Assembly: GCA_023264995.1 (NCBI GenBank)
Contig: JAHFUR010000041.1
Coordinates: 1 to 39,598 of the forward strand
DNA: 39,598 nt
Reading direction: 5' to 3'
From: Acidimicrobiia bacterium
GTDB taxonomy: Bacteria; Actinomycetota; Acidimicrobiia; Acidimicrobiales; AC-14
Shown here: piece after piece, positions 1-39,598 of the stretch
Position numbering within the stretch: the first letter of the stretch is position 1
How the letters are laid out: each line of letters opens with the position of its first letter
Program-made: the position numbers and the translations under genes
Notes under the pieces: model-generated
Told to the model about the DNA's origin: nothing
What the model saw: the letters and a program-made list of their open reading frames with translations, nothing else
Databases searched by the model: none

Positions 1-1167
1 TTCGAGCAGGCGGCCAAGCTCCGCGACCAGGAGAAGGCGCTCGAGGAGCGCAAGAAGGTCAAGGAAGCGGAGTGGAAGGCCGAGGGCATCGACCTCTTCG
101 ACGAGGTCGACGAGGAAGGCATCGCCGAGGTGCTGGCCCTGTGGACGGGTATCCCCGTCTACAAGCTCACCGAGGAGGAGACGGCCAAGCTCCTGCGCAT
201 GGAGGAGGAGCTGCACAAGCGGGTCATCAGCCAGGAGGACGCCATCAAGGCCGTCTCCCAGGCCATCCGCCGCACCCGGGCCGGCCTCAAGGACCCCAAG
301 CGCCCGTCGGGCTCGTTCATCTTCCTGGGCCCCTCCGGCGTGGGCAAGACCGAGCTGGCCAAGACCCTGGCCGAGTTCCTGTTCGGCGACGAGAGCCACC
401 TCATCCAGCTCGACATGTCCGAGTACATGGAGAAGCACACGGTCAGCCGCCTGGTGGGCTCGCCCCCCGGGTACGTCGGCTACGAGGAAGGCGGCCAGCT
501 CACCGAGGCCGTCCGCCGCAAGCCGTTCTCCGTGGTCCTCTTCGACGAGATCGAGAAGGCCCACCCCGACGTCTTCAACGCCCTGCTCCAGATCCTGGAG
601 GACGGGCGCCTGACCGACGCCCAGGGCCGCACGGTGGACTTCAAGAACACCGTGATCATCATGACGTCCAACCTGGGCACCGCCGACCTGCGCAAGGCCT
701 CCATCGGCTTCCAGAAGACCAGTGAGGCGGTGACGTACGAGAAGATGAAGGAGAAGGTGGCCGAGGCGCTCAAGCAGCACTTCCGCCCCGAGTTCCTGAA
801 CCGGATCGACGACACCATCGTCTTCCACGAGCTCAGCCGGGCCGAGGTCACCCAGATCGTCGACCTGATGAGCAAGCGGCTCAAGGACCAGCTGGCCAGC
901 CAGGGCCTGACCCTGGAGCTCACCGTGGCGGCCAAGAACCTCCTGGCCGAGAAGGGCTACGACCCCAGCCTGGGGGCCCGCCCCCTCCGCCGGGCCCTGC
1001 AGCGGATGGTCGAGGACAAGATGTCCGAGCGCATCCTCTGGAAGGAGTTCCGCGCCGGCGAGACCATCATCGTCGACGCCGAGGAGGGCGAGATCGTCTT
1101 CCGCTCCATCGAGGGCATCGTCGAGCCTCCCCCGGTCGAGCTGGCCGAGGCCGGCCCCGCCGAGTAG
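1..1167 (+). CDS. clpC: ClpC ATP-dependent unfoldase, C-terminal part (5' truncated by window edge)
   Basis: This is the 3' part of a Clp/Hsp100 AAA+ unfoldase, which passes unfolded substrates to the ClpP peptidase in the cytoplasm. The frame is open from base 1, so the start and first AAA+ module lie upstream. Counting from the first codon seen, there is a UVR-like helix (FEQAAKLRDQEK), the linker VLALWTGIPVYKL, then the second AAA+ module: Walker A GPSGVGKT (about 110-117), pore loop GYVGYEEGG, Walker B VVLFDEIEKAHPD, sensor IIMTSNLG, and the C-terminal small domain with GARPLRRALQR. The UVR-like motif favours ClpC over ClpB. A long hairpin follows the stop codon, so this is the last gene of its transcript. 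Confidence 0.95.
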   Translation, partial: FEQAAKLRDQEKALEERKKVKEAEWKAEGIDLFDEVDEEGIAEVLALWTGIPVYKLTEEETAKLLRMEEELHKRVISQEDAIKAVSQAIRRTRAGLKDPKRPSGSFIFLGPSGVGKTELAKTLAEFLFGDESHLIQLDMSEYMEKHTVSRLVGSPPGYVGYEEGGQLTEAVRRKPFSVVLFDEIEKAHPDVFNALLQILEDGRLTDAQGRTVDFKNTVIIMTSNLGTADLRKASIGFQKTSEAVTYEKMKEKVAEALKQHFRPEFLNRIDDTIVFHELSRAEVTQIVDLMSKRLKDQLASQGLTLELTVAAKNLLAEKGYDPSLGARPLRRALQRMVEDKMSERILWKEFRAGETIIVDAEEGEIVFRSIEGIVEPPPVELAEAGPAE

Positions 1168-1177
1168 CTGCCGCTGA

Positions 1178-1229
1178 CGAACTGGTGACACGGATGGGGC
1201 CTCCGGCCCCATCTCGTGTCACCAGTTCG
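1178..1229. terminator. Long near-perfect inverted repeat after clpC
   Basis: The left arm (1178-1201) pairs with the right arm (1205-1229) over 24 bp with one bulged base and a three-base loop. There is no T-tract. The position directly after the clpC stop suggests a terminator. The symmetry would let it work on both strands. Confidence 0.65.
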
Positions 1230-1277
1230 GCGCGTCTCGGCGCGCCCCGACGGCAAGGCGTGGGTCGCGCGAGTGGC

Positions 1278-1283
1278 TACCGT
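1278..1283 (+). promoter_or_regulatory. -10 box TACCGT of the LppM-like gene
   Basis: TACCGT fits TANNNT and ends 8 bases before the ATG at 1292. The transcript would have almost no leader. No Shine-Dalgarno sequence is visible. Confidence 0.45.
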
Positions 1284-1291
1284 CCTTCACA

Positions 1292-2038
1292 ATGCCCCGC
1301 CGCCTGTTGCTGCTGGTCCTGGTGCTGGCGTGGGTGGCCAGCGCCTGCCAGGTCAAGGTGGCCGCCGGCATCGACATCGCCCGCGACGGCACCGGGCGGG
1401 TCACCGCCGGCCTGGGCCTCGACGCCGACGCGGTCAAGGAGATCGGCGATCTGGCCACCGGCCTGCGCCTGGACGACGTGCGCCGGGCCGGCTGGCAGGT
1501 CGACGGCCCCCGCAAGGAGGGCGACGACCTCACCTGGGTGCGGGCGTCCAAGTCCTTCGCCGACGCCGGCCAGGTGCCGGCCATCATGGCCGAGCTCAAC
1601 GGCCCCGACGGCCCCTTCCGGGGCTTCCGGGTCGTCCGCAGCAAGTCCCTGCTCCGCAGCCGGACCACCTTCACCGGCACCCTCGACCTGTCCCAGGGCC
1701 TGGCCGGCCTGGCCGACCCCGAGCTGACCGCAGCGCTGGGCGACGTGAGCCTCGGCCTCGACCCCGACGGGTTGAAGGCCCGCTTCGGCGACCGGCTGGC
1801 GGCCACCGTCGACGTCCGGGCCAGCGCCGGCCTCCCCGGCAAGCCCACCACCAAAGCCCCGGCCACACGCGACGGCCGCCGGGTCGTGTGGAGCGCCCAG
1901 CCGGGCCAGGTCGTGCCCCTCGAAGCCTCCAGCCAGGCATTGCGCCTCGACCCAGCCCTGGTGGCCGCCGCCGGCGCCAGCCTCCTCACCGCGGTCATGC
2001 TGCTGGTCGTGCTCACCCGCCGGCGCCGGCGCCGGTAG
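1292..2038 (+). CDS. LppM-like lipoprotein with C-terminal membrane anchor
   Basis: A 248-residue predicted lipoprotein. The N-terminus is a signal peptide (RRLLLLVLVLAWVASAC) with a lipobox-like VASAC, so Cys19 would be lipidated. The secreted body starts with a beta-rich segment containing GIDIARDGTGRVTAGLGLDA, which resembles the LppM domain of mycobacterial envelope lipoproteins. A hydrophobic helix near 222-240 is followed by a run of arginines, giving a second anchor with the tail in the cytoplasm. The family's function is poorly defined; in mycobacteria LppM is linked to the envelope and host interaction. The ATG lies just after a TANNNT box, and the stop codon overlaps the next gene's -10 box. 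Confidence 0.7.
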   Translation: MPRRLLLLVLVLAWVASACQVKVAAGIDIARDGTGRVTAGLGLDADAVKEIGDLATGLRLDDVRRAGWQVDGPRKEGDDLTWVRASKSFADAGQVPAIMAELNGPDGPFRGFRVVRSKSLLRSRTTFTGTLDLSQGLAGLADPELTAALGDVSLGLDPDGLKARFGDRLAATVDVRASAGLPGKPTTKAPATRDGRRVVWSAQPGQVVPLEASSQALRLDPALVAAAGASLLTAVMLLVVLTRRRRRR

Positions 2039-2048
2039 CGTCGCGACC

Positions 2049-2258
2049 ATGTGCCGGAGCATCAAGACGCTGCGGACCGAGGAGACGGTCGTCGACGCCG
2101 ACATGCGCGCCGCCGCCCTCCAGTACGTCCGGAAGATCAGTGGGTTCCGGGCCCCGTCGAAGGCCAACACCGAGGCGTTCGACCGGGCCGTGGAGGAGAT
2201 CACCGCCTCCACCGACCGGCTGCTGTCGGCGGTCCGCCGCCCGCCCCCCGGCGGCTGA
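2049..2258 (+). CDS. DUF2277 family small protein
   Basis: A 69-residue cytosolic protein. The opening MCRSIKTLR, the core AALQYVRKISGF.APSKAN and the following helix FDRAVEEIT....RLL match the DUF2277 family across its full length. No biochemical function is established for the family. The conserved Cys2 next to Arg3 and the KxSGxxxPSxAN motif are its hallmarks. The ATG lies 7 bases after TAGCGT (2036-2041), and that box overlaps the TAG stop of the upstream lipoprotein gene. The gene therefore probably has its own leaderless transcript. A long inverted repeat follows it. Confidence 0.85.
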   Translation: MCRSIKTLRTEETVVDADMRAAALQYVRKISGFRAPSKANTEAFDRAVEEITASTDRLLSAVRRPPPGG

Positions 2259-2265
2259 CGCCGCT

Positions 2266-2322
2266 GTGCACTTTCCGTCGTGATCCGGCCGGAAATCGCC
2301 GATTTCACGACGGAAAGTGCAC
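2266..2322. terminator. 18-bp perfect inverted repeat between the DUF2277 gene and radA
   Basis: The arms at 2266-2283 and 2305-2322 are perfectly complementary, with a 21-base spacer. The spacer itself contains the palindrome TCCGGCCGGA. There is no T-tract. The repeat sits between the DUF2277 stop and the radA promoter, so a terminator is the simplest reading. A protein-binding site cannot be excluded. Confidence 0.55.
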
Positions 2323-2359
2323 GCGACGTGCGATCCGCCCGAGTGTCCCAGCCCGTCGG

Positions 2360-2365
2360 TAGGGT
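2360..2365 (+). promoter_or_regulatory. -10 box TAGGGT of radA
   Basis: TAGGGT fits TANNNT and ends 10 bases before the radA ATG at 2376, implying a leaderless or near-leaderless mRNA. No clear -35 box was found. Confidence 0.5.
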
Positions 2366-2375
2366 CGGCGCCACC

Positions 2376-3773
2376 ATGGCCAGGACACGATCGACGTACC
2401 GGTGCGCGGAGTGCGGGGCCGAGGGCCCGCAGTGGACGGGGCGCTGCGCCGGCTGCGGCGCGTGGAACACCATCGTCGAGGAGCGGGCCGTCCCGGCCCG
2501 GGCCGCCGCCGGCGCCCCGGCGCCCCCGCCCAGCCGGGCCATGCCCATCGCCGAGGTCGAGAGCGAGGGTTGGGCGCCCCGACCGGTGGGCATCGGCGAG
2601 CTCGACCGGGTCCTGGGCGGCGGCCTGGTGGCCGGGTCGGTCACCCTGCTCGGCGGCGAGCCGGGCATCGGCAAGTCCACCCTCCTGCTCCAGGCCATCT
2701 CGGCCATGGCCCGAACGGGGACGACGTGCCTGCTGGCCTGCGGCGAGGAGTCGGCCCAGCAGGTGCGCATGCGGGCCGCCCGGCTGGGCGCCCTCGAACC
2801 GAACCTGTGGCTGGTGGCCGAGACCGACTTGTCGGCCATCCTGGCCCACGCCGGCAACCTGGCGCCCGACGTGCTGGTCGTCGACTCCATCCAGACCGTG
2901 TTCGACCCCGAGCTGGCGTCGGCGCCCGGCTCGGTGGCCCAGGTGCGCGAGTGTGCCCACCGCCTGGTGCGGGCGGCCAAGGACGCCGGCCGGGCCACCA
3001 TCCTGGTCGGCCACGTCACCAAGGACGGCGCCCTGGCCGGCCCCCGGGTGCTGGAGCACGTGGTCGACACCGTCCTGTCCTTCGAGGGCGAGCGCCACCA
3101 CGCCCTGCGCCTGCTGCGGGCGGTGAAGCACCGCTTCGGCCCCACCAGCGAGCTGGGCCTCTTCGAGATGACCGACGGGGGCCTGGCCGGCGTGCCCGAC
3201 CCCGGGCGGCTGTTCCTGTCCGACCGCCAGGCGTCGGCCCCCGGGTCGGTCGTCGTCCCCACCCTCGAAGGCCACCGGCCCCTGCTGGTGGAGCTCCAGG
3301 CCCTGGTGGCCAAGTCGCCGCTGGCCATGCCCCGGCGCTCGGCCCAGGGGCTCGACTCGGGCCGGCTGGCCATGATCTCGGCCGTCCTCGAAGAGCGGGT
3401 GGGCCTGACCCTGGCGGGCGCCGACGTCTACACCCTGGCCGTCGGCGGGGTGAAGGTGGTCGAGCCGGGTGCCGACCTGGCCGTGGCCCTGGCCATGGTG
3501 TCCTCGGTCACCGGCGTCGCCCTCCCGGCCGACCTGGTGGCCTGCGGCGAGGTCGGGCTGTGCGGTGAACTGCGCCAGGTCAGCCAGATGGGCCGGCGCC
3601 TGGCCGAGGCGGCCCGGCTCGGTTTCCGCCGCGCCGTGGTGCCGGCGTCGGCGCCGGAGCCGCCCGCCGGCTTCGAGGTGCTGCGGGCGTCGACGCTGGT
3701 CGACGCCATCGCCCGAGCCGGTCTGGTCCTGGGAAAGAAGCCGGTAGGCTTTCCGCGTGCCGTCCCGGCGTGA
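2376..3773 (+). CDS. radA: RadA (Sms) DNA repair ATPase/helicase
   Basis: RadA is a RecA-related ATPase that drives branch migration during recombinational repair. The 465-residue length is normal. The protein starts MARTRSTYRC, followed by a C4 zinc finger (Cys10, 13, 24, 27). The RecA-like core has Walker A GEPGIGKST (Lys100) and Walker B VLVVDSIQT. The RadA-specific motif reads KHRFG (251-255) rather than the usual KNRFG. The C-terminal third is the Lon-protease-like domain (SAQGLDSGRLAMI, GGVKVVEPGADL, CGEVGLCGELR). The family-typical MAR start and the TAGGGT box select 2376 over in-frame starts upstream. The 3' end overlaps disA by 17 bp. Confidence 0.95.
   Translation: MARTRSTYRCAECGAEGPQWTGRCAGCGAWNTIVEERAVPARAAAGAPAPPPSRAMPIAEVESEGWAPRPVGIGELDRVLGGGLVAGSVTLLGGEPGIGKSTLLLQAISAMARTGTTCLLACGEESAQQVRMRAARLGALEPNLWLVAETDLSAILAHAGNLAPDVLVVDSIQTVFDPELASAPGSVAQVRECAHRLVRAAKDAGRATILVGHVTKDGALAGPRVLEHVVDTVLSFEGERHHALRLLRAVKHRFGPTSELGLFEMTDGGLAGVPDPGRLFLSDRQASAPGSVVVPTLEGHRPLLVELQALVAKSPLAMPRRSAQGLDSGRLAMISAVLEERVGLTLAGADVYTLAVGGVKVVEPGADLAVALAMVSSVTGVALPADLVACGEVGLCGELRQVSQMGRRLAEAARLGFRRAVVPASAPEPPAGFEVLRASTLVDAIARAGLVLGKKPVGFPRAVPA
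3745..3750 (+). promoter_or_regulatory. -10 box TAGGCT of disA inside radA
   Basis: TAGGCT lies in the last codons of radA and ends 6 bases before the disA GTG at 3757. This suggests a separate leaderless disA transcript in addition to read-through from radA. Confidence 0.45.
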
Positions 3774-4827
3774 TTTCGCTCTCACCGATGCGCTGACGAT
3801 GGTCGCGCCGGGCCAGCCCCTACGTGAGGGGCTCGACCGGATCCTCCAGGCCAACATGGGCGGGCTCATCGTGGTGGGCGACGGTCCCGACGTGCTGGCC
3901 ATCTGCTCGGGCGGTTTCCTGCTCGACGCCGAGTTCAGCCCCCAGCGCCTGTCCGAGCTGGCCAAGATGGACGGCGCCATCATCCTGGCGCCCGACGCCA
4001 GCCGTATCGCCCGGGCCAACGTCCACCTGGTACCCAACCCCAACGTGCCCACGTCGGAGACCGGCACCCGCCACCGCACGGCCGAGCGGGTGGCCCGTTC
4101 CATCGACGTGCCCGTGATCTCGGTGTCCGAGGACCTGTCGATCATCGCCGTCTACGTCGGGTCCATCAAGCACCCCCTGGAGCTCACCGCCCGGCTGCTC
4201 AACCGGGCCAACCAGGCCCTGCAGACCCTTGAGCGCTACAAGAACCGCCTCGACGCCGTCGCCGGCACCCTCACCGCCCTTGAGGTCGAGAACCTGGTCA
4301 CGGTGCGTGACGTGGTCACCGTCCTGCAGCGCACCGAGATGGTGCGGCGCATCGCCGAGGAGATCCGCGGCTACATCATCGAGGCCGGCACCGACGGCCG
4401 CCTCATCCGCCTCCAGCTCGAAGAGCTGATGGGTGGTGTCGACGAGGACCGCCGGCTGGTGATCCAGGACTACTCCCACACCAGCGACAAGTGGAACCTG
4501 GCCGAGGCCATGGACGCCCTGGCCCAGCTCACCACCGAGGAGATCGTCGACCTGCGGGCGGTGACCGCGGTGCTGCACCTGCCCCACGGCGGCGGCGAGC
4601 TGGACTTCCCCTTGCAACCCAAGGGCTACCGCCTCCTGCACCGCATCCCCCGCATGCCCGAGCCGGTGATCGATGCCATCGTGGCCCGCTTCGGCACGCT
4701 CGACAAGATCCTCGACGCCGAGGTGAAGGAGCTCGACGCGGTCGAGGGCGTCGGTACCTCGCGGGCCCGGGCCATCAAGGAGAACCTGTCCCGGGTGGCC
4801 GAGGGCACCGGCTTCGACCGGTTCTAG
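3757..4827 (+). CDS. disA: DisA, DNA integrity scanning diadenylate cyclase
   Basis: DisA condenses two ATP into the second messenger c-di-AMP and scans DNA for branched structures. The 356-residue protein has the N-terminal DAC domain with catalytic motifs DGA (72-74) and RHRTAER (105-111). A helical spine follows, then a C-terminal helix-hairpin-helix DNA-binding region (ARFGTLDKILDAEVKELD, EGVGTSRARAI). The GTG start overlaps radA by 17 bp; the radA-disA pair is a common bacterial arrangement linking c-di-AMP to DNA repair. A long inverted repeat follows the stop. Confidence 0.95.
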   Translation: MPSRRDFALTDALTMVAPGQPLREGLDRILQANMGGLIVVGDGPDVLAICSGGFLLDAEFSPQRLSELAKMDGAIILAPDASRIARANVHLVPNPNVPTSETGTRHRTAERVARSIDVPVISVSEDLSIIAVYVGSIKHPLELTARLLNRANQALQTLERYKNRLDAVAGTLTALEVENLVTVRDVVTVLQRTEMVRRIAEEIRGYIIEAGTDGRLIRLQLEELMGGVDEDRRLVIQDYSHTSDKWNLAEAMDALAQLTTEEIVDLRAVTAVLHLPHGGGELDFPLQPKGYRLLHRIPRMPEPVIDAIVARFGTLDKILDAEVKELDAVEGVGTSRARAIKENLSRVAEGTGFDRF

Positions 4828-4888
4828 CCCGCCGCCCCTACGCTGGCGGCCAGGACGGCAAGGGCGCCGCTTCTCGGTGATGCCTGGG

Positions 4889-4944
4889 GGCCGGCCGGGA
4901 GGTTGCCGGTCGACCGATCGGCGGCTGCCGGCCTCCCGCCGGCC
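4889..4944. terminator. Inverted repeat after disA
   Basis: The arms at 4889-4902 and 4932-4944 pair over 13 bp with one bulge, with further pairing inside. There is no T-tract. It lies between disA and carD and is probably the terminator of the radA-disA transcript. Confidence 0.5.
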
Positions 4945-5024
4945 TCTCCGGGCCCAGCTTTGGCAGAGCCGGCCGATTCCTGGCACCCTTGAGTAGGTCC
5001 GTTGTCCGTCTAACCGGGAGTTGT

Positions 5025-5504
5025 ATGGCCTTCGATGTAGGTGACAAGGTCGTCTATCCCCACCACGGTGCCGCGGTCATCGAGCGCCGCGAGCGGCGCG
5101 AGGCCTTCGGCGCCGACCGTGAGTACCTGGTGCTGCGCCTGGCCTACGGCGACCTCACCCTCATGGTGCCGGCGGACAACACCGACGAGGTCGGTCTGCG
5201 CGAGGTCATCAACGACGAAGAGGTCGAGGAGGTGTTCGCCGTCCTTCGCAAGAAGGAGGCGCGCATGCCCACCAACTGGTCGCGCCGCTTCAAGAACCAC
5301 GTGGAGAAGCTGAAGTCGGGCGACATCTACCAGGTGGCCGAAGTGGTCCGGAACCTCTCCATCCGCGAGAAGGACAAGGGCCTCTCCGCCGGCGAGAAGC
5401 GCATGCTCACCAAGGCCCGCCAGATCCTGGTGTCCGAGCTGACCTTCGCCCTCAGCGTCACCGAGGAAGAGGCCGAGGCCAAGCTCGACGAGGCGCTGCC
5501 GTAG
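5025..5504 (+). CDS. carD: CarD-type RNA polymerase-binding transcription factor
   Basis: CarD binds the RNA polymerase beta subunit and stabilises open promoter complexes, which affects rRNA and stress transcription. The 159-residue protein starts MAFDVGDKVVYPHHGAAVIE, the classic CarD opening of the Tudor-like RNAP-interaction domain. The C-terminal helical domain contains RMPTNWSRRFK, with the conserved Trp that wedges the upstream edge of the bubble, and ends LTFALSVTEEEAEAKLDEALP. An in-frame start at 4989 exists, but the family start and a GGGAG sequence at 5016-5020 favour 5025. A TAGGTC box at 4994-4999 could be the -10 element. carD-ispD-ispF is a frequent actinobacterial gene order. 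Confidence 0.95.
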   Translation: MAFDVGDKVVYPHHGAAVIERRERREAFGADREYLVLRLAYGDLTLMVPADNTDEVGLREVINDEEVEEVFAVLRKKEARMPTNWSRRFKNHVEKLKSGDIYQVAEVVRNLSIREKDKGLSAGEKRMLTKARQILVSELTFALSVTEEEAEAKLDEALP

Positions 5505-5524
5505 AGCCGTCCGTCTGGGCGGTC

Positions 5525-6115
5525 GTGGTCGCCGGCGGCCGCGGGGCGCGGTTCGGGGGGCCCAAGCAGTTCGAGCGGCTCGAGGGCCGGCGCGTGGTCG
5601 ATTGGGCGCTGGCCGCCAGCCGTTCGGTCGCCGCCGGCGTCGTGCTCGTCGTGCCCGCCGACCACCTGGGCGACGAGGCGCCGGCCGCCGACGTCGTCGT
5701 CGCCGGCGGCGCCACCCGCTCGGCCTCGGTGCGGGCTGGCCTGGCCGCGGTACCGGTCGACGCCGGCGTCATCGTGGTCCACGACGCGGCCCGGCCCTTC
5801 GCCCGGCCCGCCCTGTTCGAGGCGGTGGTGGCCGCGGTGCGGGCCGGTGCCGACGGGGCCGTCCCGGGTGTGCCCGTGACCGACACGATCAAGCGGGTGG
5901 TCGCCGGCCAGGTGGTGGCTACCCTCGACCGCGACGAGCTGGTGGCCGTCCAGACCCCCCAGGCCTTCGCCGCCGCCGCCCTGCGCCGGGCCCACGCCGA
6001 GGCCCCCGAGGCCACCGACGACGCCGCCTTGGTGGAAGCCGCCGGCGGGCGGGTCGTGGTCGTCGCCGGCGACCCGGCCAACGCCAAGATCACCCGGCGG
6101 GCCGACCTTGGCTGA
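5525..6115 (+). CDS. ispD: IspD, 2-C-methyl-D-erythritol 4-phosphate cytidylyltransferase
   Basis: IspD couples CTP to MEP in the non-mevalonate isoprenoid pathway. The nucleotide-binding loop GGRGARFGGPKQF, the motif ATRSASVRAGL, the HDAARPF motif and the C-terminal TDDAALVEAAGG are all present. The first canonical in-frame start is GTG at 5525, which gives 196 residues beginning MVAGGRG and cuts into the first beta strand. The frame stays open upstream and reads VEPSVWAVVVAGG from 5501, as expected for a complete IspD. No ATG, GTG or TTG precedes it in this frame as far back as about 5222. The true start may be non-canonical, or a base may be wrong. It overlaps ispF by 8 bp. Confidence 0.9.
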   Translation: MVAGGRGARFGGPKQFERLEGRRVVDWALAASRSVAAGVVLVVPADHLGDEAPAADVVVAGGATRSASVRAGLAAVPVDAGVIVVHDAARPFARPALFEAVVAAVRAGADGAVPGVPVTDTIKRVVAGQVVATLDRDELVAVQTPQAFAAAALRRAHAEAPEATDDAALVEAAGGRVVVVAGDPANAKITRRADLG

Positions 6116-6593
6116 GACCAGGGTGGGGCTGGGGTTCGACGTCCACCCGTTCTCCGACGACCCGGCCCGCCGGCTGGTGCTCGGCGGCGTCCACCTGCCC
6201 GGCCAGCGGGCCCTGGCCGGCCACAGCGACGCCGACGTGGTGGCCCACGCCATCGCCGACGCCCTGCTCGGCGCCGCCGGCCTGGGCGACCTCGGCGACC
6301 ACTTCGCCGACACCGACCCGGCCTGGGCCGGCGCCGACAGCCTGGCCATCCTGGCCGCCGTGACCGCGCTGGTGGCCAATGAGGGCTGGTCGGTCGGCAA
6401 CGTCGACTGCACGGTGGTGCTGGAGGCGCCCAAGCTGGCGCCCCACCGGGCCGAGATGGCCGCCCGGCTGGGCGACGTGGTCAGCGCCCCGGTGAGCGTC
6501 AAGGCCACCCGAGCCGAGGGCCTGGGGGCCATCGGGCGGGGAGAGGGAGTGGCGTGTTGGGCGGTCGCCCTGATCGAGCGGGCCCGCGGGTGA
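6108..6593 (+). CDS. ispF: IspF, 2-C-methyl-D-erythritol 2,4-cyclodiphosphate synthase
   Basis: IspF cyclises CDP-ME 2-phosphate to MEcPP, acting in the same pathway as IspD. The 161-residue length is normal. The metal site is visible in GFDVHPF (Asp and His) and in the later His of GHSDADV. The DLGDHFADTDPAWAGADS segment and the C-terminal KATRAEGLGAIGRGEG are family signatures. The TTG start lies within the last codons of ispD (8-bp overlap), so translation is probably coupled. The stop overlaps the rlmB GTG in a GTGA junction. Confidence 0.95.
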   Translation: MAETRVGLGFDVHPFSDDPARRLVLGGVHLPGQRALAGHSDADVVAHAIADALLGAAGLGDLGDHFADTDPAWAGADSLAILAAVTALVANEGWSVGNVDCTVVLEAPKLAPHRAEMAARLGDVVSAPVSVKATRAEGLGAIGRGEGVACWAVALIERARG

Positions 6594-7369
6594 GCCGGGG
6601 GGCGACCACGCCCAAGCGCGGCCTCGGCGGCGAGCAGGTCGAGGGCCGCCAGGCCGTCGCCGAGCTGCTGGCCGCCCGCCGGCGCCCGGTGGTCGACGTG
6701 TGGATGGCCCAGGAGCTCGACGCCGCCCCCATCCTCACCCGTATCGAGGCCCTGGCCACCGAGGGCCGCATCCCGCTCCGGCGGGTCAGCCGCAGCCGGC
6801 TCGACGCTGAGGCGGCCACCGACGCGCCCCAGGGCGTGCTGGCCCACGCCCGCCCCCTCCCCGAGGCCGACCTCGACGACCTGTGCCGGCCGCCGGCCGC
6901 CGGCGCCGGCCCCAAGCCCTTCCTGCTGGCCGTCGACGGCGTCACCGACCCCCACAACCTCGGCGCCCTCCTGCGCAGCGCCGACGCCGCCGGCGCCACG
7001 GGGGCCATCCTGGCCCGGCACCGGGCCGTCCACGTCACCCCGACGGTGGCCAAGGCCGCGGCCGGCGCCATCGAGCGGGTGCCGATGGCCATCGTCGCCG
7101 GCATGCCCGCGGCCCTGGCCCGGGCCAAGGAGCTGGGGTGCTGGATCGTAGGCCTGGCCGGCGACGGCCAGCAGTCGCTCTTCGACGGCCTGGCCGTGGC
7201 CGACGAGCCCATCGTGCTGGTGGTCGGGGCCGAGGGCGACGGGCTGTCGCGCCTGGCCCGGGCCCGGTGCGACCTGGTGGTGAGCATCCCCATGCGGGGC
7301 CGGCTGCCGTCACTCAACGTGAGCACCGCCGGCGCCCTCGCGCTGTTCGAGGTCAGCCGGCGACGGTAA
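6590..7369 (+). CDS. rlmB: RlmB/TrmH-type 23S rRNA 2'-O-ribose methyltransferase
   Basis: A SPOUT methyltransferase, predicted to methylate a guanosine ribose in 23S rRNA. The N-terminal substrate-binding domain (EGRQAVAELLAA) leads into the knotted catalytic domain with motif 1 VDGVTDPHNLGALLRSADA, motif 2 VVGAEGDGLSRLAR and motif 3 SIPMRGRLPSLNVSTAGA. GTG 6590 overlaps the ispF stop by 4 bp and gives 259 residues; an upstream start at 6554 would run deep into ispF. The TrmH/SpoU superfamily is certain; RlmB specificity rests on the context. The rlmB-to-sigma-factor order resembles the Bacillus rlmB-sigH region. Confidence 0.88.
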   Translation: MSRGATTPKRGLGGEQVEGRQAVAELLAARRRPVVDVWMAQELDAAPILTRIEALATEGRIPLRRVSRSRLDAEAATDAPQGVLAHARPLPEADLDDLCRPPAAGAGPKPFLLAVDGVTDPHNLGALLRSADAAGATGAILARHRAVHVTPTVAKAAAGAIERVPMAIVAGMPAALARAKELGCWIVGLAGDGQQSLFDGLAVADEPIVLVVGAEGDGLSRLARARCDLVVSIPMRGRLPSLNVSTAGALALFEVSRRR

Positions 7370-7392
7370 GAGGCATTTCTGCCCCCACTCCG

Positions 7393-7421
7393 TTGACAGG
7401 GGACTATCCCGTGGCTAGAAA
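7393..7421 (+). promoter_or_regulatory. Sigma-A-like promoter of the sigma factor gene
   Basis: A perfect TTGACA (7393-7398) is separated by 17 bases from TAGAAA (7416-7421). The start codon is at 7502, which leaves a leader of about 75 bases. This is the clearest -35/-10 pair in the backbone. Confidence 0.65.
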
Positions 7422-7501
7422 GTGGCGACTCGCTGTAGTCATTCTTCACCTACTGGTAGCACGCCCCAAAGCCGCAGCCCTCGCAGTAACCAGGAGCCCG
7501 G

Positions 7502-8137
7502 ATGCCCCAGTCCAGCCACCTCTCCGACGAGTTGCTGGTCCGCCACTTCCACGAGGGTGACCTTGCCGCCCTCGACGTGCTGCTGGGGCGCTACCGGCGC
7601 TTCGCCCGGGCCAAGGCCCGGGGGTACTTCCTGGCCGGGGGCGACACCGACGACATCGAGCAGGAGGGCATGATCGGCCTGTTCAAGGCCATCCGTGACT
7701 TCCGCCACGGCCAGTCGTCGTTCCGGGCCTTCGCCGAGCTGTGCGTGACCCGCCAGATCATGACCGCCATCAAGACGGCCTGCCGCCAGAAGCACCAGCC
7801 CCTGAACCGCTACGTCTCGCTCTGGGGCCTGCGGGTGCTCGACGACCCCTCCGAGCGCCTGGTCGAGGAGCTGTTCGACCAGCGGGTGCCCGACCCGGCC
7901 GACGAGGTGGTCAGCCTGGAGGGCCAGGCCGCCATGCGGGCCGCCCTGGCCGACCTGCTGTCCACCCTGGAGGTCGACGTCCTCCGCCTCCACCTGGACG
8001 GCTGCACGTACCAGGAGATCGGCGACCGCCTTGGCCGCCACACCAAGGCGGTCGACAACGCGCTGCAGCGCATCAAGCGCAAGCTCGAGGCCCACCTGGT
8101 CGCGGCCTCGGCCGCCCAGCGGGTGCCGGCGGCCTGA
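7502..8137 (+). CDS. sigH: RNA polymerase sigma-70 family factor, SigH (Spo0H)-like
   Basis: A 211-residue sigma factor with regions 2 and 4 joined by a short linker. Region 2 includes ALLGRYRRFARAKA-like helices and GGDTDDIEQEGMIGLFKAIRDF, where core binding and -10 recognition occur. Region 4 ends with the helix-turn-helix CTYQEIGDRLGRHTKAVDNALQRIKRKL. The sequence and its place after rlmB match the Bacillus SigH/actinobacterial 30-kDa sigma group rather than ECF factors. ATG 7502 is the only sensible start. No anti-sigma factor gene is adjacent. Its regulon cannot be told from the sequence. Confidence 0.87.
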   Translation: MPQSSHLSDELLVRHFHEGDLAALDVLLGRYRRFARAKARGYFLAGGDTDDIEQEGMIGLFKAIRDFRHGQSSFRAFAELCVTRQIMTAIKTACRQKHQPLNRYVSLWGLRVLDDPSERLVEELFDQRVPDPADEVVSLEGQAAMRAALADLLSTLEVDVLRLHLDGCTYQEIGDRLGRHTKAVDNALQRIKRKLEAHLVAASAAQRVPAA

Positions 8138-8152
8138 GGAACTTCCGGGATT

Positions 8153-8229
8153 TGGAGCCGGTGGTCGGATTCGAACCGACGGCCTGACGATTACAAGTCG
8201 CCTGCGCTACCGGACTGCGCCACACCGGC
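8153..8229 (-). tRNA. tRNA-Thr (anticodon TGT)
   Basis: Read on the minus strand, the acceptor 5' strand GCCGGTG (8223-8229) pairs with CACCGGC (8157-8163). The discriminator is T and the CCA end is encoded. The anticodon loop CTTGTAA gives TGT. The T arm GTCGG-TTCGAAT-CCGAC is perfect. The gene converges on the sigma factor gene. Confidence 0.95.
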
Positions 8230-8291
8230 GAAAGGCCACGGTAGCCCGGGGGTGCTTGACCTGGGTGCCAGATGCGGGCAGCCTCTCCGCA

Positions 8292-8552
8292 ATGCCTCTC
8301 ACCGATCGCGATCGTGCGATCCTCGACTTCGAGCGCACCTGGTGGTCGGCGCCGGGCCCGAAGGGGGCGGCCATCCAGTCGGCGATCGGTCTGTCGCCGG
8401 CCCGGTACTACCAGCTCCTGGCCGAACTGATCGGTTCGGCCGAGGCCGAGGCCTACGACCCGCTGGTCGTCCGTCGCCTACGCCGGCGGCAGTCCAGCCG
8501 CCGGCGGGCCCGGATCGAGGGCGGCCGCACGGCACAGCCCCGCGGCCGGTGA
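8292..8552 (+). CDS. DUF3263 family small protein
   Basis: An 86-residue protein. MPLTDRDRAILDFERTWW and the following GLSPARYYQLLAELI are the signature of actinobacterial DUF3263. The conserved helices look like a small helix-turn-helix fold, and the tail is Arg-rich (RRLRRRQSSRRRAR), so nucleic-acid binding is plausible but unproven. The next gene encodes a LytR_C protein; this pair also occurs in mycobacteria (Rv0430-Rv0431, from memory). The stop lies 4 bases before the next GTG, which points to an operon. Confidence 0.85.
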   Translation: MPLTDRDRAILDFERTWWSAPGPKGAAIQSAIGLSPARYYQLLAELIGSAEAEAYDPLVVRRLRRRQSSRRRARIEGGRTAQPRGR

Positions 8553-8556
8553 GCGC

Positions 8557-9180
8557 GTGAACCAACGTCGCGGCATACCCGGGCGGCCGCCGGCCAACCC
8601 GGCCGGCACGGGCTCCAACGCCGGCGTACGGGGCGCCCTGCTGCTCGGCGTGGCCGTGATCATCGGCATCGTCCTCCTGCAGCAGTTCGACGGCGGTATC
8701 GACACCGGGGGCGGGGCCACGGTGTCGGCCACCTCGGTGCCCAGGGCCGCGGCCACGACCACCAGCACCACCCGCCGGGTGGGGCTGACCACGGTGCCCC
8801 TGGCCACGACCACCACGGCCAAGCCGCGGGCCAAGAGCGAGGTTAAGGTGCTGGTGGCCAACGGCGCCGGCATCCGCGGCCTGGGCGCGGCCACCACCAC
8901 GGCCCTGAAAGCCCTGGGTTACGCCACCGCCACCCCCACCGACACCACCGGCGGCAACGTCGAGAAGACCAGCATCCAGTACGCCGACGGGTACGAAGCC
9001 GAGGCGCGCGAGGTGGCTGCCGCCCTCAGCCAGCCGGCCACCGTCGTGGCCCGGATGTCGTCGCCGCCCGTCGCGCCGGCCGACCTCGACGACAGCAAGG
9101 TCGTCGTCATCCTCGGCCTCGACGTGGCCAACACCTCCACGACAGGCGCCGGCGCCACCACCACCACCCGCCGGCCCTAG
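8557..9180 (+). CDS. Membrane-anchored LytR_C domain protein
   Basis: A 207-residue protein with a short basic cytoplasmic N-terminus and one membrane helix at about residues 25-43 (ALLLGVAVIIGIVLL). A Thr/Ala-rich linker leads to an outer LytR_C-type domain at about 95-190 (VKVLVANGAGIRGLGAA, ALGYATATPTDT, VVVILGLD). LytR_C domains occur in cell-envelope proteins, some related to the LytR-CpsA-Psr family that attaches glycopolymers to peptidoglycan. No LCP catalytic domain is present here. The GTG start at 8557 follows the DUF3263 stop closely. The C-terminus is again Thr-rich. Confidence 0.8.
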   Translation: MNQRRGIPGRPPANPAGTGSNAGVRGALLLGVAVIIGIVLLQQFDGGIDTGGGATVSATSVPRAAATTTSTTRRVGLTTVPLATTTTAKPRAKSEVKVLVANGAGIRGLGAATTTALKALGYATATPTDTTGGNVEKTSIQYADGYEAEAREVAAALSQPATVVARMSSPPVAPADLDDSKVVVILGLDVANTSTTGAGATTTTRRP

Positions 9181-9190
9181 GCCGCCGGCG

Positions 9191-10003
9191 TCAGGCCGGT
9201 TTGGCCTCGTCCGGCAGCCGGCGGGTCTGGGACCGGATCTCGACCGACATGGTGCCCGTGACCGAGGCCGCCCCGCCGGCTTGGGGGGCCAGCACCAGGT
9301 TGTAGACGCCCTTGGTGAGCGACGTGGCCTCCTGGACCACCCCGTCGGCCAGGGCCCGGGTGGCCGTGCTCACCGTGGTCTCGGTGCCGGTGATGGTGAC
9401 CGTCGTGTCGCCCAGCTTGGTGGTGCTCGACAGCGGCAGGCGGGTGTCAGCCTTGATCGAGGCCACCTTCCGCCCCCCCGACGTCGTGACCTTCACCAGC
9501 CGCCCGGTCCCCTCCAACCGGGCTCCCGGGGCGCCGGGGACGCCAGGCGTGGCGTCGATCTTCCACTTCTCGCCCGGCGACAGGGACCGGTCGGGCGGGG
9601 CCGTGGCCGCCGCGGGCAGGAACTCGGGGAACCCGACCGGCCCGAGCACGGCGGGGGGGAGGCCGTCGACGGCGTCGACCCCGGCCAGCTGCGCGCCGCG
9701 GTCGAAGCGCACCTGGAAGACCCGGTCGGGCGAACCGGCCCGGCGCAGTACGACCTGGACCTTGACCTCCCCGGGCACGGCCGACATCACCGTGTCCTGG
9801 GACTCCAGGGTCACCTCGTCGACCGACCGGTCGGGGGCGTCGTCGCCCAGGACCGTGGTCGTCACCGATTGGACCTTGATCTCGTAGCGGTAGCTCGTGC
9901 CCGCGGCCGGTCGGAAGCCAACGTGGACGGACTCCTTGTCACACGCGGTCAGCGCCCCGGCCGCCAGCGCGGGGCCGAGCAACAACAAGGCCAGTCGACG
10001 CAC
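9191..10003 (-). CDS. Putative secreted lipoprotein
   Basis: A 270-residue lipoprotein from the chosen GTG 10003: MRRLALLLLGPALAAGALTAC with lipobox LTAC. The mature part is beta-rich, with Ser/Thr-rich strands (YRYEIKVQSVTTTV, VTLESQDTVMSAVPGEVKVQVVL, SPGEKWKIDATP, TTVTITGTETTVST), as in extracellular beta-barrel or beta-sandwich domains. I do not recognise a named family with confidence. A start at 10069 is possible, but a minus-strand TACGCT (10013-10018) nine bases before GTG 10003 supports the shorter form with a clean signal peptide. It is divergent from otsB; the two promoters share about 60 bp. Confidence 0.75.
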   Translation of the reverse strand: MRRLALLLLGPALAAGALTACDKESVHVGFRPAAGTSYRYEIKVQSVTTTVLGDDAPDRSVDEVTLESQDTVMSAVPGEVKVQVVLRRAGSPDRVFQVRFDRGAQLAGVDAVDGLPPAVLGPVGFPEFLPAAATAPPDRSLSPGEKWKIDATPGVPGAPGARLEGTGRLVKVTTSGGRKVASIKADTRLPLSSTTKLGDTTVTITGTETTVSTATRALADGVVQEATSLTKGVYNLVLAPQAGGAASVTGTMSVEIRSQTRRLPDEAKPA

Positions 10004-10039
10004 GTCGATCGCAGCGTACAGCGGCACCCGGCGTGGCGG

Positions 10040-10045
10040 TAGGGT
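10040..10045 (+). promoter_or_regulatory. -10 box TAGGGT of otsB
   Basis: TAGGGT lies inside the longest possible otsB frame and ends 11 bases before TTG 10057. This argues that translation starts at or after 10057 rather than at GTG 10033. Confidence 0.45.
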
Positions 10046-10056
10046 CTCCCGCCGAG

Positions 10057-10908
10057 TTGCCTTCCTCACTGTCCGTCACCGACCTGCTGGCCCCGTTCCG
10101 CTCGGACCCGCCCGGCTCGGCCATCTTGTGCGACTTCGACGGCACGCTGGCGCCCATCGTCGACGATCCCGCCGCGGCCCGGCCGCTGGCCGGCGCGGCC
10201 GCCACCCTGGCCGGGCTGGCCCGGCGCTACGGCTGCGCCGGCGTGATCTCGGGCCGCCCGGCCGGGTTCCTGGCCGCCCACTTCGGCGGCCGCGGCCTGC
10301 TCCTGTCCGGCCTGTACGGCCTGGAGGAGGTCGACGCCGGCGGCGCGGGCCGCGCCGCCGCCGGCGCCGAGCGCTGGCGGCCGGCGGTCGAGGCCGCGGC
10401 CCGGGCCGCCGAGGCCGACCTTCCCGCCGACGTCGGCGTGGAGCGCAAGGGCCTGTCGGTCACAGTCCACTACCGCACCAGCCCGGCTCAGGGGCCAGCC
10501 GTGGCCCGGTGGGCCGCCGCCCACGCCGCGGCCAGCGGCCTGGTGCTGCACCCGGCGCGGATGTCCTGCGAGCTCCGCCCGCCGGTGCGGCGGGACAAGG
10601 GGACCGTCGTGGCCGAGGTGGGCGCCGGCCGGCGCCAGGTGTGCTTCCTGGGCGACGACCTCGGGGACCTTTCTGCCTTCGACGCCCTCGACCGGTTGGC
10701 GGCCGCCGGCGCCACCGCCCTCCGGGTGGGCGTGGCCAGCCGGGAGGCGCCGGCGGAGCTCCTCGACCGGGCCGACACGGTGGTCGACGGGCCGGCGGGC
10801 GCCCTCACCCTGCTGCGCGCCCTCCTCGTGGGGGAACAGGGCCCGAGCGGCCCCCTGAGCGAGGGACAGGGCCCGAGCGGCCCCCTGAGCCGGGAACAGG
10901 CTTTTTAG
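10057..10908 (+). CDS. otsB: OtsB, trehalose-6-phosphate phosphatase
   Basis: OtsB removes the phosphate from trehalose 6-phosphate to give trehalose, an osmolyte. The HAD-fold motifs are visible: nucleophile motif CDFDGTLAPI, VISGRP (motif II region), RKGLSVTVHYR in the cap, the Lys of RRDKGTVV and the metal-binding GDDLGDLSAF. TTG 10057 gives 283 residues; GTG 10033 is the alternative but would contain the predicted -10 box. The last 26 residues are an odd repeat (GPSGPLS twice) encoded by a 30-bp tandem repeat that also encodes the otsA tail on the other strand. The genes converge and overlap by 104 bp. Confidence 0.9.
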   Translation: MPSSLSVTDLLAPFRSDPPGSAILCDFDGTLAPIVDDPAAARPLAGAAATLAGLARRYGCAGVISGRPAGFLAAHFGGRGLLLSGLYGLEEVDAGGAGRAAAGAERWRPAVEAAARAAEADLPADVGVERKGLSVTVHYRTSPAQGPAVARWAAAHAAASGLVLHPARMSCELRPPVRRDKGTVVAEVGAGRRQVCFLGDDLGDLSAFDALDRLAAAGATALRVGVASREAPAELLDRADTVVDGPAGALTLLRALLVGEQGPSGPLSEGQGPSGPLSREQAF

Positions 10909-12295
10909 CCGCGTCGCTCGGCGTCCCCGCGGCCCGCAGCATGTCGGCGAACCAGTCGCCCGGCAACCGGGCCGAGGCGGCGGCGGCCACGGCCTCGGCG
11001 TGGGCCTTCCGCTCGGCGGGGGCCATGGCCAGGGCGGCGGCCAGCACGTCGGCGGTGCCGGCCACGTCGAACGGGTTGACCTCCAGGGCCACGCCGCCCA
11101 GCTCGTCCCACGCCCCGGCCTCCCGGCTGAGGGCCAGCACCCCGTGGTTGGCGTTGAGGACCGGGCCCTCCTTGGCCACCAGGTTGAGCCCGTCGCGCAC
11201 CGGGTTCACGAGCAGGACGTCGTAGCGGGTGAGGGCGGCCACCGACCGGGGGAAGTTGTCGGAGGTATCCAGGACGATCGGCGTCCAGCCCGGCGTGGCC
11301 CACCGGTCGTTGACGGACCGGGCCAGCGACTCGACCTCCTGGCGGTAGGCCAGGTACTCCGGGAGGGCCTCGCGGGAGGGGTAGACCAGGGCGAGGAAGA
11401 CCACCCGGCCTTGCCACTCCGGGTGCGTGTGCAGGAGGTCGTCGAAGGCCCAGAAGCCCCGCAGCAGGTTCTTCGACGGTTCGATCCGGTCCACCCGGAG
11501 GATGAGCCGGCGGTCGCCGCGCACCGCGTCGACCCACCCCTGCTCCCGGGCGCAGTCATCGGTCTCGGCGACCGCGGCGATGTCGTCGTGGTGGGGGCTC
11601 AGGGGCGACACGAACGTGGCCGGCCGGAACCCGAGCACCTCGTCGCAGCAGGCCTCGTAGTTCGCCGCCCACCGCCGGGCGTGGAACCCGCAGGCCACAT
11701 GGCTGCCCATCCCGACCAGCAGCTCCTCGGCCACCACGGTGGGCAGCACCCGCAGGGCGCCGGGCTCGCAGAAGGGGATGTGGCTGAAGTGGACGGCCCG
11801 GAGGTCGCGCCGCTCCTGGGCCAGCCAGGTGCCGACGAGGGCCAGGTGGTAGTCCTGGACCAGGATGGTGGCGCCCTCGGGGGCCTCGTCGATCACCACC
11901 CGGGCGAAGGTGCGGTTGACGGCCCGGTAGGCGTCCCACGCCTCCCGCCAGCGCCGGTCGAGGCGGGGCCGGCGGGACAGGTCGAACAGGCCGTGGTGGA
12001 GGAACCACAGGGTGGCGTTGGACACCACGTCGTAGGCCATCTGGTAGGCCGCGGGGTCGACGGCCACCGACCGGAACCGGAACCCCTCGGCCTCGATCAC
12101 GCCTTCGGCGGCGGCGGCCACATCGGCGTCGGTGGCCGCCGCCGCCACCCACGTGGCGCCCATCTCCCGCACCAGCGGGCCGAGGCTCGACACCAGGCCG
12201 CCGCCACCCCGGGTGGCCACCAGCCCTCCCTCGTCGTCGAAGGAGAACGACACCGGGCCCCGGTTGGAGAGGACGACGACCGGGGAGGCGGGCAC
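10805..12295 (-). CDS. otsA: OtsA, trehalose-6-phosphate synthase (GT20)
   Basis: OtsA transfers glucose from a nucleotide sugar to glucose 6-phosphate, the step before OtsB. The 496-residue GT20 enzyme begins PVVVLSNRGPVSF and contains GGGGLVSSLGPL, the acceptor loop VQDYHLALVG, HIPFCEPGALRVLP, the sugar-nucleotide motif RVDRIEPSKN and the C-terminal DGLNLVAKEGPVLN with its catalytic-site Glu. The GTG start at 12295 follows a minus-strand TATGTT box. The C-terminal ~30 residues (GGRSGPVP repeated) come from the 30-bp repeat shared with otsB and lie beyond the usual enzyme core. The start is divergent from the glycerate kinase gene. Confidence 0.93.
   Translation of the reverse strand: MPASPVVVLSNRGPVSFSFDDEGGLVATRGGGGLVSSLGPLVREMGATWVAAAATDADVAAAAEGVIEAEGFRFRSVAVDPAAYQMAYDVVSNATLWFLHHGLFDLSRRPRLDRRWREAWDAYRAVNRTFARVVIDEAPEGATILVQDYHLALVGTWLAQERRDLRAVHFSHIPFCEPGALRVLPTVVAEELLVGMGSHVACGFHARRWAANYEACCDEVLGFRPATFVSPLSPHHDDIAAVAETDDCAREQGWVDAVRGDRRLILRVDRIEPSKNLLRGFWAFDDLLHTHPEWQGRVVFLALVYPSREALPEYLAYRQEVESLARSVNDRWATPGWTPIVLDTSDNFPRSVAALTRYDVLLVNPVRDGLNLVAKEGPVLNANHGVLALSREAGAWDELGGVALEVNPFDVAGTADVLAAALAMAPAERKAHAEAVAAAASARLPGDWFADMLRAAGTPSDAAKKPVPGSGGRSGPVPRSGGRSGPVPPRGGRAAG
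10831..10900. repeat. 30-bp tandem repeat in the otsB/otsA overlap (2.3 copies)
   Basis: Units at 10831-10860 and 10861-10890 differ at three positions and a partial third covers 10891-10900. The shared core is GGGCCCGAGCGGCCCCCTGA. The 30-bp period keeps both frames, so it lengthens OtsB and OtsA by 10 residues per unit. A short hairpin with five Ts at about 10885-10906 may end otsB. Confidence 0.9.
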
Positions 12296-12315
12296 GGTGG
12301 GCCAACATAACCGGC

Positions 12316-13323
12316 GTGCTCGTCGTCGCTGCCCCCGACAAGTTCCGTGGCACGGCCACTGCCGCGGAGGTGGCCGCCGCCGTGGCCCGAGCCGTAGAGG
12401 CCGCCGGCGGGACCTGCGACGAGGCGCCGATTGCCGACGGTGGCGAGGGCACGCTGGAGGCCCTCGGCGGGGCGGTGCGGACTGCCACCGTGCGCGGCCC
12501 GCTGGGGGACGCGGTGACCGCCGAGTGGCGGGTGCAGGCCGGCGGCACCGCCGTCGTCGAGATGGCCCGGGCCTCTGGGCTGGCGCTGGTCGGGGGAGCG
12601 GCGGGCAACGACCCGCTCCGGGCGTCGACCGCCGGCACGGGCGAGCTGATCGCCGCGGCCATCGACGCCGGCGCCCGGCGGGTGGTCGTCGGCGCCGGCG
12701 GTTCGGCGTCGACCGACGGCGGGTTGGCCGCCCTCACCGCCCTGAACCCGGGCCGGCGGCTGCACGGGGTCGAGCTGCTGGTCGCCTGCGACGTGGAGAC
12801 GCTCTTCGTCGACGCCGCCGAGGTCTTCGCCCCCCAGAAGGGGGCCACGCCGGCGCAGGTCGCCCTGCTGCGCCGGCGGCTGGAGCGCCTGGCCCAGATC
12901 TACGTGCGCGACTACGGCGTGGACATCACCCAGGAGCCCGGGTCGGGCGCGGCGGGGGGCCTGGCCGGGGGGCTGGCCGCGGCCGGGGCCCGCCTGGTGC
13001 CCGGCTTCGACCTGGTGGCCGAGGCCCTGGGCCTGGCCGAGCGCATCGCCGCCGCCGGCCTGGTCGTCACCGGCGAGGGCACGCTCGACGCCGAGTCCTT
13101 CGAGGGGAAGGCGGTGGGCGGCGTCGTCGACCTGGCATCGGCCGCCGGCGTCGACGTGCTGGTGGTCGCCGGCGACGTGCTGGCCGGCGAGCTGCCGGAG
13201 CTGCCGGCGTCGGTCCAGGTCGTGTCCCTGGTCGCCCGCTTCGGCCGGGAGCGGGCCATGGCCGACGCCGGCGGCTGTGCCGGCGAGGTGGTGGAAAGCG
13301 CTCTCCGTGAGCGCTATCGGTGA
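12316..13323 (+). CDS. Glycerate kinase, family I (GlxK/GarK type), short form
   Basis: It phosphorylates D-glycerate, feeding glyoxylate or glycerate carbon into glycolysis. The family pattern is clear: VVAAPDKFRGTATAAEVAAA at the N-terminus, PIADGGEGTLEAL, EMARASGLALV, STAGTGELIAAAIDAGA, GAGGSASTDGG, FAPQKGATPAQV, GSGAAGGLAGGL and VTGEGTLDAESFEGKA. It has 335 residues against the usual 370-385. The shortfall lies after STDGGLAALTAL, where a loop of roughly 40 residues is missing. GTG 12316 follows an AT-rich box overlapping the divergent otsA promoter. Two hairpins follow the stop. Whether it makes 2- or 3-phosphoglycerate cannot be told. Confidence 0.88.
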   Translation: MLVVAAPDKFRGTATAAEVAAAVARAVEAAGGTCDEAPIADGGEGTLEALGGAVRTATVRGPLGDAVTAEWRVQAGGTAVVEMARASGLALVGGAAGNDPLRASTAGTGELIAAAIDAGARRVVVGAGGSASTDGGLAALTALNPGRRLHGVELLVACDVETLFVDAAEVFAPQKGATPAQVALLRRRLERLAQIYVRDYGVDITQEPGSGAAGGLAGGLAAAGARLVPGFDLVAEALGLAERIAAAGLVVTGEGTLDAESFEGKAVGGVVDLASAAGVDVLVVAGDVLAGELPELPASVQVVSLVARFGRERAMADAGGCAGEVVESALRERYR

Positions 13324-13341
13324 CCGGCCCGGGAGGCCGGT
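13323..13341. terminator. Short hairpin at the glycerate kinase stop
   Basis: ACCGGCC (13323-13329) pairs with GGCCGGT (13335-13341) around a 5-base loop. It is the first of two hairpins in tandem. Confidence 0.4.
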
Positions 13342-13358
13342 CCACGGAGCATGCACAG

Positions 13359-13383
13359 GAGCAAACCTCACAGAGGTTTGCTC
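13359..13383. terminator. Perfect 11-bp hairpin before the SAM riboswitch
   Basis: GAGCAAACCTC and GAGGTTTGCTC pair around ACA. The hairpin ends before the TATCAT box of the next gene, so it more likely ends the glycerate kinase transcript than belongs to the riboswitch. Confidence 0.6.
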
Positions 13384-13391
13384 GTGTGACG

Positions 13392-13397
13392 TATCAT
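13392..13397 (+). promoter_or_regulatory. -10 box TATCAT of the riboswitch-thrC transcript
   Basis: TATCAT matches TATAAT at five of six positions. Transcription would begin at about 13403, at the first bases of riboswitch helix P1. No good -35 box is seen. Confidence 0.5.
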
Positions 13398-13401
13398 GGG
13401 G

Positions 13402-13504
13402 CCGTCATCCAGAGCGGTCGAGGGACCGGGCCCGCAGAAACCGCGACAACCAGCCGTCACCGAAGTTCGGGGGCGACCAGGTGCCAATGCCCGGAGCGAT
13501 GAGG
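13402..13504 (+). promoter_or_regulatory. SAM riboswitch (SAM-I/S-box type)
   Basis: The conserved S-box elements appear in order: CCAGAGCGGTCGAGGGACC (5' P2 and K-turn side), GGGCCCGCAGAAACC, GCGACAACC, then GGTGCCAATGCCC and GATGAGG. P1 forms between TCATC (13405-13409) and GATGA (13498-13502). The 3' strand of P1 overlaps the Shine-Dalgarno sequence (AGGAGG, 13502-13507) of the next gene, so SAM binding should block translation. No separate terminator or anti-terminator is visible. Class I is my assignment from the core; a covariance search would settle the subclass. Confidence 0.85.
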
Positions 13505-13515
13505 AGGCAACAACA

Positions 13516-14754
13516 GTGAGCTTCGTCCAGGGCCTGCGGTGTCGGGAGTGCCACCATGCCTTCCCGGCTGAGGCCCTCCATGTCTGTGAGTGGTGTTTCG
13601 GCCCCCTCGAGGTCGTCTACGACTACGAGAAGATCGCCGCGGCCACGTCGCGGGAGACCATCGCCGCCGGGCCGGCGTCGATCTGGCGGTACGCCAACCT
13701 GCTGCCGGCGGTCAACGACGGCGCCGTCGACCTGGGCGCCGGGTTCACCCCCCTCGTGCGGGCCGACCGGCTGGCCGCCGAGCTGGGCCTGGGCGAGCTG
13801 TGGCTGAAGAACGACACCCTCAACCCCACCGGCTCGTTCAAGGACCGGGTGGTGTCGGTGGCCCTGGCCCGGGCCCGGGCCATGGGGTTCAAGGTGGCGG
13901 CCTGTGCCTCCACCGGCAACCTGGCCAACTCGGTGGCCGCCCACGCGGCCCGGGCGGGCATGCGCCACGTCGTGTTCATCCCCGCCGACCTCGAGGCCGG
14001 CAAGGTCGTCACCACCGCGGTGTACGGCCCGAGCCTGATCGCGGTCGACGGCAGCTACGACGACGTCAACCGGCTGTGCGCCGAGCTGGCCTCCGAGCAG
14101 CCGACGTGGGCGTTCGTCAACGTCAACCTGCGCACCTACTACGCCGAGGGCTCCAAGACGCTGGCCTTCGAGACGGCTGAGCAGCTGGGCTGGGAAGCCC
14201 CCGACCACGTCGTCGTGCCGGTGGCGTCGGGCTCCCAGCTCACCAAGATCGCCAAGGGCTTCCGCGAGCTCCACACCGTCGGCCTGCTGGACGACGAGCC
14301 CCACGTGCGGGTCTCCGGCGCCCAGGCCGAAGGCTGTTCGCCGGTGGCCACCGCCTTCACCGAGGGCCACGACTACATCCGCCCGGTGAAGCCCAAGACC
14401 ATCGCCAAGTCGCTGGCCATCGGCAACCCGGCCGACGGCCCCTACGCCCTCGACGAGGTCCGCCGCAGCGGCGGGGGCCTCGAAGCGGTCTCCGACCAGG
14501 AGATCGTCGACGCCATGCTCCTGCTGGCCCGCACCGAGGGCATCTTCGCCGAGACCGCCGGCGGCGTGACCATCGCCACCCTGGCCCGGTTGGCGGCCAA
14601 GGGCGTGGTGCGCCGCGACGAGCGGGTGGTGGCCTACATCACCGGCGCCGGCCTGAAGACCATCGAGGCGGTGGCGCCGGTGTGCCGTCCCACCGCCACC
14701 ATCGCTCCCACCATGGACGCCTTCGCCGCGGCCTTCGAGGGAATTGAGGCTTAG
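13516..14754 (+). CDS. thrC: Threonine synthase-like PLP enzyme; candidate O-phosphohomoserine-dependent homocysteine synthase
   Basis: A fold-type II PLP enzyme of 412 residues. An N-terminal zinc-ribbon-like segment (CRECHHAF, CEWCFGPLEVVYDY) precedes the catalytic domain. The PLP lysine is in NPTGSFKDRV, the cofactor-phosphate loop is ASTGNLANSVAAHAARAG, and VNVNLRTYYAEGSKTLAFE and NPADGPYALDE follow. By family this is threonine synthase acting on O-phosphohomoserine. However, a SAM riboswitch controls it and a sulfur-carrier-like gene follows 6 bases after its stop codon. I therefore infer that it may make homocysteine from O-phosphohomoserine with a protein thiocarboxylate. GTG 13516 has AGGAGG 8 bases upstream; the in-frame ATG 13396 lies upstream of the aptamer and is rejected. 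Confidence 0.88.
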   Translation: MSFVQGLRCRECHHAFPAEALHVCEWCFGPLEVVYDYEKIAAATSRETIAAGPASIWRYANLLPAVNDGAVDLGAGFTPLVRADRLAAELGLGELWLKNDTLNPTGSFKDRVVSVALARARAMGFKVAACASTGNLANSVAAHAARAGMRHVVFIPADLEAGKVVTTAVYGPSLIAVDGSYDDVNRLCAELASEQPTWAFVNVNLRTYYAEGSKTLAFETAEQLGWEAPDHVVVPVASGSQLTKIAKGFRELHTVGLLDDEPHVRVSGAQAEGCSPVATAFTEGHDYIRPVKPKTIAKSLAIGNPADGPYALDEVRRSGGGLEAVSDQEIVDAMLLLARTEGIFAETAGGVTIATLARLAAKGVVRRDERVVAYITGAGLKTIEAVAPVCRPTATIAPTMDAFAAAFEGIEA

Positions 14755-14760
14755 ACACCC

Positions 14761-15033
14761 ATGGCCACCGTCCGTATCCCCACGCAACTGCGCACCCTGT
14801 CCGGGGGCGCGGCCGAGGTGTCCGTCGACGGGTCCACCGTCGGCGAGGTGCTCAAAGCCCTCGATGCCGCCTACCCCGGTTTCCAGGCCCGCCTCTTCGA
14901 CGACGCCGGCGGCCTCCGCCGCTTCGTCAACGTGTTCGTGGCCGACGAAGACGTCCGCTTCTCCGACGGTCTCGGCACCGCCGTCGAGCCGAGCCAGACC
15001 GTCAGCATCATCCCCGCCGTCGCCGGCGGCTAG
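14761..15033 (+). CDS. ThiS/MoaD-like sulfur carrier protein
   Basis: A 90-residue beta-grasp (ubiquitin-like) protein. It opens MATVRIPTQLRTLSGG, contains VGEVLKALDAAYPGFQARLFD and VNVFVADEDVRFSDGL, and ends IIPAVAGG. The terminal Gly-Gly is the residue pair that is adenylated and turned into a thiocarboxylate in ThiS, MoaD and CysO. CysO of mycobacteria, which feeds sulfur to CysM for cysteine synthesis, is the closest functional model. The start lies 6 bases after the thrC-like stop, so both share the SAM riboswitch transcript. No adenylating enzyme or JAMM protease gene is nearby, so a partner encoded elsewhere must serve it. Confidence 0.9.
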   Translation: MATVRIPTQLRTLSGGAAEVSVDGSTVGEVLKALDAAYPGFQARLFDDAGGLRRFVNVFVADEDVRFSDGLGTAVEPSQTVSIIPAVAGG

Positions 15034-15094
15034 CTCCGGCGCCGCCCTCCGGCGCCGGCCCCGGTTGCGCAGGCCCGCCGCGCGTGGTTTGCTG

Positions 15095-15121
15095 TTAGCA
15101 CTCGACAGTAGAGAGTGCTAA
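15095..15121. promoter_or_regulatory. CIRCE operator (HrcA binding site)
   Basis: TTAGCACTC (15095-15103), nine bases, then GAGTGCTAA (15113-15121): a perfect CIRCE. It puts groEL under the heat-inducible repressor HrcA, which is not encoded in the window. Confidence 0.95.
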
Positions 15122-16801
<1,680 letters not shown>

Positions 16802-16827
16802 GTCGTCGACGCAGGAAACGCTGTGAC

Positions 16828-16857
16828 GCAGCCCCGGCCCCTCAGGGCCGGGGCTGC
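16828..16857 (+). terminator. groEL terminator
   Basis: A perfect 13-bp GC-rich stem (16828-16840 with 16845-16857) closes a 4-base loop CTCA and is followed by ACCCTTTCTA. This is the closest to a classic intrinsic terminator in the backbone. Confidence 0.8.
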
Positions 16858-16884
16858 ACCCTTTCTACCTGTATGACGAACGGC

Positions 16885-16890
16885 TACAGT
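16885..16890 (+). promoter_or_regulatory. -10 box TACAGT of the small lipoprotein gene
   Basis: TACAGT ends 6 bases before GTG 16897, implying a leaderless transcript and arguing against the ATG at 16873 that lies upstream of the box. Confidence 0.45.
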
Positions 16891-16896
16891 CCGGCC

Positions 16897-17340
16897 GTGA
16901 CCGCATCCCGTACTCGACTTTGTGCCGTCGCCCTCTTCGCCGCCCTCGCCGCAGGTGCCTGTTCGTCAGGGGGCGGCGATGGCCGCGCCACCGGGGCCAA
17001 GGGCACCTATGTGGCCCAGGTCGACCCCATCTGTGCCGACCTCCGGGCCAAGCTCGGCGGCGAGCTGGGCAAGGACCCGGCCAAGCAGGCCACCGAGGTG
17101 GAGGCCGCGGTCCAGAAGATCATGGCGGTCAAGAAGCCGGCGGAGGACAGCGAGCGGGCCGACCTCTTCATCGCCGCCATGCAGAACCTGTACATCGCCC
17201 TGCAGGACATCGACCAGTCGCGGATCGTCAACGACGCGACCCGCGTCACCAAGGCCCAGGGCTACGTGACCACGGCCACCAAGACTGCGGCCAGTGCGGC
17301 CAAGTCCTATGGCATGGTGGAGTGTGCCCGTTCGTTCTGA
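16897..17340 (+). CDS. Small predicted lipoprotein
   Basis: A 147-residue protein that starts MTASRTRLCAVALFAALAAGACSSGGG: a signal peptide with lipobox AGAC and a Ser/Gly linker. The mature domain is mostly helical (YVAQVDPICADLRAKLGGEL, VEAAVQKIMAVKKPAEDSER, DLFIAAMQNLYIALQDIDQSR) with two further cysteines (CADL, VECARSF) that could form a disulfide. I do not recognise a named family. Similar small helical lipoproteins are common in actinobacteria. The gene overlaps the start of hemQ by 17 bp with the chosen start. Confidence 0.72.
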   Translation: MTASRTRLCAVALFAALAAGACSSGGGDGRATGAKGTYVAQVDPICADLRAKLGGELGKDPAKQATEVEAAVQKIMAVKKPAEDSERADLFIAAMQNLYIALQDIDQSRIVNDATRVTKAQGYVTTATKTAASAAKSYGMVECARSF

Positions 17341-18016
17341 CCCCGTGATCTCCGAGGCCGGCTGGGGGGTGCTGCACCTCTTCTGCCACCTCGGGCCGGC
17401 GGTCGACAACGAGGCGGTCAGCACGGCGGTCAAGGCCGCCCAGGAGGGCGACCACCAGGTGGTGTGCTTCGCCGTCCTCGGCCACAAGGCCGACGTCGGG
17501 TTCATGGCCGTCGGGCCCGACCTGTGGCGCCTGCGCCGGCTCCAGGCCGACCTCGCCGCCGCCGGCCTGGCGGTGGCCGACTCCTATCTGTCGATGACCG
17601 AGGTCTCCGAGTACGCCCAGGGCGCGCCGCCGGAGCGGCTGGAGCCCCGGCTGCACCCCAAGCTGCCGCCCGAGGGCAAGCGGGTCATCTGCTTCTACCC
17701 CATGTCCAAGCGGCGGGGCGTGGCCGGCAACTGGTACATGCTCCCCTACGAGGAGCGGCGTGACCTCATGGAGATGCACGGCCGGAAGGGCCGGGAGTTC
17801 GCCGGCCGCGTGGTCCAGCTCGTCACCGGCTCCACTGGCCTCGACGACTGGGAGTGGGGCGTCACCCTGTTCGCCGCCGACCCGGCCGACCTCAAGGCCT
17901 GCGTCTACGAGATGCGCTTCGACCCGGCCTCGGCCGTCTACGCCGAGTTCGGCACCTTCGTCACCGGGCTGGTGGCGCCGATCGAGGAGCTGCTGGCCGA
18001 GGTCGGCCGAGGCTGA
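17324..18016 (+). CDS. hemQ: HemQ, coproheme decarboxylase (chlorite dismutase family)
   Basis: HemQ carries out the last step of the coproporphyrin-dependent heme pathway used by actinobacteria and firmicutes, converting coproheme to heme b with peroxide. The 230-residue protein has the family's double ferredoxin-like layout. The key C-terminal motifs are YPMSKRRG (catalytic-site Tyr), NWYMLPYEERRDLMEMHGRK with the heme-ligand His, and DDWEWGVTLFA, YEMRFDPASAVYAEFG. GTG 17324 overlaps the lipoprotein gene; GTG 17345, five bases after that stop, is equally possible. No other heme gene is adjacent. Confidence 0.92.
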   Translation: MPVRSDPVISEAGWGVLHLFCHLGPAVDNEAVSTAVKAAQEGDHQVVCFAVLGHKADVGFMAVGPDLWRLRRLQADLAAAGLAVADSYLSMTEVSEYAQGAPPERLEPRLHPKLPPEGKRVICFYPMSKRRGVAGNWYMLPYEERRDLMEMHGRKGREFAGRVVQLVTGSTGLDDWEWGVTLFAADPADLKACVYEMRFDPASAVYAEFGTFVTGLVAPIEELLAEVGRG

Positions 18017-18029
18017 CCCGGGCCCCCGG

Positions 18030-18035
18030 TACGGT
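18030..18035 (+). promoter_or_regulatory. -10 box TACGGT of larE
   Basis: TACGGT ends 7 bases before GTG 18043. Together with the PP-loop alignment it selects this start. Confidence 0.45.
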
Positions 18036-18042
18036 GGGAGCC

Positions 18043-18828
18043 GTGCCCGCCGACCTCGACGTCCTGCGTGACCGCCTCCGCGAGCTCGACCGGGTGGCCG
18101 TCGCCTTCAGCGGCGGCGCCGACTCGGCGTTCCTGGCCTGGGTCGCCCACGACACGCTGGGCGCCGACCGGGTGCTGGCCGTGACCGCCGTCTCCCCCTC
18201 GCTGGCCGCCGACGAGGCGGCCGACTGCGCCGCCCTGGCCCAGGAGTGGGGCCTGCGCTGGTCGGGCGTGCGCACCGCCGAGCTCGACCGGCCCGAGTAC
18301 GTGGCCAACGGCACCGACCGGTGCTTCCACTGCAAGGCCGAGCTGATGGACGTCGTCGGCCCGCTGGCCGCCGCCGAGGGGGCCACGGTCGTACTGGGCG
18401 TGAACGTCGACGACCTCGGCGACCACCGCCCCGGCCAGCAGGCCGCCGGCGAGCGGGGCGCGGTGTTCCCCCTGGTCGACGCCGGCTTCACCAAGGCCGA
18501 GGTGCGCCAGGCCTCCCGTCGGCTCGGGCTGCGCACCTGGGACAAGCCGGCGGCGGCCTGCCTGGCGTCGCGCGTCCCCTACGGCACCCCGGTCACCCTG
18601 CGCACCCTCGACGGTGTAGGCCGGGCCGAGGCCGCCCTTCACCGCCTCGGCTTCCGCCAGGTGAGGGTCCGCCACCACGGGGAGGTCGCCCGCCTCGAGT
18701 TCGAGCTCGACGACCTGCCCGCCGCCCTGGCCCGCCGCCAGGACGTGGTTGACGCGGTCAAGGCCGCCGGCTACCGCTGGGTGGCCGTCGACCTCGAGGG
18801 GTTCCGCTCCGGCAACCTCAACCCCTGA
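18043..18828 (+). CDS. larE: LarE-like ATP-dependent sacrificial sulfur transferase
   Basis: LarE adenylates and then thiolates the pyridinium dicarboxylate precursor of the nickel-pincer cofactor, donating sulfur from its own cysteine in the classical case. The 261-residue protein has the PP-loop AFSGGADSAFL, the CFHCKAELMD segment, VLGVNVDDLGDHRPGQ, and PAAACLASRVPYGT with the Cys equivalent to the sacrificial residue. Three cysteines (CFHC and ACLASR) also allow a [4Fe-4S] version known in some LarE proteins. No larA, larB or larC is in the window. It could serve another PP-loop thiolation. It converges on apgM with a long inverted repeat between. Confidence 0.87.
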   Translation: MPADLDVLRDRLRELDRVAVAFSGGADSAFLAWVAHDTLGADRVLAVTAVSPSLAADEAADCAALAQEWGLRWSGVRTAELDRPEYVANGTDRCFHCKAELMDVVGPLAAAEGATVVLGVNVDDLGDHRPGQQAAGERGAVFPLVDAGFTKAEVRQASRRLGLRTWDKPAAACLASRVPYGTPVTLRTLDGVGRAEAALHRLGFRQVRVRHHGEVARLEFELDDLPAALARRQDVVDAVKAAGYRWVAVDLEGFRSGNLNP

Positions 18829-18829
18829 C

Positions 18830-18877
18830 GCGTGTGGTCAATCGGGGGTGCCATAGCACCACCGATTGACCACACGC
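18830..18877. terminator. Bidirectional hairpin between larE and apgM
   Basis: GCGTGTGGTCAATCGG (18830-18845) is perfectly complementary to 18862-18877, and the stem extends inwards through GGTGC/GCACC. It lies between convergent genes and has no T-tract. Confidence 0.7.
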
Positions 18878-18884
18878 TCGGTGC

Positions 18885-20084
18885 CTACGCCCCGTACTTG
18901 GCCAACCGGCCGGCGACGTTGAGCATGATCGGCATCAGCTCGCGCGCCGGGCGCCGGCCGAGGGCGCCGAGGAGGCAGTCGCGCTCGCCGAAGCGGGTGA
19001 CCTGGTCCCGGCCGGCCCGTTCACCGTGGACCAGGACGGGCACCGGGTGCCAGGAGTGGGCGGCCATCTGGCTGGGGGTGGCGTGGTCGCCAGTGACGGC
19101 CACCACGTCGGGCCCCATGGCCATGAGCTGGGGCACGACATGGTCGAGCGCCTCGATGGCGGCGACCTTGGCGTCGAAGTTCCCGTCCTCGCCGGCAGAG
19201 TCGGCCGGCTTGTGGTGGAAGAAGAACAGGTCGTAGTCGTCCCAGTGCTCCTTGAGGAGCACGAGCTGCTCGTCGATGTTGGCCGGCGGGCCGACCACGT
19301 CCATCCCGACCAGGCGGCCGATGCCCCGGTACATCGGGTAGACGGCGATGGCCGCGGCCCGCAAGCCATAGCGCTCCCCGACGGTCGGGAGCTGGCGGTG
19401 GGAATCGAGGCCCCGGAGCAGGAGGGTGGTGGCCTTGGGCTGGCCGGCGAGCATGGCCCGGACCTGGCGGTCGAGCTCGGCCACCACCTCGGCGGTGTGC
19501 GCCGCGGCCGGGGCCTGGGCCACCGGCACGAGGGGGGCGACGCCGACCTTCTGGGGGTCGGTGTCGCCGACGTTGGGGTCGAGGTCGGGACCACGGAGCA
19601 CGACGAGCACCCGGTGCTGGGCCTCGTGGACGAACAGCACCTCGACCCCGGGGATCGACACCCCGGCGTTGAGCAGCTCCACCACCTCGGCCGCCTCGGC
19701 GTCGGGGAGGCGGCCGGCACGCCGGTCGGTGATGGTCCCCTGGCCGTCGATCGTGGCCAGGTTGCCGCGGGCGGCGACGTCGCCCGGGTTGAGGTGCACC
19801 TCCAGGCCGGCGGCCGACAGCGCCCCCCGGCCCAGGTGGTAGTCGAACGGCTCGTAGCCGAAGAGCGACATGTGCGCCGGCCCCGACCCGGGCGTGATGC
19901 CGGGGCCAACCGGGTCGAGGAGGCCGGTGAGGCTGGCCGCGGCCAGCGCGTCGAGGTTGGGGGTGTCGGCCTCCTCCAGCTCCGTGCCCCGCTCAGCCGT
20001 GGCGAAGCCGGCCAGACCGTCGAGGACGACGAGCAGGATCTTGCTGGTCGCAGGTTGGACGAGGGTGGACAGGTCGAACGTCAT
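18885..20084 (-). CDS. apgM: ApgM, cofactor-independent phosphoglycerate mutase (archaeal type)
   Basis: It interconverts 3- and 2-phosphoglycerate in glycolysis without 2,3-bisphosphoglycerate. The 399-residue protein is in the alkaline phosphatase superfamily. Metal and active-site motifs are KILLVVLDGLAGF, TPNLDALAA, GITPGSGPAHMSLFGY (nucleophile region), RGNLATID, HHKPADSAGEDGNFDAKV, and VVAVTGDHATPSQM. GGAGG lies 4 bases before the ATG, and a minus-strand TACGCT (20095-20100) is a likely -10 box. Unlike its neighbours, it therefore probably has a short leader with a ribosome site. Confidence 0.93.
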   Translation of the reverse strand: MTFDLSTLVQPATSKILLVVLDGLAGFATAERGTELEEADTPNLDALAAASLTGLLDPVGPGITPGSGPAHMSLFGYEPFDYHLGRGALSAAGLEVHLNPGDVAARGNLATIDGQGTITDRRAGRLPDAEAAEVVELLNAGVSIPGVEVLFVHEAQHRVLVVLRGPDLDPNVGDTDPQKVGVAPLVPVAQAPAAAHTAEVVAELDRQVRAMLAGQPKATTLLLRGLDSHRQLPTVGERYGLRAAAIAVYPMYRGIGRLVGMDVVGPPANIDEQLVLLKEHWDDYDLFFFHHKPADSAGEDGNFDAKVAAIEALDHVVPQLMAMGPDVVAVTGDHATPSQMAAHSWHPVPVLVHGERAGRDQVTRFGERDCLLGALGRRPARELMPIMLNVAGRLAKYGA

Positions 20085-20120
20085 AGTGCCTCCAGCGTAC
20101 GGCGTGGCCGGAGGGCCCCC

Positions 20121-20639
20121 TCAGCCTGGTGCCGGCTCCATGAGGTAGCCGCGTGACCGCACGGTGCGTATGGCCAGGCCGACAGGGGTCAGCCGCCGGC
20201 GCAGGCGGAGCACGTGGACATCGAGGGCATTGCGACCAGGGGCCCCCGTCGGCCATCCCGCTCGGATCAAGAGATCCCGGCTGGTCACCGCCCCCAGCCG
20301 CTCGAGGAGAGCCTCGGCCAGCCGGGCCTCCAGCGGGGGCAGGGCTACCCACGACCCGTGGACCCGCAGGACGCCGAAATCATCGATCACCGGCTCGGTC
20401 GGACCTGGGTCGTGGCTGTGGCCGTTGGTGGTGTGGGCCTGGCTGCGCACGGCGAGCGCGTCGACGCGGGCCCGCACCTCGTTCTCGGCCGCGGGCACCC
20501 GGATCCAGTCCTCGAGACAGTCGGCGACCGGTGGCGGCTCTTCTCCATCGGGCACGAGGAGCAGGCGAGGCTCGCCGGCCAGGCTGATCCGGGACCGCCG
20601 GCCCTCCTCCTCGGGCCACCTGAGCATGGTGACGTCCAT
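20121..20639 (-). CDS. Winged-helix transcriptional regulator with a degenerate receiver-like N-terminus
   Basis: A 172-residue protein whose C-terminal half (about 85-170) is an OmpR/PhoB-type winged helix: FGVLRVHGSWVALPPLEARLAEALL, VTSRDLLIRAGW, NALDVHVLRLRRRLTPVGLAIRTVRSRGYLM. The N-terminal ~70 residues have receiver-like length and strands but no phospho-acceptor Asp or conserved Lys that I can place. It is probably not controlled by phosphorylation, as in atypical regulators such as GlnR. It is divergent from tRNA-Gly, and the next gene downstream is apgM; neither context reveals its target. Confidence 0.8.
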   Translation of the reverse strand: MDVTMLRWPEEEGRRSRISLAGEPRLLLVPDGEEPPPVADCLEDWIRVPAAENEVRARVDALAVRSQAHTTNGHSHDPGPTEPVIDDFGVLRVHGSWVALPPLEARLAEALLERLGAVTSRDLLIRAGWPTGAPGRNALDVHVLRLRRRLTPVGLAIRTVRSRGYLMEPAPG

Positions 20640-20723
20640 CCCTGACGACCATAGAGACGCAACATTGCAGCGGTGTTTCGCCGGGGTGAACTACTGGCGC
20701 TTCGATGGCGCCCGCCGCCGGCG

Positions 20724-20729
20724 GTAAGG
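20724..20729 (+). promoter_or_regulatory. -10 box TAAGGT of tRNA-Gly
   Basis: TAAGGT ends 11 bases before the mature 5' end of tRNA-Gly. Confidence 0.5.
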
Positions 20730-20740
20730 TGGGCCGCTAC

Positions 20741-20814
20741 GCGGGCGTAGTTCAGAGGCAGAACATCAGCTTCCCAAGCTGAGAACGCGAGTTCGATTCT
20801 CGTCGCCCGCTCCA
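20741..20814 (+). tRNA. tRNA-Gly (anticodon CCC), integration target
   Basis: Acceptor strands GCGGGCG and CGCCCGC (20804-20810) pair. The anticodon stem TCAGC/GCTGA encloses TTCCCAA, giving anticodon CCC. The T arm is CGAGT-TCGATTC, and CCA is encoded. An integrase gene lies just downstream, so the 3' end is the probable attachment site. Confidence 0.95.
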
Positions 20815-20825
20815 CTCGAAGGCCC

Positions 20826-20848
20826 AGGTCAGAGGCGGTTTCTGACCT
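20826..20848 (+). terminator. Hairpin after tRNA-Gly
   Basis: AGGTCAGA and TCTGACCT pair around GGCGGTT, 11 bases after the tRNA. It probably ends the tRNA transcript. Confidence 0.5.
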
Positions 20849-20920
20849 CTGGCCACGGTAGCGGGATCGGTGTCGTGCCACATCCGTGCCACATCGAATT
20901 GCGCTCGCTATCCTGGGAGC

Positions 20921-22060
20921 ATGGCGAGGCGGCAGTCGTGGGGAAGCATCCGCAAGCTCAACTCGGGCCGGTACCAGGCCCGGTACCGCTTCGAGGGAAT
21001 CCAGTACACCGGCCCGACGACGTTCCGTACGAAGAGCGAGGCCAACGCTTGGTTGGCGGGAGTTCGCGTCGATCTCGACCGGGGTGCTTGGATTGACCCC
21101 GATGCGGGTTCCGTCAGCCTTGCCGACTTTGCCACCGCTTGGTTAGCCGAGCGGCCCGGCCTGCGACCTCGGACCCGTGAACTCTATGAGAGCGAGCTGC
21201 GCCTCCACATCCTGCCGGTCCTCGGCGACCTCCAGCTGCGGCAGCTGAGCAGCGCCCGGGTCCGCAGCTGGCATGCCGAGATGAGCAAGCGCGAGAAGCC
21301 TGGTCCGCCCACGGTGGCGAAGTGCTACCGGCTGCTGCGGGCGGTCCTGACGACCGCCGTGGAGGACGAGCTCATACTCAAGAACCCCTGTGTTCTGAAG
21401 CGCGCCGGCGTCGAGAATGCGCCCGAGAGGCCGATCGCGACGATCGAGCAGGTGTACGCGCTCGCCGACGCAATCGAGCCTCGTTTCCGGGCGATGGTGC
21501 TCCTGGCGGCGTTCACCGGCCTACGACTCGGTGAACTGCGGGCCCTGCGTCGGAGCAAGCTTGACATCGCCCGGACGAAGGTTCAGGTCGTGGAGCAGAC
21601 ACAAGAGCTGAAGGACGGCACTCTGCTGATAGGTGAACCGAAAAGCGATGCCGGTCGGCGGACCGTCAGCTTTCCCCAAGCCATCGTCCCTGACATGGAG
21701 GCGCATCTCGCCTCCTGGGCCGCGCCCGGACGCGATGGACTTGTCTTCTGCGGGACGAAGGGCCAGCCGATGCGGCGGGCAACGTTCTACAGGGCCTGGG
21801 CGCGAGCGGTTCGTACTGTCGATGTCGACCCGGACCTGCGGTTGCACGACCTTCGGCACACCGGAAACACACTGGCGGCGTCGACGGGCGCCAGCACCAA
21901 GGAGCTGATGTCCCGCCTCGGCCACTCGTCTCCGAGAGCGGCGCTGATCTACCAGCACGCCACCGCGGATCGAGACGCTGCGATCGCTCGTGCTCTCAGC
22001 GATCTGATTGTTCAACGAGGACAGAGTGGTAGCCACGGCGGCGAGCTGACAGGGATTTGA
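20921..22060 (+). CDS. int: Tyrosine recombinase (phage/ICE-type integrase)
   Basis: A site-specific recombinase of 379 residues. The N-terminal arm-binding part (KLNSGRYQARYRFEGIQYTG) and a SAM-like core-binding domain (WLAERPGLRPRTRELYESEL) precede the catalytic domain. The full catalytic set is present: Arg202 in TGLRLGELRAL, Lys241 in GEPKSDAGRR, His309/Arg312 in HDLRHTGNTLAA, His335 in RLGHSSPRAA and nucleophile Tyr344 in LIYQHAT. ATG 20921 is the natural start (MARRQSWGSIRKL); an upstream GTG/ATG region offers no better one. It starts about 106 bp from tRNA-Gly and points away, as in actinobacterial integrative elements. No excisionase gene is seen beside it. Confidence 0.95.
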   Translation: MARRQSWGSIRKLNSGRYQARYRFEGIQYTGPTTFRTKSEANAWLAGVRVDLDRGAWIDPDAGSVSLADFATAWLAERPGLRPRTRELYESELRLHILPVLGDLQLRQLSSARVRSWHAEMSKREKPGPPTVAKCYRLLRAVLTTAVEDELILKNPCVLKRAGVENAPERPIATIEQVYALADAIEPRFRAMVLLAAFTGLRLGELRALRRSKLDIARTKVQVVEQTQELKDGTLLIGEPKSDAGRRTVSFPQAIVPDMEAHLASWAAPGRDGLVFCGTKGQPMRRATFYRAWARAVRTVDVDPDLRLHDLRHTGNTLAASTGASTKELMSRLGHSSPRAALIYQHATADRDAAIARALSDLIVQRGQSGSHGGELTGI

Positions 22061-22425
22061 CCCCTCGGAATTGGGGCTGCCAGAGCGGACCACACAACAC
22101 TCGCTGGCAGGGTTCGTACCGGACCTCTTCGCCGGTCCCAAAAACCCATGATGCAAAGGGCCCTTGGGGACCCATCGTCTTCTCGCCGCCAAATCCGTCG
22201 ATCGCGTATAAGGCCAGGATGCTCTGGCGTCGGTCATTCGTGTATCCCTGCCACCCAAGCTTGGAAACATATGTTCGGACAATCGGATGTCAACTGCCTC
22301 TGTGAGAAGCACAAGCTGAGATGTCCCGCCCAGTGTGTCGGCGCCGGCTCTACGCTCAGTCGCGGTCGGACGCCGGTCGGACGAACCCAGGGCGCGGATA
22401 GCTTTTGACGCTAATGGAGGACACT
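22061..22425. other. Intergenic region after the integrase, no gene seen
   Basis: About 365 bp with lower GC than the backbone. A weak CCCC/GGGG hairpin lies just after the integrase stop (about 22062-22078). I see no convincing gene, repeat or RNA. Confidence 0.5.
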
Positions 22426-22794
22426 GTGGATGCAACCTTCCACCTCCCAGCCGATCTGGCGGAGGAGCTTGTCGCGGAGGGACTCGCCAATAGGTACGAG
22501 CCACCTCTTGTGAAAGTGGGGGGCGCGACAATGCTGTCGGTCGGGGACGTCGCCGCACCAACGCTGATCATGCTCAGTGTTGGTGCGGACATCGTCGCTG
22601 TCACGGGCATTCGTGCTCCCCTTGCGGTGATCGCGGAGAGAATCTCTCAGTGGACACAACGTGCGGGGAAGTCCGGCCGCAAGTACGCATTGCTTGCGAT
22701 CGGCCCAAGGGGTCAGTTGCGACTCGATCTGGACGACCCTCCTGACTCAGCAGCGATTACGGCGCTCCTCGACCAGATATACGAGGATCACTAA
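22426..22794 (+). CDS. Small accessory protein of unknown function
   Basis: A 122-residue protein. A mixed first half (ATFHLPADLAEELVAEG, VKVGGATMLSVGDVAAPTLIMLSVGADIV) contains a moderately hydrophobic stretch at about 45-65. It is followed by an amphipathic helix (PLAVIAERISQWTQRAGKSG), strands (KYALLAIGPRGQLRLDLDDP) and a short C-terminal helix. This layout (hydrophobic stretch, basic helix, strand pair, Asp-rich end) recalls small constant components found beside STAND-type conflict systems, but the match is from memory and weak. GGAGG at 22416-22420 lies 5 bases before GTG 22426, which favours it over ATG 22414 or TTG 22405. Confidence 0.6.
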   Translation: MDATFHLPADLAEELVAEGLANRYEPPLVKVGGATMLSVGDVAAPTLIMLSVGADIVAVTGIRAPLAVIAERISQWTQRAGKSGRKYALLAIGPRGQLRLDLDDPPDSAAITALLDQIYEDH

Positions 22795-22812
22795 GGGATG
22801 GCTCAAGCGGAG

Positions 22813-23289
22813 CTAGGGTCGGTCAGGCGGGGGACCCTTCCAGCCGAGTTCCTGCCACTCCCACAGTTCAAGGAGCTGCTCTTCACTGACCGCTGGTAAG
22901 CGGCTTTCGAAGCTCTCGCGCTCCTCGATGACGAAGGACTTCGGATAGTCGAAGCTTGCCACCCACCGGTCCAGGAAGCCCTCCTGCCCCAGGAGGCCCC
23001 CAAAGGTCATCCCCCAGTCAAGGAGGAAGAACCCGACCTCCGTCGTCCAGCGGAGAGCGTCACCAAACGCAGGAATCGTGAGTTCGACCCGCTCAACCTG
23101 CGCCAAGTAATCTCCACCGGCGATCTTGTGGGACTCGCGGCGAGCACCGTCCCGGGAATAGTCAACTCCGAGAGCGTCACCAGCGGCCCTGTCGAACAGT
23201 GTGAACGGTGCGCCCGTATCGACGAGAGCTCGGACGCTCCATCGCCGAGTCCCTAGTTGGAGTCGGATCGGGACCGTCGGTCGGAGCAC
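22813..23289 (-). CDS. Retropepsin-like (clan AA) aspartic protease
   Basis: A 158-residue protein with the one-lobe aspartic protease hallmark ALVDTGAPFTLFD (Asp-Thr-Gly at 24-26), followed by the second conserved segment GGLLGQEGFLDRW. Such proteins work as dimers, each giving one catalytic Asp. The only canonical start in frame is GTG 23289. The frame upstream, back to about 23420, still reads protein-like (FVPFPYRPEDRF, then GPPIPVLRP) but has no start codon, so the N-terminus is uncertain. The DUF5678-like gene 80 bp upstream on the same strand forms a pair often seen together. Substrate and role are unknown. Confidence 0.78.
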   Translation of the reverse strand: MLRPTVPIRLQLGTRRWSVRALVDTGAPFTLFDRAAGDALGVDYSRDGARRESHKIAGGDYLAQVERVELTIPAFGDALRWTTEVGFFLLDWGMTFGGLLGQEGFLDRWVASFDYPKSFVIEERESFESRLPAVSEEQLLELWEWQELGWKGPPPDRP

Positions 23290-23366
23290 CGGGATCGGGG
23301 GTCCTACCGACGGTTGGAAGCGATCCTCTGGGCGGTACGGGAAGGGTACGAAGCGCGGCTCCGCGA

Positions 23367-23576
23367 TTAGCCGACTCCCACCATCCAGCTTGTCGAGGGC
23401 GGCGCGACGTACTCCGCTATCGCATCCTCTCCCTCCGAGCCGAGCGCCTGTACGAGCTCAACCAACGCCGGCGCGGTGTCGGCCGCCGCAACGACCCGTC
23501 CCGCCTTGACCGCGACCCATTTCCCGACGTACTTATCCAGCTCAGCCGGCCTCTGGACTGGCTCGAACTCACTCAC
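23367..23576 (-). CDS. DUF5678-like small protein, partner of the aspartic protease
   Basis: A 69-residue protein: VSEFEPVQRPAELDKYVGKW is followed by VAVKAGRVVAAADTAPALVELV. The pattern 'KYVGKWVAVKAGRVVAAADT.' is the core of short DUF5678 proteins that often precede clan AA aspartic protease genes. GTG 23576 follows a weak AAGAGG. A longer frame to 23873 exists, but its N-terminal part has no protein-like character and runs into the opposing regulator gene. The TAA stop is 78 bp before the protease GTG. A protease-substrate or toxin-antitoxin type link is possible but not shown. Confidence 0.62.
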   Translation of the reverse strand: MSEFEPVQRPAELDKYVGKWVAVKAGRVVAAADTAPALVELVQALGSEGEDAIAEYVAPPSTSWMVGVG

Positions 23577-23757
23577 GCGCCGCGGCCTCTTCGTGATGAA
23601 CGATCGTACCAGCGACCCCGTCGGGGCGCGCCTCCGAGTTGGTTCCCAATGGTCATTAGCCAATGATAGGCCGGGCATTGAGGTGGTCGGAGGGATGCAC
23701 CGGTCGCATCCGTGCTGGTCAGGGTCCTTTCTCAGTGACAGACTAATGAGGCTGCCA

Positions 23758-24264
23758 ATGACCGATTCGGCTGACGTCGGCGAGGATGTACTCTCCTGGG
23801 GCGACCACGAGCGAGGGCGCCTCCGTCGCGCTCGGGCCCTTCGAGGCGACTCGCAGCCCGGGTGCATCGACAAGCTGGAAACACTGGGAGCCCGCAGGGT
23901 GTCGCAGCCGACGCTGTCTCAGTGGGAGTCAGGAGTAATCGATCGTCCGCCCGACGATGCCATCCGGGCCATCGCGCGCTACTGCGCTGAGGCACCTGGG
24001 CTAGGAGACCACTCAGCGGCCGAAGCCGAGGAATTTAGCCTCGCTATCGCGCCGATCACTGGCGAGCCGATTCTGTCCGACCGACAGGCGCGCCTGGTGG
24101 ATGCCATCATTAGTCGTCTTGAGGCCAGTGTCGGGCCGATGAGCCACGAAGACGGCGAGGCGCTGAGATGGGCAGCCAGCCTTTTGGGTCTCATGCAGAG
24201 CGGGAGCCCAGCCGCTGGCGCGGGGAGGGGCCGCCGGAACTCGACAAGAGGCGGATACTCCTAG
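23758..24264 (+). CDS. XRE-like helix-turn-helix regulator
   Basis: A 168-residue protein. The N-terminal half contains LSWGDHERGRLRRARALRG, then RRVSQPTLSQWESG, a lambda-repressor type helix-turn-helix with the typical recognition helix. APITGEPILSDRQARLVDAI and a helical region (MSHEDGEALRWAASLLGLMQ) follow and may serve for dimerisation. ATG 23758 has GAGG 6 bases upstream; ATG 23746 is the alternative. The much longer open frame upstream overlaps the DUF5678-like gene on the other strand and is not expected to be translated. It may control the accessory genes around it. Confidence 0.68.
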   Translation: MTDSADVGEDVLSWGDHERGRLRRARALRGDSQPGCIDKLETLGARRVSQPTLSQWESGVIDRPPDDAIRAIARYCAEAPGLGDHSAAEAEEFSLAIAPITGEPILSDRQARLVDAIISRLEASVGPMSHEDGEALRWAASLLGLMQSGSPAAGAGRGRRNSTRGGYS

Positions 24265-24535
24265 CCACGTCAGGAACTCGCTCCCTTAAAGGAGAAGGTC
24301 GGGAGCTCGTGCTTGCAAAGCATGATCGGCCTCCTGCGCTGACCTGCCGGAATGGCCAAAACCCGCCTCTGACCTGGGACTTTGCGTATTCCTAGGTGCC
24401 CCCTGATAAGCGTTGTTACGCGATGTCTCGCGGCCTGGCCGCGGCCTGGGGGGCCCGGTCGTAAGGCCTCTGCCCGCTGCCGGTGGGGCACGGGGGCACT
24501 CTGTCGACAGTCGCAGGTTCTGCCAGAGTGAACGG
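24265..24535. other. Intergenic region with a sequence shared with the tRNA-Gly flank
   Basis: No gene is seen. CCGCCTCTGACCTGGG (about 24363-24378) is the inverted copy of the 16 bases at 20823-20838 beside tRNA-Gly. A fragment around 24308-24325 resembles a tRNA-Ala anticodon arm on the minus strand, but no complete tRNA folds. Confidence 0.4.
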
Positions 24536-24893
24536 ATGATGGGCGACGCCTTCCCCGATGCACCGGACTTCGCTCGGCTGTACGCCGGCCCCGGCTTTCC
24601 GGTGAGCCCCCGGATGGCCTCACGACTCTGGGCTGCGGCGGTCATGCTGGCCGACACCTATGAGGGCCGATTGCACCTGCTCAGGATGACCCTGCCACCG
24701 ATCGCGCAACGCGTGGTGGACGAGGCGTGGATGGAGCGGTTCGTCTCATGCTTCGATTCCCTAGCGCTCCGCTTCGAGCGACCTGATCGATGCCGACACC
24801 GCGATCGCTCCCGTCGCCCAGGCAGCGGCCAAGCGCCCGGCCGACCGGGGAACAGGCCCACCGCGAAAACGTGCCGATGCATCTGCCGTCTGA
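24536..24893 (+). pseudogene. Decayed or frameshifted ORF of unknown function
   Basis: From ATG 24536 the frame reads MMGDAFPDAPDFARLYAG, then a plausible helical protein (RMASRLWAAAVMLADTYEG, WMERFVSCFDSLALRFE). Near 24780 it turns into Arg/Pro-rich sequence of low-quality type. In the +1 frame from there, DLIDADTAIAPVAQAAAKRP continues in the same helical style to a TGA at 24891-24893. A one-base shift in this interval would join both parts into a protein of about 118 residues. I do not recognise the family. It could be real decay or a sequencing error. Confidence 0.4.
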
Positions 24894-25159
24894 GCCCGTT
24901 CCCGCCGCCCGCTTCACTCCGCACGCCCCGACGGTCCAGCAACGGGACCGGACGGGCCTCGGAGATCGAAGCGAGGGGGCGGGACGGGGCTGCGGAGGCC
25001 TATTCATGCCGAATCAGGGGAGATCGGGCGCCCGACCGGCCGAGTTCTTCAGGACGAAGTAACTAGGGCGCGACGCGGACCGCTCCGCCCGAGGTCGGCT
25101 TGGCGCGCTCCCCACAGTCGGCATGATCTCGTTCGGCAACAGTGTGCAGCCGTCGCCCG

Positions 25160-25165
25160 TAGGCT
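25160..25165 (+). promoter_or_regulatory. -10 box TAGGCT of the STAND ATPase gene
   Basis: TAGGCT ends 7 bases before GTG 25173, the same leaderless layout (and the same hexamer) as disA in the backbone. Confidence 0.5.
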
Positions 25166-25172
25166 CAGTGAT

Positions 25173-28100
25173 GTGCCGGCCGGTTTCACAGCTTGGTTGG
25201 TCAAACACGGGTCAGGGGTTGTCACCTCGCGGCTGCGAGCGATCATCAAGACCGAGCGAGACCGGTCGATTCTGGATGAGTGCGCGGCTCGAGCGCTGAA
25301 GAGCGCCGTTCGCAACCAGCAAAGTCACCTCACCGACGAGGCTCTAGAAGCCGTCGTGAGTGGGCTGAGAGACGTCCTATGGGGTCGGGACGATAGCCTT
25401 CCCTTCTCACCAGCGCACGCCTCGATGTGGCAGCGACTTGAGACCGGGATCACGGCGCGCTTCGCGGTCCTCGATGTGCTGGAGGCCGACCTGGGGACAG
25501 GGAGCGCTCAGGCTGAGGAAATGGGCCTCCACGTGGATGCCCTAGCGCACGACTTCGTCGAGGGGCTTTACCGAGAACTTGAAGAAGCCGCTCTGACGAG
25601 GGGTGGGGCACTCAAGGACCTCTGGCACGTGATGTCGACCGGAAGGGACGAACTCAACCGTGCTGAGATTCGCGACTACCTGGCAGTGGTTGCTCGTTGG
25701 ATGACGGCGCTAGAGGATCGGGCTGAACGGTCCGATACGAGCCTGTTGGCTGGTCTCGGGCCGTCCGCCCATCCGACCGCCCGAGGCCTCTTCGGGTCTT
25801 ACGGAGCCCCAGATGGAGGGCGGCTGCAGTTGGGCGTGCCGACGGGCTTCCGCCCCTCCTACCGGCCCACGCTCAACGCTTTCGCCGAACGGCACGCGCA
25901 GCTGCTGGAGCGGGAGCAAGACCTCGCCCAACTAATCCACCATGTACTCGAAGGCGGATATCTAGTGCTCGAAGGTGATGCATGGGCAGGCAAGACGGCA
26001 ATAGTGACGCACCTCGCCACCGCCCTCGAACGAGTGTCCTGCCGAGTCGTTCGCTTCTATGTCGTTGGGGATAGCGCTTCTCGTCCCGGGGAGTTCTTTG
26101 CCGCCGTCAACGTGCAGCTGCTTGACATTGCTGGGGCTTCCGGGGGTGTGGCTCGCACTCGAGATAGTCAGGCTATGCAATTTGGTGCATTGTGGGACCA
26201 CCTCCTTCGAAGCGGCGAAGGCAGGCTGGTGCTGCTAGTCGATGGTCTCGATGAACAGGATCCGGCGGATCCAATCAGCCGCTACTTGCCGCCCTCCTGC
26301 CCCGCCTACGCGTCGGTCGTGGTGACGACTCGTAACGCCGCCGAGGTCGCGGGCACCGTCGCTGCCTATCACGCGCTCTCCGGTACGGGGTCCCACGCTC
26401 GGTACAGACTCGCTCCGAGCCGTCACGCGCTGGCGTCTGAGCGAGAGGCGCACCGTGCCATCAGCGGATATCTGGAAAGTGGAGACGTCCCCAGGGAGGA
26501 TATCGTCGCACTACTGACGTTCGGGCGTGGGCCCTTCAGCGTCGGCGAGCTGGCGGAGCTCGCTGGGATTCCCCCCGGTCGTTGCGAGCAGCACGTCCGA
26601 GGCCTCAGACGACAGCTGCGAGAGACTCATGATTACGACGAGGAGGCTCGCTACGCCTTTGGCCACGTGGAGCTCGACCGTCAGGCACGGGCGTGGTTCG
26701 GTCAGCACGGTGAGGAAACATATACCGGACGAATTCTCGAGTGGGCGGCTACATACGCGGGCAAGGGCTGGCCGGCCACTACTCCTTGGTACTTAGTACG
26801 CAGCCTTGATCACCTGCTGGCCGAATCTCCGATTATTGTCGACCGCCTAGAACGTCTGCGCAATCTGGTAAACACCGACCGTGCCCGATTGCTCAGTACC
26901 AGGCTGAACCACGAACAGCCGATGCTCGGCACGATCGATGCCGCCATACGTCTGCTCCGATCTCAAGAGCCTTTCGATAGAGTCGAACTGTTTCGCCTTG
27001 TATTGGCCGAGTCGGACAGCCGCAGTCGAATGGGACTTGTGCCTAGTGCAGTCTTGGTGGCACTCGGGGTGACAGGCCGCTCCAAACAGGCCATAGAGAT
27101 CGCGCGGGCGATGAGTTCCCCACATCGATCCGATGCCCTATACGAACTCACGGTCGCTCTCGTCGAGCATGACTCAGCGCGAGCTTTCGAGGCGGCTTAT
27201 TCGATTACCGACTACCGCTGGCGCGACCGGGCTCTGCGGCAGGTCGTCGAGGCAACCGCCTCGGCCAACGCCGAGCAGGCTCTCCGGCTGACGGAGGAAA
27301 TCACGGTCGACGGAGAGCGCACAGAGTGTATCGCCACGATCGCAGCAGCCATGGTTGAGGACGAACCGGAGCAGGCACTCGCGTTGGTTATGGATATCGC
27401 AGACGATTCGGTGCGGTTCAGTGCACTCACCGTACTCGCTGGCGCTGCCATGTCCCATCACCCCATGCTCGCGCTGAACGCTCTTCGAGCCGTCACAAAC
27501 ACTGAAATGCGTGCCGCGGGACTAGTCGACCTCGCTATAGCAGTCGGAAGCCGGGACATCGCCGACGAGGCACTCGTCGCGGTCCGAGCCGTCGCCGACG
27601 GCCGAAAGCGAGTGAAAGGACTCGGCCACCTCGCTGTTTTGCTCGGGAGTGCGGAGCTTGCCGACGAGGCACTAGAGGCGGTCAGGGCCGCACCTGGGAC
27701 CTCGTTTTCGCGTGCTTGGGACTTGGTCGATCTCGCCCATGCCCTGAGGAGCACGGGCGTCGCCGGCGAGGCCTTGCGTACTCTCCACCCAATCACCAAG
27801 CCCGAGCGGCTGGATCGCCTCTGGAGGGCCCTTGACGCCTCCCTCATCGGACTCGCCACCGTCTTGGAATCACATGACCCCGAATGCGCGCTGGACGTGG
27901 CTAGGGCGGTGGCCGGACATGGTCGCCGGGCTGAAGTGGTGGCACAACTCTCGGTTTCCCTCGGACGGCCTTACCTCGTCGACGAAGCGCTTGATATCGC
28001 TCGGACCATCGGAGATGCAGGGCATCGGGCTTGGGCCCTCGCGCAAGTCGCTACTGCGCTGCAACGTTCGGATGTTGGCGCAGAGGCCTTTCACGCGGCT

Positions 28101-29672
28101 CGCAGCATTACGCTAGAGGGCCGTCGCGCGCCGGTGCTTGCGCAGCTCGCTAGCCGGCTTGACAGCCGAGAAGTCGCCGAGGAGACCGTGGCGTTGGCCA
28201 CGGCGATTGGTGATGTTGGGTGGCGGGATCAGGCGCTACCGGAGGTTGCTATTGCGCTAGCTGATCGCTATCCAGAACTCGCGATCGAGGCCTGTCACGC
28301 CATAGTCGGTGCTGACAAGAAAGCGAAAATGCTAGCCGAGATTGCTCGCATCCTCATTCGTCCGGACCTCACTGACGAAGCCCTGCAGCTGGCCCGGACC
28401 ACCTCCTCCGACTCAAAGCGACCGTGGGCAATGAATCGGCTTGCTGTCGCACTGGTCCAACTTGACCCAGCCGGTGCCTTGCGGGTGGCCCGAGCCATTA
28501 CGGATGCAAGACTGCGGGCGTGGGCACTGGCACGACTCGCCCAGGCGCTTCACCGCCCAGATATCGCCGACGAGTCCCTCGGCGCAGCTCGGGTCATTTC
28601 ATACGATCCGAATCGTGCCGGAACGCTCGCCCAGTTATCCACCGTCCTCGAACGCCCAGATGCTGCGCAAGAGGCGATTCACGCCGCCAGAGTCCTCGCT
28701 AAGGAACGGCTCAGAGCATATTCCTTGGCCGAGGTTGCCGAGGCCCTGAGACGGTCGGATATCGCGGAGGAGGCCGTCGACGCAGCGTCGCCCAACGAGC
28801 AAGCAGGGATGATCGCACGACTTGCGGCCAGCCTCGCTGACGCAGCGCCCGAGCGTGCCATCGAGTGGGCTCTCACCCTCGCGAACGAATGGCAACGCGC
28901 GGAGGCGCTGACCAAAATCTCGGTCGCCCTCGCGGAACTGGATCCCCGGCGGGCGCTCGTGGCCGCCCGAGCGATCCCGATTGACTCCGCCCAGGCGCAG
29001 GCACTCACCAAGCTTGCCGTCACTTTGCGCGACCCGGACCTCGCAGACGAGGCCATGGAGGCGATGCGGAGGAGCACCACCGAAGGATGTTGGCGGCTCC
29101 TATCGATGGCCGAGCTCGCCGCAGCCTTCGCCCGCACCCATCTTGCCCACGAGGCGCTCGAGACGACGCGCAGTATCCCGGACACCGACCTGCGGGTCCG
29201 CGTACTTGGTCGACTCGCCGCAATTCTCAGGCGCTCGGACGTCGCAGACGAGGCACTGAAGTCGGCTCGCGTCCTCGTCGACGATGGCTTGCGACTTGAA
29301 GTGATGGCTCATCTCGCCGCAGCCTTCCGTCGGGCCGACGTTGCTGATGAAACCCTCGCGACCGCCCGCTCGCTCCCGGACACAGCGATGCGGTCCCTGA
29401 CGATGGTTCAGGTTGCCGCGGCGTTCGCCAAGGAGGATCCTGAGCGGTCCCTTGCTGTCGCGATGGCGATTAGTGAGGTTGGCTACCGAGACGAGGCGTT
29501 GACCCGTCTCGCCGAGGGCCTCGCTGAGCAGGACGCCGATGCGGCATTGAACGTTGCGCGCGCCATCAGCGACGACGCACGGCGGGCCGAGATTCTCGTG
29601 CGCATAGCGACGGGTCTGGGCACGGCGGCCCTATCCCTGGTGGCCGCGAAGTGGACGCTCGAATCACCCTAG
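25173..29672 (+). CDS. Large STAND/NACHT-type ATPase with a long helical-repeat domain (candidate defence protein)
   Basis: A 1499-residue protein in three parts. Residues 1-250 are all-helical with no catalytic motif I recognise; they may be an adaptor, as in other NACHT proteins with helical N-termini. The P-loop ATPase follows: Walker A GDAWAGKT (268-275), Walker B LVLLVDGLDE (Asp357, Asp360/Glu361) and sensor VVVTTRN (Arg387). Residues 400-600 fit the helical and winged-helix parts of STAND proteins. From about 600 to 1490 there are some 26 helical-hairpin repeats of about 33 residues, of the form 'ADVADEALxxARxIxDxxxRxxxLxxLAxAF'. STAND proteins with superstructure-forming repeats often sense phage proteins. 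GTG 25173 is chosen from the -10 box. Confidence 0.85.
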   Translation: MPAGFTAWLVKHGSGVVTSRLRAIIKTERDRSILDECAARALKSAVRNQQSHLTDEALEAVVSGLRDVLWGRDDSLPFSPAHASMWQRLETGITARFAVLDVLEADLGTGSAQAEEMGLHVDALAHDFVEGLYRELEEAALTRGGALKDLWHVMSTGRDELNRAEIRDYLAVVARWMTALEDRAERSDTSLLAGLGPSAHPTARGLFGSYGAPDGGRLQLGVPTGFRPSYRPTLNAFAERHAQLLEREQDLAQLIHHVLEGGYLVLEGDAWAGKTAIVTHLATALERVSCRVVRFYVVGDSASRPGEFFAAVNVQLLDIAGASGGVARTRDSQAMQFGALWDHLLRSGEGRLVLLVDGLDEQDPADPISRYLPPSCPAYASVVVTTRNAAEVAGTVAAYHALSGTGSHARYRLAPSRHALASEREAHRAISGYLESGDVPREDIVALLTFGRGPFSVGELAELAGIPPGRCEQHVRGLRRQLRETHDYDEEARYAFGHVELDRQARAWFGQHGEETYTGRILEWAATYAGKGWPATTPWYLVRSLDHLLAESPIIVDRLERLRNLVNTDRARLLSTRLNHEQPMLGTIDAAIRLLRSQEPFDRVELFRLVLAESDSRSRMGLVPSAVLVALGVTGRSKQAIEIARAMSSPHRSDALYELTVALVEHDSARAFEAAYSITDYRWRDRALRQVVEATASANAEQALRLTEEITVDGERTECIATIAAAMVEDEPEQALALVMDIADDSVRFSALTVLAGAAMSHHPMLALNALRAVTNTEMRAAGLVDLAIAVGSRDIADEALVAVRAVADGRKRVKGLGHLAVLLGSAELADEALEAVRAAPGTSFSRAWDLVDLAHALRSTGVAGEALRTLHPITKPERLDRLWRALDASLIGLATVLESHDPECALDVARAVAGHGRRAEVVAQLSVSLGRPYLVDEALDIARTIGDAGHRAWALAQVATALQRSDVGAEAFHAARSITLEGRRAPVLAQLASRLDSREVAEETVALATAIGDVGWRDQALPEVAIALADRYPELAIEACHAIVGADKKAKMLAEIARILIRPDLTDEALQLARTTSSDSKRPWAMNRLAVALVQLDPAGALRVARAITDARLRAWALARLAQALHRPDIADESLGAARVISYDPNRAGTLAQLSTVLERPDAAQEAIHAARVLAKERLRAYSLAEVAEALRRSDIAEEAVDAASPNEQAGMIARLAASLADAAPERAIEWALTLANEWQRAEALTKISVALAELDPRRALVAARAIPIDSAQAQALTKLAVTLRDPDLADEAMEAMRRSTTEGCWRLLSMAELAAAFARTHLAHEALETTRSIPDTDLRVRVLGRLAAILRRSDVADEALKSARVLVDDGLRLEVMAHLAAAFRRADVADETLATARSLPDTAMRSLTMVQVAAAFAKEDPERSLAVAMAISEVGYRDEALTRLAEGLAEQDADAALNVARAISDDARRAEILVRIATGLGTAALSLVAAKWTLESP
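27000..29640 (+). repeat. Protein-level repeat array inside the STAND gene (about 33 residues per unit)
   Basis: Units share 'DEALxxARxI' and 'RAxALxxLAxAL' cores at a ~99-bp period. DNA-level identity between units is low, so this is an old array under protein selection, not a recent tandem expansion. Confidence 0.75.
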
Positions 29673-30200
29673 ACCTTATGGCTCTTCGAATTTCAGCGGG
29701 GCGTGATGGTGGCGAGTAAATCCAGTTAAGACGGCTGGCGTTGAGCAGCACCCGCATGTTTGTTGCGGAACCGTCCTAGGCCGAACCCCACCCGCTTGAT
29801 GCGCTTGATGAGGGTTCGTTGGCCGCCTCCGTGGCCCCTCCGTTGCATGCCAGGCCGTGCGCACGTCCCCCGGGATCACCCGCATGGCGGCCTCCTCCCG
29901 ACCGTTGGCGCGGTCGATCTACCGGTTTCCGGACCGGGAGGACGCTATTGCGACCGCTTTACCGCATCGGAGTCGGCGAATGGGCACAGGCCCGGCGTTA
30001 CCGCCCGGCACGGACGCATCGCTACCCGGCGGCTTGCCCGCGAGTGAACTCAGACCGCCCCCAGAGATCGCCGGCTCGTGTTCACCGCGGCGCTCACCTG
30101 CGTTCAAGGTCACTCGCTGATAGTTGCGCGCTCCTTTGAGCGTCTCATCTCCTCGGCGCATGACTCGTGCAGTCAAGACGAAGTAAAGGCAGCGCAAACT
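29673..30200. other. Gene-poor stretch holding the transposase remnant
   Basis: Apart from the transposase fragment I see no supported gene. Short frames on both strands lack protein-like composition or start signals. Confidence 0.5.
29690..29850 (-). pseudogene. Remnant of an ISL3-like transposase C-terminus
   Basis: Pieces of an IS transposase end appear in different minus-strand frames: TEAAN, LIKRIKRVGFGLGRFRN and MRVLLNASRLNW. In intact ISL3-type transposases such motifs follow each other near the C-terminus. Two frame changes and the lack of upstream sequence show a dead fragment. No terminal inverted repeats were found. Confidence 0.4.
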
Positions 30201-30749
30201 CTACGTGCCTAGTGCTACGGCTGCCCTGCCAAGCTTGATGTAGAGGCGTACGCTGATTGCAGAAATCACGGCAGCGGCGAGGAACATGAGGAGGGCGATC
30301 AGAAGTAAACCCACCGCTATCGCCGTGTGCTTCGATTGTAGCGCTGCGATGCCAAAGACGATCGATCCCAGTACTGGGACTCCATAGAGTCCGACGGTTG
30401 TGAGCGACGACACCATCCATTTCCAGGGGGTGCCTGCCATATCCATGAAGCGAAACGCCTCGTACGCGGCCTGGATCGCCTTGTGCGCACCCAAGGTGTC
30501 GTTTGAAACAATGAACTCAAGGTTGAATTGAATATCTAGGTCGTGGCGCAATATCGTAAGCCAGAACCCGACAAACAAGAGGGACAAGAGAGCTAAAAGC
30601 TCCGGTTCATTACGCAGCCTGTCTGCGCCGATCGAGGCGCTTGCTGCTGCCACGGCTCCGGCAAGGACCAATACTTGATGCTGGGCTTTTGCCCGTTCCA
30701 GATTTTCAGTTCGAAGAAACTCTACCAACTCCGCTGCGGCGTCACTCAT
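30201..30749 (-). CDS. Four-helix membrane protein of unknown function
   Basis: A 182-residue protein from ATG 30749. A short cytosolic helix (AAAELVEFLRTENLERAK) is followed by membrane helices at about 24-40, 51-67, 111-137 and 143-168. Between helices 2 and 3 lies a soluble loop of about 45 residues (LRHDLDIQFNLEFIVSNDTLGAHKAI...) with an amphipathic helix. I do not recognise the family. In accessory islands small membrane proteins of this layout can be effectors or immunity proteins, but nothing here proves it. An upstream in-frame start at 30812 is disfavoured; its extra residues (Cys/Asn/Trp-rich) do not look natural. Confidence 0.6.
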   Translation of the reverse strand: MSDAAAELVEFLRTENLERAKAQHQVLVLAGAVAAASASIGADRLRNEPELLALLSLLFVGFWLTILRHDLDIQFNLEFIVSNDTLGAHKAIQAAYEAFRFMDMAGTPWKWMVSSLTTVGLYGVPVLGSIVFGIAALQSKHTAIAVGLLLIALLMFLAAAVISAISVRLYIKLGRAAVALGT

Positions 30750-31031
30750 GTGCCAATCCCATAAGCAGGGATTACGGCCATCGCAACATTCGTGCGCAAC
30801 TCGATTCGTCACTGATATGTGTCGCTGAGGGCGGTGGATCAGTAGTGGCGAGAGGCTCCTCGAGCGGATGAGCCCGACCGATAACGAGTCGTCTCATTCC
30901 CACAACCCGCGCGGTAGCGATCCGCCTCGCTGCTATCACCGGCCGACCGGCAATGGTCTTTAGTCGTACGTGACAGTCGTGTTCGCCCAGTCCGCGCCGA
31001 GCGGGGGACTGGGGCCTTGCCGCGGCCAATG
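30750..31031. other. Intergenic region, nothing recognised
   Basis: About 280 bp between the membrane protein and the AcrVA2-like gene, both on the minus strand. No convincing gene, hairpin or repeat is seen. Confidence 0.4.
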
Positions 31032-32165
31032 TCATGGGTCGGCGGAGCGAACGACGGTCATTAGTTCGCCTGGCAATTCGGTGTTGACCCTTATGGGGGA
31101 TACCCAGTGGAGCCTGAGGTGGCGATCACCGCGGGTCTCGCTGCCGGCCCAGAAATGATGCCAGTGCGCCCGGCGCAGATGGGGCGCCACGCGGTGGCCA
31201 GTACCGTCGCCAGCAGCGCTGGCGTGCTCGGCAACGGCAAGACGGAGGGCGGCGCCGAGGCGAAACCCTGCCGACATGACGACGGTCTCGCCCCCGCCCC
31301 GCGCCCGCCGAGACGACGCGGACGTCGGGACCTCACGGCGGGTGACGTCTGAGTCATCCGAGCACAGGTACAGCACCAGGGACAAGATGCGGGCCGTCGC
31401 CTCGGCCCGGCCCATCCCGATGGCGGCCACCCACTCCTCGTCGCCCGCCTCCCCGAAGTTCGGCCCTAAACGCTGCGTCTGCTCGGCCTGTTCGGTCAGG
31501 GACTCGCCGATCGTGGCTGCGGGGCGCAACCATAGCGAGCTGATGACCAACGGCGGCCCCTCGTCGCCGCCGCGCACGACGGCGACGACCAGTTCGTCGA
31601 GCTCGGTGTAGCCCTGGCCCCCCGGGCCCATGACGGTGCCGGCGTCGAGGGTCACGAAAAACCCGGCACCCGCTCCCAAGCGCGGGCAGTCAACGTAGAG
31701 CCCCCATGCCGGGAGGCGCTGGAGCGCCTCGGTGGGGATGCTGGCCTCCATCGGCGTGTCCATCAGGGCCTTCGCCACGTCGTCGTCGAAACGCACGGCG
31801 ATGCGCCCCGGCGTCCACGCCGCGGCCAGGGTGGCGAGCATGGTCGCCGGCGATATCAGCGCCGGGTTGACGTCGACGGCCAGTTCCTCGCCCAGCCCCG
31901 CCCCGACGAGCGGCGCCGGCAGGAAGCACCAGGCCGGCCACCGATAGCCCCGCTCGATGAAGCTGTCCCGCAGCGAGGCGAACCCCTCAAGGTCGAAAGA
32001 CTTGACCCGCTTGCCTTGGAGGGTGGCAAATTGCCCGATCCCGTCGACCAGGGCGGCGACGCCGCGATCAGCCCGATCGGCGACCTCGGCGGCTGCACCG
32101 GCGGCCCGGCGGGCCCGCTGGGCCTGGCGTCGCCTCTCCCGTTCCTGCTTGGCCACTAGTCGCAC
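31032..32165 (-). CDS. AcrVA2-like family protein
   Basis: A 377-residue protein. The C-terminal part matches, from memory, the AcrVA2-like group found on plasmids and integrative elements: AEATARILSLVLYLCSDDSD, then GFRLGAALRLA, HRVAPHLRRAHWHHFWAGSE and RLHWVSPIRVN. AcrVA2 itself lowers Cas12a levels by targeting its mRNA in the ribosome-associated state. Homologues are widespread in bacteria without known Cas12a, so anti-CRISPR action here is only a possibility. The N-terminus is a basic coiled-coil-like helix (RERRRQAQRARRAAG). GTG 32165 has GAGG 6 bases upstream; GTG 32156 is also possible. Neighbouring anti-restriction and conjugation genes fit a mobile-element role. Confidence 0.62.
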   Translation of the reverse strand: MRLVAKQERERRRQAQRARRAAGAAAEVADRADRGVAALVDGIGQFATLQGKRVKSFDLEGFASLRDSFIERGYRWPAWCFLPAPLVGAGLGEELAVDVNPALISPATMLATLAAAWTPGRIAVRFDDDVAKALMDTPMEASIPTEALQRLPAWGLYVDCPRLGAGAGFFVTLDAGTVMGPGGQGYTELDELVVAVVRGGDEGPPLVISSLWLRPAATIGESLTEQAEQTQRLGPNFGEAGDEEWVAAIGMGRAEATARILSLVLYLCSDDSDVTRREVPTSASSRRARGGGETVVMSAGFRLGAALRLAVAEHASAAGDGTGHRVAPHLRRAHWHHFWAGSETRGDRHLRLHWVSPIRVNTELPGELMTVVRSADP

Positions 32166-32532
32166 CTCGTGCCTCGCCTACCAGTCCGGTCGCCCGCAAG
32201 ACGGGCGGTACGGCCCGACTGCTCTCCATTTTGGCCTCGTCGGGCCGTCGCGGCAGGCCAAACGGCGGTCGACGCTCAACCCCGGCAGCGCAGCGGCCAG
32301 CACCGCCGGCGCCGGGGGAGGACTCGGGATAAGTCGACGAACCACCACGGCATACCTCTGGACGACCAGGGTGTAGGCGGGTGGCGTAAATGGCGGAGCC
32401 CGAGGGCGGAGGCCGGCGGCCCTGGGTGAGAACCCCACACCATTGAACGGTCGTCGTCGCCGAAGGATGTCGCCGAGGGCGTCGAGGGGCCGAGGATCGG
32501 CGATGTCGTGCGTCACCACGTTCGCTCCGACC

Positions 32533-32538
32533 TATAGT
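32533..32538 (+). promoter_or_regulatory. -10 box TATAGT of the candidate small RNA
   Basis: TATAGT matches five of six consensus positions. Transcription would begin near 32545, at the first base of a hairpin. The -35 region is poor. Confidence 0.4.
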
Positions 32539-32544
32539 TGTCGC

Positions 32545-32615
32545 TGGAGGTCTCCTCCACGTAATCGGTTGGTTCGCCCCCGGTCCTCTTGCCCAATTGG
32601 ACCGGGGGCATTTTT
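32545..32615 (+). ncRNA. Candidate ~70-nt small RNA
   Basis: A 5' hairpin TGGAGG-TCT-CCTCCA (32545-32559) is followed by a 16-base single-stranded linker and a strong terminator hairpin with a T-tract. There is no open frame inside. It may be an antisense or regulatory RNA upstream of the module's first gene, or the 5' part of an attenuator. Function not shown. Confidence 0.4.
32576..32615 (+). terminator. Rho-independent terminator with T-tract
   Basis: GCCCCCGGTCC (32576-32586) pairs perfectly with 32599-32609, followed by ATTTTTCTT. It is the only terminator in the window with a full T-tract, in contrast to the backbone hairpins. Confidence 0.8.
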
Positions 32616-32691
32616 CTTCGTCCCGCACCGGCGCGGCCGCTTCCCTTGCTGAATCACCGGACGATGACGCTGTATTGCAAGGGACGAGCAT

Positions 32692-32769
32692 CCTGTAAAG
32701 GGAAAATGAGCCAATATGATTTAACTAAATAGCGGTTGCTTTTGTCTCCGTTATATGGTTAAATACAGG
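32692..32769. repeat. AT-rich nested inverted repeats
   Basis: Nested arms CCTGTA/TACAGG, ATTTAAC/GTTAAAT (32719-32725 and 32758-32764) and TAGCGG/CCGTTA lie in a locally AT-rich stretch. A promoter-like pair TTGCTT (32736-32741) and TTAAAT (32759-32764) with a 17-base spacer lies within. This could be an operator-promoter or an origin element. Confidence 0.55.
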
Positions 32770-32846
32770 TACGGCACTAACACGCTGGAGGGCAAGCCAG
32801 CAGCCGTGCAGTGAACCAACCGGTACGTGTCGAAGGAGAGCCTTCA

Positions 32847-33320
32847 ATGAACGATTCCGTCCAGGGTTTCCGTGCCAGCGCGCTGTTCGAGGGCGAGGGG
32901 CCGATCCGGGTGGTGCCGTGGCCCGACCCGGTGGCCGATGCGTCTGGCTTCGCCGCCAACTCCGCCATGGTCGAGTGGTGCTGGCTGCCCGTCGTAGGGC
33001 CGTCGGGGACATGGGCCTACCGCCGTCTCGTCTCGGCGCTGGTCGCCAACAAGGGGAGCTACGACCAGGATTTGGCCGAACTGGCACACTGGCTGGGCCT
33101 GGGTTCTGGTGTCAGCCCCAACGCGCCGGTCTCCCGCACACTGCTGCGCCTGGTCCGCTTCGGTCTGGCCGGCGTGACCGGAACCCGGACCCTCGCCGTA
33201 CGGCGTACGGCCCCGCCGCTGCGCAGCTCCCAGCTCAACCGCCTGAACCCTCGCCTCCAGCGGGTGCACGCCACCCTGGTGGCCCAGCTTCGGGCCGGCG
33301 AGGTCACCCCGGGCGGCTAG
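32847..33320 (+). CDS. Unknown protein at the head of the conjugation module
   Basis: A 157-residue protein from ATG 32847, with AAGGAG 7 bases upstream. The central helices (VEWCWLPVVGPSGTWAYRRL, GSYDQDLAELAHWLGLG) and the following PVSRTLLRLVRFGLAG resemble a winged-helix or replication-initiator-like DNA-binding layout, and the C-terminus is basic (LNRLNPRLQRVHATLVAQLR). I cannot name the family. Its place after an AT-rich palindromic region, at the head of a run of element genes, suggests control or replication of the element, but this is inference. Confidence 0.65.
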   Translation: MNDSVQGFRASALFEGEGPIRVVPWPDPVADASGFAANSAMVEWCWLPVVGPSGTWAYRRLVSALVANKGSYDQDLAELAHWLGLGSGVSPNAPVSRTLLRLVRFGLAGVTGTRTLAVRRTAPPLRSSQLNRLNPRLQRVHATLVAQLRAGEVTPGG

Positions 33321-33428
33321 TTCGCGGGGATCACGGGGGCGTTCCTTTCGGGGAAGTGAGGGCGCCCCCGCCCCGCCACCTTTTCCCCGTTCCCCCTGTA
33401 CCAGCCCTACGCCAGGAGGAGGCGCGCT

Positions 33429-33779
33429 GTGGGCATTTACCCGACGATCTACGAAGGACTGCGGGCCGGCTGGCTCCGCGTCGACGACCTGGGACCGCTG
33501 GCCGGCGTGCAGGTGTGGGTACGGCTGGCCCGGCCGTGCGAGCTCCACCCCGAGGCCGGTGCGCCGTGCCGGGACCTGGCCGTGCACGAGTTCGGCAGCG
33601 ACGGCACCGACACCCTCTACCGCCTGTGCGACCCCGACGGGCCGGCCCCCGAGGTCACCGCTGAGGTCGCCGCCGTACGGGTCCTGTGGGCCGATGGCCA
33701 TGCCGAGCGCCTCGGCACTGAGCAGGAGGCCTACCTGCACCCCGTCGTCGCCCGCCTCCAGGCCCAGGCCCGGCCGTGA
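33429..33779 (+). CDS. Unknown small protein of the conjugation module
   Basis: A 116-residue acidic protein (MGIYPTIYEGLRAGWLRVDD; later LYRLCDPDGPAPEVTAEVAA). A strong AGGAGG lies 7 bases before GTG 33429. Mixed strand-rich composition, no membrane helix and no motif I recognise. It overlaps the start of the broken ardC frame by 4 bp, so the genes form one operon. Confidence 0.65.
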   Translation: MGIYPTIYEGLRAGWLRVDDLGPLAGVQVWVRLARPCELHPEAGAPCRDLAVHEFGSDGTDTLYRLCDPDGPAPEVTAEVAAVRVLWADGHAERLGTEQEAYLHPVVARLQAQARP

Positions 33780-34670
33780 GGGCCGCCGTGGCCGCCGACA
33801 GGGCCGATAGGGTCCGGGAGTTGCACGACCGCCTCCTCGCCCAGGTCGAGGCCCTGGTGAGCGGTGAGGACTGGGCCCGGTACCTGAGCGTGGCCGCCCG
33901 CTTCCACAGCTACTCAACCTCTGGCTCATCCTGGCTCAGCGACCCGACCTGGCCACCACCAGCGGCAGGGTGGCCGGGTATCAGACGTGGAAGTGCCTCG
34001 GCCGACAGGTGCAGGCCGGGTCGAAGGGCATCGCCATCCTCGCACCCTGCGTCTACCGCAGCCGGGGAGCCGACGCCGTAGCGCCCACCACCGCCCTGCC
34101 GGACAGCACGACTGACAGCACGACCGAGAGTGCCGGAGCCGCCCGGGTGCTGCGCGGCTTCAAGGTGGTACACGTGTTCGCGCAGAGCGACACGATCGGC
34201 GACCCTCTCCCTGAGGTGTCCCCGGTGCTCCTGGAGGGGGAGGGGGCGCTGTGGGATGCCCTGGCCGCCCAGGTGAGGGCGGCGGGGTTCAGCGTGAGCC
34301 GGGGCGACTGTGGCAGCGCCAACGGGTGCACGAACTTCGCAGCTCGCACAGTGGTCGTCGCCGAGCGCCTGAGCGGTAGGCAGGCTGATAAGACCCTCGC
34401 CCACGAGCTGGGACACGTGCTCCTCGACCATGAGGCTCGGGTGGTCGTCGACCGCGACCTGGCAGAGATCGAGGCGAGAGTGTGGCCTACATCGTCTGCA
34501 ACGCCCTCGGCATCGACAGCGCCTCCTACAGCCTGGCTTACGTGGCCGGATGGTCCGGTGGCAGCGTCGAGCGTGTCCGGCGAACGGCCGAGCGCGTGGT
34601 GGGCACCGCCCATGCCGTGCTCGCAGCCATGGCCCCGGCGGCGGCCGAGGACCGAGCGGTGGGCGCGTGA
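33776..34670 (+). pseudogene. ArdC-type antirestriction/ssDNA-binding metalloprotein, broken by two frameshifts
   Basis: Three consecutive frames together give one ArdC-like protein. Frame 1 (33776 on) reads VRELHDRLLAQVEALVSGED, ARFHSYS. A shift near 33915 leads to NLWLILAQRPDLATTSGRVA, GYQTWKCLGRQVQAGSKGIA (ArdC N-terminal domain), then VLRGFKVVHVFAQSD and the zinc-protease-like LAHELGHVLLDHE. A second shift near 34481, consistent with one lost G, leads to ESVAYIVCNALGIDS and VRRTAERVVGTAHAVLA, ending at 34670. ArdC proteins bind ssDNA and protect incoming plasmids from restriction. Either the gene is dead or the sequence has two indels. It ends in a GTGA overlap with the next gene. Confidence 0.75.
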
Positions 34671-34999
34671 CCGGCGCCGAGATTCGTGTGCGTCCGGGCC
34701 TGGCCCCCGGCTACCAGGGCCGGTTGTTCGGCCCGGCCGACGACGCCGGGCCGCACTGGTGGCGCGTGGTCGACGCCGCCGGTACGCGCCAGGGCGCGAC
34801 CCGCAATCTGGTGATGGTGGTCGGCCAGGCCCGGGCGCTGGCCATGGCCGACGGCCGGGCGTGGATCGTGGCCAGCGACGACGACGCGGTGAGCGTCACC
34901 TACGACGGGATGCGCTTTGCAGTCCTCCCTTGCGGGCCGGGCTGGCCTGCCACCACCCAGCGAATCCTGGCCAAGCACGGCCTGGAGAGGAGCAACTGA
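34667..34999 (+). CDS. Unknown small protein between ardC and parB
   Basis: A 110-residue protein from GTG 34667, which overlaps the ardC stop as GTGA. It is strand-rich (TGAEIRVRPGLAPGYQGRLF, HWWRVVDAAGTRQGATRNLV, AWIVASDDDAVSVTYDG) and has a C-terminal PATTQRILAKHGLERSN. No known family comes to mind. Translational coupling to the broken ardC gene makes it a likely partner in the same operon. Confidence 0.65.
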   Translation: MTGAEIRVRPGLAPGYQGRLFGPADDAGPHWWRVVDAAGTRQGATRNLVMVVGQARALAMADGRAWIVASDDDAVSVTYDGMRFAVLPCGPGWPATTQRILAKHGLERSN

Positions 35000-35000
35000 G

Positions 35001-36530
35001 ATGAGCACAACAACGACAGACCCGATCGAGGCGACGGAGGTTTCGGCCGAAGCAACCGGCCCCACGCCCGAGACGACGACCACGCGAGCCCTGATCGGGG
35101 AGGCGACGGACGCGACCCTGGTGGAGATCCCGCTGGAGCAGCTGCGGACCAACCCTCTCAACCTTCGACGCCGCGTAGGCGACATCAAGGCCCTAACGAA
35201 GTCGATCGCCGAGCTCGGCATCGTGGTGCCCCTCATCGTCACTCCGGCCGAGGACGGCACCCACCTGCTGGCCGCCGGTGAACGCCGACTGACCGCGGCA
35301 CGGGCCGCCGGCCTGGCGGTGGCTCCATGCGTGGTCAAGCACCTGACCGAGGCCGAGCAGGTGGAGATCATGCTGACCGAGAACGACGACGACCGAACCC
35401 CGCTCAGCCCCTCTGAGCGGGCCGCCGGCTACCTCCGGCTGGTTTCTCTCGGCTGCACCGTGCGGCGACTGGCGGCCAAGGTCGGGCGCAGCGCCAAGCA
35501 CGTCAGCACCCACATGGCCATGCTCGAGCTGCCCGAGCGTGCCCAACTCGCGGTCGACGCCGGCGAGCTGTCCTTGGCCGACGTGGCCGCACTGGTCAAG
35601 GTGAAGGACCAGCCCGAGCTGATCGAGGAAGTGTTGGCTCTGCCGGCGTGGAGTCGCCACGACATCGCGATGGTGATCGAGCGCCGCATCGTCCAGCGCC
35701 TCCAGGAGGACGCCTACGTCGAGGCCGTGGCCGAGCAGGAGGCCATGGGCCGACGTGTGATCGAGTCGGCCAGCGTGAGCCAGTCCAAGGCCAAGCGGCT
35801 GCGCGATCTGGGCTTCAAGGTCGCCGACCACCAGAGCGAGCCGTGCCACGCGGTGATGGTCGAGCGGTACCTCCGGGGCGTCGAGGTGGTCGAGGTGTGC
35901 GACGACCCGCGACGCCACACCGCGAGAGCGGGTGCGGCCTCCCGCTCGGAGCTCCAGGTGACGCCGGCCACCGTGGTCGGTCAGAGCCCCGAGGACCGCG
36001 AGCGTCGTTCGGAACGCAAGCGGGTGCTTCGTCGCCGGGCGGAGTTCCTGGCCGAGGCACTGGCCCATCGCAGCGTGGCGAAGCCTCGCGACGCCACGGC
36101 GTTCTGCCTGTACTCGCTCATGGAGCAGGCCAACGGCAACGCCTGGGCTCGGGCCGGGGCGCTGCTGGGCGTCGAGCCCGCAGCCAGCCGCTGGGGCGGC
36201 AAGGACTGGCACCGGCCCATCCGCGAGTTGGCGGACCGCTCCGGCGCCGACCTGCTGCGTGTGGCCACGGCGATGGCCGCGAGCTGCGCAGAGGAACGCA
36301 TCAGCGCCTACGGCGGCTATGGCGGAGGCGGCATTCGCTACGTCGAGGCCCTGACCAGCCTCGGCTACGAGCCCGACCCCTTCGAGGACGCCGAGGTGGC
36401 GGCGGCCCGAGAGCGGATGGCCGAGGACGCGGCCGAGGAGGCGACCACCGATGACACCACTGCTGATCCCGACGACGACGCCACCACGGACGACGGGGCA
36501 GGACTCGACGACAAGCCGCCAGCGGCCTGA
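35001..36530 (+). CDS. ParB/RepB-like protein of the mobile module
   Basis: A 509-residue protein. After a Thr-rich N-terminus comes the ParB/Sulfiredoxin-type domain: VEIPLEQLRTNPLNLRRRVG, SIAELGIVVPLIV, and GERR (93-96) in AAGERRLTAARAAGL. A helix-turn-helix (LGCTVRRLAAKVGRSAKHVS, about 150-175) follows. The second half is helical and ends in a very acidic Thr/Asp-rich tail. ParB proteins bind centromere-like sites for partition; plasmid versions may also regulate transfer. No parA gene is present. GAGAGGAG precedes ATG 35001. The exact 61-bp repeats 420 bp downstream are candidate binding sites. Confidence 0.85.
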   Translation: MSTTTTDPIEATEVSAEATGPTPETTTTRALIGEATDATLVEIPLEQLRTNPLNLRRRVGDIKALTKSIAELGIVVPLIVTPAEDGTHLLAAGERRLTAARAAGLAVAPCVVKHLTEAEQVEIMLTENDDDRTPLSPSERAAGYLRLVSLGCTVRRLAAKVGRSAKHVSTHMAMLELPERAQLAVDAGELSLADVAALVKVKDQPELIEEVLALPAWSRHDIAMVIERRIVQRLQEDAYVEAVAEQEAMGRRVIESASVSQSKAKRLRDLGFKVADHQSEPCHAVMVERYLRGVEVVEVCDDPRRHTARAGAASRSELQVTPATVVGQSPEDRERRSERKRVLRRRAEFLAEALAHRSVAKPRDATAFCLYSLMEQANGNAWARAGALLGVEPAASRWGGKDWHRPIRELADRSGADLLRVATAMAASCAEERISAYGGYGGGGIRYVEALTSLGYEPDPFEDAEVAAARERMAEDAAEEATTDDTTADPDDDATTDDGAGLDDKPPAA

Positions 36531-36543
36531 GTCGTCACCCCTC

Positions 36544-36579
36544 GCAGGCCGGGGCCGGCCTGCCCCGTCACCCGTGACG
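36544..36579. terminator. Hairpins after the parB-like gene
   Basis: GCAGGCCGG-GG-CCGGCCTGC (36544-36563) and CGTCAC-CC-GTGACG (36566-36579) follow the stop by 13 bases. No T-tract. Confidence 0.55.
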
Positions 36580-36950
36580 CACTGCGAAGGAGTACGAGTA
36601 CCGGTACCGACTGCAGCCGCAGCGTCATGTAAGCCTTTGCGCAGTCGAGCCGGACCAGGTCGTCGCCCGCTGTCCGACGGCACGGGCCCAAGCCGGCGGT
36701 AGCCGCTCGCATCGTGGCCGGACCACCCGTCCGACCGTCTGCTGCATTCCGCGGGACCCGGCGGCCGTCGCCCGCACATCTACGAGCTGAGTTACTGCCG
36801 TCGCCAGCGCCGAGCTGGGCGGGTTCCTCGGCGTTCCGAAGTACGACCTAGCAGCGCAGGTGATCGGACGGCGCGAGACACGCCCCTGCGGTCGATCTCG
36901 TACGACCTCGCCAACGGCAGCTGACACCTGCCCGACATCGGCGAGCACCA

Positions 36951-37133
36951 CCCTCAACCCGACGCGCGACCACCAGCCCGACGTCGACCAACGACGCCGA
37001 TGAGCACCAGGCCCTCAACCCGACGCGCGACCACCAGCCCGACGTCGACCAACGACGCCGATGAGCACCAGGCCCTCAACCCGACGCGCGACCACCAGCC
37101 CGACGTCGACCAACGACGCCGATGAGCACCAGG
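36951..37133. repeat. Three exact 61-bp direct repeats
   Basis: Copies at 36951-37011, 37012-37072 and 37073-37133 are identical by eye; a few bases of a fourth start at 37134. Each unit contains CGACGTCG (palindrome) and GACGCGCGACC. There are no spacers, so this is not CRISPR. Candidate iteron, ParB site or transfer-origin element. Confidence 0.9.
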
Positions 37134-37274
37134 CCCTCACCCAGTGACGCCGAGCCCGACGTAATCCGCAGCCCCCAGCAGGTCTGTCAACGTCAAAGAA
37201 GAGGTCAGGCGTTACGAACCGACCCGGAGAATGGAGAACGTCCGCAATGCCAGCGAGCCGAGGCATACACATTT

Positions 37275-37312
37275 GCAGGTTCCGCTTTGCGGAACCTGCA
37301 CGGCTCGCCGTG
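37275..37312. promoter_or_regulatory. Candidate oriT hairpins
   Basis: GCAGGTTCCGC-TTT-GCGGAACCTGC (11-bp perfect stem) is followed at once by CACGG-CTCG-CCGTG. They lie about 90 bp before the relaxase start, where MobF relaxases usually have their nick region. The nick site itself is not identified. Confidence 0.45.
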
Positions 37313-37400
37313 CCGGCGGAAGATTTTGCGAAAAGTTTTGTGGCGTTTCGCCCGGCCGCACACCAGTAGGTAGGTAGGACCAGTCTCTCGGAGCCCTACC

Positions 37401-39598
37401 GTGATCGTACGTGTCACCACGCTGGGTGCGGCGGACGGCAACGCCGCCGGCGCCGTCAACGCCGTCGTCAAGTACCTCGACGGGCGCGCCACGGCGCCCG
37501 GAGGCAACCACCCCGCCTCGTTGCCCGAGCTGCCGAGGCCCGACGGCACCACCGGCATCGTCGGCTACTACGCCGACTCGGTCGAAGGCCCGGGCCGCTG
37601 GCTCGGCCGGGGCATCACCGGGATGCGCCTGGGTGGTGAGGTCGACCCCGAGGAGTTCCGCAGGGTGCTGCTCGGACAGCACGCCCTCACCGGTGAGCAG
37701 CTGGTGGGGGCGCGTGGCTCGGCGGTACGGGCCGAGGGGGCCGGCCGGGAGGCGGTGGCGGTGGCCGCCCATGGCGAGGCTGACGAGCTGCTCACCCTGG
37801 CCCAGGCCGCCACGCTGCTGGGAGTCAGCGACCGCTACCTGCGGCGGGTGGCCACCGAGACGGCGGCGCGGCGGGCGGAGCAGGCCGCGGCCATCGCCGC
37901 CGGCCAGTCGCCCCCCGAGCTTCCGACCACCTACCTCACCGCCAGCCACGCCGGGGACGGGAAGCACTGGCGGGTGGCCCGGGGCGAGGTGGAGCGCTTC
38001 GCCCTGGAGCGCAAGGTCCCCGCCGCGGTGGTGGGCTACGACCTGACCTTCTCGGCCCCCAAGTCGGTGAGCATCCTGTGGGCCCGGGCCGACGCCGCGG
38101 GCCAGGCGAGGATCCTGGCCGCCATCGACAAGGCCGTGGCGGTGGGCATGGACTACATCCAAGAACAGGCCGCCTGGGTGGGTCGGGGCAAGCACCACCG
38201 CCGAGCCCAGGGCCTGGTGGCCGCCGACTACGTGCACGCCACGTCGCGCGCCCTCGACCCGCAGGTGCACCACCACGTGGTGGTGGCCAACATGGCCGAG
38301 TCGCCCGCAGGCAACGTCATGGCCCTCGACGGCCGGCCGTTCTTCGCCCACGTCAAGACGGCCGGCTACCTGGCCGCCGCCGAGCTACGCCACGAGCTGG
38401 CGTCGACCATGGGCGTGGAGTGGGAGGCCGTCGAGCGAGGACTGGCGGACGTGGCCGGCGTGAGCGGGGCCGCCATCGCCGAGATGAGCAAGCGGTCCAA
38501 CGAGATCGACTCCTACACCGAGGCGATGGCCCTCGACTCGGTGGCCGCCCGCCAGGTGGCCACCTTCGCCACCCGGGCGGCCAAGGACCACGCCGTGGAT
38601 CCCGAGGCCCTGCGCCCGGCGTGGAAGCGCCGCCTGGAGGAGGCGGGCTTCGATGACATGGCTGCGGCCGCGTGCTACGGCCGGCAGGCCGCACCCCTGC
38701 TGGTGACCGAGGACGACCGCGACAAGCTGTTCCGCCGCCTCGGCGGCGAGCGCGGCGTGACCGAGATGGCCTCGACGTTCGATCGCCGCGACGTCCTGCA
38801 GTACGTCGCCGACTGGTCGGGCGACCGCCTGGACGCCGCGCAGATCGCCGACCTGGCCGACGAGTGGATCACCACGGAGGCCGTTGTCACGCTCCACGCC
38901 GCCAACCGTGAAGGCCGCACCGCGGACGTCATCCGCCTGGCCGACGGTCGGGTGGTGAGCTCGGTGGCGGGTGAGGCGCTTTACACGACCCGCCGGGTAA
39001 TCGAGGTTGAGCAGCGCCTGTTCGCCGGCTACGAGCGCGCCCGCCACGCCGGCGCCGCCGTGGTGCCCGAGGCCGCCGTCGAGGCCGTGCTGGCCCAGCG
39101 CACCAGGCTCGACGACGAGCAGGCGGCCATGGTGCGCGCCATCACCCGCTCCGGCCACCGGGTCCAGTGCGTCCTCGGCCCCGCCGGTGCGGGCAAGACC
39201 ACGGCGCTGGAGGCCGCGGTGGCCGCCTGGTGCGACGCCGGGTTCAAGCCCCTCGCTACCGCGGTGCAGGGCACCCACGCCGAGGTCCTGGGCAACCGCA
39301 CCGGCGTCGAGGCGCGCACCGTGGCCAGCCTGCTCATGGCGGTCGCCAAGGGAACGGTCGCCATCGACGCCCGCACCGTCGTGCTGGTCGACGAGAGTTC
39401 CACCCTGGGCAACCGGGATCTGCTGGCGCTCATGGAGGCGGTGGAGAGGGGCGGCGGGGCGCTGCGGCTCATGGGAGACCCGGCCCAGCACACCGCGGTG
39501 GCCGCCGGCGGGGCGTGGCGGCGGCTGCTGGAGGACTACGCCGCCGACCGGGCCGAGGTCACCACCCTGCACCGCCAGCAGGGCGAGGACATGGCCGA
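37401..39598 (+). CDS. MobF-type conjugative relaxase-helicase (TrwC/TraI/TraA-like), 3' truncated by window edge
   Basis: The first 732 residues of a relaxase that nicks oriT and unwinds the transferred strand. The relaxase domain has Tyr25 (VKYLDGR), Tyr56-57 in GIVGYYADSVEGPGRWLGRG, YDLTFSAPKSVSILWA, and the metal-binding triad His290-292 (DPQVHHHVVVANM). At 129-150 a helix-turn-helix (LTLAQAATLLGVSDRYLRRV) is inserted in the relaxase domain. The RecD-like helicase starts near 575 with Walker A GPAGAGKT (593-600) and VVLVDESSTLGN. GGAG lies 7 bases before GTG 37401. The frame is open at the right edge. The element is therefore conjugative or mobilisable. Confidence 0.92.
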   Translation, partial: MIVRVTTLGAADGNAAGAVNAVVKYLDGRATAPGGNHPASLPELPRPDGTTGIVGYYADSVEGPGRWLGRGITGMRLGGEVDPEEFRRVLLGQHALTGEQLVGARGSAVRAEGAGREAVAVAAHGEADELLTLAQAATLLGVSDRYLRRVATETAARRAEQAAAIAAGQSPPELPTTYLTASHAGDGKHWRVARGEVERFALERKVPAAVVGYDLTFSAPKSVSILWARADAAGQARILAAIDKAVAVGMDYIQEQAAWVGRGKHHRRAQGLVAADYVHATSRALDPQVHHHVVVANMAESPAGNVMALDGRPFFAHVKTAGYLAAAELRHELASTMGVEWEAVERGLADVAGVSGAAIAEMSKRSNEIDSYTEAMALDSVAARQVATFATRAAKDHAVDPEALRPAWKRRLEEAGFDDMAAAACYGRQAAPLLVTEDDRDKLFRRLGGERGVTEMASTFDRRDVLQYVADWSGDRLDAAQIADLADEWITTEAVVTLHAANREGRTADVIRLADGRVVSSVAGEALYTTRRVIEVEQRLFAGYERARHAGAAVVPEAAVEAVLAQRTRLDDEQAAMVRAITRSGHRVQCVLGPAGAGKTTALEAAVAAWCDAGFKPLATAVQGTHAEVLGNRTGVEARTVASLLMAVAKGTVAIDARTVVLVDESSTLGNRDLLALMEAVERGGGALRLMGDPAQHTAVAAGGAWRRLLEDYAADRAEVTTLHRQQGEDMA

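Follow-up and report, generated by a model that had tools for sequence, protein, structure and literature searches.

A SAM riboswitch-preceded metM/metO-like gene pair in an Acidimicrobiia bacterium: a predicted thiocarboxylate-dependent homocysteine synthase locus and its distribution in relatives

A protein thiocarboxylate reportedly serves as the sulfur donor for homocysteine in Wolinella succinogenes, where the HcyS/MetY/Mec+ system is said to have been described by Krishnamoorthy and Begley in 2011. The locus considered here would use the same type of donor with a different enzyme. Wolinella MetY is a PF01053 protein of fold-type I acting on O-acetylhomoserine, whereas the enzyme here belongs to the PALP family of fold-type II and its substrate is presumably phosphorylated. 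The CysO/CysM/Mec system of actinobacteria, as presented in the accessible part of PMC1779556, likewise combines a PALP enzyme, a carrier ending in GlyGly and a JAMM protease, but it makes cysteine, and the genome studied here encodes that operon separately. The closest described system is MetM, identified as a homocysteine synthase in Streptomyces and with homologues in cyanobacteria (Hasebe et al., 2024, AEM, doi 10.1128/aem.01247-24, via PMC12172450). According to the accessible text of PMC12172450, MetM of S. albulus is accompanied by a metO sulfur-carrier gene and an upstream SAM riboswitch, so that the Streptomyces precedent suspected in the original prediction is real. Compared by description, the S. 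albulus system and the present one share the threonine synthase homologue, the upstream riboswitch, metO and the (here predicted) substrate O-phosphohomoserine; they differ in the host, an acidimicrobiian in this case. Here the aptamer almost touches the start codon, and the enzyme activity is a predicted one. Orthology to S. albulus MetM is proposed from this architecture, with a Nonomuraea homologue (55% identity) as a stand-in for alignment. The same source describes a Microcystis homologue that has 51.6% identity to S. albulus MetM and a metO-like gene beside it, though no riboswitch; this enzyme makes threonine and degrades it, and with sulfide gave only an unidentified peak near methionine (PMC12172450). 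As far as that text goes, its action mainly as a threonine synthase/deaminase is the main caution on a MetM reading.

The window, the whole stretch of 39,598 nucleotides analysed, is contig C79 of a source genome (G000) of 3,815,911 bases that is 97.95% complete. It contains the following features:

13402..13505, + strand, SAM-I (S-box) riboswitch aptamer (RF00162, score 51.5 bits, gathering score 44.4, full model 1-108)
13501..13507, + strand, GAGGAGG ribosome-binding site (from the sequence and the covariance-model structure line)
13516..14754, + strand, metM-like gene, predicted O-phosphohomoserine-dependent homocysteine synthase (from profiles, tree and motifs)
14761..15033, + strand, metO-like gene, ThiS/MoaD-family sulfur carrier ending VAGG (PF02597, 51.6 bits)
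15161..16801, + strand, groEL (from the ORF list)

The predicted order of an S-box aptamer, a thrC-like gene and a VAGG carrier 6 bases after its stop is thereby borne out. The metM-like gene runs from a GTG at 13516 to a stop at 14754 and encodes a pyridoxal-phosphate (PLP) enzyme of 412 aa, a threonine synthase homologue (TIGR00260, 301 bits; PALP domain, 259 bits) with an N-terminal CxxC..CxxC. The longest ORF starts at an ATG at 13396, upstream of the riboswitch, and would be translated through the aptamer; this start was dropped in favour of GTG 13516, because GAGGAGG lies 8 bases upstream of the latter and the conserved N-terminus results. Six bases after the stop, the metO-like gene begins; its product has 90 aa and the C-terminus IIPAVAGG. 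The groEL gene that follows is a recurrent neighbour of metM-metO in relatives, or of the carrier where metM is lacking, and is no part of the pathway. The stretch that separates the riboswitch from the glycerate kinase gene holds a perfect inverted repeat of 11 bases around a 3-base loop (13359-13383; -16.4 kcal/mol as RNA), with no T run after it; it is a candidate terminator of the upstream gene or an operator.

We read this locus as encoding a MetM/MetO homocysteine synthase that is subject to feedback by SAM, with a probability of about 0.9. The system is known from Streptomyces, and the source bacterium very probably makes homocysteine by it. Thiocarboxylate-dependent homocysteine synthesis, as originally predicted, is well supported by a second ThrC in the genome, by the lack of any MetX, MetA or MetY-level match, by the enzyme tree and by sequence motifs. 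From these observations, the gene order and the riboswitch, we infer the catalytic and regulatory steps that follow. A rhodanese-ThiF fusion protein encoded elsewhere would probably be the enzyme that adenylates MetO at its C-terminal GlyGly and thiocarboxylates it; the genome has such a protein, of MoeB type (559.9 bits against a cut-off of 449). MetM, a threonine synthase-family enzyme that depends on pyridoxal phosphate, would eliminate phosphate from O-phosphohomoserine and transfer sulfur from MetO-COSH to the gamma carbon. The product would be homocysteine, which may first form as a conjugate with MetO and then be released by a Mec-type JAMM protease. The separate ThrC would convert the same phosphohomoserine to threonine. 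At high SAM, closure of aptamer stem P1 would hide part of the ribosome-binding site and stop translation of metM and metO. To the Streptomyces system the present analysis adds the extension to Acidimicrobiia, the anatomy of the riboswitch with its overlap of P1 and ribosome-binding site, a replacement pattern, carrier tails, lone carriers, and a link to a pathway gap named in 2018.

The RF00162 match lies above the gathering score with full-length structure, which places the element in the SAM-I family. It is the sole match reported for the source genome, from a run with stricter Infernal filters in which 52 of the 217 first-look candidates were scored. In stem P1, GATGAGGA (13498-13505) forms the 3' strand; the first 5 bases of the GAGGAGG site fall within this strand, and the GTG follows the aptamer after a gap of 10 bases. 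The aptamer structure is that of the Rfam model and is not returned by a plain minimum-energy fold. No intrinsic-terminator-like site was found in 13200-15200. This, together with an aptamer-start gap of merely 10 bases, is why control of translation is preferred; transcription attenuation was set aside on this anatomy only. On the model, high SAM would repress metM-metO at the translational level through P1.

For comparison, 60 genomes in 51 families were sampled: the source genome and 59 others of its order. Every one of the 36 genomes with MetM has RF00162 ahead of the gene (38 copies, one slightly under the gathering score), and in 36 of the 38 copies the aptamer ends at most 13 bases before the start, the exceptions being G056 (37) and G018 (129). 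Two genomes have two enzyme copies, each with its own riboswitch: G037 (C62, C107) and G034 (C102, C131), the second G034 copy matching in two pieces. Among 30 MetM loci of relatives, 29 reach the gathering score and one (L022) scores 43.7. Elsewhere in the order, RF00162 occurs somewhere in four of 24 non-MetM genomes (G013, G021, G030, G035); in G013 it precedes metY-metX, and in G030 no MetM was found behind either of two SAM riboswitches. A wider set of 68 loci, which overlaps the 30-locus set, was obtained from 74 matched loci minus six at no more than 30% identity (L113-L118). When 21 wider loci were scanned, nine had RF00162 and 12 did not, namely seven loci of Chloroflexi/Dehalococcoidia, two of Nitrospirae and three archaeal loci. 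In four Chloroflexota loci, 174 to 242 bases lie between the aptamer and the matched enzyme, and in Nonomuraea gerenzanensis 43 bases separate it from the first matched enzyme residue; these longer distances make other control mechanisms possible there. Relatives also have further SAM riboswitches (L144, L145, L146, L147, L148, L149, L150), followed by genes labelled, from reading of the sequence, as methyltransferase-like, hom-like, GNAT-like and metF-like, plus unlabelled ones.

MetM and MetX exclude each other in this sample. A MetM-type enzyme at 66% identity or more is present in 36 of the 60 genomes (in G019 as two fragments), MetX at 390-462 bits in 21, and both together in none; the curated MetX cut-off of 500 is reached by none of the 60, nor by any of 14 control genomes. 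Three genomes have neither enzyme: G009 (70% complete), G030 (88%) and G032 (96%, with MetY). MetY above its cut-off is found in 19 genomes, 18 of them without MetM; the other, G024, has MetM plus a metA-metY pair. The exclusivity represents a few replacement events. In a tree of groEL from 49 loci with groEL nearby, 10 of them without riboswitch-linked MetM (a partial, a window duplicate and one masked-base locus were left out), the MetM/MetX label needs three changes, at least two of them forced. Counting the pattern as 57 independent points was rejected, since the groEL tree implies about three switches, and a hypergeometric value of 2.5e-13, which ignores kinship, was not used as evidence. 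Two genomes with MetX and MetY, G014 and G052, also encode a MetM-like enzyme that has diverged (44-47%); a carrier accompanies it, a riboswitch does not. These enzymes fall on the MetM side of the enzyme tree and have altered motifs. Riboswitch, enzyme (55%), carrier and groEL stand together in N. gerenzanensis (Streptosporangiales). The record concerned, NZ_LT559118.1, is labelled plasmid I; at 11.85 megabases it looks like a chromosome by size.

The distribution bears on a gap in the literature. Price et al. (2018; PMC5764234), in the accessible part of the paper, reported that at least one more homocysteine pathway was to be found, and named Acidimicrobium ferrooxidans DSM 10331, Aquifex aeolicus and Pyrolobus fumarii as lacking any known homocysteine pathway. 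Genome G040, taken as A. ferrooxidans, has the arrangement riboswitch-MetM-MetO-groEL and no MetX-level (24 bits at best), MetA or MetY-level match. MetM/MetO probably fills the gap named for A. ferrooxidans in that part of the paper (PMC5764234), and, given this locus and the lack of such matches, the Acidimicrobium part of the gap is testable with one gene pair. This link was not found in the literature searched, which did not extend to Hasebe et al. (2024) itself. The results also suggest that, for many Acidimicrobiia, 'threonine synthase' names for the metM-like gene and predictions of a need for methionine are wrong.

Recurrence of riboswitch, enzyme and carrier in this order among relatives goes beyond chance. 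The carrier follows MetM in 30 of 30 loci, with its start within about 160 bases of the enzyme end. MetO was read in 61 of the 68 wider loci; in five of the seven misses, the sequence behind the enzyme is no longer than 421 bases or the enzyme frame itself is cut by the contig end, which leaves L105 (Bathyarchaeota) and L112 (Nitrospirae) as real misses within roughly 870 bases looked at. The constancy of a carrier close behind the enzyme argues against free sulfide as the main donor of MetM, with MetO dispensable or a mere aid to efficiency. MetY-type enzymes are able to use sulfide, and use by MetM is conceivable by comparison. In addition, sulfide was added in the Microcystis work in order to mimic MetM activity, according to the accessible text (PMC12172450). 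Given the gene pairing, we consider sulfide as the main donor unlikely, and the reading of MetO as sulfur donor is retained.

The best solved relative of the MetO-like carrier is chain 3dwg_C, 'cfp10A', which we take to be CysO of Mycobacterium tuberculosis. The carrier as CysO of the cysteine pathway was nevertheless rejected, because a complete mec-cysO-cysM operon stands elsewhere in the source genome, on contig C75 (L040); a CysM-type partner and Mec are located there and not in the operon of the carrier. The C-terminus of MetO is exactly GG in 23 of 30 loci, and the remaining seven have 1 to 20 extra residues (L015, L031, L012, L013, L018, L019, L029); in the wider set, 16 of the 61 carriers read are tailed. 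Tails were rejected as a peculiarity of MetO, since CysO proteins of the same genomes are tailed too, in six of 18 readable cases among 20 fetched loci (L125, L127, L129, L131, L133, L137). Residues beyond the terminal GlyGly imply a trimming protease, most likely the JAMM protease, which would have to act before a tailed carrier is activated. The presence of JAMM does not discriminate (35 of 36 MetM genomes, 19 of 21 MetX genomes). In G040, there is a JAMM match and no CysO-like match besides MetO, which has no tail there.

A MetO-like carrier (56-69% identity) persists in 10 of the 21 MetX genomes, eight without MetM and two (G014, G052) with the divergent copy. Its distance from groEL is at most about 2 kb in nine of the 10 and also in G032, with an intervening ORF in two cases; in G028, the tenth, the carrier sits at the edge of its contig. 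Carriers without MetM, in genomes with MetX and/or MetY, make up loci L159-L167 (G011, G028, G032, G020, G021, G043, G059, G042, G015), of which all but the G028 locus, eight in number, have groEL at that distance. Identity alone is no marker of MetO, as one CysO reaches 56% (G031); the groEL neighbour is what marks MetO. Our guess is that lone carriers near groEL feed MetY. A broader and rather doubtful proposal would make MetO a swappable sulfur module, in which the lone groEL-side carrier may feed MetY and one Mec matures and recycles both CysO and tailed MetO. G032 (L154) has a MetY-type enzyme and a lone carrier with no MetX-level, MetA or MetM match.

The metM-like product shares its fold and the PLP lysine motif NPTGSFKDR with ThrC proteins of solved structure (2zsj, 6cgq, 2d1f, 1uim; 217 bits to 2zsj). 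It differs from ThrC in having ASTGNLANS, the loop noted in the original prediction, for ASTGNTSAS, and N-x-N-x-R-x-YY-x-EGSK for NS-x-NP-x-R-x-EGQK, and in an additional N-terminal CxxC..CxxC region; the ThrC motifs GNTSA and NP-x-R-x-EGQK are absent from it. The motif N-x-N-x-R-x-[YF]-Y-x-EGSK is found in all 30 MetM loci and, in the wider set, in 65 of 68; two of the three proteins without it are incomplete matches. The strict ThrC motif NS-x-NP-x-R-x-EGQK is found in 12 of 17 ThrC paralogues with the NTS loop and in none of the 30 MetM loci; the source genome's own ThrC has the GNTSA loop and a variant, NPYRIQGQQ. The motif shift probably re-shapes the phosphate-ligand site of MetM-type enzymes, because the ThrC motif arginine aligns with residue 160 of the Thermus enzyme (counted by hand), which is presumably a phosphate ligand. 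CxxC..CxxC near the N-terminus occurs in all NLA-loop proteins examined (30, 67 and 8 in three sets that share some loci) and in none of the 17 NTS-loop ThrC proteins; speculatively, this region could be a docking site for the carrier.

The best curated family name for the product is threonine synthase, and the Microcystis homologue has threonine synthase and deaminase activity, as far as the accessible text of PMC12172450 goes. Both would fit a second threonine synthase (or synthase/deaminase) under SAM control that balances phosphohomoserine use against methionine supply, with the carrier serving another enzyme. However, a canonical ThrC is already present in the genome. A second, conventional thrC, on which the original prediction depended, lies at C40:49778-50755, on a contig other than that of the window and directly downstream of a homoserine dehydrogenase gene (hom); its product has the ASTGNTSAS loop and is 39% identical to the metM-like product, which is thus not the sole ThrC-type protein. 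In a tree of 50 proteins, a chosen subset, 32 MetM-type and 12 ThrC proteins are split by a branch with support 100/99, so that the metM-like product stands apart from ThrC. A second threonine synthase would also leave unexplained why the enzyme, at 66% identity or more, never occurs with MetX in the order. A carrier accompanies the enzyme at every one of the 30 loci. We regard a second threonine synthase as very unlikely, and prefer homocysteine synthesis by MetM.

Profile searches of the source genome gave no match to MetX or MetA and no MetY-level match (best 159 bits against a cut-off of 495), so the canonical acylhomoserine route was not detected; at 97.95% completeness, a gene of this route could have been missed. 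These searches came out as the original prediction expected. Not all PF01053 enzymes are missing, since there is one PF01053 protein over its cut-off (428 bits), of the cystathionine-gamma-synthase/lyase type. Its nearest models are those of cystathionine gamma-synthase and lyase, under their cut-offs (a 299-residue fragment was scanned). That homocysteine comes from cystathionine through this enzyme, as a plant-like cystathionine gamma-synthase on O-phosphohomoserine with MetM as an auxiliary, agrees with these closest models but is highly improbable, as the route needs a gamma-synthase and a beta-lyase where one PF01053 match is over cut-off, the protein could just as well act in reverse transsulfuration as a cystathionine gamma-lyase, and such an enzyme is missing from 11 of 36 MetM genomes at the limit used. 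That limit was 1e-20 with the MetY model TIGR01326, which the source genome's PF01053 protein passes at 1e-46; 10 of the 11 genomes without a match are at least 90% complete.

ThrC has hom on one side and, on the other, a protein that resembles phosphoglycerate mutase. Its score is 419.7 bits with TIGR02535, 'proposed homoserine kinase' (cut-off 446.3), which makes it a candidate maker of O-phosphohomoserine; because a phosphoglycerate mutase model gives a higher score, 433.2 bits, and one above that model's cut-off, this is a lead only. Two phosphoglycerate-mutase-like proteins were noted, both encoded on the - strand: the one beside hom-thrC (L139:2983-4230) and another in the window, at 18885-20084.
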